Origin: Crocodylus rhombifer
Taxonomy: Eukaryota > Chordata > Crocodylia > Crocodylidae
Length of the DNA stretch: 64,000 nucleotides
Assembly (NCBI GenBank): GCA_038503035.1
Contig: JAVSML010038996.1
Coordinates: 62,001-126,000, forward strand
Direction: 5' to 3'
Program-made: the position numbers and the translations under genes
In this document: positions 1 to 64,000 of the stretch, piece after piece
How the letters are laid out: every line of letters begins with the position of its first letter
Numbering within the stretch: position 1 is the stretch's first letter
Notes under the pieces: model-generated
Told to the model about the DNA's origin: nothing
What the model saw: only the letters and a program-made list of their open reading frames with translations
The model's database searches: none

Positions 1-2494
1 AGAAAGGCTACTGGAGCAATGGTGATTTGCCTCAGCTAAAGATCTGGGCCAGAGTTTCAGATCATATTTTTCTGAAACAGGTTAGTCCAAGACTTCTGTC
101 TCTCTTGCTATGTTTTTGTATGTGTATGTCTACCCTTCACCACCCAGAAAACTAAGGGAAGGCAAAAACAATAACCTTGTTAGGCTTTACCTGGCCCACC
201 CAGGCAAATGCTATTTCTAGATATATACGGAAAACCCAAGCCTTGTGGAGTGAGTCCGTCCTTTAATCTAACATCTCATGTATGCTGCTAAGCCTAATGT
301 TTAATTTGAAAAAACAACCTGAAAATAGCATTAAAGGAAGCAGAGGATTTGAACAGCTCTATATTTTTAAGATAGTGTTTCTGAAAAACACTATATTTGA
401 AAACTGATCCTTTCACCATGAGGTTACTGAAACTATAGAGCCATCACAGGCTTCCTGTGAGATAAGGCTTGTAATTTGGAACTGGGTAATGGAGTATAAA
501 CAACACTATTCACTTTGTATTAAGAGGCAGTGCGTAATCACCACGCTGTGCTATTTTACCCTGGGTTCCAGAGTGGTTTGGGCCTATTTGTTCTCAAGAG
601 CTAAAGTTAATGAAACATGATAATGAATGTAACTCACGCACTGCTCCCCATGCCAAATGCAATGTGTCACTGCAGATCCCTTGGGGTTTGAGGGGGAAAA
701 ATCCTGAATCAGAGGAATTTTAATTCACAGTCCCACATACAGAGCTGTAGCATGGACTTGTGGATGCAGATCCTGGGGTGCTTTAGAACTGCACAGAGAG
801 GGAATTAAACTCTTAGCACTCTTGTCCCAATCCCAATCCTGTGGTCGGGGTCATCACGATGTCCATTCGGTACCATTTATTGGTTTAAGACCCTTCTGGT
901 TCTTTTCTTCCTCCTTTTCTGTTATATGTATCCCTGTAACTGGCACAGGAAGGAAACATTATGGCATTCTGTGCCATGAAGGATTCCCTCATGCAACTGC
1001 CAGGTTACTGACTTGCAGGCATCTCTACACTGCTAGAGCAAGGCTCAGACCCCTGACCTCAGATCTTTCATTTTCTCCTGTTTAATTTTAACCTTGCATC
1101 TTATACATTTGGTCAGATGTAACTCCCGAAGCTGACCTTTGGCATGGATAGTGTTGGTCTCTGTGTTCCCGACTGAGGGATGGAGGTGACTAGCTTGAAC
1201 TGTGAATTGTGCCATAGCAGACTGGAAATTTCCAAGAGCTTTTCTATGCGGAGCTCTGAAGGATCTCAATGTATATATAGGTAGGCATCACAGGGGGGCA
1301 TCCACAAGGTGTGCACATGTATAGGCATCTGCAGAATTGCATGTTTGCCCATACAAATCCTGTGATGTTCATCTCACTATTCTGTTACCTTAGCTGAACA
1401 TATTCAAGTGTGGATGTTGTGGGAGCTAGGGCTTTAAGATGAAGGCTTTCTGTTCCTTCTGTCTGGAATGATTCAAAAGTGTACCTGGAAAATCAAGTAC
1501 TCTTTCAAACCACTTCACTATTGACTGGGTCAGTGTTATATGTGGACCCCAAGCATTCTATGACCTGGGTCTGGGCAGTCCTCCAGGTATCCCATACTGC
1601 ATCACTCCTCACTCCCTCCTGCTGTAACTGGGCGCTCTGATATGAAATGAGAAGCAGATATGAACTGCTCCCTACTTACTCCCTTTTCTTGGCACTTGTT
1701 ATCAATGAGCTCCCTTGCACTGCTTATTCAATATAAGCTATCCTTTAATAACTAGCTGTGTTGTCACTCCCTACTAGACTCTGGCACCTCATCATTCTCC
1801 CCTCCAGTCCCCAGTTACCCTAATATGGGTCCAAGCACCTCCCTCCTACTTACCAGGCACCCCAAGTTAAGGAAGCACAGGCCACTGAACTTCATCAAAC
1901 TCATGTTTAGGAGAGATGAGACAGCAGAAAAGTGAAAATGCTCCTAGCCACAGGTCACCCACTCCCTGGGCCCTTGAAAGCATGGATGCAGTATTCCCCT
2001 CAGCCCACTCACTCACTAAGAAGCAGGCTGTGCTTGATATTCATTCCCATCCTTTGGTGTTGGAGCCACAGCACTTCAACATCTAAAAGGTGACTCTTCT
2101 ACATGGAATAATATGACACTGTATGTATGGATGCCTCTGACCTGTGACAACTGTGAACTGGTTCCCACTCAGTGACATTTGGGAATTGGTCATTTGCTAT
2201 GTGGGTCTACACCTTATTATGCATAGTCCTTTTGGAGGCCAGATCTTGGATTGCATTTTTGCTGGTAAAACCAGCTTCAGCCTCCTTTTAAAATCCCTGC
2301 TACATAAATGACATTAATAAGTCTATCTTGCTTCCTGTGGTACATGAAAATGTCATTACCATGATTATAAGCGACTGTTTCACAGGCTGTGTGATTCTTT
2401 TGGTAAGTTACTCTACAGAGCTGGTCAAAAATGTTGCATCAAAACTGTCCCCAGTTAAAAGCTGGATTTTCAACATGATACAAATACCATGAAG
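1..2494. other. Unique AT-rich noncoding DNA, no gene seen
   Basis: No long reading frame, splice-flanked conserved exon or recognisable transposon was found on either strand. The short open frames here (up to 87 codons) have no recognisable motif and are of chance length. The first line contains a GATCTGGGCC string that recurs in old amniote repeats, so some ancient repeat remnants may be hidden here. Confidence 0.6.
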
Positions 2495-2892
2495 TCTCAT
2501 GAAAAAATTGGGAAAATGTGGCCTTGATTACTTTATGGTCTGATGAGTAGGTAACTGTCTCTGTGGTAGGACTCAGAGAGTACTGATTGATTAATGGAAC
2601 TGAGTCATCATGGTGGAGGGTGACCACTAGCATCCCTCGGGGTTCAGTACTCAGACCAATGCTTTTCAACATGTTCATCAATTATTTGGATTCAGGTATT
2701 AAAAGCAAACTAGCTAGCCAACTAGCAGATATCAGGAAGGATGTGGGAAAGCTTGAGAAAGTCCAAAGGAGGGCCATGTGCATGATCAGAGGCCTAGATA
2801 CCAGGTCATACAAGGAGAGGTTGAAAGACTTGGGACTTTTCAGCCTAGAGAAGACAAAACTCAGAGGGGATTTGGTGGCAGCCTATAAGTAG
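2495..2892 (+). mobile_element. CR1 LINE fragment, 5' part (RT region), split by hAT insertion
   Basis: Translating the plus strand gives degraded CR1 reverse transcriptase. A LMKKLGKCGL-like stretch starts near 2498, a [10 protein letters not shown] stretch lies near 2560, and a degenerate form of the PQGSVLGP...LFN block follows near 2630-2680. The frame then jumps to the C-terminal region ([30 protein letters not shown]) from about 2748, so the RT catalytic core carrying the FADD box has been deleted. In-frame stops confirm that it is dead. It breaks off at a target duplication and resumes at 4201, where the hAT-like element ends. CR1 encodes the RT used for its own retrotransposition. Confidence 0.88.
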
Positions 2893-3334
2893 TAGGGCTG
2901 TGTGAAATTTCAGCATCTGTTTCATTTTGGAGGTGTTTTGGGCTGTTTCAGCACCTAAAAAACAGAATCCAAGTTGAAACAGAAGGCTCAGCAATATCTC
3001 TAAAATGAAATGAGGCATCTGAAACATTTTGGAAGTTTCAGAGATGTTTTGGAAAATTTTTGAATTTTGGAGATAGGCTTGCAGGGAAACAGCTGTATGC
3101 TGCTGCCTTGCTGCAGGACTCAGCTCTGCAAGGAGCAGAAATCTGCACTGGGGGTCTCCTCGCCACCACTGCCCACCCCCTTCTTCCCCAGAGACACAGG
3201 GCTGTATGGGGTGAGCAGTGGTGGGATCTCTGCTCCCTGCAACAGGGTGGTGCTGGTCCCTGCCATGCAACCTGACTTCGCAGGGAGGAGAGATCTGGGA
3301 TTGCACAGGGCTGCCAGTGGTGGGAAGGAGATCC

Positions 3335-3918
3335 CGATGCAGATCTCTGATCCCTGAGGAGCCAGGTCTTGTGGCAGGGCAGTGTTTCATAGCTTCATAG
3401 TTCCATAGTTTCTAGGGTCAGAAGGGACCTGAGCAGATCATCTAGTCCGACCCCCTGCCATGGCAGGAAAGAGCACTGGGGTCAAACAACCCCAGCAAGA
3501 TGTTCATCTAACCTTCTCTTAAACACCCCCAGGGTAGGAGCCTGCACCACTTCTCTTGGAAGCTGGTTCCAGACCCTAGCCGCCCTGACCGTGAAGTAGC
3601 GCCTCCTGATATCTAACCTAAACCTACCCTCTGCCAGCTTGTGACCGTTATTCCTGGTCACTCCTGGTGGTGCTCGGGGGAACAGCGACTCCCCAGTGCC
3701 TGCTGATCCCCCCGGACTAGTTTATAACAGGCCACAAGATCCCCCCTCAGCCTTCTCTTGTGGAGGCTGAACAGGTTCAGGTCCCGTAGCCTCTCCTCAT
3801 AGGGCCTGCCCTGCTGTCCCCTGATCATACGAGTGGCCCTCCTCTGGAATACGAGTGGCCCTCCTCTTGGTCCCTGCCACATGACCTGGCTCCGCAGAGT
3901 TCAGAGATCTGCATGGGG
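3335..3918. repeat. Inverted repeat arms of the hAT core, separated by CR1
   Basis: The stretch 3335-3383 is largely the reverse complement of 3869-3918; both contain the GGAGCCAGGTC / GACCTGGCTCC and AGATCTCTGA / TCAGAGATCT pairs. The loop between them is the minus-strand CR1 copy. This suggests that the CR1 inserted at or near the apex of a hairpin in the DNA transposon. Confidence 0.7.
3384..3868 (-). mobile_element. CR1 LINE 3' fragment, nested in hAT element
   Basis: The plus strand shows the reverse complement of a CR1 3' end: the CATAG-rich tail at 3388-3412, then the AGAAGGGACCTGAG block, the CCCCCTGCCATGGCAGG block and a coding part. On the minus strand this encodes the CR1 RT C-terminus (RATRMIRG..., [20 protein letters not shown]). 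It is truncated at its 5' end near 3868. A 21-bp direct duplication lies at the 5' junction (about 3830-3865). Same subfamily type as the copies at 20.3 and 35.8 kb. Confidence 0.93.
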
Positions 3919-4200
3919 GTTTCCTCACCTGCACAGAGGGCAGCGGCCCTCCCCCTCCCCTGGATAAGCCACCCATGGCGCCATCCTGCTCCCCTCTGGG
4001 GCCCTGCAGCCCCTGGCTCCAAGCCATGTCCGGCTAGGCTTCAAAACAGATTCAGAGGAGATTTGGCAGAGCTGAATCTCTGAAACAAATGTGGACAAAA
4101 CAAAACAGGACAGTGATCTGAAACACCAAAATGAATCACTGTCCTCCACAACAGCCAAATCCAAAACTGTATCGAAACATAGCCATTTCGCAAAGCCCTA

Positions 4201-4540
4201 ATAAGTACATCTGACATACATCAGGGCCTGGGGGAGCATCTGTTCACAAAGGTCCCCCAGGGGAGGACAAGATACATAGGGCACAAGTATACTGAGGATT
4301 GCTTCAGGCTAGACACAAGGAAAAACTTCTTTACAAATTGAGTACTGAGGGTTTGGAACAGGTTCCTCCCCAGAGGTGGTACAGTCATGTACCTTGATGA
4401 TCTTTAAAAAGCGTCTTGATGCCCATCTTGCTGGGGTCATCTCATCCCAGCCGTCTTTCCTGCCCAAGTGCAGGGAGGCTGGACCCAATGATCTGTAAGG
4501 TCCCTTCCAGTCCCTAACAACTATGAAACTATGAAACTAA
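4201..4540 (+). mobile_element. CR1 LINE fragment, 3' part, continuation after hAT element
   Basis: This resumes the CR1 copy of 2495-2892 at the duplicated ATAAGTA site. It carries the degraded end of the CR1 RT frame (GLRQDTRKNFFT-like region at about 4305-4330) and the 3' untranslated region with GGTCCCTTCCAGTC (about 4500). It ends in the CR1 tail AACTATGAAACTATGAAACT near 4538. Confidence 0.9.
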
Positions 4541-4798
4541 GTGTGGGCTTCTTTCAAAATGTTTTAGTGTTCCTCAGAAAACCAAACATTTTTTGTTTTC
4601 ATGTTTTTTGAGAAATGGAGGGAGGAGAGGATTCTGCTGAAACTTTTAATAAATATATATTTTTGTCTTCATTCATATTTTTCATAGGAAACAAACCCTG
4701 TTTTTCAACCAGCTCTATTAACCAAACCTGGGTCAAAAATATCTTCTGTTGCCATCACTGCTGGTGGTCTCTGGAGGTTCAGTGTAATAAAACCCCAG
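4541..4798. other. AT-rich spacer with possible old repeat end
   Basis: No gene. The stretch around 4690-4725, GGAAACAAACCCTG followed by AACCAGCTC, resembles ends of old AT-rich interspersed repeats also seen near 41.9 kb. I cannot classify it. Confidence 0.35.
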
Positions 4799-5935
4799 AA
4801 AAACAGGCTGATCGTAGAAATGTGGGGTGTCAGAGACCTCAAGAGATTATCTAGTCTATCACCATGCTCTGATATACACAGCTATACACAGGCCAGCTTT
4901 CATGTACAGTTGTTTCACCTGTCTTCAAAAACCTCCAGGGACAGGGATTTCATAGCCCCTTAAGGGAGTCTTTACTAGTGCTTAGCTGGCCTTGTACTTG
5001 GAAACAATTCCCTAAACTCTATCCTAAATCTCCTTGCTGCAAATTAAGCCACTTCTTATCCTGTTCTCAGTGGCTATGGAGAACAATTGATCGCCAGTGT
5101 CTCTGTAAGAACTTTTACATAATGGGAGACACTTAAGCTTCTCCTCAGCGTTCTCTTTTCTAGGCTAAGCAAATCCAATCCTTTCAGCCTTTCCTCATAG
5201 GTCATGTTTTCTGAACCTCTTACCATTCTTGCTGCTCCCCTTTGAACTCCAGTTTGTTTACCTCTCTCTTAAACTGTTGTGTTCAAAATAGGACACAATG
5301 CCCTAGCTGAGGCCTCCCCAGTGCCAAACAGAGCAGAAGAACTACCTCCTGGGTCTTACATCTGGCAATCTTTCCAATATTTCCCAAAATGACAATCTTC
5401 CCCGCCCCCCCTCTTTAAAAAAAAACAAAAAACTCACTGTTGACTCCTATTCCGTTTGTCATTTCCCCTAATGCCCCAAGCATTTTCTGTGATGCTGCTG
5501 CCTAGCCAGGTCTTACCCCCTTTTTTTGCATTTGATTACCCAAATCATTTTGCACTGGCCATTCTCATTTCCTCTCATTGATTTCAGATCATTTCTGTGA
5601 ACTGTCAAGATCATTTTAAACTCCCGTCCTGTCCTACAAAGTGGTTCCAACTTTACCTAGCCTAGGGTGGCTCAGCTTTTCAAAGTGACTTTCTAGTCTA
5701 TCGTCCAAGTCCCTAATGAAATTACTAAACTGTAGCAGACTTAGGACAGACCCTGGCAGGATCACAGGTGAGATGTCCTCTCTGTTTGAGAGAAAACCAT
5801 GAATAACATCTCTTTGAGTGTCAGTGTGATAACAGTGGTTGTTCTGAAGAGAACTAAGAGTGTGGCTATACCACCTCAGCTCCATACGAGGAGCTCCACA
5901 CAGAGGCCTTTCAGACTTGCTCCACACATATTATA
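4799..5935 (-). mobile_element. Old CR1-like LINE fragment with RT remnants
   Basis: Read on the minus strand, this runs from a degraded RT domain (LPGSVLSLLQFSNFIRDLD, equivalent to the PQGSVLGPLLFxIFINDLD box, about 5695-5770) through the C-terminal RT region. It reaches a 3' end around 4799-4860 (plus-strand text TCAGAGACCTCAAGAGATTA). It is more diverged than the other CR1 copies, with many stops and frameshifts, so it is probably an older subfamily. An A/C-rich stretch near 5400-5430 interrupts it. No product. Confidence 0.82.
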
Positions 5936-5943
5936 TCCTAAAG

Positions 5944-6218
5944 CAGGGGTTTTCAACCTTTTTGGACCAGTGTATCCCTGGCGGCCAGATGCAGAGCAGT
6001 GTACCCCTAACGCCCAGATGTAGAGCGGAGGGGCGTGGAGGGGGGAGCGCAGCCAGATGTGGAACGGCAATAGCCATCGCGTGCGAGCTTCCCCTCCTGC
6101 GTCCAGCTGGACAGGCAGTGCCTGCATGGCAGCATGGGATGCTGTGTGGCAGCACTCTGGCCCCACAGACCCATGCGTACCCCCTACTCGAGTACCCCCC
6201 AGGGGGTACCAATCCCCG
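5944..6218. mobile_element. hAT MITE, 275 bp, with perfect 8-bp target duplication
   Basis: The element starts CAGGGGTTTTCAACC and ends GGTACCAATCCCCG, which reverse complements to CGGGGATTGGTACC: imperfect terminal inverted repeats of the hAT type. It is flanked by identical TCCTAAAG octamers at 5936-5943 and 6219-6226. The interior is GC-rich and noncoding, so it would have depended on a transposase supplied elsewhere. A third TCCTAAAG occurs at 6888-6895. Confidence 0.9.
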
Positions 6219-6226
6219 TCCTAAAG

Positions 6227-7020
6227 TGTAGTTCCTGTAGTACAGAACATGCCAATCAGTGTGCTCTCCCTTTCTCTCTCCCTCTCAGGAGAGCACTAAG
6301 GCACCTCCATTACTCCCACTTTGGGAGGCAGTGTGCAGTATTTCTTGCTATAACACTCCTTTGCTTGGTCCTGAGGCTGTGCAGGCATGCCCTAAAGCAG
6401 AGGCTCCTGCCCAGCCTCCTGCCCAGAGGTTCCTGCCCAGCTGCCACTCTCTATATCACTCCTGCTGTGGCAGTGGTCAAGGTCTCTGGGCTCCCTCCCC
6501 CACTTCTGGTTCCTGCCCCAGCTCCGGGGAGCAGAGCAGAGCAGTGGGAGGGGCTGGGTGCCTCAACTGTGTATGCAGCAGGGGAGAGGGCTGGGCTGCT
6601 CCTGCTCACTCAGCAGCAGAGGGCTGAGCAGGACATTCTCATCTTAACCATGTGCCTAGCCATGAGGGGAGGCGGTGGGAGGGGAGGCTGCATGCAGGGG
6701 AGGGGTGATCTGAGCTGGCTGGGATGCACACATGGAAGGGTGGGGAACTGGGCTGGTTAGGGTGGTTGGGCTGCCTGTGCATCAGGAGGCAGCTGGGCTG
6801 GCTGGGCTGCCCTTGTGGTTGTCAGGCCCCAGATCTGCAGCCCACTTGGTATGTGGCCCAAGGCTGCCCAGCAGCTGGACAGCTCTGTCCTAAAGCTATC
6901 CCTAGTGGTAGCTGTATCATTCTTAGTGCTGAGAGATGGGCTGGGGTCCTGAAACTCCACCAAATGGGTCATAGTATTAAAGCAGATGGGGCACACCGGT
7001 TTGTCCTAACCTGCTGAGGG
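6227..7020. other. GC-rich noncoding block, possible second MITE
   Basis: GC-rich stretch with GCTGGCTGGGCTG-type internal repetition at 6715-6815. It holds open frames up to 208 codons starting upstream, but their composition is low-complexity and no domain is visible. The block 6830-6887 (CCCACTTGGTATGTGGCCC...GACAGCTCTG) is followed by TCCTAAAG, identical to the target duplication of the upstream hAT MITE. A second element sharing that site is possible, but no matching left end was found. Confidence 0.4.
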
Positions 7021-9727
7021 GATCAACTGCTTCATATTTTTTTAAGACTCCTCACCTGTGCTTCTACACAAAGACCTGGCTATCACACAGGATGTATAAA
7101 ACACTGGGCTGATGACTTCTTGCATCACTCCTGATCAAGTGATTAACATATGCCAAGTACCAGAAATCAAATAAGCCTGTGCCTGCATACATATTAGGGA
7201 CAAGGGTCTCTTATGGTGGCACAGAACTTACATCATCTAATTGCCCTCAACACCAGAATACCAGAAAATGTTTTCAAGAGTGCCTAGTCTTTAGCAAAAT
7301 CAAACAGTCAACTGGGCTTGTGGTCCTAATCCCATTGGTCACTTCTGAAAATCAACCTAACTTACATACTTCATTAGCTATTCTTTTAATGTCCCAAGGA
7401 ACAATGGCCAAAGGCAGCATCTTTGAGATGCCTCTTCCAACCTCTCTGGCAAGAAGGCTATGAAAAAAGCAAGACCACAGATTGAGGGTTTGCCTACACT
7501 GGAAGCTACTATGGAGTGAAGAAGCATAAGAATTCATAGCATGCTGACTGTTCTGCATTATGTCCTCATGCGGATACCTCCTACTCAACCAGGAGCACCT
7601 CTATGTAGTGTCGCCTTAATATATTTCAATTGTCCAAATCCTTAATAAAGTATTGAAGAACACCAAAGTGTGTTCCTTTGCATCATATGAGCATGTTTTT
7701 GAAGCAATAAGCGTGTTCACATGGGGAGTTAGTCAGGAGCATTCTCATCTTAACTTCTTCCACACTACCTCTCCCAAATAGAAAAACCCTGAATTGCAAG
7801 AGGGCTCTGGGTAAAGCAAAGGGATCTGTAGATTGGAAGCAATTCAGGACAGGGTCTTCTTGGTTCATGTTGGTATAATGCCTAGCAGAAGACATCCTGG
7901 TCCAGGTCTAAGACTCTTAAGTTTTACTGAGGTGCAAATAAATAAACAGTCTAAATAAACAAACAGCAGTTGGGTTTTTCAAGATACGGGGCATCATTAT
8001 CTCCTGTTACTTTTGGTAGGATGCATGTATGCTCAGTATCCTGCTTCTGTACTGCTTTGGGTATTCTCTCCATAAAAACTCATGGCTCATTGGGGGATAG
8101 CCAGGGAGGAGGGTAAGGAGAAGACAGGAAAAAATCTCTTCTAAGCAGCATATTCACCTCCTCCCATAAAGGCTCAAGTCCATGTAAATGGTTAGTTAAT
8201 GCTACTCAGAGCAATGCAGGCTCAGTGGAATGGAGCCTACAGTGCACTGAAGCATGTCACCCTGGGATGCCTGTCATCAGTTCTAGTACTGCTAAGGAGT
8301 GTGACAATGTTTGTATACTTTCCTGAGGTCAGGAAAGTATAGAGGATGGAGGCAGGGAAGATTTTGAGGAATAAGTTCCACTGGGAGGCAAAGAAACAGA
8401 GTAAAGAGGAAGATTAAATAGTTTCCTCTCCAACAAAGTTGAGGGGAAGACATTGTTACGCTGCAATATTCCATTGTGACAAGGCAGAAAGACAGAATGA
8501 GTCGAGATCTCCACCTTGCCCTGTGCGCGATAGCTGAACAGCCTCAGCAGTAGTTGGAAGCTCCACTCCACTGGCTGTGTCTTTGCTGGTCTAACAATAC
8601 ACTGTGGCCCAAAGGCATTCCTCTGTGTGGGAAGCATTTGACTTGTGTTACCCTCCCTCTATTCTCATGTGAACAGTGAGGATTGAAACCATTTTACAAA
8701 GAGGAGAAATAGGAATTCATTGCAGAGGGTTGAGTTTGCATAAATGAATGATGGGATAATATGGGACAATATTCTCTCTTCCTGATGTAGAGGGGTATAC
8801 ATTGCACCCCAGCTACCACTGGGACCCATTGCACTTTTGGACTACCAGGCTATTTGTCTTTCTAAGTGTTTTTGGAGTGGTGAAAGCATCCTTAAGTCCA
8901 CTGCAAGCTCTGTAGGAACTACAACCTGAAGGCTGCTTCATTCAGGTAATGGAACAGCACCTCCCCAGTCAATCTATGCTACTCTTTGAATGGAGATGTA
9001 TGGCTATAGTGACATTACATCAGGGCAATCAGCCCTAGAAAGAGCACTCTGAGAGGAAGACAATGCATCAAGACTTAAATGGAAGAAAATAGCCTTGGAC
9101 AGATCTAACCTAGTGGCAGTGAAAGGCAATGGACCTTTTAAACATAATGTATAGTCATGCAGCTTCAAGGCTTTTATCAGCTGAGACTCGGAACATAATA
9201 TCAGTATCTGCTGGGATTCCTACCACCAATATGAGTGCTGTTCAACAATGTGCCCCCACTGATGGGTATTGCTACTTACTACATAACTGGAATTTCAAAT
9301 CTAGTCAAGTATCCTTTCAAATGGGTGGACTTCATCTTCATTCACTATTGTTCATAATGAATATTGAGTAGAGTAAATGCCTATTAGCTGCAGCTTTCTT
9401 TGATTTCATATGACTCTACATTTCCCTGAGATATCTTTATAGCCAAGTGACAAGGGCAGGTGAATGAGACGCAGTTGGCCTTGTTGGACAAAGTGAGAAT
9501 TATATACATGGGGTCTGATCAAAGCTATATTGAAATCTATGGAAGTCTTTTGACATGCTGCAGTGGGTTTTGAGTCAGCTGCGTGATGTCTAGAGCAGCA
9601 CTGGAGCAACAATGACTTTCACATGCCTCACTGCTAAAATCGGGCCAGGCTACTTGCACTTTACAGTCATCCTCAGGGTTTTTACTTTGTAGTTATTGCA
9701 TCAAATGACTCCCAGAGACCCAAAGAA

Positions 9728-9808
9728 GGGCATGTTGATACTGAAAAGCTTCTCTATATTTATCCCAGCCATGCAGTCGGTCCAATAACAGATATCGCCT
9801 ATAAAAAC
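9728..9808 (-). repeat. Short interspersed repeat fragment, class uncertain
   Basis: The block ending in GTCCAATAACAGATATCGCC is a diverged reverse-orientation match to the ATATTTTATTAGACCAACC core of the repeat at 14363-14503. I recognise the motif as dispersed in reptile genomes but cannot assign a class. Confidence 0.45.
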
Positions 9809-10789
9809 TCTTTACTGTAATCATCAGACTGGCTCTATTTCCATCCACACAGACATTTTCTTCAAATCAAGATGCTGATAGGTCAGAAGTCACACAATTG
9901 ATGCTTTGCTTTGTACTACAGTGGCATCCTTATCTAAATCCAGTCACCACTCAAAATGAGTCTAAGTCAACAGAGTTAATTGAATTAAAATACTGAGACA
10001 GCAAAGAGATTTGCAGCTGTGCATGTTGGTGGACAAGTTAATCACTAAGCAAACACTTTGTAACAAACAGAGATGGGCAGAACAGATTTGATTTTAATGT
10101 GCAGTTATATGCTGCTGATGTACTGTGGCTATGGGAAACATTTTATTTTATTAGAAATATATCAAATATACATAAAATATAACCAAATTTCATACTAATG
10201 TAAAACACCACTAGAATTATCATATAAACAACCTCTATGGGAAACAGTTATGGAAGCTGGAAATAGAATATGAACAATGTCATAGAGAATATAAAATAGT
10301 CACATATGATGCTGTGTCATTTGCGTGATTGGGAACTAATCTGAGAATCATCCTTCAGGTCCTCACAAATGATCACTCCCTAGTGTTTGGACATCGGTCC
10401 TTCATACACTAGTAGCATCGTGCTTGGCTGATTTGGTATCAGGCAACTCATCATGAGACGTTGTAGCTCCAATGGAGAGATAATCACTGACCTGTAAGTG
10501 TTGTAATCTGAGGATATGATGGATAGCTTGGAGAGATCACAATTCCTGGGTGATCACCTTGTGCCTCCCCAGGTGGTGTAGGCATACACCACTGGGCAGA
10601 AAACTCCCAAAGTAAGCAAGTCATCAGATGTTGATCCCAGCAGGGGGTGTCATGTAACATCCCGTCTGTAGAACCATAGCATCCCCTAGTGCCTCTGGTG
10701 GTTACTTTAAAAAGAGAAAGGTGGATATAAATGGTTGTTAGTACACAGGGGCATTTGTCAAGGACCTAGGTCCCCACTGTAATCAGGGC

Positions 10790-10895
10790 TGCATCAACAC
10801 TTGAGGCCAGATTGTAAGTGGTATTTAACTGCCTAATTCCCGATGATATTAATGGAAATTAGGCATCTAAATACCTTTAAACCTAGCCCAGGGAG
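10790..10895. repeat. Ancient amniote interspersed repeat remnant
   Basis: The AATGGAAATTAGGCATCTAA and ATACCTTTAAA strings with an AGGCCAGATTG leader match a GGCACCTAAATACCTTTGA-type motif that recurs in old bird and reptile repeats. Diverged copies of the same kind occur near 13.4, 14.75, 42.8 and 49.2 kb. Class uncertain, possibly an L3/CR1 relative. Confidence 0.4.
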
Positions 10896-12189
10896 CTGAC
10901 AAAGCAGATTTATGGCCAACTTCAAGAGATGCAGAACGAGAAAAATATTTGGGAGATGGGGGGGAAGGAGTGAGATCATAGAAATATTAACAAATTGCAT
11001 ATGAAATAAACAGAGCCAGAAGGCCTGAAAAGTGTTGGGTGAGAGTAATTATCTGTTACATGCACTGAAGCTACCTAGTATAAGTCCAAGCTGTTCAGGT
11101 ACAATTTTCACCTGCAGAACATTTGCTTGTTTGTTTGTTTTTTGCATTAAGCAACCAGATTCTTGTGTACCTTCATGCCTGAGTATAAGTGCTCAGCTCC
11201 ATGCCATACTCGTTTGGCAAATTAAAAATGCAGATAGAAATCCCACAAATATAAGTTTCATGTCCAAGAAGAGAGGGAGAGGCAGATATACATCCCATAC
11301 ATCCTCAGAGACCAACCAACCCATGGCTTCATGGGTGCCACTAACTAATTAGGACTTGGCTGGTTTCTTAGTTGGAAGACTTGAGGTCCAGTCACTCCAT
11401 GGGGATGGCGGGGACAGAGTCTTATAGCATTAGCATGGGTCCTGCACTCCCTCTGGCTGGTAAAACTCATCCCAGACTACAGAAATATACAAATCCATGC
11501 CCAGGCAACCACTTGTAATGATTACCTTGTTTGCAACATTTCTGGAGAGTAAAACTATAGCCTCTATATTAAACTTCTGGGCTTGCAACTACACACTAAC
11601 TGATTAAATTAGTTACCTAACTTAACTGGTAGAGACTCAAGGTTTCAGATTCTCTTAAACCTATTAGCTGTCTAAGTGCAATTCTATTTCAGTACACACT
11701 AATCATTGAAAAAAACATTAATGGAAAGGCATTCAGGTCTTCCTCAGTGTCATCTTTTGCGGCTTAAGGATCAGAAGACGGTATGATACAAAAATAGACA
11801 TGTTAACATTTTCTCAGTGACTCAAAGTTGAAAAGAGTTGTGGGAAGGCATCTAATAAGTGGAATAGGTTCTGGCCTCTCTACTTTTTTATATCCAGAAG
11901 GCCCCGTAAGCAACCCCACTAAAGGGATAATTATATTTGTAAAATCAAATTAAAGCTTCCATGGTTTAACATATAAAATTCTCAGACACAGTGATTTTTG
12001 TAGCACAAGTGGGAAAAGAAAGCTGCTTAGCCTTGAGATCATGTGATATGTGGCTAGTTTCCTACAAAACATAGGAAGAAAATTGCTGTTAAATGTATGG
12101 GTTTGAGGATACAATAATAAAGCCCAGTACTGTATTTCATTTCTTTTAACAAGTGCTGAATATGCAAAGACTGCCTTGCCAGCTTCACT

Positions 12190-12330
12190 CTCCATTTTGG
12201 ATGCTATTTAAAAGCTGTGTGCATAATGATTTACAGATGCCATCCGCTTTATTGATTATCTGAGCACGATGCACAAACAGCACTGGCTGAATTCAGCTGC
12301 AGAGATCCACTTAGAATGGCTCCCTTTTGG
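12190..12330. other. Candidate conserved noncoding element (weak)
   Basis: The stretch has well-formed TAATGATTTA- and TTTATTGATTAT-type homeodomain core motifs and is free of repeats, simple sequence and coding signal. This is a guess from texture; only an alignment with bird, turtle or mammal genomes would show conservation. Confidence 0.15.
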
Positions 12331-14362
12331 GGAAAAAAAATTAAATAAAGCCACCATATGAATGGGTCATTGAGAACAGGCTGGAGTATATTCCCTATAG
12401 TCATTCTTAAAGTTCAAGGGCAGGGAAAAGAATTAAAAAAAAAAAAAGCTGTCTCTGCTCACAAAAAATTAATTTCTGACAGTGTGCATGAGAGATTTTT
12501 AAAAGAAAAAATAACCCACACTTTTAGATATATATAATCATGGAAAAACATACTAAGCTCTTGACTCAAAGGTTTTGTTTTTTTCCAGTGATTCCTTTCC
12601 AGGCTTTGTGCACCATCTTATAGTCACGTCTGCTGGGTGAGCACTGAACTAACACATTTAGAAGAACTCTTTGCAATTTTGACACATCACATTTCAAGTA
12701 TCAGCTTGCTGGAAGTGCAGTGGAGGGGGCTGAGGAGGGAAGCAGTGCGTGTTTTGCCAACACACCTGCACAAGCTTTGGGCTCTTCTGGACAATATGTG
12801 AACTAATGATGTATAACCTGTAGAGGCTGGCAGTACACTGTCTGAAGACTATAACAGACAGGCTGTGCATGCCTCTTATTTCTCAAGGTTTTTTTAAAGA
12901 AAGACTCTGCTGTAGGTAAGCACTTTGTGTTAAAACTGAGCTGCGCTAATTATGTAGGACTTTTAAAGAAGATAAGTAACAAATGAAGATTTAATTACAA
13001 TATTCCAGACCTGCTCAGTACCTCTACTAAAACAAACAACAACAACAAAAAAGAATAAGAAGGAAGGTTATTTCAGTTCCAGTGTTAGGCTAAATTTTCA
13101 GTTGACTCTTAAGGATGCAGCTGAATCCTATTCCTACCATTCTCAAATTTGCTCAAATTAAAATCCCAGATCACGGATGTGTTTTCAAATCGAAACATGC
13201 ACAGTAGCCAAAGTTTACATTGTAATTTCTGGAGTTACAGAATGAGAAGCTCCACTAAAGGAAAGTGTGTTGTATGCCTGAGACTCAGGGGAAAAAAAGA
13301 GGGAGGAGGTTGGCAGAAACTCGGAGTTGGAGCTGGCTCGTAAAATAAATAGCCTTGGAGTAAGCATACAGGACTAAATTTTGTGCTTAGTTCCACCCAG
13401 GTAGTCCCCGTGACTCCAGTGAAGAACTACAGGCAGCATTCGGTCCCTAGTGTATAGTTAGGACTGTAAATGCTGTTTCATTATGGGAACTGAATCTCCC
13501 TCTATTTTAATCTGAAATTAGAGAACAGCAAGTTGTGTTTTTTCCCAAGAAATTAGCTTCCTAACAAAAAAAGTAGGAGCCAGCATGCACAGGGGAACTG
13601 CCTGTACCCTATAATGCCTATGTTTTCTTTATTGCTACCAGAATACCCAAGGAAGAGCTGTTATATTCTCCTCCAGTATCCTGTTTATGTCTAAATCCAA
13701 TAGCATTGTCATGCTAGTTTTTGCCACCTGGAAAACATCATAACTCACATGAAGTTATGAATCCCCAGATTTTCTAGGCTTTCATCTCTGCCATGATAAT
13801 TCCAAGAGATGGCCAGGCTAACTCAGCCAGACTGCATTTGCAGAAAATGAATAGAATAATCGTTTCCATTAGCAGGACATGCTTACAATATAATTGCAGC
13901 AGTTGCATTGCCCTCCAAGTGAAGAGATACAAGCCAAAAGTTAAAATAACCAATCCACCCTCCTACCACCTAAATATAAGAGGCTGTGGCTACAGGAGAG
14001 GGCTGCACATCAGGACTCCATTGTGCTCCTTACTCTGTCACTACTTTGTTGTATGATCAGAGGCTTAGCTTCTCTGCCAGGCACTTTAAATGACCCCTGT
14101 CTCATAACAGGAGTGAGGCTTCATTTATTAATAATGTTTTTTGATAACATCCCAGATAACATTCAGTGCATTATTAGCAGCCGTAGTAACAAGGTGACCC
14201 AAAATATCACACACTGGAGATTGGGCATTGGGCATATTCAGGGGTTTAGTAAATGTAAACTTTAGCTCAGTCTGGGCTATACTGCCACAACTGGTGCCTC
14301 TAACACATGCACAGTGCAGCCAGTACAAATGAGGGAATGAATGGCTGTTTATATGTGGGGGG

Positions 14363-14503
14363 GTGTTGGTTGTAGCTGTGTTGATCTACAGACATAGACA
14401 GACAAGCTTCTTTGGGTAGATGTGATATATTTTATTAGACCAACCAAATAGTTGGAAAAAATGTTCTTTGCAAGCTTTTGGGCACAAACACCCTTCTTCA
14501 CAC
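14363..14503 (+). repeat. Short interspersed repeat (GTAGCTGTGTTGATCT type)
   Basis: It begins GGTTGTAGCTGTGTTGATCT, has the core TATTTTATTAGACCAACC and a distal part GCAAGCTTTTGGGCAC followed by ACCCTTCTTCAC. The same head motif (GTAGCCATGTTAGTCTG-like) occurs at 19472-19596, so this is a dispersed family in this genome. There are no recognisable pol III A and B boxes, so I do not call it a tRNA-derived SINE. Confidence 0.7.
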
Positions 14504-17500
14504 ATGTTTATATGTGGCTTCTGTGAACACAATAAACATTGGAACAAGTGGCTGGTGGGAGGGTGAGGGAGCATTGCTACTTTCTGAAAAGCTCTGAGTG
14601 AGCCCAGGGGTCTCAGCTGATGTTGAGGCTGCCTTATCATGTGAACATGAATTCCCAAGCTCATTTCTTTGATACCCAGATCAATAGGGGGCTTGGGTGG
14701 AATGGGGACGCCAGGCCAGATCCTGTACCATGCATAAATTGGAGTAGCTCCACTGACTTTGAGCAATCTTGATTTCAATTTATTCAAGGTAATGAGCAGA
14801 GTCCACTAGGTAGCACCCTTGATTTTAGTGGAGAACTACAGGCAGCCTTGTGAGTGTGAGCTCTGATTTTTTTAAGTTCACCTATCTCTGGGTGGCATTT
14901 CGGGTGGCATTGTACCCTCAGATCAGGCATTTTCAGCAAGCTTCTCCCCTGCCCCCCATGATGTGCAACATACTTCTCACTCTACACCTTGTCTCTGTGC
15001 TACTTAACTCTTACCATCATTTCCTGCAGTTGCAGTCTCCATCATAAATACATACCATCTTGTCACTGATGCAGAGGAGCAGCTTGGACTAAACAGGCCA
15101 TGTCTGTGGGTCCAAACATTACACCGCTCACAATCCCTCTGCTTGATTCACTCCTGCAAAGGACTTGCTAAGGGATAAAGCTCTATAGACCCTACTGGAG
15201 GCTGTGCCAATTTACACCCACTGAAGACCTGACCCATTAATGCATGCACCTGTGGCAGAAGGATAACTATAAGCACGGTAAGCTCTTGGCCTCCTAAGCC
15301 CTGCAGAAACCTATTTCCTTTTTTTACTTGGGCTAAATGTAAAAGCAGAAACAAAGAAACACACCTATATAAACAGAAAAGCACAGACAGCATAAGGAGA
15401 AGTTGGGGGGGGGAGGGATTGACAGCATGCCTTAAGCCAGCTATTCTTCTGAGTTGTTTTATATTTGCAGCCCTTAATACTAGATCCTGCCTTAGCATCC
15501 TGATGGGAATGTGAGTGGGAGACTTGTTGGACAATGTGGATTTTCCAAATGCCTCACAATTACAGAAACACCTGTGCTACATTATATTTTTCTTGCTGGA
15601 CCTACTGTAAAAGTTCCCACTGCTCAACAGTTTTCAGTGTGTCTGATTTCTCCCTTCCACAGTTGCTAGGCACATGTTCCCTGGCATTAACTTAGTCACC
15701 TCCCACTCACTTCACCAAGCAAGTGGGGGAAAAGAGAAGGCCCCTTTTTGACAAAGCCAGGCAAAAATATTGGTAACACAGTCTAAAACCCCACATGAAA
15801 CTTACCTAGGATCTAATGGGGGAATCAAGAAGCAAGATGGTGACCTGAGCCAAATAGGCATGTTTGCAAGATGCATCTGTTTTTACCATGAAACACTTGC
15901 AGCCCATCCCTGTGCAACACACACCATGAGCTATTGTTCTTGGTCTCAACAGTTGCCTGTGGAGTCATGCTAGGCCAAACACAATGTCCAAGGAAACCAG
16001 TGGGAACCTTTCCACCAACTTAATGGGCTTTGGATTTGGTACAACATAGCTTTGTTTCTCTCAACCCATGTACCATACAATTCATTCCTTATCCATTCCT
16101 GCCATGTCCTGGCCCATCACTTCAATAATGTCCCTATGTTTCCTACTTAAGGTGTCATTATGCACACCAGGAATCTCCCAAAAGCTGATTATCCCCCATC
16201 CACACCTCCCCTCAAAAACTGTCTCAGTTAAGAGCCCTGTCCCAAGCACTTAAAACTGTAGATATGACAAATAAGTCTTCCATTCTTTCTGAAGGCGGCT
16301 TCCCTAACACCAGTCCACTCAAGCAGCTGAATCATCTCCTGAGCCTTCCTACCAAAAATGGGCCTGATGTGTCATGCTTTATCATGAATTACATTGTGTT
16401 GTGAACTGAGGGGTTTGCAGGAAATAATGAGCCCTGGTTCTGGGTCAGAAGATGTTGCATGCTAAGAACATAAGAGATGCCATACGGGGTCAGTATCCTG
16501 TTTCTCACAGGGGTAGAGTGGATGCTAAGGCAAAAGTGTATAAGCAGGGCCTATCCAGCCAGAGCTTTCCTTTGGCCCTCTTCCCTGACAGTGTCCAGCC
16601 TTCAATATGTGTATTCAATACTAAATACTCATTGACAGCTGTTTCCCTGAGCCTTCTTTGGGCACTGGGACTGGGTTCAATTGCAACCAGAAACATGCAT
16701 ATGCCCGTACAATGAGGTGAACAACGTGACTATGCAAGGTTTGGGGCCCTTACCTAGGGAACATGGCCATTCCCTAGAATGGAAATAGTGGGGCAGATTT
16801 GCAATGCTGGGTATACTTAGGCATGTCTTGGTAATTATGTACCCATAATTTGGGTGTTGCCCATGCACCAGTTAGACCCCCCCCCCCCATACAAGAGCAT
16901 ATGTGCACATCAGCTGTTACTCATCCCTGCATGTTTCCTTGATAAAATCTGGATTGCCTAAAGCTGGGGTTTTTGTGCCAGTTTCCTTATCTAGGTGTTT
17001 ATCGCCTACTGAGTGCATTTCAGACTGGTGCTGTTGAGTGCTCCAAGCCTATCTCTGTACTGTAATGAGCTCATATATAGATAAAGTAGCAAATTACATG
17101 AATTTCTAACTTCATCTACATGCCTGGTAGTTGCTGGCAACAAGGTATACAATGGGAGCTATTGCTGGTTTAGTTTTTGCTTTGACTCTGTGTGGTGTAC
17201 CCTGAAGGGCTTGTCCTGACCTATCTTCATTGTCTTCCCTACACAGCACCTTCTCTTTCTCCACTGGAAAAATTACTATTGGTGCAGCTGCACTGCTGTA
17301 ATTCAAAAGTCAAAGGACCATAATAGCGCACAAGGGACGGATGTGGTTAACCTCGTGTCCAGCCACCTTTGATCCCAAGCCTTAGTCACCAGGCACCGAT
17401 TTATAACTGGATCAATTGGGGGTAGCCTTCAGTACAAGTCTGGATCATGTGGTCAAGAACACAATTTCCTTCTCTTCCCCTAAAATCCTAATTTACAATG

Positions 17501-18420
17501 AAAAAAATATTGACTTAGCAGATTTTATTTCTATTTTGCCAATAGATAATAATGAAGATGATGGTGGTTTCAGTGTGGTTGGACTCAATTTGGAAATGTT
17601 CTGAGTATTCCAAAATGTTTTGTATGTATTGCATTGTGGGAGATCAAACTAATGGGGAGGGACGGTATCTCTGAAGACAATAAGGACCTGAAGTACAGCT
17701 TACATAAGCCAATGCCCTAGGGAAATTCAATTTAAAGTTGATCTGGCTCAACAGGACATCTCATGAATGTCAAAATATAACATTTTGATCACAAATACCA
17801 AGATAAAATATTTCAGCATTTGTAGATAAAATTGTTCTGGAGTTTCCATTCCATGAAAAATACTGAGGTTTCCATGTTTGGTTGTTTGGAAATGAACACT
17901 GAGATGTAAGGCTGTCCTGTGAACCATCATTTCCTTCAACTTGAATTCTGGTGTCACCCTGCTGCATGACTGTAAGCAAGTCACCTCACCTCTGTGCCTT
18001 CCCTTTCCATAAAGTAGGGTTAACATTACTTTTCTCCTTCATAAACTTCTTGGAAATATATGGATGGAATGTGCTAGAGATTCCTTTCAGTAGCAACTGG
18101 CCACACGCTTTTCCTGTAAAGTAGTGGTCCTCAGCCCCATGGGCTGAATGAGTGGTGTAGAGCTGGTCCCCAGGCCAGATCCTGCCTGATGTCATCACAG
18201 GGGTTGGGTCCTAAACACCCGTATCGAGCCCCACAATGCCCTGTGCACCTGAACTATGCCCTGTCCCACCCCAGTGCAGCCCTGCATACCTTCAGCTTGT
18301 AATGCCCCAGTCCTGCACTCCTGCTGTAAAGCACAACTCTTTTAGATATGTGCACCTTATTCTTTTTTATCCAATGCAAACCAGCATAGATAGCAGTGAT
18401 TTCTCCCTGTCCCTTAGACG
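14504..18420. other. Unique noncoding region
   Basis: No gene recognised. It includes an 11-base C run near 16877-16887 and a G run near 15402. Open frames stay under about 130 codons and have no domain features. A MIR-like remnant lies at 17930-18015. Confidence 0.6.
17930..18020. repeat. MIR/CORE-SINE-like remnant
   Basis: The text GCATGACTGTAAGCAAGTCA followed by CCTCTGTGCCTTCCC and CCATAAAGTAGGGTTAACA is a diverged match to the MIR motif GGGCAAGTCAC...CTGTGCCTCAGTTTCC...TGTAAAATGGGGATAA, an old amniote SINE. Confidence 0.65.
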
Positions 18421-18423
18421 TTA

Positions 18424-18658
18424 AGCTTTGTCTACACAGTAAATTGACTATGCTGGCAACAGTACTCTCAAACACACTGTGCTGTTGCACCTGAGCTGCC
18501 TCCTAACTTGGCAACAGGGTAGTCATATTACAGTGATGTTGCCACTGGGAAGATGTGGCTGCACTGCTTGCTGTTTAGGACACACCTGCACAGGATCATA
18601 CAGTAATGCTGGAGGGTGCTACTGCTTGGCATGGTAAGACTGCCATGTAGACATGCCC
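18424..18658. mobile_element. MITE with GGGCATGTCTAC-type ends, 235 bp, TTA duplication
   Basis: The left end AGCTTTGTCTACAC and the right end GTAGACATGCCC (reverse complement GGGCATGTCTAC) form terminal inverted repeats. It is flanked by TTA at 18421-18423 and 18659-18661. The 3-bp duplication and GG(G/C) ends suggest a PIF/Harbinger-like family, which is inference. Noncoding and internally partly palindromic. Other members: 27644, 37892, 45875, 51367 and 51637. Confidence 0.78.
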
Positions 18659-18782
18659 TTAGAGGAAAAGGCCACTGAGACACCTGAGCAGGCTACCATG
18701 TTGATGTGAAACTGGACTGAGGTGCAGGTAAGGGGGCCAGAGAAGGCTGTGGATACAGAGGAAAAGATTTACAGGAAGTGTC

Positions 18783-18890
18783 AAAAGGCAGTGCAGTATG
18801 GCTCCTTATAGATTAAGTCACGCAGAGACATGTGCCTTCATAGGCCATAGCTTGCTTAGTCAGATGCAATAAATGAACTTGCATAGAGTA
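18783..18890 (+). repeat. Short interspersed repeat, 3' part
   Basis: Contains GGCTCCTTATAGATTAAG and CATAGGCCATAGCTTGCTTA followed by GTCAGATGCAATAAATG. This is the same layout as the 19.5 kb copy (TACTTTATAGACTA, TAGGCTACAGACTACTTTG, TCAGATGTGGTGAATG). Head missing. Confidence 0.6.
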
Positions 18891-19471
18891 GGGGAATTAA
18901 ATAAAAAGGAATAAGGTCATTTAGAGCCAAAGGGTAGGGAAAGGGAGAGAAAAGAAGGGGACACCATTTAGAGAGGCAAAGGTAAAATTGAAAGGACAGA
19001 AGAGGATAAACAAAGCAGTTAACTCATTGAAGGACACAGGGTTTAGAAAAGCTAGTCCAGGTAATGGTATAAGAATCCACAATCTCTGCTAATGCCATAC
19101 ATAGCACAATTTAGTACAGGGGTCAGCAGTGTTTCTGGGCAGACAGTGGTGGAGCTGCAAGGGGCTCAGTCCTTGTTGTGACAGTACAGCCCCAGCCTCT
19201 TCCCCAACATCTGCCCCGAGGCATGTGCACCAAGCAAAATGCTTCACGTGCCACACTCTGGCACTTGTTCCAGGGATTGCTTACCTCTGATCTAGTATGT
19301 GGATGTGATTGCAGTGGATTGGTCATCTGGAGTGTCTTGGGTATGATATTCATCTGCTTGCATCTGAGCCAAAAGAAGATGTAATCTGAGCATACCCCCA
19401 CAAGTTCCTCATGTAGCTTGATTGGAGGAAATTTCATTCAGATAAGCATGTTGCAATCCATGCATAGAGAA

Positions 19472-19596
19472 AAGTAGTTAGCCATGTTAGTCTGAATTGT
19501 CAGAAGGCAGGACAGAGTGGTACTTTATAGACTATTTCGTTCAGAGGCATGAGCTTTTGTAGGCTACAGACTACTTTGTCAGATGTGGTGAATGGC
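19472..19596 (+). repeat. Short interspersed repeat, GTAGCCGTGTTAGTCT type
   Basis: Head AGTTAGCCATGTTAGTCTG, middle GTGGTACTTTATAGACTATT, distal GAGCTTTTGTAGGCTACAG and CTTTGTCAGATG. I recognise this arrangement as a very common reptilian dispersed repeat, but I am not certain of its class. Confidence 0.68.
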
Positions 19597-19599
19597 CCT

Positions 19600-20296
19600 G
19601 TAGAGAGCAGGGTCAAGAGAGATTTTGTTTGGCAATCATTAAAAGCTGTGTTGAATCAGTCTAAAAATCTTCAGCATTGGATCAAATCCAGCATACTGCT
19701 AAAGACGACAGAACACATTCTAATTTTCAGTGAGGCCTCTTCTTATAAAAGGGCCTAATTCACCCCTCACGTTAAGGCCCTCTTACATGACAACAAGGGA
19801 ACAGAATGTCCTTAGTGTATATGAGAGCCAGGCTCCAAATTAAGTGTCCATTCATTATGGTAGCCTCAGTTTTTGGATATGAATACACTGCAACTGCAGT
19901 TGTGATTGCAGGACATGTAAGCATTCCTTGGCCAGATGTAACCTGGCTAGCTTGGATAGTGATCACAATGAAGATGTGAAAGCACAAGTTCCATTCTCAC
20001 TGATTGAACCTAGGATCTCAGGCTGGCTTGTGTGGCCTGCACAGGGGCCCATGCTGCTGTGTCTTCATTACTATTGATGCCTGAACTAGACAGATGCCAG
20101 CTACCTTGAGGATGTATATCCAAGTTGCAGTCACTCTTCTGAGTGTAGGGTAGATGCTGTCAAGGTGAATAACCGTGTAAGATACAGGTCTTGAGTTGTA
20201 GTCACTGATTCAACCTATCAAGGCAGAATAGCAGGTAAGAGGGACCACCAGGCATCATAGCATCTGGTAACATTTAGCAGACTGGTGCTATGTCCT
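19600..20296. other. Unique noncoding spacer
   Basis: No gene, repeat family or strong structure recognised. Confidence 0.55.
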
Positions 20297-21418
20297 TGCA
20301 TAGTTTCATAATTTCATAGTTTCTAGGGTCAGAAGGGACCTGAGTAGATCATCTAGTCCAACCCCCTGCCATAGCAGGAAAGAGTACTGGGGTCAAATGA
20401 CCCCAGCAACGTGTTCATCTAACCTCCTCTTAAAGACCCCCAGGGTAGGAGCCAGCACAACTTCACTTAGAAGTTGGTTCCAGATCCTAGCCATGAAGTA
20501 GCGCCTCCTGATATCTAGCCTAAATCAACCATCTGCCAGCTTGTGACCGTTATTCCTAGTCACTCCTGGCAGTGCTCAGGGGAACAGGGACTCCCCCAAT
20601 GCCTGCTGATCCCCCCTGACTAGTTTGTAACAGGCCACTAGATCCCCCCGCAGCCTTCCCTTGTGTCAGGTCCTGTAGCCTCTCCTCATAGGGTCTGCCC
20701 TGCTGCCTCCTGATCATGCGAGTGGCCTCCTCTGGACCCTCTCCATGGTGTCCACATCCCTCCTGAAGTGCGGCGCCCAGAACTGGACGCAGTACTCCAG
20801 CTGTGGCCTGACCAGTGCCGCGTAGAGGGGGAGTATCACCTCCTTGGACCTGCTCGAGATACATCTGTGGATGCATGACAAGGTACGGTTGGCCTTCCTG
20901 ACTGCCTCCCCACACTGCCGGCCCATGTTCATCCTGGAGTCAGTGACGACTCCAAGATCCTTTTCTGCCTCTGTACTGACAAGAAGGGAGTTCCCCAACC
21001 TGTAAGTATGGTGCTGGTTCTTCCTCCCCAGGTGCAGCACCTTGTACTTGTCAGTGTTGAATCCCATCCTATTCTCACCCGCCCACCCCTGTAACCTCTC
21101 TAGGTCCGATTGTAGCCTATTCCTCCCTTCAAGCGTGCCCACATCCCCCCACATCTTAGTGTCATCAGCAAATTTGAACAGGGTGCTTTTTATCCCCTCA
21201 TCCAAGTCACTGATGAAGAAGTTGAACAGTGCGGGCCTGAGCAGCAAGCCCTGGGGGACCCCACTGCCCACATCCCTCCAGGTCGAAAATGACCCATCCA
21301 CCACCACTCTCCGGGTGCGGCCCTCCAGCCAGTTGGTGACCCAATTGACTGTGTGGGTGCCGACACCACAGTCCCCCAGTTTCTTAATGAAAAATGTCTC
21401 CTTAAACAGCACTGTGGC
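20297..21418 (-). mobile_element. CR1 LINE, 5'-truncated, about 1.1 kb
   Basis: Minus strand from the RT palm (FFIKKLGDCGV, about 21415) to the 3' tail. The plus-strand text at the 3' end is CATAGTTTCATAATTTCATA followed by GTCAGAAGGGACCTGAG. The 3' UTR contains the conserved CCCCCTGCCATAGCAGG block. Upstream sequence (endonuclease, ORF1, RT fingers) is missing, the usual result of incomplete reverse transcription. Close in type to the copies at 3.4 and 35.8 kb, which suggests one subfamily active over a similar period. Confidence 0.95.
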
Positions 21419-21454
21419 TTCCTGTATAAGATGGAGCAGTGAGAACCAAGTCAA
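20714..21454 (-). pseudogene. CR1 reverse transcriptase remnant, 246-codon open frame
   Basis: Partial CR1 ORF2 protein. In order: a WLEGRTRRVVVDG block (about residues 43-55), the GVPQG box (about 66-70), LFNFFISDLD (about 78-87), the catalytic FADDTK box (about 94-99, plus-strand position near 21165) and the thumb region with [25 protein letters not shown] segments. It ends with a frameshift near 20720, after which the C-terminus continues in another frame. The first 12 or so residues derive from flanking DNA. The catalytic DD pair is kept, but N-terminal domains are absent, so it cannot work alone. Confidence 0.9.
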
Positions 21455-22462
21455 TCAGTCACAGGTACAGGAGGCTAAGGCAAACACAAAGGCTTTGAAC
21501 CAATGATTTTTCAAAGGGCTGAGAACCTGCTGCACCCATCGATTTCAGTCTGGACTATGAGCGCTCAGAATTGTGGGAACCTATCCTTTGGGATCTCAAG
21601 GTGGGCAAGCCAAAGAGAAGCTGCTTTTGAAACAGTTTCTCCCAACATCTGCATCCTCCTACAACCAAAAAGGACAGAGACCTGAATGAAAACAAGGCTT
21701 GGTCTAGAGTGGATGCAGCTCAACATTGATGCCCGTCATGAAGAACACATAAAGTATTCAAAATGTCTGAGGTTGGCTGTGGTGCATGTGATTCATAGTG
21801 TGAATACCTCACCTTTAACTTCACCATTGCAATTAGATTACAAAGTTTTTATTACGGTTTTAAATTCTGCCTTTATAGGTTGCTGCCCAGCTGTGCACTT
21901 AAAGCTGGTCTTATCACACTTTCAGAGCTCATCATGTTGAATGTTGCTTGTACAACACTGGATTAACTTTAAGGGCCATCCAAGTCAGAAGTCACTCACC
22001 CTTGCCCCACTAATGGATTCATACCCATTGGGACCCAGTGTCAAAGAGTAATGTGCCCTATAAACTATATTTATTGGAGTGGTGGCAGGAAAGAGGAAGC
22101 CAGGTTGTTTGCTTGTTTATTCTCCTGCAGTATTTAGGTAAGAGGAATGTTTCTGAAGAATATGGTATTAACACGAGGTTGCTTAATTTAGCCTTACAGA
22201 CTGTGATAGCAAACCTCAGTGGGGCACATATGAGAACTGAGGAAGTGAAGCCTATGGGTCAGCCTCCAAGAGTCAAGTGTTTTGCACTATGGAGGACCTC
22301 ATACTGTATGTACTGAGGTGCAGACATTAAATCAGATCTCTTTAACGTGCTTCTGGAGCAGATTCTCAGGACTTGTGTAAATTAGCATGGCTCAACAGAA
22401 AGCAGTGTTGCTACCTTGGCTTAAACTGGCTGATGAACTGGCTAGATGTCCCTATCTAGACA
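21455..22462. other. Unique noncoding spacer
   Basis: No gene or repeat recognised. Short frames (84-154 codons) are either antisense shadows of the CR1 or of chance length. Confidence 0.55.
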
Positions 22463-23356
22463 GTCAGCCCATGTGAAGCAGCAAGTATTCGATTTGGATT
22501 TGGATTCAGCCCATTCCTGAGAGACAGTGATTTGATTTGGTGATTTGAGCCACTGTCTCAATCCAATTTGGCTGAATCGGTTTCAAAGATTTGGCACTGA
22601 TTCAGAAATTAGCTAAAGACTAAACAGCCCGGAGCGCAGCCATGGCTCTGCCCACCTTGCACAGCTCAGTGGAGGAAGGGCTATGGAGTGGGTTGCAGCC
22701 ACCTGAAAATTCCTCATAGCCCCTGCCACCGGCCTCACCCCCGGGCCTTGCTGCTGCTTGCCCAGCCAGAGTGAAGCCGTGTCTTGTCCGGGAGGTGTGG
22801 GGAGGCTGCAGTTGCTTCTGCTGCTGTGCACTTCTTGTCTAAGGCAGCGCACTGGCACCATCCCACACCTCTCTGCCCTGGCTGGGTGAGTGGTGGGAGG
22901 GCATAGCCCTCACTCCCAGGGCCTTCTGCCACCTGTCTGGAGTGCAGCCCAGCCCACCCCACGCAGATCTGGGGCCACAGGGTAGTGTGCAGTGGTGGGG
23001 ACCCTTTCCCTGAGACGTCCCCCCCCCACCAACTGGACAGCTTGTCCCAGCCCCAGCCCTAATTCCTGCCTTGTTGTGGGGGTGTTGATCTGCCCCCTCA
23101 TGCCCCTTCCTTCCCCACTCTGCCCACCACAACAGACCTACCAGCTGGAGGCAACTGTGTTCAGCATGGTTGAGGACTGCTGCCTGTTTAGTCTAAGCCT
23201 GAATCTCCGAATCAGTGCCGAACCTCTCTGAATCGATTTGGAGGCTTCCAATTTGATTCAGACCTTTTAATGGGTCTCCTGATTTGATTCGAATTCAGAG
23301 GTTCGGCTGCTGAATTGGGCCAAATCTCCTCTGAGTTGAAGCTTCGCACAGCCCTA
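22463..23356. mobile_element. hAT-like nonautonomous element, about 0.9 kb
   Basis: The right end GCTTCGCACAGCCCTA matches (reverse complemented, TAGGGCTGTGCGAAGC) the left end of the hAT element at 2893. A diverged left end is placed at CAGCCCATGTGAAGC near 22465. AT-rich arms with repeated GATTTGGATTTGGATT-like and GAATTCAGAGGTTCGG-like text flank a GC-rich core. Inner arms AGACTAAACAG (22618) and CTGTTTAGTCT (23186) are inverted copies. The target duplication is unclear, so the left boundary is approximate. No transposase. Confidence 0.68.
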
Positions 23357-23589
23357 CAGTAGACAGCCAGAAATCCTGCAGTGTGATCAGATTCCTTCTA
23401 GCAAACAGACCTCAACATAAACTTTTCTGGATCTTTTTTCTGACATTTATAGAGATATTCAGATGGTTGACTAATATCAGTCTCCTTCCCTCCACTGGGC
23501 TGGAGTATGACATGCAAGGATATCTACAAGTCCAAGGAATTAAGACCAGGAAGAAATTTTAATACTAATGCCAAACCTCCGTCTGTTCC

Positions 23590-23855
23590 ACATTTTAAAC
23601 TGTTATTCTTATTGCAACAGCACCAGTGGAGACCAGACCCTTGTTGTTTTACAAACATACTTGAAGAGGTACAATCTAAATAGACAAGACTGAAAGGAAA
23701 TAATATTCTTCGCCTTTTACAGGAGGAAAGTGAGGCACAGCAAGTTTGAATGTCTTGCCCTGTTCACACAGCAAGTCTGGGACAGACCTGGGAAATGAAC
23801 CCAAGCCATAAATCCCAGTCCAGTGTCAAAACCATTGTTTCTCACTTGGAACAGA
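23590..23855 (+). repeat. MIR/CORE-SINE-like ancient SINE
   Basis: Reads TACAATCTAAATAGACAAGA, then CTTTTACAGGAGGAAAGTGA, GGCACAGCAAGTTTG, TCTTGCCCTGTTCACACAGC and GAAATGAACCCAAG. This is the order seen in MIR-class SINEs (fraction aligned only by eye). Confidence 0.72.
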
Positions 23856-26730
23856 ATACCTGGTTTAAAATAATGTTACGGAGGAGTTTTTAAAATGATA
23901 AATAGAGGACAGAATCCACAATTAATTAACTCAATGGGGGTCTCTTAATGGTCAGCATTTTAACTTTTGTCACTCAGTGACTAGACACCAGTTCTCTGGA
24001 CTCCAGGTTAATTATCTGCAGCAGTATACAACCTTCCCACAAGGAATGTGTAGTGATGAAGGCAAGGAATTTCACATGGTCACAGAATGACTATTGGAGA
24101 GTCCTGGACTAATAAAATACTCTATTTCCTCCATTAATTGTGTCCACATGGAGCTGTAACCAAGTAGCTGAAACAAATAAAACCAAAGTAATATTATTTC
24201 CTTTAAAAATTTTTCACTTAATTTGTAGAAGAGGTTTGGACTCATTAAAAATACTCTATCTCCCATGAGACCTTTTTTTAAAAAAAAAAATTCTTCTCCA
24301 GGTCTCTCTAACAATCCCAGTAATACATATAGCAGCTCTCCTCTTCAGCAAACATAATGACTGGAATCCGCCTCTCACTTGGGTGCTTAGATAAAAAATT
24401 ACAAGGGTTCCTGTCTGGCTTCTCCACCGAGGACTCTCAAAGCAAGGCAAACCAGCCATGTCCAGTGGGATGCATTGCTGCCCCAGATGACCAGGCAGTG
24501 TTGATGACTAGCATTCTTTCATCTCCAGCTCCCCAGGAAATTCCACCCCTTCTTTCTGGGCAATGACTTAGCCATGGTGATACAAATATTGGTCACCCTG
24601 CTGCATGTGAATCTAACTGTGTAAACAATATATAATCTTCAGGTAGTGCAAAAAGCACCTTGCCCTCTAGTTTTGACTGTTTTGAGCGTATCAAGCTCCG
24701 TGCCCTTGTTCATCCACTGGCTCTCAGTCAACTTCCATAGCCAGTTCAAGGCCTCTTGATCCTAACCTTCTAAACTATTAATGATTTGGTGTAAAAGACC
24801 ACATAACCACCTACAAACCACAGAGAAAACTGGAATAGTATAGATGGCAAAACATGGGAGAACTGAGGATGAATCAGTCTTGTTTGAAGAGATTGGGGGG
24901 TGACCACAAAAAAAAAATGTCTCCCAGAAAAGATCAAACTCATCGAGACACTCACACCTTTAAGGAATGCTATAAAATCTGACCTGATATAATATTTTAG
25001 CCTTATCAGAATGATACTAACAGTATCCAGCTGCTCTCATTTTTATCTTCCTCCCCTAGAAAAAGAGACCATTATCCAAGCAGAGGTTTCTATATAATTG
25101 GAGGAAGGGTCTAGCCTGAGGTGGAGGCTCTGAAAAGGTGGTGCTCATCCAGTGACCTGGATTAGATGGTGGCTAATGAGCAATGCAAGAAGAGATGTAG
25201 TGGGCCAAAAATAAGAGATATGGATACTATAGCCAGGGACAGCTGTGGAGGAATTCATTGAGCGATGGAGGACAAGGAATGGTTAGAAGGGGGAGATTTA
25301 TAGTGGGCAGAAGTAGGTGAAAGTTCCTTCTATACATGAAAAAGTTGGATGTCCGTCTTATTTTTTAATATTTCAAATAATTAAAAGTACAACCTCAAAG
25401 GGTACAGCTTTGTTCCACACCAATAAAAAATGGTAAAAAAATATATAAGAAACTAAAACAAACCTTTCACATCTTAAACATTTTAACCAGATCGGTAGCT
25501 ATGTATTAGTTTTGCTGTATTTAAGTTATAGCTAAGTTACAACTGTGCATTTAAACCATTCAAATTTCCATGAAAAAACAACCTCATCATCATCATACTG
25601 GAATCCCCTTTTGAAAATAAAGGTCAAAGGCCTGAATCCACCCAAGCTTCACCTTACCTCATGTGTTAATTGGCAGTTTCGTAAAGGCATGGCCAATGGC
25701 TGGAGTCGATGTTTTCCTCCCAACATGTGTCCCTCCATTCCGTTCCATGGTAACCCTTAGGAAAAATAGTACTCCGGTATTCTGTGGTAATGGTCCAGTA
25801 CGTATCAGTAAGTAACACTTTTGTCAGCTGCAGTGTTATGGACCATTAGTTTGTGCTCCAGGAGTATTTTTTGCCAAGGAGACAGATGTTGATGCTGCCT
25901 GCAACAATTTGCCTTTCTGTTTAGCAGCTGGAACAGCTACTGAAAGGCAGTTACTCATCTGTGAAGAAGTGGGTCCAAGCAAGGAGTATGATGTGCCCAT
26001 AAAATTGGATCATATAGTCCTCTCTGAGCTCTTGCTTCTCCTGTGCACTCAGTTGCTCTGTAATGGAATTTATGCCAACGTTCCCAGGCAACAACCAAAA
26101 CTATTCTGGAGGGCATCCCAGCCAAGTGATGTAGAAGAGTTTAGAGGCTCACCCAGTGCTGGGTCACTCCAGTTCTTCTGACTGGTTTTGCTCACTTTCT
26201 GAATGGGAAGCCACATCTGGAAAATTACTGGTGTCCTGCTGCTAACTGTGGACACAACTGGGAACTGAAATATGGTCTTGTAAACTGTGATTAGATCTAC
26301 AAAGTAAACTCTCATTATGACCTCTCTTAAGGTCTTTAAAAACACATTTCCTTAACTGCTATGGTTATAGTTGAGTTCTTTCATTTCAGTAATAACATCA
26401 TCTTGCACATTTCCCTCTCTTCCTTTTCTTTTTTTTTCTTATCATGATCTTTTCAGTCATAATACAAATTGTTCAACCTTTTTTTCAGCTTTATAACTTC
26501 ATTTAAAATACAAGGGTATTAACACAGCCCCACCCATCTGAGGGGAAATGCAGATTTCAATATCTTCTTGGCCTTCTATTAGATGGAAATGCAGGCTGGA
26601 GCTATTCTAGAGAATATTAAAATATGTCTCTTACAGATATTTAATTTTGCATTGTTGTTGTTTGTTATAGCACATACAGACACCAAAATAGCAAGGTCTG
26701 CTTAGGAGAAGCACTGTAGAGATATAGGCC
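23856..26730. other. Unique AT-rich noncoding region
   Basis: No gene or intact element recognised. Open frames up to 91 codons lack any domain. Short A/T runs near 24278-24291 and 24908. Nothing distinctive otherwise. Confidence 0.55.
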
Positions 26731-26734
26731 TTGC

Positions 26735-26890
26735 CCTGAATGTTGCAGTCTAATGACAAAAAGGGTGGGAAAAGGTGCAGTGGTAACATGACTTGCTCAA
26801 GGTTGCTCAGTAAATCAGTAGAGACCAAGAATATAACCCATGTCTTTTAACTTCTGGACCTGTGTTCTGTCATAAAACCACACTGCTACT
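26735..26890 (+). repeat. MIR-like ancient SINE remnant
   Basis: GTTGCAGTCTAATGACAAAA then GGTAACATGACTTGCTCAAG, GTTGCTCAGTAAATCAG and AATATAACCCATGTCTTTTA follow the MIR order, with heavy divergence. Confidence 0.6.
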
Positions 26891-27389
26891 TTTGATAGCA
26901 TACAAATTTTCCATCTTTATGTACTATATACTCCAAACATGGCTGGACCAACTGTTCTTTTCCTCATTTGGAGGAGCAAATGCAAAACATCTGCCCTCAA
27001 AACATAGCCATTCTCCTTCCCTGTCTGTTGGTAATGGATGGCAGCACACATTGGGTAAACAACTAACTTTAGTAGGAAAACTTCAGCAGGTCCAAGATCC
27101 CACTCACTGACTATACGTGGTCCTGGAATATTACATCCTGCTTTGCAGTGAAATCAATTGATCACAAAAAAGTGACTGTCAGGCAACTGAAAAAAGCTAG
27201 TTCAAGATAACTTTTTTTCTTAAATGACTTTTCTGAACATATTTTAACTTTTCCATAATGCTGACAAGAACAACTAGTGCTGTCACTACCAGAATAGCAG
27301 CAATAACAAAACTGGTTAATTGTATTGCATTTTAATTTGCATGCTGCTTTTCATAGACAAAGGTGTAATAATTATTTAGATGCTTACTA

Positions 27390-27515
27390 CTTCTCCCATT
27401 TTACAGATGGGAAAACTGAGGTAGACCCTGTCTTATAGCCAACAAGTAATATGTTTAGAGAGACTATTTAATTTAATGGCTAGAACTCACAATTTCCTTG
27501 GTCTAGTTTCTGTGT
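27390..27515 (+). repeat. MIR-like ancient SINE remnant
   Basis: The CCCATTTTACAGATGGGAAA / ACTGAGG motif, the most recognisable MIR segment, is followed by a degraded tail (GCCAACAAGTAATATG, GGCTAGAACTCACAATTTCC). Confidence 0.75.
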
Positions 27516-27643
27516 TCAAAAACTAAATTCTGTGTAACTAGGGGTGATTGCTATGCTCTTTTGACTTCTTAAATTTTAGGAGTGGAAAATGATTGTTATA
27601 TCTGACTATTAAAAGGCTTCAGCAGAAAATTTGCCTACACAAT

Positions 27644-27901
27644 GGCTTCATCTATATGAGATGCTGACTGCGCAGTTGTTACTGAATAGTCATTTAGTAC
27701 TTGCATATACAAGTACTAAATGACTGCATGGTAACTAGAGTTACTGAACGGTAGCATTGCCGAATGGCTTTTAGGTGATGCTGACTGTGCAGTAGCTCAT
27801 TAGTACAGCACAGTAGTGTTGTGTCACACTTTGTACCATATGATGCTACTGAAGAGTAGTAACGAGCTACTACACAGTCAGGGTCTTGTGTAGATGTGGC
27901 C
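27644..27901. mobile_element. MITE with GGGCATGTCTAC-type ends, 258 bp, AAT duplication
   Basis: The left end GGCTTCATCTATATGAGATG and the right end TTGTGTAGATGTGGCC are inverted copies. AAT flanks both sides (27641-27643, 27902-27904). The interior is partly self-complementary: the CTGACTGCGCAGTTGTTACT arm is repeated in inverted form at CTACTACACAGTCAG. Its interior motifs also match the copies at 45.9 and 51.4 kb. Confidence 0.78.
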
Positions 27902-27904
27902 AAT

Positions 27905-28530
27905 GGCAAGATAATTTGATTCTGCTGGTACAAGATCTTAAGATCAACATGGCAGAGAAAGAGAATGCCAAAACAGTAAAACATGGCAATGCAGTCAGAT
28001 ATAAAGAGGGATTTTCAAAAGTGTTCGGCATGGTCAAACTCTGTCCAGTCTAAAGTCACAAATATATTTTATACTGACTTCAATTAAGAAAAAAAGGTCC
28101 AAGATCTTTAAATACCAAATATCCATTTCCAAGCCAAACTGGCTTTGAAAATCCCATCTTCTTTCTTCAATATGATCTTTTCCTTCACTTTTCCTGAGTG
28201 GTTTCAAAGCATTATTTTTCATTGCTTTTGTTATTAGACTTTCCATTAAAAAACCCCATTATATATAATTTTCCTAGTATAATTGTTTTGACATCTTCAA
28301 GTGGCAGATTACTTATGTGTGAGAAACTCATTAGTATGTGTAATTTGTGTCTTTAATGATATATTTATGATGTGTAAAGATGTTGCATGATGGGGTGTTT
28401 ATTACATGTAATGAGGTTGCAGAATGATGTATTTACGATGGGCAATTATGCCATATAATTCCATATAAAAATGCCTTGAGAGAAAGTGCTACACTTGTGC
28501 TGCTGTTTTGGTACAACAGATGCCAATTAC

Positions 28531-28531
<1 letters not shown>
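27905..28531. other. AT-rich noncoding spacer
   Basis: No gene. A weak direct repeat occurs: AATGATATATTTATGATG at 28354 and AATGATGTATTTACGATG at 28422, 68 bp apart. Confidence 0.5.

Positions 28532-28579
<48 letters not shown>
28532..28579. repeat. (AC)n microsatellite, about 24 units
   Basis: Uninterrupted AC dinucleotide run seen directly; likely length-polymorphic. Confidence 0.97.
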
Positions 28580-28580
<1 letters not shown>

Positions 28581-29549
28581 TATAAACAAAAATTAATTAC
28601 ATTTCACTCCTATATATTGATATAAAGAAAATCTATCAAAATAATATTTTTTATAAAATTTTCTTCCCCCATCCCCTTTGGCTTGCACTTACAGACTTCA
28701 ATTCAGCAAAGTACAGCAAATAATGTGTTTTTTACATGATTTCAGCACTCCATTCAGCAAAGGGCCTAGTTTCTCATATGTTTAGGAATCATTGTTGAAT
28801 TGAAAATTTGATGCTATATTTGTTAAGATGAATGGCAAAGTGCCTATTTTGGTTTGGTTGACTAGGATAGATGTGGGCCTGCACTTAAAATTAAGTTTAT
28901 AATCAAGTGCCCTGAAGCATTGGGGCATTATTCCGGTTTCTGCCATAGTCAAAGGGATTTTTGCCTTTATTTTCAATAGAGCAAGACTAAGTCTGTATCC
29001 AGGCATGATATTGATGCATAAAGCGGTTCGTTTCTCTGGAGGCCACAAAAATCACAGACACACACTCATTAGATGGCACAAAAGGTGTATTTGCAAATAG
29101 GGTCAGAGCAGAGTCAAGAACTCAGATTACTCCAAACCAACAAAGGAATTTTGCAGGCTGTATTTATCTCCTCCCTCCTGGGCATGTGTGCAGAAACAGG
29201 AACTCTTACAGCTCACTTCCGTTTCATACAAGCATACATGTGGTTACATCACTACATACATCGCATATATATTATAATTAACTACTTAAGTATGCAGGGC
29301 GGAGAGGTAAATATGCATCAGCTAATTAAGCATGCTTAGAGACTACAATAGGTCACCAAGAGTTCAAAACCCCCCCTTTTCAAGGACACAGTCAGTTGCA
29401 TTCCAGCTTCTGTAATCTGTATGAGAAAGGCTAGGGAGAAGCTGGGGGAGAGTCTGCGATTTAGCATAAGAAAAGCTGTGGCAAGGCTAGGCAAGGAAAA
29501 AAGTCCTTGGCAGTGTTTCTTTCTTATCGGGTGCAAGATGCAAGCTGTG
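28580..29549. other. AT-rich noncoding spacer
   Basis: No gene, transposon or strong structure recognised. Confidence 0.5.
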
Positions 29550-29599
29550 CATTTCTAACAATACTCCATTTCTAACAATATTCCATTTCTAACAATATA
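29550..29599. repeat. 17-bp tandem repeat, three units
   Basis: CATTTCTAACAATA recurs with starts at 29550, 29567 and 29584, giving an exact 17-bp period with one or two substitutions in the spacer bases. Confidence 0.9.
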
Positions 29600-29671
29600 A
29601 AGCAGCCAAAAAAAAAATCTGGATTTATTAGTATGTTTGCACCAGACCATGGCAGGTAGGTTGAATTCAAT

Positions 29672-30899
29672 GGGTGTGTCCACATGTGTGCTTGCGGCAG
29701 CTCAAATAGGAGCAGCACAAATCTGAGCTGGGGATTTTTGCCTCAATGCATATGCCCCACACCAAAGTGCTTGTCCAGGCAAGTTGTGCCACTTGGGCCA
29801 AAATAGCCCTACCCAGCTCCTCCTGGATCTGCAGCCAGGGGAATTAGAGCCTGGGGCCAGCACCTGTGCTGACCCCAGCAATATAAAAACCTGCCCTGGC
29901 CAGCAGCTTTTGGGAGGAAGTTGGTTAGGTTTTTTCTTGTTTCAGGAGCTTCTTGGGAGAAGATGGCCAGGCACCTTTCTGCCTCTGGCTACTGCAAGCT
30001 TGTTCTCAGAGCTTTAGGGGGTAAGTTGGCTGTACCCCTTCCTGCCTTGGGCTACTGTTCTTGCCCCCCTTGGGGGGTCCTCTGCTGTATGCCCTTGCCC
30101 CCCCTTGGGGGGAGGGTGCACTTCACTGCACCCCAGCAATGCACCCTACCTTCAGCACTCCTGTTCTGGCCTGCTGCCCACCCTGCCGCCAAGCCACAGT
30201 CAGGGCACAGCCTAGGGAAAGAGCCTGTGCTGCCTGTGGGCCCCTCCCCCACCATCACTGCCAGAGCTTAAAGGTGCCTTTCCTGCCTTCACCCACACTT
30301 TCTCCTCAAGTACACCCTGAGTGGCTGAACAGGATGGCTACTACTACTACTACTACTACTGCTGCTGTTGTTGCTGCTGCTGCCACTGTACCTGCACTGG
30401 ATTACTTCCTTAATTGACTGTTACTTCAGCACTCCCCCAACAGCTACCTCATCAGATCTACCTCTGTGTCTATGTTCCTGCGTGCTGCCCTGCTGCTGAG
30501 TGCCTGGCTGGAGGCTTGAGGGGCTTCTGGACTGAGCTTCTACAAACAAGGCCCCTCCACAGCTCCAGCCATCTCTTACATCTGCCTCAGCAGCTCCCAT
30601 GTGTGCTTTGCCCTTGTGTGGTAAGTCCTGTGGTCTGTGCCCCCTGCCCTGGTGTTTGTTGTGTGGCTAAGTAAGCCAGCTTGAGTCTCCCTAGGCCTTG
30701 TGTGTTTGTGTGTCCCCTGCCCCACGCCTTCCCCAAGCATAGCCTGCCTGGCCTGTTGTGGGGCTGTAGCTCAGTGAGCTTCAGCCCCCTCCTCTGCTCC
30801 CCTCCCCTTTTCCCCACAGCCCCAGCCTGTTTCTACTAGATTCACCAGCCTCACTGCACATCTTTGCTTTTCTGTATTGATTTCCCTTTTCCCCTATGT
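29672..30899. other. GC-rich leader block of uncertain origin
   Basis: GC content rises sharply here and stays high to 35.6 kb. The start GGGTGTGTCCACATGTG resembles an end of the GGGCATGTCTAC transposon family (flank AAT), but no partner end was found. Two CCCCCCTTGGGGGG-type inverted repeats lie at 30063-30076 and 30096-30111. It may be the 5' untranslated region of the Tx1-like element that follows, or remains of another element. Open frames are proline- and cysteine-rich composition artefacts. Confidence 0.4.
30338..30383. repeat. (ACT)n/(GCT)n trinucleotide repeat
   Basis: A run of CTA/ACT triplets passes directly into GCT/GTT triplets. Confidence 0.93.
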
Positions 30900-31199
30900 G
30901 AAGAAATGGCAGGGCAGGGACCTTCTGGTGGGGGCAGGTGCCCCCACAGAACTTCTTGCAGCCCTCACTATGGGGGCAGATCCCAGCCAAGCCCCTGAGG
31001 GGATGCATTCCCCTGCAGCCCCCACCCCAGAGGCAGACATCCTCTCCTCCAGGGGTAGGGAAGCCTGAGACCTCTGCTGCAGGGGCAGGCGAGACCCTGG
31101 CAGGGAGCCAGCAGGGCCAGCGGTTCTTACCTGGCCAGGCCCCTCCTGGAGGGGTTCAAAAGCCCCCTTTCCCACCATCAGGGACCAAGGGCAAGGGCA

Positions 31200-33850
31200 G
31201 TGGGAAGGGCTCCTCTTCAGCCTCCGCCACAGCTAGGCATGGGAAAGACAAGGGCCATGCTCCCAAGCCTAGTTTACTGGCACCTGAGGGGACTAGGTGT
31301 GCCACAGCAACTAACGCACCCACTCAGTCTGTCTCTGGCCCTAGCCCCAGGCCCCCCAATGCAGTCCCCCATTGGGGAAACTGCAGCTATGCAGAGATGG
31401 CTGTGGGGTGGTGGGGCCCCCTTTCTGGCACTCACCTGCAGGCATGGAGTGAAGTGCCAGCAGCCCAAGTGGAAGTACCTACATTTTGAGACCTGGGTGC
31501 AGGCCCTGGCAAGGGTAGTGGGGGCCCCCAAGATTGTGGCAGCCTCCCACTTTCATGGCAAGGGGGTCTTCTTCCTTGCCTTGGAGGCTGCCACACAAAA
31601 GGCGGTGGAGAGGGGGCTTGTGGTGGAGGGTGAGTACGTCCCCCTCAGTCTGTTAGAGCTGGGGACCAGGAGACTTTCTATATAGTGGGGGACCTGTGAT
31701 GCTTCTGGTGCTGTGCACTGGGGCACTTGCATCACAAATGCCCCATGGTGCCACAGGGCACTAAGGTGTGTTTGCTCTTTCAAGAGTGGAGGCAGCTTAG
31801 TTGGGGAGCCCCAAGAGCTAGACAGAGCTCCACAGCTACAGGTTGCCTTGTCCGTAAGCTAATCAGGGTATTAGCTGGCAACTGTACCCAGTCACCTAAC
31901 CAGAAGGAAGCAGGGACCTGGGCAGATATAAGCTCCAGGGCTCTGGCTGGCAGGTGGCTAGTTCTGTCAGCAGCCAGGGGCAAGGAGCTGTTGCAGAAAT
32001 GCTACTCAGATCCTTGGTCACCTTTTTTATGCTGCTGGTAAGACTAATGGGCTCTAGGAGCTCTTAAAGTGTCTGAAGCTAGGAGACACACATTAAGGGA
32101 GAAGCTTGCCTCCTTAAAGGGGCAGAATGTGACCTCCAATGTTTGTGGTTGTTGTTGTGATGTTATAGCCCAGGGGCTTGTATTTATGTTGTTAGTTGTT
32201 TGAACTGGTGGACCAGGCTGAGGCTATTGGAGAGGAGGCGGTCTTATTGGGGCACACAACAGTGTGGAGAGACTAATGCCAGAGGGTTCAGTGACAGGGG
32301 CTGTGTAGAGGCCAGTGCCAGTGAGGGCACACGGAAAGGGCTGCAGAGGGCCCAGGGTGAGATGGCATGCAGACAGGGACCAAGGGCTCAGTGACAACAG
32401 GAGGCTGAACTAGATCAAGGCCTCAGAGGGACAATATTTGAATACCACCCATGGGGCATGGTAAAGACGTGGCTTTAGAGCCACACATCTAGCCCATAAG
32501 GCTTAGGGGATCTTGAGAGGCGGTGACTTTGAATGAGACCCAGCAAGGGATCCAAGATCAGCAGGATCTAGTGGAGTTCAACAGGACTGTGATTACACAA
32601 ACTCATGGACAGCCTCCCAATTTATAATTTCAACCAACAAGACATGGCAGGAGACATTAGGAGGTGCCTGCAGGGTATAGCAGGCGTGGTCATGGAGGCC
32701 TAGGGTCATCACTGCCATCCCTGGGGACCCCATGCCATGACACATGGGCCAGGCGGGGAAGGCATCTGGAGGTCCCACTGGTAAGAGGGGCACCTCTATA
32801 ACCAGTGCCCCCCCCGCTCAGGCCCCCCCCCCCCCCCCGGCACCCCAGCCACAACTCCCAGCCTCCCCCCCCATGAGCTCGGGGGACCCTGCCCACCGAC
32901 CAAGTTTAGTCAAGTCCCAGGGAGGGGAGGGAGTGCCCCCCACAACCCTCACCTTCTACTGGAGCCTGTCCACCAGAGGACCACCCCATGACTGAGTGGG
33001 TGCAGGTCCCCTCTGGGTGGAAAACAAAGAGAAAAAGGCATGGGCACAGCTGGACCCCTCTGGTGTGAAGGAGACCCCCCACCCCAAGGCTGTCACATGG
33101 GGAGAAGGAGAGGCCCAGCTTCTAGGGCCCTCCCCAGCTATACCCAACACCCTACCCCCAGGAAAGATTAAATGGGTTATGCCAGTGGAGGAGGCTTTGG
33201 GGCTGCTGGACAGTCCTGAACAGGAGCCCAAGTAGGAAGCCCCTCACTTTGCTGGCCAGGACCTACCCCCTGAGACCACAGGTGCTGAGGCTGATGCCCA
33301 CCCAAAAGAAGGTCCAGCAACAGAGCCCTCTCCCTCTGATCTGGGGGAGATTCACCAATACCCCAGTGAGTCCTGAGGAAGAAGGTCCCCTTTCCCAGGA
33401 CCCTGGAGATAGACACCAAAGCCACCCCAGTGTCTGATGGGTCTCTTCCCTCTCCCTCCCAGAAAAACCTCACTTCCAGCCTGCCCCATGGTCCCACACC
33501 AGAGGACCAGGAGAAGGATGCCCAAGAACTGAAAGGCTCTATGGACCCTGTAGACCTCTTGGTCCCAGTGGTTCCCAGAGGTGAGCTACTTGCATTTCTT
33601 GACTGTGACTACACCTGCTGGTCTGCCAGCAAGGTACAGCTTGCCTTGTTCCTCTGGGGAGGTTTTTTTTGACAGCATCCTTGCCACTGCGATGGCACTG
33701 GCAGGGGAAGGCAAGGGGCCCAAAAGCTGCAATACATGGATCTATAGGTGGGCCTGCAGTTTCACAGATGCCCTCTATACTTATGGGAGGGCACTGTGCA
33801 AGCCAGTGATCCCTACACCAGGTGTTACGATGCACAAGGCCCCTGCTAAC
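31200..33850 (+). pseudogene. Tx1-like ORF1 remnant (gag-like RNA-binding protein)
   Basis: Best block is 31485-31685: FETWVQALARVVGAPKIVAA followed by GVFFLALEAATQKAVERGLV and VPLSLL. This pattern (hydrophobic helix, VVG.xxIVAA.xxxGxVVFFL, AVxxGL) belongs to ORF1 proteins of Tx1-group LINEs, which bind element RNA. A proline- and serine-rich N-terminal part precedes it. A poorly preserved zinc-knuckle-like stretch may lie near 32655-32705 with its Cys and His positions mutated. The C-terminal region RGELLAFLDC...VQLALF (33579-33650) and MALAGEGKGPKSCNTWIYR (33692-33750) follows in shifted frames. The 31690-32600 interval does not match ORF1 and may be an insertion. Confidence 0.72.
32823..32838. 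repeat. C16 homopolymer
   Basis: Uninterrupted run of 16 C within a C-rich stretch; a likely sequencing and assembly weak point. Confidence 0.9.
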
Positions 33851-33879
33851 TTGGGGCAGGTGCACAGCCGGCTTTCTTG

Positions 33880-35575
33880 CTGCAGCTCCACTTGGGGGTA
33901 CACTCAGCAGAGGAAGATGGTCCGGAAGCAGCAGGAAGTGCTGGAGCTGGAGAGGACTTGGCCACCAACCCAGCCCTCTGCAAGAGTGTCAGGAGAGGAG
34001 GGAAGAGCTTTGTGCTCTGGATGAGCACCACACCTGCAGTGCTTTTGTCTGCTCACGCGTCCAGCTTCTTTGGGAGATGAACTGTGGCCCCTGCTTCTTC
34101 TATGCCCTGGAGAGGAGGCAGGGGGCCAAGAAGTACATCACTTTCCTTCTGGTGGGTGACAGAACCCTCCTCATAGATCCAGGTGATATACACCAGTGTG
34201 CATGGGCCTTTTACAAAGAGCTCTTCTCCCTAGATCCGACAAATACTGAAGCCTGTTGGACCCTGTAGGAGGGAAACCCTCAGATCAGCATGAGGGACCA
34301 GGACTGGCTGGAGGGTCCTCTCACTCTGGCTGGGTTTTTGTCCACCCTCCACCTGATGCCTGGCAACAAGGCCCTGGGCATTGATGGGCTGACAGTGGAG
34401 TTCTACCAGGCCTCCTGGGACATCCTCAGCCTGGACTTTGCTATGGTCTGGGCCGAATCCGAGGGAAGTGGGGAACTCCCTGTCATGCTGGAGGACCATA
34501 CTGACCCTCAGGTTGTGTGGATCCCCCTTCTTCAGCAGGAGGAACTGGCATCTCATGTCCCTCCTCTGCATGGACTATAAAGTGACAGTGAAGGCCATCT
34601 TGTTGCACCTGTGGTCTGTACTGATGGACGTGATCCAGCATGACCAGATGTACACAGTGCACGGATGTTCCATCTTCAATAACATGTATCTGGTTTGGGA
34701 CCTCCCAGACCTAGTGTGCCAGGAGGGCCTGTCATTCACCCTCCTACCCCGGACCAGGAAAAAGCATTTGACAGAGTGGATCATAGGTACATCACAGGCA
34801 TGCTGTGGGCCTTTGGCTTTGGGCCCCATTCTGTGCAGGCTCTCCAGGTGCTGTACACCTCTGCAGAATGTTTTGGTCAAGCTGGACTAGACCCTGATGG
34901 AGCCCATCCCATTCAAGAGAGGGGTGCATCAAGGCTGCCCACTGTCAGACCAGAAGTATGCCTTGGCCTTGGACCCCTTCCTTGTCCTCTCGTGGAAGTG
35001 AGTGGTGGGTTTGATGTTCCAGGAGCCGGCAGTCCGGCTGGTCCTCTTAGCGTATGCTGATGACAGACCATGGGGAGTACAGTACTCAGGTGACTAGGCA
35101 GAGGTGGAGGCCTGCCAGGTGTGGTATGTGGTGGCTTCCTCTACCCAGGTCAACTGGTCAAGAGCTTTGGCCTGATGGTGGCAGGTGGGCTCACTCTGAC
35201 CCATGCACCACAGGATCTGCTGAAGCATGGGCTGACTGCTCTACTTGGGGGTCCACAAATCCCTCCTCACCAGAGAACTAGCACCAGCTGGAGGCAAGGG
35301 TGGTGGAGCAGCTCTGGGCATGGGCAGGGCTTCTGAGGTTTTTCTCCCTCTGTGGGGAGAGTACTGGTTCCGTCTATGCTCTGGCACTGCTTACACGCCT
35401 TGTCTGTGGCCCCCTGAGGTCATGACAGGGTGCCAGAGATGAGCACTGGATTTTTTCTGGCCAGGATAGCACTGGGTTCCTGCAGAGGTCCTGAGCCTCC
35501 ACTTGCAGGAGGGCAGCCAGGGCCTGGTTTGCCTATGCAGCCAGGTCTTTACATTCTACCTTCAGGTCAGCAGGG
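33880..35575 (+). pseudogene. Tx1-like ORF2 reverse transcriptase remnant
   Basis: Order along the strand: coiled linker with EVLELERTW and ERREELCALDE (33930-34030); SRVQLLWEMNCGPCFFYALE (34053-34112); TNKSPGIDGL-equivalent NKALGIDGLTVEFYQASWD (34364-34420); SLLCMDYKV (34554-34580); VLMDVIQHDQMYTVHGCSIF (34617-34676); DQEKAFDRVDH with the motif A aspartates (34754-34790); RGVHQGCPLSDQKYALALDP (34919-34978); AYADD catalytic box (35050-35064); VNWSRAL (35141-35163); GLVCLCSQVF (35521-35550). At least four frameshifts and several stops separate these. The endonuclease that normally precedes the linker is absent, so ORF1 sequence runs almost directly into it. Confidence 0.88.
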
Positions 35576-35578
35576 AGG

Positions 35579-35612
35579 GTGTGTGTGTGTGTGTGTGGGG
35601 GGGGGGGGGGGG
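35579..35612. repeat. (GT)n then G-run microsatellite at LINE 3' end
   Basis: About nine GT units (35579-35597) run into about 16 G. It sits just after the last recognisable Tx1-like block, so it may represent the element's 3' terminal repeat or a later expansion. Confidence 0.93.
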
Positions 35613-35842
35613 TTCCCTCCCACCTTATAAACCTCACATACCCACACCCCACCAGACACACAGTACACAGACCCCCACATAAATAGAAGTGAAACTATTT
35701 TTGAGCTATTATGCAATCTCTTGTATATATAGTACATGAACACAAATCATGACTTTTTTGTAATAAAATTAAAATATTATAGTACATGTTTCATTTCTAG
35801 TGTATGACTCGGGGTTTTTGTTTGTTTGTTTTTTCTGGTCCT
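35613..35842. other. Spacer between Tx1-like LINE and CR1
   Basis: AT-rich after 35680. No gene. It may contain flanking DNA or 3' untranslated sequence of the LINE. Confidence 0.45.
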
Positions 35843-37011
35843 AAGTTAGCCCTGGACTTGAGGAAGGCCTTCAACACTGTCTCTCACCCCATTATCATTA
35901 AAAAAACTAGGAAACCATGGTGTCGATACCTACACAGTCAGATGACTCACTAGTTGGCTGGAGGGCCACACCCAGAGCGTGGTGGTGGATGGGCCTTATT
36001 CGACCTGGAGGGATGTGGGCAGTGGGGTTCCGCAGGGCACAGTACTTGGGCCCGCACTGTTCAACATCCTCATCAGCGACTTGGACAGGAGCGTAAAAAG
36101 CACCCTGTTCAAATTCGCAGATGACACTAAGATGTGGGGAGAAGTGGGCATTCTAGAAGGGCAGAATAGGCTGAAATTGGATCTGGACAGGTTACAGGGG
36201 TGGGCAGATGAGAATAGGATGGGTTTCAACACTGACAACTGCAAGGTGATACACCTGGGGAAGAAAAACCAGCACCAGACCTACAGGCTGGGGAACTCCC
36301 TTCTCATCAGTGAAGAAGCAGGAAAGGATCTTGGAGTCATCACTGACGCCAAGATGAACATGGGCCGGCAGTGTGGGGATGCAGTCAGGAAGGCCAACCG
36401 TACCTTGTCATGCATCCACAGATGCATCTCGAGCAGGTCCAAAGAGGTGATCCTCCCCCTCTATGCAGCACTGGTCAGGCCTCAGCTGGAGTACTGCGTC
36501 TAGTTCTGGGCGCCGCACTTCAAGAGGGATGTGGACACCATGGAGAGGGTCCAGAGGAGGGCCACTCACATGATCGGGGGGCAGCAGGGCAGGCCCTATG
36601 AGGAGAGGCTATGGGACCTGAACCTGTTCAGCCTCCACAAGAGAAGGCTGAGGGGGGGGAAATCTAGTGGCCATTTACAAACTAGTCAAGGGGGACCAGC
36701 CAACAGTGGGAAGAGTCCCTGTTCCCCCAAGCACTGCCAGGAGCGACCAGGAACAACGGTCACAAGCTGGCAAATGGTAGATTCAGGCTAGATATCAGGA
36801 GGCGCTACTTCACAGTCAGGGTGTCTAGGATCTGGAACCAACTTCTCAAGAGAAGTGGTGCTGGCTCCTACCCTGGGGGTCTTTAAGAGGAGGTTAGATG
36901 AACACCTTGCTGGGGTCATTTAATCCCAGTACTTTTCCCTGCCATGGCAGGGGGTTGGACTTGATGATCTGCTCAGGTCCCTTCCGACCCTACCAACTAT
37001 GAAACTATAAG
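35843..37011 (+). mobile_element. CR1 LINE, 5'-truncated, about 1.17 kb
   Basis: Starts inside the RT at LALDLRKAFNTVSHP (motif A region, 35850-35895). It continues through FADDTK (near 36110-36130) and the C-terminal region, and ends with the tail CCAACTATGAAACTAT near 37009. The 3' UTR contains GCCATGGCAGGGGGTTGGAC. Intact blocks are nearly identical in type to the minus-strand copies at 3.4 and 20.3 kb. Confidence 0.95.
35979..36503 (+). pseudogene. CR1 reverse transcriptase remnant, 174-codon open frame
   Basis: Starts at an internal Met in VVDGPYSTWRDVGSGVPQGT and contains the PQGTVLGPALFN box (about residues 18-29), SDLD, the catalytic FADDTK box (about 45-50) and HRCISSRSKEVILPLYAALV. 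It stops at a TAG near 36501 inside the LEYCVxFW motif; the C-terminus continues downstream in other frames. Motif A lies upstream in a different frame, so at least one frameshift and one nonsense change have inactivated it. Confidence 0.9.
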
Positions 37012-37302
37012 ATGGCAACCCCCTTCCTAAAAAAAAAAAAGAGTATTTTTGTGGGAAAGGGGAGGGACTTCTGGTGGCAAAGGTTGGGGGTTAGGGGGTG
37101 GGACTTCTGGTCCTAATATGGTGACTAGGGGGCAGGGCAAGTGTCAAGGGGCAGGGTACCTATGCAGCCCCTGAAAGATTGCCCAAATTTGTTAAGCAGC
37201 CTTCCACCCGAAATAAATTGCCCACCCCCGAATCAGATATACCATGTAATGGCTTTGGTACCAGAAGCAGAAGAATTGTATTAGTGCTTCATTCCTCCCA
37301 AG
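37012..37302. other. Noncoding spacer, partly G-rich
   Basis: GGGGGTTAGGGGGTGGG-like G-rich stretch at 37060-37165. The text GGCAACCCCC (37015) and AAATTGCCCACCCCC (37215) could be ends of a small transposon, but the boundaries are not convincing. Confidence 0.35.
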
Positions 37303-37362
37303 CTATTTAGGCCTGCTGAGAAACAGGGTATGTTAACTATTTAGGCCTGCTGAGAAACAGGG
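37303..37362. repeat. 34-bp tandem duplication
   Basis: CTATTTAGGCCTGCTGAGAA (start 37303) recurs at 37337 and continues identically through AACAGGG; only the last bases of the unit differ. Confidence 0.93.
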
Positions 37363-37888
37363 CATGCCAGTCTAACATGGTGGTACTGCTTCCAATACCT
37401 GAACGAGCCGATTCAGAGCCTGCCCAGCATTTCCAAGCACGTGCAAAGTACAGAGTAAACATACCCTATGTGCATCATCTATAAATGGTGAAGAGAATAA
37501 CACTTCCTCATTGCTCAGAGTACTCTAAGAATAAAGGCGCTAAAGACTGCAAAGTGCTCAGCTACTCCAGTGATGGAGGTCATGTAAGTACCTAAGGCTA
37601 TATCTATAGGGAAGACTGCAGTGTGATATAAAGGCATGAGGCAGGTGTGAATGAGCCAACTTCCTCAGCAATGTGGAGCTGAGACACAAAGTAAATTAAT
37701 TGGACTATGTAGCAGGACCCAGTCTCTATGGCAGGTCATGGCATCCCCCAGTGGCCTACTTGTCCTGCAGGCTCCCCTCTGGCCTGTCAGGGATCACGGT
37801 GTTATCCTACTTGCCATGCCTTGATGGTAAAATTGGGGATACTGCCTTCAGAGACCAATGTGAGATTTCTGGACTCAGTCTCATTCAC
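37363..37888. other. Unique noncoding spacer
   Basis: No gene or element recognised. Confidence 0.5.
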
Positions 37889-37891
37889 CAT

Positions 37892-38140
37892 GGGTGCATC
37901 TACATGTGTACTTTAATGCTCATTAGCCTATTTTACTGTGCATTAAAGCATTAATGTAAAAAACCATGCCACTGTGCTAATGTACAGTAAAATTAGCTGA
38001 TGCTTAATGCACAGTAGCCTAAAACCATGCACAATCATTACTGTGCATTAAGGCAGCCGAATGCGCATTTCTGGCACACTGGAGGTACTCAGTTTAATGC
38101 ACATTAGGAAAAGTACTTTAACACACTTGTAGACATGCCC
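37892..38140. mobile_element. MITE with GGGCATGTCTAC-type ends, 249 bp, CAT duplication
   Basis: Left end GGGTGCATCTACATGTG, right end CTTGTAGACATGCCC. CAT flanks both sides (37889-37891 and 38141-38143). The whole element is a diverged palindrome: GTACTTTAATGCTCATTAG near the left end mirrors TTAATGCACATTAGGAAAAG near the right, and internal GCACAGTAGC and TTACTGTGCATTA blocks pair. Noncoding. Confidence 0.82.
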
Positions 38141-38143
38141 CAT

Positions 38144-39230
38144 GGGACTCCGACTCCCTCTAGAACTCCCACTCTCTCAGGTTGGGGCTCTGACCTCCTT
38201 TGTAACTCCGTGTACCAGGCTATTGGCCCTGCACACCCTACACTGTGTCCCATCAGCCCTAATCATGGCTTTCTAGGCCTTGACTGCCTCCAGGGCTTCA
38301 GTTGTGGCCTTTGGTGACCCCTATAGCCACAGCCATGCCTTGCAGATTTTACTTTATGCACTTCACCATGCCTGTGCACTACATTTGTGCTCTTCACCAC
38401 CTTTAGCCCTATCCCAGTTGCAGCCCTCTGAGCCTCTCACTCCATGTGCTGTTCCCCTTAGCCTATGAACTCATTGACCTTGGCCCACATAGCCCACTCA
38501 GTCCTAGACTTTTCTGGGGCTCAATGTTAGCCTCCACTCCTTCCCTATTCACATTCTGGGCCCTGGCCCTGGCTTAGCTCTGGCTCCCAGACCCTTGCAA
38601 GGCTCCCTGTAAGCCTTAGCCCCTTATTTATTCAAGCACTGGGCCCCTGGCCATTTCTCAGCTCTAGCCCACACAGCCCCCTGAGTCCTAGACTCTGAAA
38701 GTGTTCTACTTTGGCTTCAGCCCTCTCTGACATGGAGTATCTCCTCCCCAAGCCCGGAAGCCCATCCATGGCCTTCACATCACCCCTATCTGGTCTGAGT
38801 GTTCAGGTCCTAGCAGTTTCCAGTCCTCCACCTGCTGGCTCCCTCCAGTTCTGGGTACTTGGGCTGACTTGGCCCCTTACCTTAGCAGCCCAGGCTTTCA
38901 GAGACTCTTCTCTGTCTGCAGGTCAGGCCCATGCTGACCCTCTAGCTCTGGAGCTAGACTTTAAGTATACTAGGCTCCCTGCCTTTCCAGTCATTTGACC
39001 TCTGATTAATTCAGGAGGTTCTGCTCAGCCCCACTTTCCTCCACTAGTCTACCCAGCTGTCCTCCATTAGTTACTTGTCTGCTTGCCCCTGTGGCTTATT
39101 GCAGGACAGCTTCTCTGTATCTTCCCCAGAGCTGCATACTTTTTTGCACCTGGCTCTGCTCAGCTGCCTGCATTGGATTGCAGCCCTCTAATGCTGCTGT
39201 CCTAGTCTCTAAATAGCAGGGGTTAGGGGA
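38144..39230. other. C/T-rich noncoding block with a 184-bp direct duplication
   Basis: Pyrimidine-rich on the plus strand. GCCCACATAGCCCACTCAGT at 38483 recurs, diverged, at 38667 (GCCCACACAGCCCCCTGAGT), each followed by CCTAGACT. It may be a decayed minisatellite or the interior of a large MITE. No coding signal. Confidence 0.45.
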
Positions 39231-41879
39231 CCCCACTACTGGCTAGAATGCTTCTGGTACCCAAACTCATTTGTGTTATCTCTCTGGTACACATTGTAGT
39301 CCATAATACACAAATACCTAAAGAAAGAAATGGCTTAGTAGTTATTGAGTTTTGTCACAGGAGATACCTAAGCTGTGTGGTTATGGAATAGTTTCCAGCT
39401 AACTGAGAGCATGAGTGAAGATCCTTCTGTGGTGTGCTGCCGTGAGGAGCTGTGTTACTGCTCTCAGCCCACTCTACACTTTGGACCTTAAAGGCTTGGT
39501 TTATGTGGGCACTTCTAGGACTGAGTGATCTTGAGAAATTTCTTTAGACCTTTTTTGCTCTACAAAATTTGGTGGGAAATCTCTTGAGTTTAGCTTTTGA
39601 CAAAGACTTTTGTAGCAGTTCCTAATGGCTTCATGATGCCATGAGTGGGTCCTTTCTGGTGGAAGCTGGCAGCTACACATGAAAACAAATAAGGAAGAAA
39701 ACATAACCCAGAGATTTCAACTCACAAAATGAGGCTAGCCTGAAGCATGGATGAAGATTCATGTCGGTGCTTGGTTCCCAATTTGTTTGGCCATCCTTAA
39801 CTGTAAAGCAGCTTAGGGACTATTTACCCTGTCATTGCTTCTCTTCTTCAACAATGTCATACCAATTGTGTAAAATTAACGTAGCAGAGTTGGGGGGCAG
39901 GGGGAAATTGGTCCTGGAGGTAGGATGTGGGGCTTACCAGGCTGGGGACTGAGCAAAAGGAAATAGCAGCTTAAGAGTAAGGATGTGACTTGATAAGCTT
40001 ACTACCTTCCAGCCCCAGGACCAGCTTTGTGGCATATTTCTTTGGATTAAGAGCTCAAGACAAACATGATCGTTTCTTCCAAGTGGATAGTTAAATGAAG
40101 AGGAAACCCATGCTTCAATGCCTCCTGGCAGACAATAGATCCAAACTCCTATTTCCTGAATCAAACAGAAATGGGAAAACAACTTATATGGAGTGCCCGC
40201 TAAAATAATACATCTTGCAAGACTTACCAGTGCATGAAAAAATAGACAGGGTGAAGTAATAGAACTAAAGGGATTTTGTGTGAAAAATCCAGATCCATAA
40301 AATAATAGGGCTCCTCTAAATTGGGGGTGGGAGAGGGAAAGAGAGATAGGAGATAAAATTATTCTTTGAATAGAAAAGACCCAGATTCAAAACTGCAATG
40401 AGATCCACTAGGTATAGAAGGGAAGGTTATCCAGGAGTCTTGCACAGCTTGTACGCCAGTCACGGTTACAGAAAGCTAATAATAAACTACATCAGCTTCC
40501 AGAATGCCAATGAGATCACCTGCCCACTGGGAACAGCCACAGCATGGATGTGGTCTGGCTATATCCTCTACCAGAGATCTTACCTTCTCTTTATCCTGAC
40601 ATGTGCCATATATTGGGACAAGGAGATGATGGTGGGGTAGGGGATGAATGCACTGGTTAAATGCCAAGGGAGCCTTCCTTCCCCAGCAAGGAGGATTCCT
40701 ATTACCACCCACACCTATGACTTCTGGTTGTATCTGGACAACAGCGATTTCAAGGGTCACCAAAGTGTGGCCTACATTTTTGGCAGGATTGATACAAATT
40801 AAGCCCCACAAACTCCCCAAGTGCAACTCCAACCCCTTTCTCTCCCCAGTCTACCAGTTTACTCTCTGTTCCCTGCCCTGTGCTCCCTATCCTTTTTGTT
40901 GCTGTTTTTTGCTTCTTATTTATGCTCCCTGCCCAGTTTGCTTCTGTGCTTTCTGAAACTTGCCCTATCTGCTGCTGAGCTTCCTGTCCCATCCCTGATC
41001 TAGTGTGTGTCACATACAGAGGCTGGCATGTAAGCCACAGGTTGACCACCCTGAGGCTACAGCTGTTGAAGTAATGGTAAGTACAGCTGGTTGGAGAGTT
41101 TTCAGCATTACCATATTAATTAGACTGATTTCATCAAAACTTGGTTTTGGAAGAAAATGAGAAATAAAATTCCAGTAGTGATAAACATCCAGCTTCAAAT
41201 TTTACAGAATGAAACATTTTGATTTTCCCTTTTGAAGATGATTATAAAACAAAATAAAGAAAATGAAATTGGAACATGATGCTTCAATTGATTTGTAAAA
41301 GGTTTGTAAATTTTCAGTTTTGCCTCCAATCCAGAACCAAGAGAAATTCTGAAATGTCAAAATCATACAGCTTTAGTGAGAAGTATGAGATGAAAAGTAC
41401 CTATTAATCCACCTCAATAGCTTTGCCATTAGAATGTTTGCACATCGCACATTTATGGTACTTGGACTCTTATCTAACCATACATACTTGGACAGTCCTA
41501 ATGTGCCAGTGACAAGGAATTCTGATCCAAGGGTTGACATTCTCACATACAGTGACATTTCTCATTACCATTGATTGGAAAACAGAACCTTAATTAAGGA
41601 AGGAAAGAAGGAAACAAAATGTTAACATTTTTATTTAAAAGCATGGCACACTTATTTTGCATTTGTTCACTAATTGGACCTTTAATTTTAAAAGATTATT
41701 GAAAAAATGATTACCAGTTTTCATTTGCTGAAAAGTTAATCAGATTTTGATAATTATGTCAACAATATTTTCAGTACATATACATAGAATGTGCGTGTGT
41801 GTGTATTTATGTGTGTATAGGCATGGATGTAGATATATTTGACTATACCTATGTAGGTGCATGCATGTGTATAGACAGG
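39231..41879. other. Unique noncoding region
   Basis: No gene recognised; open frames up to 118 codons are without domains. A TG-rich patch lies at 41789-41818. Confidence 0.5.
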
Positions 41880-41980
41880 ATTTTTTCATGAAAAATGTTG
41901 AAAATGTCAAAATACTTTTGCACAAAGGCCATTTTTAACCCCAAAACTTTTCAGTTGAAAAGTGCCAAGCAGCTCTGATC
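41880..41980. repeat. Old AT-rich repeat fragment (AGCTCTG end)
   Basis: The GAAAAATGTTGAAAATGTCA and CCAAAACTTTTCAGTTGAAA text ending at CAAGCAGCTCTG resembles ends of old amniote DNA-transposon remnants; compare 4690-4725. Low certainty. Confidence 0.35.
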
Positions 41981-42159
41981 TTTATAAACTCTTTCCCAAG
42001 CAGACTGACAGCTACATTTCCAGCTCACTTCTGAAGATAGGGAAGGAAATCTCAGAAATAAAATCTGAGCCTTGTTTATCTCTGTATACTGTGACCAACC
42101 CCAAGCTATCTGAATCCCTCATGAATACAAATATATTTAGCCTAACAGAACATATATGG

Positions 42160-42280
42160 GACAGGTGTCCCCATTCTACAGACGGGAAAACTGCGACACA
42201 GAGGAGTTACTGGCACACATATTGAACCCATAACTTCTAAGTTTGAGACCAGTCTTTTAATCATAAAACCATCCCTCCTC
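42160..42280 (+). repeat. MIR-like ancient SINE remnant
   Basis: CCCCATTCTACAGACGGGAA followed by AACTGCGACACAGAGGAG and a tail with TTGAACCCATAACTTCTAAG and CTTTTAATCATAAAACCAT: the MIR order from the second half to the tail. Confidence 0.78.
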
Positions 42281-43699
42281 CTCTGTTTTTGCATTCCACT
42301 GGTAAAAATAATGACCTAAAATCACTTCTGTGGTCATAAATGGTGGTTGGCTCCTGTGCCGCATCCTCCCTTGTTAGACAGAGAGCAGGGACTGAGGCAA
42401 CCATTCATTCCATTGGGAGCACATGTCCTGGGCTGGCCAGTCTGGTTCTGCTGTGAGTCACCAAGCCAAGAAATAAGCCTGGGATTAGCTGCAGTGCTGG
42501 TTTCCCCCTGTGCTGTGGGCAGAACAAATGTGGTGACAGTTAAGGGGAAGTCAATTGAAATGTTTCACGGAGCTGTGGCACTGGGCTCAATGTCTACGGC
42601 AGAGGGCCTGTGAAGCAAAGGGCTTAGTGTAATGTGCACTGCAACAGGGTCACATTCCTGGAAAGAACTGCTTGCCAAAACCAAAAAGGCAACATCATCC
42701 AGGCTGTGCTTTGGGTTTTTTCTTTCCAAGTGCGTCTTTATTCTAAATTCTTTATTAGGACAATCAAAACCTGCTTTGCGTGGACAGTAAGAGCCAAAAC
42801 CTCACCTGGTGTAAATCAGAAGAGCTCCATCAACTTCCCTGGTTATTTTATACAGTAGAGCCAATTGTATTCTGAAACCATGCAGACAGCTCACTTGGCC
42901 CCATGAGTTAGATGTGCCACAAGGAAACTCCCAGAAGTGAACTTCATAGAGTCCTCCACAGAGTATTCTCCTCAATCAGGAGGCACTTCAGGCTTTGCAC
43001 AATTACTGGTACATTTGCTTCTTCTAAGTAATGCTAACTGGAGTCCTCCACTACTCACTACGCAGACACGTTTCCAGGTATAGGTAATAGTGATGTCGCA
43101 GGCTCCGCAAACCCATATTCATGGAAATAGTTCTTGTACAAAGAAGGAGGCCCTGGGTATTTAATCGGACTGCTCATGAAAGGAAGACCCATTTTCACAA
43201 AGAAGGTTCCCCAAAGTTGTCCCTTATCATCTCTGAAATCTAATCACACATTTTTTTCTTTACCAGGGTTACATGATGGAACATAAAATAGAAGCCTCTG
43301 TCCTAATTTTAAGAGACAAAGAAGGGAATTAAAGTGGTGCTAAGGCTGACAGGGAGTAACAACAGCTGCATGATAAAGAAAGATGTGCCCACATGCGAAC
43401 TGTTGTATGGGGAGAAAGCCAAGGCTAGGGGAACAGAAGGAAGGAAAGAAGGTATTTATATGAAGCTGCAGCTATAAATTGAATCACTCCATGAGTGTGA
43501 CTCCATGAGTGTGACATACTTTGGAGCGTGGTGGGGGTCAACTGATTTTTCAGTACAGTGGCTGAATTTGATAATAATAAAGTCTGGGTAGGCCAAAATT
43601 AAAATGTCTATTTTCTTTTTTTTCCCCATTTTGCTGAAATTGTCTTAGAAGATCTTTGCTTACTTATATTGACACCCTACTCTCAAAATGAGGATAAGA
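42281..43699. other. Unique noncoding region
   Basis: No gene recognised. A 14-bp unit CCATGAGTGTGACT is tandemly doubled at about 43488-43514. GGAAGGAAAGAAGG-type purine runs near 43438. Confidence 0.5.
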
Positions 43700-43815
43700 A
43701 ACTTTTTTCTCCCTGGCCCTTTAGATTGCAACCTTTCCAAGGTAGAGTTAGGCTCATCCTGTCTGTATGGTACCTAGCTGATTGGGACCATAATCATGGT
43801 TGAGGCCTCTAGCAA
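43700..43815 (+). repeat. CORE-SINE-like remnant
   Basis: TTAGATTGCAACCTTTCCAA, then CTGTCTGTATGGTACCTAG and GATTGGGACCATAATCATGG / TTGAGGCCTCTAGCAACCATC. This matches the common amniote pattern TGTAAACTCTTCAGGGCAGG...GTACAGCGCCTAGCAC...GGGGCCCTGATC...GGTGCTAC. Confidence 0.6.
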
Positions 43816-44560
43816 CCATCAGTTGGTACCAGTTAAGTTACCAGTGAATGGGAGAAGCTCTTTCTTTTTTACATAGTTTTACGTTTTGTTTATTGTAATA
43901 CTTTTATCCCCAAATTATTTGATTCCATTTGAAAATAAAGCAAATATATCCTTAGGTATCCAAGGTAAAACACTATTTTAAAAGTATCATTCCTGCCATG
44001 TCATTTAGCATTTAATAAATTAATTCAGGCATGTTTTGAAATAGCTTTATTATATATTTTCTAATTTTCCATTCATAATTACAGAATGAAAAAATAGTAG
44101 CTTAGAACATTCCTCTTTAAAAAACAAAAGTGTAGGATGATTTTTAGCCTGAAGTGAAGGATACAAAAACAGGAAGAAACATGTAGGAAGAAAGGGATAT
44201 ATATTTTTTGTGTGTGTGTAAGCAAGGCTTAAATGGAATAATTAAATTTACCATAATCAATAAAATGTGTGAGTCAAGTTTATTGAAGTGGCTATTTCCC
44301 GTTGCATAATTTCCCTGGGGGACTTTAATTTTTAATTCAAAAATAAAAATAAAAATGAAATAAAAACACTGAGCACTTATTGTAAATATGCCAGCATACG
44401 TGTGAGGTTGAGGAAAGCACCAGACTACATCCAGAAATCAAAGCAGAGCTTACCACTGGTTTGACACTAATTGTAAAGGCTGAACATTTTCTAGAGCCGT
44501 AATCAAATATTAACTGCCATGGGGGACTCATTCAGCAGCTCAGAGTAATTCTAATAAGAC
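43816..44560. other. AT-rich noncoding stretch, possible conserved element at 44.24-44.55 kb
   Basis: No gene. The run with AATAAAAATAAAAATGAAAT at about 44340 is simple sequence. 44240-44550 has balanced, non-repetitive composition with ATTAAA/TAAT cores; conservation is only a guess. Confidence 0.3.
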
Positions 44561-44564
44561 GCAG

Positions 44565-44890
44565 AGCCTTTCACCTTCAGGTCACTGGTTCAAATTCAGT
44601 CTGGGTCAGTGGTAAACAAAGAGCAAAGCTTGAGTCCAGCTTACAGAGCCAGAAGAAGTAGTGGGGAGCTTCAGAGAAGGAGTAACCTTTTTCTCCTCAG
44701 GCTAATGAGCAATTCTTTGTGACTTCTATAGACATTGGAAATCCCCTTATGTCTCTGTGCCTCATTTCCCCACCCATAAAATGACAATCATAAACCTGTT
44801 CTCCTCCCCCACCTCCACTTAAGAATGTAACCTTTTTAGATCTGGCATTGCAAAGATTAGAGAATGTTTCATTGTTTATTGGGGGGCTTT
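44565..44890. repeat. MIR-class SINE remnant (possible pol III B-box)
   Basis: CCTTATGTCTCTGTGCCTCA / TTTCCCCACCCATAAAATGA at 44748-44786 is MIR-like. Upstream, GGTTCAAATTC at 44587-44597 fits a pol III B-box, so the 44565-44800 stretch may be a tRNA-derived SINE head joined to a CORE-like body. No A-box is convincing. Confidence 0.5.
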
Positions 44891-45874
44891 TTGTTGGTGG
44901 TGGTGATGTTACTACTATTAAAATGTAAATAATAAGTGCACTATATCCATGTGTACTATTAGAGCTTCCTGTACTTTGCTCAAAACACCAGACTGAGTAT
45001 TAAACTCAAAACAGCCCCTCTCCCCACCCTAACAGAATGATCTGCTGATAATGGCAATGCTTTGGAATAAATCCAGAAATTAAAAGTGATTCTCAGTCAA
45101 GTTCTCTGAGGTTCACTTGGTTTCATGGGAAAATCCTTGTACAACTGCAAATTTCATGTGTCTTGGATCCAAAAATCAGAGTCAGTCTAGGCCTTTTAGG
45201 TCCAAATTTCCCTGACATCAAAACCATTTCAGTTTTCAAGGCAAACACAACTCTAAGTGACCTACAAGCATGGTCCTAACCTCATTGTGCCATGCTTTAA
45301 ACTTCATGTAGTGCCTTCTTTGTTCAAGCTGTATGATAGTTTGTCAATTCAGTGTATGTGTAGCAGCCGTAATATACTTGATGCTTTGCAATGCAAAGCA
45401 ACAGAGATTGTTCCGGGGCTGAATAACGTATGGGATGAAGTTACACATTACACTTAGATCATACTAAATCTGTGGAATATTAAGCAGTGTTAAAGGAGGA
45501 ACATGGTGTAAATAGTTGAACATTAAGGTTAACACCATTTCTTGCCTGAACAGTTATGACTTGCCACTCTCAGAAGAGAGTTGTATTACTAGTATGGAGC
45601 TCTGAGGGATTTATCACAATGGGCACATGGAATGGGGAGGGGAGGAGAAGCATGGGAGCGGGGGAGCATGCAGCATGAAATCACAGGGAGCAGGAAAACA
45701 GCTTTCTCATGGCTCTGTATTGCCACCATGCTAAGCCCCAGTGGCTCTACTAGTAGCACAGAGCTGCCAGAGCATGGAGTGTGCTTTCCCACTTCCCATG
45801 GCTATGGCAGCTTCCAGTGCATCCTGGGATGCTGGAGGACTTTTCATGGAACTGGGGCTTCTCCACACATGGGA
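44891..45874. other. Unique noncoding region
   Basis: No gene or clear element recognised. Confidence 0.5.
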
Positions 45875-46927
45875 GGGCATGTCTACACAAGATGCTTAAC
45901 TGTGCAGTAGCATAGTTTACTCCTGAGTAAATGTGCAGTGGTGCTCATGTAGATGCCTGACCAGAAGCAAATCTGCTCCTGGTCAGCTGTCCACTAGGGT
46001 GTGGAAGATTGCTCATGCCTTGGCAGAAGGCAACAGGGAGCTCCAAGCCACCGCTCCAAGGTTGTAATCCTTATATCCCAGCCCCCACTCCGCCATTACA
46101 ATCAGGGAGTGGGGGGCTGGGAAATCCTTATCTCCCAGCACTGGCCCTGCAGCTGCAAAGCTGGCACTAGGAGATAAGGGTCTCCCAGCCTGAGCCCTGG
46201 GACTGCAGAGCTTGGGCTGGGAGGTAAAGGTCTCCCAGCACTGGCCCCATAGTGTAGAGCTGGTGCTGGGAGCTCCCTGCTAGCAGGGGCAGGGAACAGG
46301 CTGGGGAGCTTGTTCCCCACCCAGCTTCGCGTTCATGAAGCTGAGTAGGAAACAAGCTCTCCAGCATGTTCCCCAGCCTGTTCCCCACTCAGCTCCACAC
46401 TCACAGAGCTGAGCAGGGAGCAGGCTTCTCAGCCTCCCCCCCTCCATGTGGGGCGGGGCCTGGGAACTGTCCTGGTCAGGGGCAGGTCTCAGTCCCATGC
46501 CCCAATCAGGTGGCTTAGGCACAGGGCTTGGAAAGAGCTGCGGTGAGGTAGCTGCTAACTACCCCATCACCAGATTGGGGCAAGGGGCTGGAACCTGCCC
46601 CTCCCCTGCAGCAATTTCCAAGTCTTCTGCCTCTGATCAGGGAGCTGGGTACAGGAGGTATTCGCTGACTGGGCAGGGGGACATTGTTCCAGGCCCCATG
46701 CTCCCTGCCAGCCCCTGGGCTAGAACCCAGGAGGAGCCTAAAGCTCCCTCTGATGGCAGCAGGGGCCCATTGCAGGGCCCCAGGAAGCACAAACAGTTTG
46801 CTGCCATTAGCAGCAAATCTGCTCCCACTTCCCTGCATGTTTAGACGCCTACCTGGAAGCGTTTACTTGCAAGCAATTTACTCATGAGTAAACTGATAAT
46901 GGATCAAATAGATGTGTAGACATGCCC
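45875..46927. mobile_element. Large GGGCATGTCTAC-family transposon, 1,053 bp, noncoding
   Basis: The left end GGGCATGTCTACACAAGATG and the right end (reverse complement) GGGCATGTCTACACATCTAT share a 15-bp perfect terminal inverted repeat. Longer subterminal arms pair too: TTTACTCCTGAGTAAA (about 45918) with TTTACTCATGAGTAAA (about 46878), and AAGCAAATCTGCTCC (about 45965) with GCAGCAAATCTGCTCC (about 46808). The 3-bp target duplication is not preserved. The interior is GC-rich with a 50-bp tandem repeat and no transposase. It is the longest member of the family in this window. Confidence 0.85.
46131..46280. repeat. 50-bp tandem repeat, three units, inside transposon
   Basis: TCTCCCAGC starts units at 46131, 46181 and 46231, an exact 50-bp period. 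Each unit carries a CTGGC or TGAGC block, a central GCAGAGCTGG-like block and a GGAGATAAGG-like block; unit 2 is the most diverged. Confidence 0.9.
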
Positions 46928-47387
46928 ACAGACAGCAAGGAATATATGCCTGAACAACTGAAGTTGTAAAGTCAATGCAGAGAAGCCAAACATCTGACAC
47001 AGAATAGCTTTGGATCTAAGACCACTTTACACCTGCAGACGAAGACCCCTCCAAGTATTTAATAATGCACTTTAACTTACAAACCTTCCACATCATCATC
47101 AGTGCACCTTCTTTGCTGGATATCTTTAAGACATTTAGATTGTCTTGAAACCTACCCTATACTTGTGTAGGTGAAAAGAAAGACTCTGGTCCTTCAGGAG
47201 TGACATGGGGTTAACATGCTGTTATTCTGCCTAACAAAGTAGGAAGCTTAAAAATGTGGCTTTGGACTGAAGATGGCTTAGTTGTCTTAAAGTGAAAGAA
47301 GCACACAATGCAACTTTTGATCATTATATACAAATGCCATATTTTTACAAAAACATTTCTGCTATTTATAATGTTTATTTCAGGAGT
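46928..47387. other. Unique noncoding spacer
   Basis: No gene or element recognised. Confidence 0.5.
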
Positions 47388-47515
47388 GGTTTGGGGCCTT
47401 CTGAGTATGGGCCCTGCATTGCGCTAAGAAAATAAAAAATCAGAAACAGTCCCTGCCCCAACAAGCTTGCAATCTAAATGGGCAAGACAGAGGGTATTAG
47501 GAGCTAAAAGAGCAG
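47388..47515 (+). repeat. CORE-SINE/MIR-related repeat
   Basis: CAGAAACAGTCCCTGCCCCA / ACAAGCTTGCAATCTAAATG / GGCAAGACAGAG is the familiar amniote motif ACAGTCCCTGCCCCAAAGAG...TACAATCTAA. Confidence 0.65.
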
Positions 47516-48135
47516 AAGCAGACACATAGACAGCGGGAACAATGAAAACACATGAAGTTAGGTCCACACTTTTTTTTGGTTTTGCTTTTTAAATACCTTC
47601 ATTATGATATTTTGCTGTCTTGCCTTCAGTGGCTTTATGTTGTTATGTGGGTTTTAGCAAGATGGAAATACAAAGAAAGGATGAAAGCAGGGGGTCAGGG
47701 ACTGTGATGGAGAGCATGGGTGGGGTTGGAGCAAACAGCCAGTCAGCACAGGTGATGGAACGATCCAAATGAAAACTGCAAGAGGCCATCTGATAACATT
47801 GATGTGATTGTCCCTTCTCTGGTTGCTTTAGTTAATTTTCAGTTTCTTTCTTTGATGCCACATGGTGGAAGTGGGATGGAGGAGAGGGCTGTATGGGTCC
47901 TTATGACCCCAGCATGATCTCCCTATGCCAGCATTTCCCAGACTTTTGACACCTGGGGCACACTTTTTTTTTGTCTTATAATTTGCAGTGAACTTCATGC
48001 TTATACCTGAAAAATGTGTATACATAAACAAACACACATGTACATGCATGCACAGACATACACACACATGCACATACACACACGTGCTTTTTTTTTTAGG
48101 TGTAAGAAGGAAGTGTGTTGTGAATTTCATGTTTG

Positions 48136-48137
<2 letters not shown>

Positions 48138-48174
<37 letters not shown>

Positions 48175-48184
48175 NNNNNNNNNN
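48138..48184. other. (TA)n microsatellite ending in a 10-N assembly gap
   Basis: TA dinucleotides from 48138 to 48174 run into N at 48175-48184, followed by T7. The gap size of exactly 10 suggests a placeholder. A TG/CA-rich stretch lies just upstream at 48028-48086. Reading frames across the gap are artefacts. Confidence 0.97.
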
Positions 48185-50454
48185 TTTTTTTACAATATCC
48201 ATCAATATTTGGATAACGGTGAGCAGGGGAGACATAAACTTCCTATATGGCAAACAATTATTTACAACAGTCAACACCAGGGAAGGCTGTGAGAAACTTT
48301 AGATGGAGCTAAGAAAGGTAGAGTAAATGGACAGTATGATGGCAAATGAAATGTGTTAAAGACAAGTGATAGATAATACACACTGGAAGGAATTATTTGA
48401 ATTATTTTTATATAATGATGGTTTTAAGTTGGCTGTAATAACTTAGGAAAAGGAGTTAGGCATCACTTGCAGGCTGCTTAATGAAAAATCTTACTTCAGT
48501 GAGGAGCAACAGCTAAAAAAGGCTAAGAAAATGCTAGCTCAAACAGGGACAGAAAATAATACTGGATTTATTATAATGGTTCACCCTCCCCTAAAATAAC
48601 ATTTTTTTCTGGTCATCTTTTCTTAATGAAGATACAGCAAAAGGGTGTTCTTAGCCATTCATAAAACACATGTAAAACCATGGGGAATCCTCCATGCAAG
48701 AAGAGACTGTAAAGACTGTACATGTGCAGTGATGAGAGAAGAGGAATAAAAGGAGGAATGAGTATGAATATAGAGGATATGGTAAAAAATTTTGTTCACG
48801 GGGGGGCATTTGCAATCAATATTTTTTTAATGACATTTTCTCAAAGTTTTCTGTTCTTTAAAAAAAGGTTCCCCCCCCCCCTTTTAATGTTCAGGAAGAT
48901 TTTTTTTACGGAAACTCCAGAGTGTTTTAAGGATATTTTAGGTTTTGGAGAAATTCCCTATGCCTAGATGGAGAATATTGTGAAAATAATTACATCTCTA
49001 GGTCCTGAATATGTTTTCAAGGGTCTGATCCCATATCAATCAAAAGAAGTCTTACTGAATTCACTGGGATTTTGGGTGAGGCTTTACAGCTCTGATTGAG
49101 AAGTTGACCCCTATTCAGCAAAGCTGTTTAGTACAGGGTTCTAGGTGTACATTTATTTTCCCTTGATATAAATGACATCTAAACATTGTCTTAAGGTTGG
49201 GGACTTCAAAAAGGCAGGCACTTCATTGTCTTAGGCCCATTTGAAAATCCCAGTGTAAAAAAGAGATTTCCACAAGTACCAATCACAATTAGGTGCTTTG
49301 AAAAATCCATTGAATGTAGGCCACTTAATCCCTTCCCTGCATACACCCAGTACAAACTTCACACTTTCTGGGAGAGCAATATTTTGCAATATTTACAGCA
49401 GCTATGATTTGGGGATCTCTTGATGTTTTTTATATCCCAGGATCCAGCATGACCAGCCATATAGTGGGATCTGACATGATTTGATAATAAAAAAGATTCA
49501 AGGAACTCCCCCAGTTTTGAACAGTGTGCAACAGAAGACTGAAACCAGCCTTTTCTACTGTAAATAGCCTTCATTTAATGATATGCTGATTAAAATCAAG
49601 AATGTGCATGGGTTTCTGCAGATATAAGTTTGTGTTCATTTATTTAAAAAATATTTTTTTAATTTAATATTCAGTCTGATCTGCCTCTTCCCTATATTTT
49701 TTCAATAAGTATGTTTTGGTGTTCAACTCAAAGAACTGTCAGCTTGGGTTGGAAATGCTGAGGCCTGACATTTCTAGATTAAATGTCAACCAGATGTTTG
49801 TGCACTTTCCCTATAAGGCTTTCAAGAAGCTTCCCAATTTAGTAGTGTGTTTCGCTGTTAGAGGAAACCTAACTTTGTACTTTAGCAGTGTAGAGGGGAA
49901 AAAAACCTGAACTCCTGGGGGGGAAGAAAGAACAGGCAAGGCACCTGAGTGATAGGAATTATGATTCCAAAGTGGAATCCACAATAGTTAGTATCTGTCT
50001 AGTCTTTCTCTTTTTAATCAGATCGAAATTAATTCAACTGAACTACAAAAGACTATTTTGCCGTAACATTAAGATTGCAATTTAAACTATTAAAGTGGAG
50101 GAAATATAGAATCAAATTCCAGATGATAATTTGACTTTCCCCTAAGTCAATGCACTGTGGTAGTTGCACTTGCTTTGTTTTTGGTAATAAGGATGAGAAA
50201 AAAGATGGAAGTGAAGTTTATCTGTGATTTGGTAACTGAGGCTTATGAAACAACACCTTCACATTGAGTTTACCACCCTCAGCAGTGGTAGCCTCAATCA
50301 ATCTACACTGCTCCATGAAGGTTTCCCAAGGGAGCAGAAAGGGAACCCAGATTTTTGCAACTCCGCCCCCCTGCCCCTGCATTTAGGTGCACAAAACAAA
50401 ACAGGCTTTAGTCTCAATTTCCACCCTGTAAATTTGGGATCATAACACTTCCTT
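48185..50454. other. Unique AT-rich noncoding region
   Basis: No gene recognised. A C11 run is at about 48871. An old amniote repeat remnant (AATTAGGTGCTTTGAAAAAT type) is at about 49225-49320. Nothing else of note. Confidence 0.5.
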
Positions 50455-50590
50455 CATTTGTGTTAGCTCCTGTAAACTCTTCAGAGCAGGGCTTGCTCTA
50501 TATTACATTCACTGCACCTACTGCAGTTTGACATCAATACTGGATGGGGCCTCTGGCTGCCAGTGAAGTGCAAATAGTTAGTAAATAAAT
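50455..50590 (+). repeat. CORE-SINE-like repeat 3' part
   Basis: TTAGCTCCTGTAAACTCTTC / AGAGCAGGGCTTGCTCTATA, then GCACCTACTGCAGTTTGACA, GGATGGGGCCTCTGGCTGCC and TAGTAAATAAATA follow the amniote CORE-SINE pattern also seen at 43.7 kb. Confidence 0.68.
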
Positions 50591-50690
50591 ACCATATTTA
50601 CCTGGATACAAGATGAGTTCCCCCCCAGTCAGCATGGGGGAAAAATACCCTTATCTTACATTCACATATAAGGAAACCTCACTAAATGCA
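50591..50690. repeat. TATTTACTCGAATCTAAGA-type transposon end
   Basis: ACCATATTTACCTGGATACA / AGATGAGTTCCCCCC matches the ends of the elements at 54.59-54.87 and 56.75 kb. Only one end is visible here. Confidence 0.5.
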
Positions 50691-50915
50691 TTGTCTGTCA
50701 TTATACTACTGCCAAAAGCAGCATTTGTTCAGTAAAGGAAGCCAACTATGAGGTTGATTAAATGCAGCCAACACTGAGCAATACTATAAAACATGTGGCC
50801 CATCTTGGACTAACATACTAATAGAATCCTTTTCCTCCACCCCTCACCTTTTCTTTTCCTTTCTTTTTTTTTCGGTGTGGCCCTTAAAAAATGGGCAGTT
50901 GTTCCCCCAGGAGGA

Positions 50916-51000
50916 AATGAGCACTGGGCCTGGAGGTACTGCAATACTGGGTTGGAGAGGCTGGAGCAAGCTCTGACACTCTCCTCTGGTGCCAAAAATG
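50916..51000 (-). pseudogene. RNU2 (pseudogene fragment): U2 snRNA gene fragment, 3' part
   Basis: On the minus strand the text contains TATTGCAGTACCTCCAGG (18 bases, identical to the vertebrate U2 snRNA stem-loop IV segment; plus coordinates 50929-50946). Further upstream it has GAGCTTGCTCC (stem-loop III) and TTTTTGG followed by a GGAGA block (Sm-site side of the molecule). The order and spacing follow U2 nt about 105-188, with small deletions between loops III and IV. It lies directly downstream of a minus-strand retrotransposon whose other side carries the U2 5' end. It is a non-functional fragment of the spliceosomal U2 RNA gene. Confidence 0.82.
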
Positions 51001-51366
51001 CTGATAGGAATCTTTTTTTACAACACAACTGAAAGAAACTACATTAACACAAAGCCTGATAAGCTTCTCAACACAACACTACCTTGTTCTTATTACACCC
51101 CTTTCCACCATTAACACACTAACCTCTCACAAACCACCCCTAATGCAGGAGGAAGCAACAATTTTCACTCTGCCCCTTTGTACTTTTAGAAGAAACACCA
51201 CCATTTTTCTTTCCTCCATCTCTTCTCTGCCTTCTCCTATCCCATATAGTCTGCATCTTGATCCACATAGTATTTCAATTCATATATTGCCAACTCCAAA
51301 CATTCTCTTCTGGAGAAAGTTAGTTCCTTGACCAACGGTAGGTTTTTCACCTTCCATATTGCTATG

Positions 51367-51600
51367 GGGCATGTCTACATGTGCCCCCAACTGTGCAGTT
51401 GTTACTGGGCAGTCCCAGTGGTGCACAAGTCATTGTCAACCCTACTGCTCAGCAGCAATAAACAACTGTGCAGTAGCTTGTTGCTATGGCAGAGTAGCAT
51501 CAGTGTCAGTTTGTGCTTGTCAACACTACGTCACCATAGTGATGAGCTATGTTGCCTAGCTTGTCACTATGGCAACGTAGTGTCTCATGTAGACATGCCC
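51367..51600. mobile_element. MITE with GGGCATGTCTAC ends, 234 bp
   Basis: The left end GGGCATGTCTACATGTG and the right end CATGTAGACATGCCC are perfect inverted copies over 15 bases. The interior carries the AACTGTGCAGTTGTTACT block shared with 27.6 kb and self-complementary GTCACTATGGCAACGTAGTG / CACTACGTCACCATAGTGA segments. Target duplication not preserved. It lies in the 3' part of the U2-associated LINE. Confidence 0.85.
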
Positions 51601-51636
51601 ACTGTTACACAATTTAGTATGGTTCACAGTGTCTCT

Positions 51637-51933
51637 GGGCATTTATACATGTGCTCTAGTAGTGTGGGGGTGTTTTAATTAGATGCCTGGAGTGCCTCAT
51701 GTATCAGTGTCCCTGTGCTGAAAAATGGCGGTGAGGGTGCTTTAACTAAAGCTCATTGACTGAGTTTTAGTTAAAATGCCCCCACTGCCATTTTTCAGTG
51801 CAGGAAAAATGAGATGCTGGAGTCTGCTGCAGCGTGGTAATTACCACGCTCCAGCAGGCTTGAATTAATCGATTGAGTCTGCTCTGTAATTATAGCATGT
51901 GGGAGCAGCTTTACTGCACATGTATAGGCATCC
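51637..51933. mobile_element. Palindromic MITE, 297 bp, GGGCATTTATACATG ends
   Basis: The left end GGGCATTTATACATG pairs with the right end CATGTATAGGCATCC. Two strong hairpins lie inside. 51718-51755 pairs with 51761-51799 (CTGAAAAATGGCGGTGAGGG against CCCCCACTGCCATTTTTCAG), and a second palindrome is centred on GCGTGGTAATTACCACGC at 51832-51849. A diverged relative of the neighbouring MITE. Confidence 0.83.
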
Positions 51934-51954
51934 TTTGTCTCCAGTCCTTTAGGC

Positions 51955-53612
51955 ATTAACCCATGCAATGCCATTTCATATGTTAAGTTACAGTTCATAT
52001 TGATTGCCTCAAAAAACAACATACTCACTCCCATACCTCTTGGGCAGTCCCAAAAGGGCAGTTTCTTTAGCCTCACATCCCTCTCTTGGGTATCTTACCA
52101 AACCCCATTAATGCGGAATACCCCTCACAGGAAGAATATTCCGTATCATCACCCATTTGATATCTGTATGTTCTCCTTTCAGTCGATTATCTGTCACTTC
52201 TTTACACACATTTGCAACCTGTCCTTTTCCAAATCCCCAGCTATTGTTATAATGTCTTTCATTCTTATCATATTAATTATCTTCTTATGGTCTTTCAAGT
52301 ACACTAACTCAATCCCTCTAGTTGACTTACCCTTAAGAAACTCTCCATCTTTGCATAGTGGGCTAGTGGCTACCACACCCACAGTTTTTTCCAGTCTCCC
52401 CCATACATGCCCCATCTTCTTTGTGTTCTTCCTGGCAGGTAATGTAGAAACATGCAGTCTTCCCCACTCCCTGTGTTCCCTCTTTACACAACATACTTAT
52501 AAAGTAAGTATATACAAAACTTTCCAAATCTGGTACTTCCCAACTTCCTGATTTCCTGACATCATATAGCTCCATTCTGTCTACCCTTTCTCTTTTATTC
52601 CCTCCCCCACCCACAAAATACATATTTGCCTCTGTACCTTCCTTATCTGCTGCCATGACAGTGGATACACCACTCCCATGTAAAGGATGACCAATAAGAA
52701 TACTGTTTTCACTGCAGCTGTGTTACCCTTGAAAGATAATGTTCTACCATGCCATGATCCCAGGATCTGTCTCACTCTTATCTCTAACTTCTCCCATACA
52801 ACTTTGTTCTTTTCCCTTCAGCATCCATTGGGATTCCCAAGATCTTGAATACACCCTCTACCATCCATGGCCCAAACTTCTGTAAATTCTCCCAGTTCCC
52901 CACACCCATCAATGTACTTTTCATCTTACTTGATTTTGCCCCTGATACTCCACTGTAGTCCTCAGTATGCTTCAGTACCTTCTTGACTGATATGTTGTCC
53001 TGAGTCATTATGTTCACATCATCCATGTACAATGTTCATTTAACTTCTCTTTCTCTTGGTATCTTTGCATCACTTACCAGCTTATCATAAAAAATTCTCT
53101 GTTCCAATGGCTCCATCATGCACATAAAAAAGATAGGAGAACAATGGGTAACCCTGTCTTACCCATGTTTGTATGGGGAATGCTTTCCTCAAGTAACCAT
53201 TTACCCTTCCTCAACCTTCTGTTTTACTGTATAGCACTTTGACCCACATAATCATCTTTACAGGAAACCCCATCCTCCTCAATACTGCAAACATGAAATC
53301 ATGTTCAATCCTATCCTAAGCTCTTTCAAGGTCTAAATTTATTATTACCATACTTCTTTTCCTGCCTTCTTTCATCCCTTCTTTCCCATCTTCACCATTC
53401 CTCCATCAGACTCTCAACCTTTACTTCTACTTTCCTAGTCACCTCTCATCTTTTGGTCTGCTTTCCTTTCCATAACTGACACGATAATCTACAAGACTAC
53501 TGTTGATGCTGTTCCGGCCTCTGAGAACTTGTCCTCCCCCTCCATCTTGGTATTCTGCCACTATCCCTTTGGCAGTCCTGGCATCGATCAAGGCAGTTCA
53601 ACTAGGCCTCTG
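51955..53612 (-). pseudogene. Keno/Tx1-like reverse transcriptase and C-terminal remnant
   Basis: Order on the minus strand: AKGIVAEYQD (about 53560-53590, pre-motif region), LRGRNSINSSLVDY (about 53500-53540), motif A remnant INLDLERA then D after a stop (53320-53345), HDFMFAVLRRMGFPVKMIMW (53245-53310), RQGYPLFSYLF (53125-53160, equivalent to RQGCPLSPLLF), catalytic YMDD (53018-53029) with VSGAKSSKMKS, FKILGIPMDAEGK (about 52810-52850), ILGSWHGRTLSFKG (52730-52770), WEVPDLESFVYTYF (about 52520-52560), LPVRGIPH then a GC.xxET zinc-finger-like remnant (about 52060-52130). Stops and frameshifts show it is dead. The RT copies element RNA into DNA at the nicked target. Confidence 0.8.
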
Positions 53613-53619
53613 CCAGGCC

Positions 53620-53657
53620 ACTACACTTGATCTTAGCCAAGAAAAGGCCAAGAAGAT
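53620..53657 (-). pseudogene. RNU2 (pseudogene fragment): U2 snRNA gene fragment, 5' end
   Basis: The minus strand reads GGCTAAGATCAAGTGTAGT, 19 bases identical to U2 snRNA nt about 18-36 (the branch-site recognition side of the molecule). It is preceded by ATCTTCTTGGCCTTTT, matching U2 nt 1-15 except for loss of GC, one C-to-T change and a three-base CTT insertion. The homology stops at the retrotransposon junction. With the 3' fragment at 50916-51000 this is a U2 gene copy split by the LINE. Confidence 0.9.
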
Positions 53658-53702
53658 GTCACTGATGGGAAACTACCACAAAGATAAGTTAGGGCAGCCC
53701 AT

Positions 53703-53721
53703 CTGAATAAAATATATGGTG
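53703..53721 (-). promoter_or_regulatory. Possible snRNA PSE-like element (weak)
   Basis: On the minus strand CACCATATATTTTATTCAG lies about 46-64 bases upstream of the U2-like start. Vertebrate snRNA genes have a proximal sequence element beginning CACC at about that distance. Only about two thirds of the consensus positions fit, so this may be chance. If real, it would favour a broken true U2 gene over a retrocopied U2 piece. Confidence 0.2.
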
Positions 53722-54587
53722 GTTGGTGCCTATTGTGTGCAGAGCACCTCAGTGCCAAATCTTTTACAGGCCGTGGTGCCCCCATACCTATGTATACATC
53801 ACCTATGACCCACTGTATCCCCTGTATTGCCTATGCCTTCCTCCATAGACTTACCTGCTGGGAGCTGCAGGTGCTGCTGTGGTCCACCATGCTGCTGTTC
53901 ACTATGCTGCCTGCCTGCACTGCCAGCCACATGCATGTGTGCATGCGCACATGCATGTGGCCTCCTACACCTTATCACCTACTTCTACTGTTCCCAGCCC
54001 CAAGCAGTCCCCTGAAGATGGAACTCTGCCAGCTTGCAAAGGGAAACCCAGGGGTTTTTTTTTCTTTTAAAGGAGAAAATCCACATTTTTTGGCAGGAAA
54101 CAGAAAAACTGGACCCCTGATGATTATGAAGATGGCTTATACCCTGACCAGGGAAAAGCTCTTGAGGGCACCTCTATGATTACCTGATAAGTTAACCTGC
54201 TAAAACAAGGATATTACTAACTGCAAGTTGCTGAGTTAAACTGGTAAGAAATGGATTTTAGTGATGATATGTATTGACATTTTTGGATTTGGCATTTAAC
54301 TGGCTTTGAATTTAATTGGCAAGGTGACTCTGTTTGAAAGATTTTGGATTTGGTATTGAATTGGCTTTGTATTTAATTGTCAAGCAAGTTTGGACTGTTT
54401 ATAAACCTAAAAACAAGATGGATAGTTTGTAATATATGTAAGTATGTAAAAAAAGTGCTGCTTAAAGTGTGTTTATGGACTGTATGTGATGAAACGTGCA
54501 GAAGTTTCAGAAAAGGCAAAATGCATACATTTTGGATCAACTAAGTCTGTGGGTACCCTATAGTAATTTGCTTATATGAAAATTAGT
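53722..54587. other. Noncoding region with a 34-bp palindrome
   Basis: No gene. 53830-54060 is GC/CT-rich, and T-rich runs occur near 54055. The palindrome is listed separately. Confidence 0.5.
53927..53960. repeat. 34-bp near-perfect palindrome, alternating Pu/Py
   Basis: It starts CCACATGCATGTGTGC and ends GCGCACATGCATGTGG. Only one base pair (14 versus 21) mismatches. The alternating ATGCATGTG pattern is prone to cruciform or Z-DNA conformations in vitro. Confidence 0.92.
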
Positions 54588-54869
54588 ACAGGTATATTTA
54601 TTTCAAGGTCACTGTTTTCAAATTTCCCCCTCAATTTCATGTGCTCATGGAAAGCAGGGTCTGAGAGTATGGAGGGGGAGAAGGGGCTGCAGGGGGAAGA
54701 AGCAGGGGGTGGGGGCAGAGGGCAAGGCAAACTGATCCCCCAGATTTATTTTCCCTGCCATAGCAGTGGGAGGAGGACAAATAAGAAATGTATACATTTT
54801 CCTTATATAGAATATAATTACTGGGGTATCATATTATATTCAGGGCCATCTTGTATTTGAATAAATATG
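54588..54869. mobile_element. Small DNA transposon, TATTTACTCGAA type
   Basis: The left end GTATATTTATTTCAAGGTCA and the right end (reverse complement) CATATTTATTCAAATACAAG / ATGGCC are diverged inverted copies. The interior has a GGGGGAGAAGGGGCTGCAGG G-rich block. The same end type occurs at 50.59 and 56.75 kb. Superfamily uncertain. Confidence 0.55.
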
Positions 54870-56747
54870 TAAGTACATGAAGACAAAAATAATAAAGTTA
54901 AACCATGTGGCTGAGAACTGGCTGCCACGACAAAAATTTAGAATTAATTTTCCCAGTGATTTAATATGTTTCTAGTTTCTCAGCTGATGTAATAAGTATT
55001 TTGGTAGCTGTAGTTTTAGTCCTATGGTACTGAAAGAAAATCTAGTTGTGGACTTGAACTGTGACCTCTGATCTCATCCATGGTAGACTTTTGAGAAGAT
55101 CTAGAACCCCAACTAATATGTGAAACATAAAGTTAATCAATACCTCTAAAACAGATGGTCCATACCCCAGAACTTGTCCCCTTTTTAGATCAGTATGCAC
55201 ATATTTCAGGTCTATATCTAAATTTTCTATCTGAGGTCCATCTGTAGAAAGTGTGGTTAAAATAAAACAGCTAAAACTCATTATGTGGGCCAAAATGCAT
55301 GCATTGCTGGTGTATCCTGGATGCCCACAAAAACCCATGAAAGAGGTGCCCTCACTGGGCACTTCCAAGCAAAGCATAGTCTCCAAAACTAACCTCCATT
55401 AGCATACTGGGGCCATGTTGATTCCATGGCTAGAAGCAGTTCCCTGCTCATGACAGTAAAGACTGGAATTGTCTCTCATTTTCACTATTGTCAATCAGGA
55501 GCAATTCTGTCAGAACCAATAGATTTATTCCAGACAGACAAGGATTTAACTGATATTAAAATGTGGCCTTAGGTAATTATCTGGCAGAGGGGCTCCATTG
55601 AAATTAATGTCAACAGATGTCAATAACTTCTCTAGGGATTTCACTTATTATATTTAAAAATTATTGGATAGGGATGCAGTAAAGGGTATTTCCCAACCCC
55701 AAATTTGTTTTGGGCCACTTTTCAGAATGCCACCAATGGTCAATGCCCCCCCAGAGTTATTGGGCCAAAAACAGTGGCTCTCTCTATATCCTGGGAAGCC
55801 CATAGGAGAATGAGAAAGGTGAGTAAGTTGGAAGAATCTTTATAAATGTGTCAAGCTACACAGAGCAGAAAGCAAAAAGCTGAAGCATTTAGAAAAGTTT
55901 CTATGTTGTCATACTAAGTAGGCCATTTGGCCTGAACTGGGGACAGTGATTTGATTAGTTGATTCAGATCACTATCTCAATAACACCTGCATTTTGGGAG
56001 CAGTCTGTCTGTCCTGAAGCCAATGAAAAGAATGGTAGATTTAAATAAGATCTGAATAAACTACAGACAATTTCTGCAACATTGTTTTGCTTTTAATTTA
56101 AATAAAATGAAAGTACTTGCCTTTATATGTGGTAAGATTTTTGTAAGCCATGTATATTCAGCTGTCTAAGATATCTGAGGAGATATCTAGTCATCTCAGT
56201 TTTAGTTAGAAGCCATTTTTTTGGAAAACATACCCAACAAGTCAGTAAGAAAGTAGTTTGAGTACATTGAGCTAATTTTTGATCACAGGCACCAGAGTAG
56301 AATAATCCTGGAGTGACTGCATTGACATCAGCAAAGTTATTGTGGCATTAATCCACTTAGAATTTGACGCATTATAATTTATAGAATGTAGAGTTACATT
56401 TTAGTGATCATAAGAGTGTTTGCACAGGAAAGGTTAAAGAGTAGTACTGATTTAACAAATTCTAAGCCCCCAGAATTAACTTTGCTGAGTGTTTTGTACC
56501 TGTAAAGCCTACAGGAGTAGGTCCTGGTTAGCACCATTTATGGAACTCATCCAGCAAATGGACTTCGGTGGGATTTCAGCAGATTTCCATACTGATTCTA
56601 GCAAGAACTGATGATGTTATGCAACTTGGATGAATTGTTTCCCCCTCTACAAAGGCATAAAACCAAACAGTTTTTTACATGAGGCTACAGAAAAAAATTA
56701 TCTAAAATACGAAAACTCACCCTCTCCTCACAACCATGTATATGTAT
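54870..56747. other. Unique AT-rich noncoding region
   Basis: No gene recognised; the longest open frame (114 codons, minus strand, 55042-55386) has no domain. Confidence 0.5.
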
Positions 56748-57685
56748 ACTATATTTACTGGAATCCGAGATGACTGAATTTAAGTTTGATTTAATTTTCC
56801 TTGTATAGAATCTAATTATTGGAGTGTCTCTTAAATCCATTTCCCCCACCACTGCATCAGGGAAAGTAGCAGCTAGGGGCAAGTGGTAGTGGGGGAGGTG
56901 GCAGGGGGTCAAGGGGAAAGGCAGGGGACAAGAATTAGGGACGTGACAGGAGGTAGGTGGGGGGAGAAAGTGCTGGGGAAGGCAGTTGGAGAAGTGGGAG
57001 AAACTGGGCTGGAGGCACTGGGGTGCAGGTGGTGGAGCAAGTGGTAGGGGAGGCAGTCAGGGGAGCTGTAATGGGGCAGGCAGTGGGGAAGTCAAGCAGC
57101 CCCTTCCCCCATATTTGCCCTCCTGTGCCTGACCACACTGCCTCTGCCCCCCACCACTCTACCTCTGCTGCCTCTGCCCCCCTGGCTGCCCCCAGCTGCA
57201 AGCCCCCTTCCCCATGACTACCCCTTTCTGTGTCTGCCCCCAACCTGTCCTCCTCCAGCTGCTTACCTTTGCTCAGACTCTAGTAGGCTCTGCCCTCACT
57301 CCTGCCTGGTAGCAGCAGTGGTGGCATGAAATCTCCGGCTGGGCTACAGAGCCAGAGCTGGAGCTGCTGCTGTTGCTAACAGGCAAGGCTAGAGCTGGAG
57401 CAAAAATGTGGTCCAGGCCCCAGGCAATAGCAAAGATGGAGAAGTTACTCCACAGTCTGAGCAAGAGTAAGCAGCCAGGGAGGATAGGTGGGAGATAAAG
57501 GGGCCTGAGGTTGCAGATGGGAGCAGACATGGTGGGTAGAGGCTGTGGGCAGGGAAGGGTAGAGGCAGGGAGGCAGAAGTGGCAGAGGGAAGGCAGCAGC
57601 TGCAGTTCCATCCCCAATCTCCGGTCAAGACCAGAGTCAGAGCCATAGCAGCTGCCTATCCCCCCCACTCCCCTCACCCTACTAC
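56748..57685. other. Probable DNA transposon with one visible end and GC-rich interior
   Basis: The start ACTATATTTACTGGAATCCG / AGATGACTG matches the TATTTACTCGAATCTAAGATG end type. It is followed by AATTATTGGAGTGTCTCTTA, also seen in inverted form at 54.8 kb, then a G-rich stretch (56880-57090) and a C-rich stretch (57100-57300). The right end is not found before CR1 begins. Confidence 0.5.
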
Positions 57686-59103
57686 TTCATAGAATCATAG
57701 AAAATGAGGGTTGGAAGGACCTCAGGAGCTCATCTTGTCCAACCCCCTGCTCAAAGCAGGACCATTCTCAACTAGATCATCCCAGCCAAAGCTTTGTCTA
57801 CCTGGGTCTTGAAAACCTCCAAGGATGGAGATTCCACCACCTCTCTGGGTAAACTGTTCCAGTGCTTTACTACCCTCCTAGTGAGAAAATTCTTCCTAAT
57901 ATCTGATGAATAAAATGGCAGACCTGGCTGGCAGCTGGATTCCATTTCCCAGCAGCCCCTGCCCATATGGTTGGGGCTGGTCTCCATGGAGACCCCAGCT
58001 GCAGCTGCACTGTGATAGAGAAAGGAGGCTGGCCCCAGCCATGCTGGCAGGGCACGTGGTAGTGCAGGGCAGGGGCCTGCTCCAGTGCCGCTGGGATCTT
58101 GTGATGGGAGCAGCTTATTCCAGACCCAGGGCACAGCCATGATCTGCAGTCTGCATGCTCTATTCAGGGGCACACAGGCAGTGGATGGCATCTCTGCCCT
58201 AGTTCCTTGTCATGGTGACAATGTGGTTCTAAGCTGGTGCAGAACCGCAATCCACTGTGTGAACACCCATGTCTGGAGCATGCAGGATGTAGATTGTGGC
58301 TACCCTGGCCCTGACCAAGCTGCCCTCACTGTAATATCCCAGCAACTCTGGAGCAGCACCCTGCACTGTCCTGCCATATTCCTTGCCAGTGCAGCTGGGA
58401 CCAGTCTACATGGCAACCCCAGCCTTGCACTATTAGACCGCACCTGTGGCTGGGGTCTCCATGGAGAGTGGCCCTAGTCATATGGGTAGAGGCTGCTGCG
58501 AAATGAAGTCCACTGCTGGCTGGATCCAGTGTGCAGGCCAGACTTTTCCTGCCTTGATCTAACCTAAACTTCCCTTGTTGCAACTTGAGATTGTTGCTCC
58601 TTATTCTGTCATCTGCCACCAATGAGAACAGTCTAGCTCCATCCTCTTTCAAACCCTGCTTCAAGAAGTTGAAGGCTGCTATTAAATCCCCTTTCAGTCT
58701 TCTTTTTCCTAAATAAACCCAGTTCCCTCAGCTGCTCCTCAGAAGACATGTGCTCCATGCCCCCCTCACCATTTTCATTGCCTTCTGCTGGACTCCCTTC
58801 AATTTGTCCACATCCTTTCTGCAGCAAGAGGCCCAAAACTGAACACAGTACTCCAGATGTGGCCTCACCAGTGCTGAATAGGGAGGAATAATTACTTCCC
58901 TTGACCTGCTGGCAACACACCTACCAATGCCCAGCCAGTCAGCCCCCAGCCTGTATTGGTACATGGGATTGTTTCATCCTAAGTGCAGGACTTTGTACTC
59001 ATCTTTGTTGAACCATAATGAGATTTATTTTGGCTCAGTCCTTCAATTTGTCTAGATCACTCTGAATCCTAACCCTACCTTCCAGCATATCTATTACTCC
59101 CCC
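57686..59103 (-). mobile_element. CR1 LINE, 5'-truncated, split by a MITE
   Basis: The 3' end on plus reads TTCATAGAATCATAGAAAAT, then GGTTGGAAGGACCTCAGGAG and CAACCCCCTGCTCAAAGCAG, a classical avian/reptilian CR1 tail (with an ATTCTATG-type repeat on the sense strand). Coding remnants on minus include [11 protein letters not shown] and [20 protein letters not shown] (58790-58890), the CR1 RT C-terminal motif. The stretch 57905-58556 is a separate inserted element; the CR1 reads through from 57904 to 58561. A different subfamily from the AGAAGGGACCT copies. Confidence 0.92.
57905..58556. mobile_element. MITE, 652 bp, with long inverted ends, in CR1
   Basis: AAAATGGCAGACCTGGCTGG near the left end and the inverted AAAAGTCTGGCCTGC near the right end start arms of about 50 bp that continue with GGATTCCATTTCCCAGCAGCC / GGCTGCTGCGAAATGAAGTCC. 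Inner segments pair as well: GGGGCTGGTCTCCATGGAGA with GGGGTCTCCATGGAGAG. ATCT at 57901-57904 and 58557-58560 is duplicated, and CR1 sequence (CTAATATCT to AACCTAAACTTCCC) is continuous across it. No transposase. Superfamily uncertain. Confidence 0.8.
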
Positions 59104-59104
59104 C

Positions 59105-59300
59105 ATAGTATCATAGTACTTAGGATCAGAAGGGACCTAAACAGATCATCAGGTCTGACCCCCTGCCCTGGGCAGGAACGGGTGCTCGGATCATATCACC
59201 CCAGCCAAATATCTGTCTAGTTTCCTCTTGAAGACCCCCAAGGTAGGAGAGAGTACCACCTCACTTGGGAGCCCATTCCAGAGTCTGGCAGCCCTAACTA
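59105..59300 (-). mobile_element. CR1 LINE 3' end, part 1 of a split copy
   Basis: Plus text ATCATAGTACTTAGGATCAG / AAGGGACCTAAACAGATCATC, the CCCCCTGCCCTGGGCAGG block, then GAAGACCCCCAAGGTAGGAG and GGCAGCCCTAACTA. It stops where the plus-strand CR1 begins and resumes at about 60000. Confidence 0.9.
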
Positions 59301-59902
59301 ATTCTAAAAGAGACTTGGGGGTTATCATTGACCACAAGATGAACATGAGCCTGCAATGCGATGCTGTGGCTAGTAAAGTGACCAAAACGCTGGCTTGCAT
59401 CCAGAGATGCTTCTCAAGCAAATCCCGGGACATCATTCTCCCCTTGTACTCGGCCTTGGTGGGGCCACAGCTGGAGTACTGCATTCAGTTTTGGGCTCCA
59501 CAATTCAAAAAGGATGTGGAGAAGCTTGAGAGAGTCCAGAGAAGATCCATGTGCATGATCAGAGGTCAGGAAAGCAGACCTTACAATGACAGGCTGAGAG
59601 CCATGGGGCTCTTTAGCCTGGAAAAGTGCAGGCTCAGGGGTGATCTGATGGCCATCTATAAGTTTATCAGGAGTGATGACCAGGATCTGGGGGAACATTT
59701 GTTCACCAGAGCACCCCAAGGGATGATGAGGTTGAACGGTCATAAACTACTACAAGACCATTTCAGGCTGGACATAAGGAAGAATTTCTTTACTGACCAA
59801 GCCCCCAAGGTCTGGAACAGCCTGCCATTGGAGGTGGTTCAAGCACCTGCCTTCAAGAGCAAATTGGATGCTTATCTTGCATCTTCCTATGACCCCAGCT
59901 GA
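59228..59902 (+). pseudogene. CR1 RT C-terminal remnant, 224-codon open frame
   Basis: The first about 24 codons are antisense sequence of the host CR1. True CR1 protein starts at SKRDLGVIIDHKMNMSL (about residue 25). Blocks in order: CIQRCFSSKSRDIILPLYSA, GPQLEYCIQFWAP, KLERVQRRSMCMIRG, LRAMGLFSLEKCRLRGDLMA, HFRLDIRKNFFT, WNSLPLEVVQAP and AYLA near the end. This is the C-terminal third of CR1 ORF2, downstream of the catalytic palm. It lacks stops over 200 codons, so it is among the youngest copies here. It has no RT active site and is not a functional gene. Confidence 0.9.
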
Positions 59903-59999
59903 CTTCCTGCCCTTTGGGTGGGCGGGTGAACTCGATGATCTTCCAAGGTTCCTTCCAGCCCTAATGTCTATGAAATCAATGAAATCTATGAAACTGTAA
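59301..59999 (+). mobile_element. CR1 LINE 3' fragment nested in a minus-strand CR1
   Basis: Plus-strand RT C-terminal region plus 3' UTR, starting SKRDLGVIIDHKMNMS and ending AATCTATGAAACTG. It interrupts the minus-strand CR1 between CCCTAACTA (59292-59300) and AAAGTCTCCTGATGCC (60004). Normal CR1 text would be continuous there, so this is an insertion into an older CR1, not an inversion. Confidence 0.9.
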
Positions 60000-60295
60000 A
60001 GTAAAGTCTCCTGATGCCCACCCTGAACTTTCTCTCTAACAATTTATGGCCATTATTCCTAGTAACCCCTGTTGGTGCCTGCATGAACAGAGCCTCCCTC
60101 AGTTCTCACTGGTCCCCCCTGGTGAGTTTGTAAACAGCCACCAGATCTCCTCTCAGCCTTCTCTTGTGGGAGAAGAAGCCAGACCGGTGTAGTCTGCAAA
60201 CTTTCTGAGGGCGCACTACATGCCATCTTCCAGGTCATTGATGAAGGCATTTAACAAAACTGGCCCCAGGACCCATGAACACTGCATGCCTCCTG

Positions 60296-60585
60296 AGGCT
60301 TGGGGGGTGGGGGGCACAGCAACTGCCCACAGGCAGCAGCGGTGTTGGCAGTGGGGGTGTGGCAGCAGTGAGCAGAGAGCTCCTGCAGGCAGCCACAGAA
60401 GTGTTGGCGGTGAAGGGGAGGGTGCCACTGACTTTCAGTTGGCGACCACCCGCAGATGCTGCCAGCAGCGGTCTGAGGGCAGGTGGTGGCAAGTGGCGAC
60501 CAACTGCATGAGCTGCCAGCAGCTCTGACAGTGGCCAATCTCAGGGTGTGCATGTGCACCCCCTATGTGTCACCAATGGAGCACC
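60296..60585. mobile_element. Probable small MITE inserted in CR1
   Basis: About 290 GC-rich bases lie between CR1 text ending GCTTGGGGGG and CR1 text resuming AGCACCACACTTGATACCAG. The right end contains the near-palindrome GGGTGTGCATGTGCACCC (60544-60561), and the left end begins GGGGGGTGGGGGGCAC, weakly inverted to it. Open frames here are composition artefacts. Confidence 0.55.
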
Positions 60586-61083
60586 ACACTTGATACCAGC
60601 TGCCAACTAAACAATGAGCCATTGATTATTACTCTCTGGGCTCAATGCTCCAGCCAGTTTCCTTTCCACCTTACAGTCCATTCATCCAGGCCATATTTCC
60701 TTAGCTTGCTTGCGAGAATGTTGCTAAAAGCAAGGTATACCACATCCACTGGTCTCTCCACAACCACAGAGCCAGCCATCTCATCATAGAAGGCAGTAAG
60801 GTTGGTCAGGCATGATTTACCCTTGGTGAATCCATGCTGACTGTTCCTACTCACCTCTTCCTCCTCCAAGTGCTTAGAAATGCATATCTTGAGGCTCCAT
60901 GATTTTTCCAGGGACTGAGGTGAGGCTGACTGGTCTGTAGTTAGTTCCCTAGTTCTTCCTTTTTCCCTTTCTTAAATGTGGGCACTAAGTTTGTCCCCCT
61001 CCAATCATCTGGGACCTTTCCTGATTGCCATGAATTTTCAAAGATTAGGGCCACTGGCTCTGCAATCTCATCAGCTAACTCCC

Positions 61084-61563
61084 TCAGCACCCTCGGTGTT
61101 TCCCATCTGGCCCCATGGACTTGTATATGTCCAGATTTTCTAAATAGTCCCAAACCTGTTCTTTCACCACTGAGGGCTGCTCACCTTCTCCTGAAACTGT
61201 GCTGCCAGGTGCAGTAGTCTGAGAGCTGAACTCGCCTGTGAAGACTGAGGCAAAAAAGGCATTGAGCACTTCAGCCTTTTCTGCATCCTCTGTCACAAGG
61301 TTGCCTTCCCCGTTCAGTAAGGGAATCACACTCTCCCTGATCCCCCTCTTGCTACTGAAATACTTGTAGAAACCCTTCTTGTTACCCTTCACATCCCTGG
61401 CTAGCTGCAACTCCAATTGTGCTTTGGCCTTCCTAACTTCATCCTTGCATGCCCAAACAATGTTCTTATACTTCTTCCTAGTAGTTTGTTCAAGCTTCCA
61501 CTTCTTACAGGCTTCCTTTTTGTGATTTATTTTACTGAATAATTCCCTGCTAAAATTCCTCAT
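61084..61563 (-). pseudogene. CR1 ORF2 pre-RT region, 159-codon open frame
   Basis: Encodes the CR1 segment between endonuclease and RT: FSKINHKKEACKKWK, lysine-rich helix KKYKNIVWACKDEVRKAKAQ, GFYKYFSSKRGIRESVIPLL, LVTEDAEKAEVLNAFFASVF and the RT block-0/1 start LENLDIYKSMGPDG (about residues 141-154). After this the frame shifts and continues in 60941-61153. The endonuclease domain is missing upstream because the copy is truncated. Confidence 0.88.
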
Positions 61564-61644
61564 TCTTGAATCCAGGAAAAAGAGCCTTTTCCCCCATGTT
61601 GAAAAGGGGGGGTGGGGGAGCAGGGAAGAAACTTCATCTTGAAT

Positions 61645-61856
61645 TTGACTTCACAGTCAGGGCGACTAGGATCTGGAACCAACTTCCAAGGGAAGTGGTG
61701 CTGGCTCCTACTCTGGGGGTCTTTAAGAGGAGGCTTGATGCCTACCTAGCTGGGATCATTTGAGCCCAGTTTTTTCTCCTGTCCTGGCAGGGGGTCAGAC
61801 TTGAAGATCTATAAGGTCCCTTCCGACCCCACTTCTATGATTCTATGATTCTATAA
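61645..61856 (+). mobile_element. CR1 LINE 3' end fragment
   Basis: Begins near TTTGACTTCACAGTCAGGGC. The end of the RT frame (RATRIWNQLPREVVLAPTLG, FKRRLDAYLAGII) is intact. The tail is TTCTATGATTCTATGATTCT near 61850, the classic CR1 3' octamer repeat. Confidence 0.95.
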
Positions 61857-62650
61857 CTAAATACAGTATATATGCATATCATACATACACAAAATTTCAC
61901 ATCAATTCATCACCATTGTGCACCTGGTATGGGATTGACTAGTAATCTTTGATGACTCTCCCAATCCTATGATACTTTGACAACTGTGCTACACACAATT
62001 TTTCATGATAACCCTTTTTTTAGTCATGGAATCTTTTTCTTCACATTGAAATTCTCCATGCTTACTCTATGCATGTAGGTTTGTCAGGGAAGCTTTAGAA
62101 AATAATAGTTGAACTATTTTCACAAATGAAGGCAGCAGGGGAGAAAGTATTTTCAATTATGTTCTTGCAACCTTTTCAAATAAAATTGAAAGAACTCCCG
62201 TAGCTCCAGAAGGATTTTTGAATGAAAGTACCATTACCTTAATCACAAAATCATACTTTTCACCTGGCAAGGAGATGGCCTTGATTTCAGCCATGTGACT
62301 TCTATTTTCTTGATGAAAAATAGATCAGGACCTGGGGGAGTTGTCAGCCTTGGAAAACCATACAAAATAGAGCTTGTTGCACTGCAGGACAGAAGAGTAA
62401 CACGATGATGGTATTTGTATCTAAAGTGTTGATGTGGCAGATCATTTGCTATTTCTGTAGAATGGGGATCATACTTCTTCCCAAGAGTGCTATGAGGATA
62501 AGTCCATATATGAGCAACTCAGTTACTTTGTTGCTATTTTAAAAAGCCTGTCATTAGCCATTATGGGCCATGTTCCAGTGCTGCCACTGGACACATTTAC
62601 AGCCTTCTGGCTTTGTGCATCCACTGAGCTGAAGTCCCAAATGCCTCCTG
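61857..62650. other. Unique noncoding spacer
   Basis: No gene or transposon recognised. Confidence 0.5.
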
Positions 62651-62652
62651 GA

Positions 62653-63078
62653 AGTACAAGAAGGACAACAGCATCCTGGGCTGCATAGGACTGTTGACAG
62701 CAAATCAAAGGAAGTAATTATTCTGTTCTATTCTGAACTGGTGAGGCCACATCTGGAGTATTGTATCTAGTTATGGGCCCACCACTACAGAAAGGATGAG
62801 GATAAGTTGGACAGATTCCAGCAGAGGGCAATGAAAATAGTTTGGGTGCTGGGGCACATGACTTAAGAGAAGAGGCTCAGGGAACTGGATTTATTTAATC
62901 TGCAGAAGAGAAGACCGAGAGGGGATTTGATAGCAACCTTTAACTACAAGAAAGGTGGTTCCAAAGAGAATGGATCTAAACTGTTCTCAGTGGTGGTAGA
63001 CAACAGAACAAGAAGCAATGGTTTCAACTTGTAGCAAGGGAAGTTTAGGTTGGATATTAGCAAAAAACTCTCTCACTA
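62653..63078 (+). mobile_element. CR1 LINE fragment, RT C-terminal region
   Basis: Matches the CR1 text GGAAGTAATTATTC, GAGGCCACATCTGGAGTATT, CAGAGGGCAATGAAAATAG, CTGGATTTATTTAATCTGCA / GAAGAGAAGACCGAGAGGGG and TTAGGTTGGATATTAGCAAA. It ends at CTCTCACTAGG, where CR1 normally continues AGGGTGGTGAAGCA. The 3' UTR is absent, apparently cut by the following element. Diverged, with stops. Confidence 0.88.
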
Positions 63079-63781
63079 GGGGTGCTTGCGCATGTGATGC
63101 CATGACCATGTACATGTGATGAAAATGTCACTTGGTGTAGTTTAATAGTATCACACTTTACATGTTCAAGAGTTTTGGAGGTTTTAAATGTCTTTGCATT
63201 GTTGCAAACTAAACTATATCTGGATGTAGTTTAGTTGCAATGATGTGCTGCAGCTGTCAGCTCACCCTCCTGCTGCAGAAAAAAAGGATCAGGCCCCTCA
63301 CCACTTCTGCCTTCAGCAGGTGCCTATTGAAAGCAGAAGTGGTGTGGGACCTGATCCTTATTTCTTTTCTTCACCAGAGCCTGCTGGGGGGTGAACTGCT
63401 GGCAGGCAGAGTGGCCCCTGAGCTGCAGGGGACCCCAGTCCTTCCCTGCATAGTGGCAGCACCTCCTGGGACCATCTGGCTGGGCTTCTAGCACATCAGG
63501 TGGTGTCCCAGCTTGGGATCAGGAAAGGGTGTGATTAGGCCAGGTGTTGCCTCCAAGGTGGGGCAGCAACTGTCCTGCTGGCAGCCCACCTGGGCAGCCC
63601 CAGGGTGTGAGGTTCCACCTCCATTGAGGAAAGGGCTGAGTCTCCCACAGCTCAAGAACTGCTTAGCCCACTGGCAGCTTGCCCCCCTGGCCACAGGCAG
63701 GGTCACCCAGAAAAAAAAAAAGGATCGGGCCCCTTGCTGGAATAATGATGGAAAATAAAACCCCTAAATTGAAACACACCA
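63079..63781. mobile_element. Hairpin-rich element of uncertain class, interrupting CR1
   Basis: Begins GGGGTGCTTGCGCATGTG, similar to the right end of the insert at 60.5 kb, directly after the CR1 break. Two hairpins are clear: 63198-63220 pairs with 63223-63244 (TTGCAAACTAAACTA against TAGTTTAGTTGCAA), and 63278-63313 pairs with 63333-63367 (AAAAAGGATCAGGCC against GGACCTGATCCTTATTT). A further copy of AAAAAGGATCGGGCCCCTTG is at 63716. The right boundary near AAAACCCCTAAATTG (63757) is uncertain. Confidence 0.55.
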
Positions 63782-63782
63782 T

Positions 63783-64000
63783 TTCATAGTTTCATAGTTG
63801 GTAGGATCGGAAGGGACCTAAGCAGATCATCAAGTCTGACCCCCTGCCACGGGCAGGAAAGGATGTTGAAGTCAAATAACCCTGGCTAGGTGGCTGTCTA
63901 GCCTCCTTTCGAAGACCCCCAGGGTAGGGGTGAGCACCACTTCCTTTGGAAGTTGGTTCCAGCTCCTAGCCACCCTGACAGTGAAGTAGCGCCTTCTGAT
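63783..64000 (-). mobile_element. CR1 LINE 3' end, cut by window edge
   Basis: Plus text TTCATAGTTTCATAGTTGGT / AGGATCGGAAGGGACCTAAG, CCCCCTGCCACGGGCAGG, GAAGACCCCCAGGGTAGGGG and CAGTGAAGTAGCGCCTTCTG, matching the minus-strand copies at 3.4 and 20.3 kb. It continues beyond the window. Confidence 0.95.

Follow-up and report, generated by a model that had tools for sequence, protein, structure and literature searches.

In the window (the whole 64-kb stretch of DNA that was analysed), a copy of the U2 snRNA sequence is interrupted by element K, a decayed LINE of the L1/Tx1 group that has lost its 5' part. The split is genuine: two U2 pieces follow each other in the order and on the strand expected from a single copy, the upstream one breaks off at nt 37, and a reverse transcriptase (RT) of the L1/Tx1 group is encoded between them (Table 1). 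This arrangement probably results from the target-primed insertion of an L1/Tx1-group LINE, most likely Keno-like, into the U2 copy.

Table 1. Features of the split U2 copy and of element K (positions in the window)
Feature	Position	Strand	Remarks
U2 snRNA 3' piece	50921..50999	-	U2 nt 99-184; two deletions, of 7 and 3 bases
TTCCTATCAG, where the downstream U2 flank may begin	51001..51010	-	9/10 identical to U2 nt 43-52
Pieces resembling U2 nt 43-52, near the 3' end of the LINE	51065-51056, 51038-51029, 51010-51001	-	8/10, 7/10 and 9/10, respectively
Element K, 5'-truncated decayed LINE with nested repeat-like DNA	51011..53619	-	putative position of both ends
Likely K coding end beyond the nested DNA	51180..51366	-	frame with IWKVKNLPLVKELTFSRRECLELAIYELKYYV, read by eye
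Small repeat-like piece inside K	51367..51600		perfect 15-base inverted ends
Palindromic DNA inside K	51704..51860		inverted arms, 52 nt and 20 nt long
K protein, C-terminal part, several frames	51906..52550	-	ends with a WDCPRG...LTYEMALHGL stretch
K reverse transcriptase core, two frames	52784..53366	-	LDLERAxDRIEH motif, LYMDDVN box
U2 snRNA 5' piece	53620..53659	-	U2 nt 5-37 aligned at 53655-53620; Rfam alignment puts nt 1 at 53659

The 5' piece is identical to U2 at 32 of the 33 positions aligned (nt 5–37) and carries three inserted bases. Its changes consist of this single 3-base insertion and one CpG-to-TpG change; nt 17–37 are exact and the match ends abruptly after nt 37. A preliminary description of the locus had already placed a U2 piece on the minus strand at 53620–53657 and had assigned it to about nt 1–36; its presence stands, but its end is nt 37 and not nt 36. 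The alignment score is 52, compared with a maximum of 25 for 300 shuffled sequences. The Rfam U2 model also recognizes the piece from 53659 onwards with 29.6 bits, short of the 46 bits set for gathering (E of 0.004 in 5.5 kb and of 0.046 in 64 kb), and no U2 match was found with Rfam at the gathering threshold. The vertebrate U2 reference used for these alignments is identical over nt 1–63 to the U2 copy found on L001.

The 3' piece, which shows several base changes in the U2 alignment, some of them at CpG sites, reaches a score of 56, compared with a shuffle maximum of 27 (n = 300), and none of 400 random stretches of the window equalled it. The earlier location of this piece on the minus strand (50916–51000) is retained, but its core starts at nt 99 and not near nt 105, as had been given together with an end near nt 188. 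With E values up to 10 admitted, Rfam gave no U2 match over this piece. The two pieces are the top two U2 matches of the 64-kb window, the next tile scoring 26; they are colinear, lie on the same minus strand and each score about twice as high as the best of 300 shuffles.

The upstream break coincides with a position described for known U2-targeting elements. For Characidium fish, a specific Keno site is described, '37 nucleotides downstream of U2 snRNA' (PMC6136364); we take this wording to mean 37 nt into U2. The 3' target given there is TCTGTTCTTATCAGTTTAAT. Downstream of Utopia in Phytophthora, U2 sequence resumes at nt 39, and the 3' flanks of Utopia are those of Keno (PMC4640811). As the 5' piece stops at nt 37, the upstream edge of K lies at this known insertion position, and K is inserted there in the same orientation as U2. 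No target duplication was found in the flanks compared, which share no stretch longer than 8 bases when up to one mismatch is tolerated; a heavily decayed duplication located elsewhere could escape detection. Among genome contigs, three loci carried by two contigs harbour a U2 sequence that is uninterrupted at this site. Among viral contigs, two U2 patterns gave 0 and 0 matches, and Tx1 patterns gave 9 and 85 stretches, none of which was confirmed.

The U2 target itself may have been a pseudogene. With a consensus motif as the query, no U2 promoter element stood out upstream of U2: the best candidate agrees at 8 of 15 positions, and 1889 of 2000 random stretches do at least as well. For the 3' box, the best candidate agrees at 7 of 11 positions (uncontrolled count). 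A U1-like 11-mer, TTTGTGGTAGT, sits 12 bases upstream of the U2 start (53682–53672, minus strand). Its resemblance to U1 nt 127–137 was not retained, as 16 of 400 random sequences did equally well and six RNAs had been tried.

At most 61 bases of U2 (nt 38–98) are missing between the two pieces, and not about 68 as initially proposed. The deletion at the 5' junction that had been put forward to explain their absence is doubtful: the upstream piece extends as far as expected, to nt 37, which places the loss on the downstream side of the insertion. The loss would perhaps be restricted to 46 bases if TTCCTATCAG, which directly precedes the 3' core, corresponds to U2 nt 43–52. If this candidate is accepted, the downstream U2 flank would begin near the known site and the missing bases would be nt 53–98. 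Such a match is equalled by 9 of 6000 random stretches of the window when its start is limited to nt 39–45, and a match of this grade anywhere in U2 nt 39–98 was obtained with 8 of 1500. Two further U2-like bits lie less than 70 bases upstream of TTCCTATCAG, and gapped alignments favour one of them; in the controls, this favoured bit was matched by 19 or 20 of 1500 random stretches under two schemes and by 85 to 103 of 1500 under the two others. Two 8/10 matches to the ten-base motif within 91 bases are found in 164 of the 63909 minus-strand stretches, the K locus included. The three pieces resembling U2 nt 43–52 could be due to chance or constitute a target-like 3' end of the LINE. The 3' flank of Keno starts at U2 nt 39 (TCTGTTCTTATCAG); here, the candidate TTCCTATCAG is found together with rival short matches. 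Owing to these rivals close to the 3' core, 61 missing bases is an upper bound, 46 a possible value, and no exact position is assigned to the junction.

A non-LTR RT with a YMDD box had been noticed on the minus strand between the U2 pieces, and the LYMDDVN sequence is indeed found there, on the same strand as U2. About 2.6 kb follow the U2 head, of which about 1.7 kb can be read as LINE protein. The read-through of K combines eight segments between 53582 and 51906, with 9 stops and 7 frame joins. The RT match supported by search tools starts at residue 73 (about 53366), around 250 bases inside the U2 junction; the LINE nature of these 250 bases, counted from U2 nt 37, was recognized by eye only, including VLRGRNSINSSLV, an RT motif that extends the coding sequence to about 53580, some 40 bases from the junction. 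The endonuclease part, which is apurinic-like in Keno, is missing as a result of the 5' truncation. The decayed C-terminal read-through did not match any Pfam model. Its comparison with PDB gave 0 matches and is uninformative, since the C-terminus of a plant L1 used as a control likewise gave 0. The far C-terminal stretch, including the frame with IWKVKNLPLVKELTFSRRECLELAIYELKYYV, presumably resembles Tx1-clade proteins. K is known here from one copy.

The RT supports the assignment of the element lying between the U2 pieces to the L1/Tx1 group of LINEs. The K read-through is matched by RVT_1 at E 1.5e-15. Five chains of the L1 ORF2p type match it with E between 2.2e-21 and 9.7e-21, and three R2-type chains, two of which are named only as reverse transcriptase-like protein, with 1.4e-4 to 5.7e-4. 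In a tree of nine RT rows, three of them unusual in composition and three on long branches, K forms a group (96/97) with the L1 rows of human and plant and with two Tx1 rows, one of these being a Xenopus Tx1 fragment, and the CR1-like row and three other RT proteins fall outside this group. The first assignment, to a Keno-like RT of the Tx1 group, holds at the level of the L1/Tx1 group, but the evidence on Tx1 against L1 is divided, with 6 strict diagnostic columns for Tx1 versus 4 for L1. Looser counts gave 31 Tx1-only, 36 human-L1-only and 34 plant-L1-only columns. With phmmer, human L1 (82.4 bits) scores higher than the Xenopus Tx1 fragment (69.7), itself higher than the window's own Tx1-like row (25.4), and with BLASTP human L1 (90.1 bits) and the Xenopus Tx1 fragment (89.4 bits) are level. 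With an E limit of 10, one protein search with K retrieved four proteins, led by a plant protein (3.4e-7); a second one, with a padded query, retrieved none of 5821 candidates at this threshold.

The window contains other repeats. A second Tx1-like element is located at 34393–35575 (plus strand); over 292 positions, its read-through shares 48% identity with an RT fragment of Xenopus Tx1. Like K, this element (about 34.4–35.6 kb) has an RT of the L1/Tx1 group, but it is only 31% identical to K over 67 residues and none of the U2 matches of the window lies there. Sequence-specific Tx1 elements have been reported in crocodilians (PMC5753468). CR1-like ORFs were recognized by eye at 20714–21454 (minus strand), 35946–36503 and 59159–59902 (both plus strand). 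Together, the Tx1-like and CR1-like sequences would suit a reptile-like host, of crocodilian or turtle type. Two 43-base direct repeats, 88% alike and 61 bases apart, occupy 54281–54384. The segment 63277–63365 is probably a palindrome, as both of its strands give mir-4433 and mir-4650 matches, all below gathering scores. A small assembly gap at 47828–48298 is indicated by unread bases (X) that adjoin a simple repeat in an ORF translation.

From these observations, the following history can be proposed. A U2 snRNA copy, either a gene or a pseudogene, would have been cut at the position used by Keno and Utopia, just after nt 37–38. An L1/Tx1-group LINE, most likely Keno-like, would have been copied into it by target-primed reverse transcription, in the orientation of U2, and synthesis would have ended within the RT region or shortly ahead of it, so that a 5'-truncated copy became joined to U2 nt 37. 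Subsequent decay would have brought stops, frameshifts, nested repeat-like pieces and CpG changes, and a stretch within U2 nt 38–98 would have been lost on the downstream side, this order of the later losses being the one that we infer.

Other origins have to be weighed. A non-specific L1-group LINE might have landed in a U2 pseudogene; this would fit an RT that could be either L1 or Tx1 within the L1/Tx1 group and a target that no promoter remnant marks as a real U2 gene. The break at nt 37 would then be a coincidence, but it falls on the published site and, by a simple reckoning, only about 3 of the 188 possible positions are that site or its immediate neighbours, which makes such a landing unlikely. 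Alternatively, the 5' piece could be a chimera of U2 RNA and a truncated LINE, formed by template switching or RNA ligation, with a 3' piece of independent origin, either a pseudogene or a portion of a SINE with a snRNA head. Such SINEs have reportedly been published, and they occur in crocodilians; an element of this type (SINEU) carries its snRNA head on a short body, whereas about 2.6 kb follow the U2 head of K. Chimeras between U1–U6 snRNAs and LINE-1 are documented, with the snRNA located 5' of a full or truncated LINE-1 (PMC13174262), and the sense junction of a snRNA 5' piece with a 5'-truncated LINE is shared by K. The snRNA is described there at the 5' end of the LINE only, whereas K has a second U2 piece directly downstream. 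A chimera would thus need a second, independent U2 piece that happens to be colinear, on the same strand and directly after the LINE, in a tiled window where no other U2 match exceeds 26. As two events are needed, this explanation looks improbable; two independent snRNA-headed SINE pieces are unlikely too, given the colinearity, the shared strand and the absence of any other U2 match above 26.

K could also belong to Utopia, the other U2-targeting family, which shares its U2 site, has been reported in alligator, turtles and anole and includes reptile families with a weak U2 preference. Utopia is a member of the NeSL clade and has a restriction-like endonuclease (PMC4640811), located at the C-terminus, but the RT of K, apparently of another group, is far nearer to L1 ORF2p (2.2e-21) than to the best R2-type chain (1.4e-4), so that this identity is very unlikely on RT grounds. 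Furthermore, reptile Utopia elements are reported to generate 20-base duplications (PMC4640811). With such a duplication, the 5' flank would extend to around nt 58, but that of K ends at nt 37 and does not show such a target duplication.

The target-primed insertion of a Keno-like LINE is in line with what characterizes Keno, a U2-specific LINE of the Tx1 clade: a break at nt 37, the orientation of U2, an RT of the L1/Tx1 group and U2 sequence downstream. K differs by its truncation, and it is likened to Keno by description and not by Keno sequence. The hosts given for Keno are frogs, fish, lancelet and hydra (PMC4640811), and no reptile Keno is named in the available portions of PMC4640811, PMC6136364, PMC9323068, PMC3706591 and PMC4746887. 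In manatee, a likeness to Keno-1_SSa has been claimed for a U2 sequence 98% identical to guinea-pig U2 (PMC9323068); this may reflect U2 itself matching the U2 flanks included in that consensus.

K is probably one of the U2-targeting, Keno-type elements; known from one decayed copy, it counts as a lead and not as a system. Few elements aim at snRNA genes, and the question of how they persist on targets of such low copy number is still under discussion (PMC4640811). It is quite possible that a Keno lineage of U2-specific Tx1 elements persisted into amniotes and inserted into their U2 genes, beside Utopia at the same U2 site of reptiles. If true, the presence of such a fossil in a reptile-like genome would widen the range given for the Keno lineage, and two unrelated U2-targeting lineages, Keno and Utopia, would be found in the same vertebrate group.
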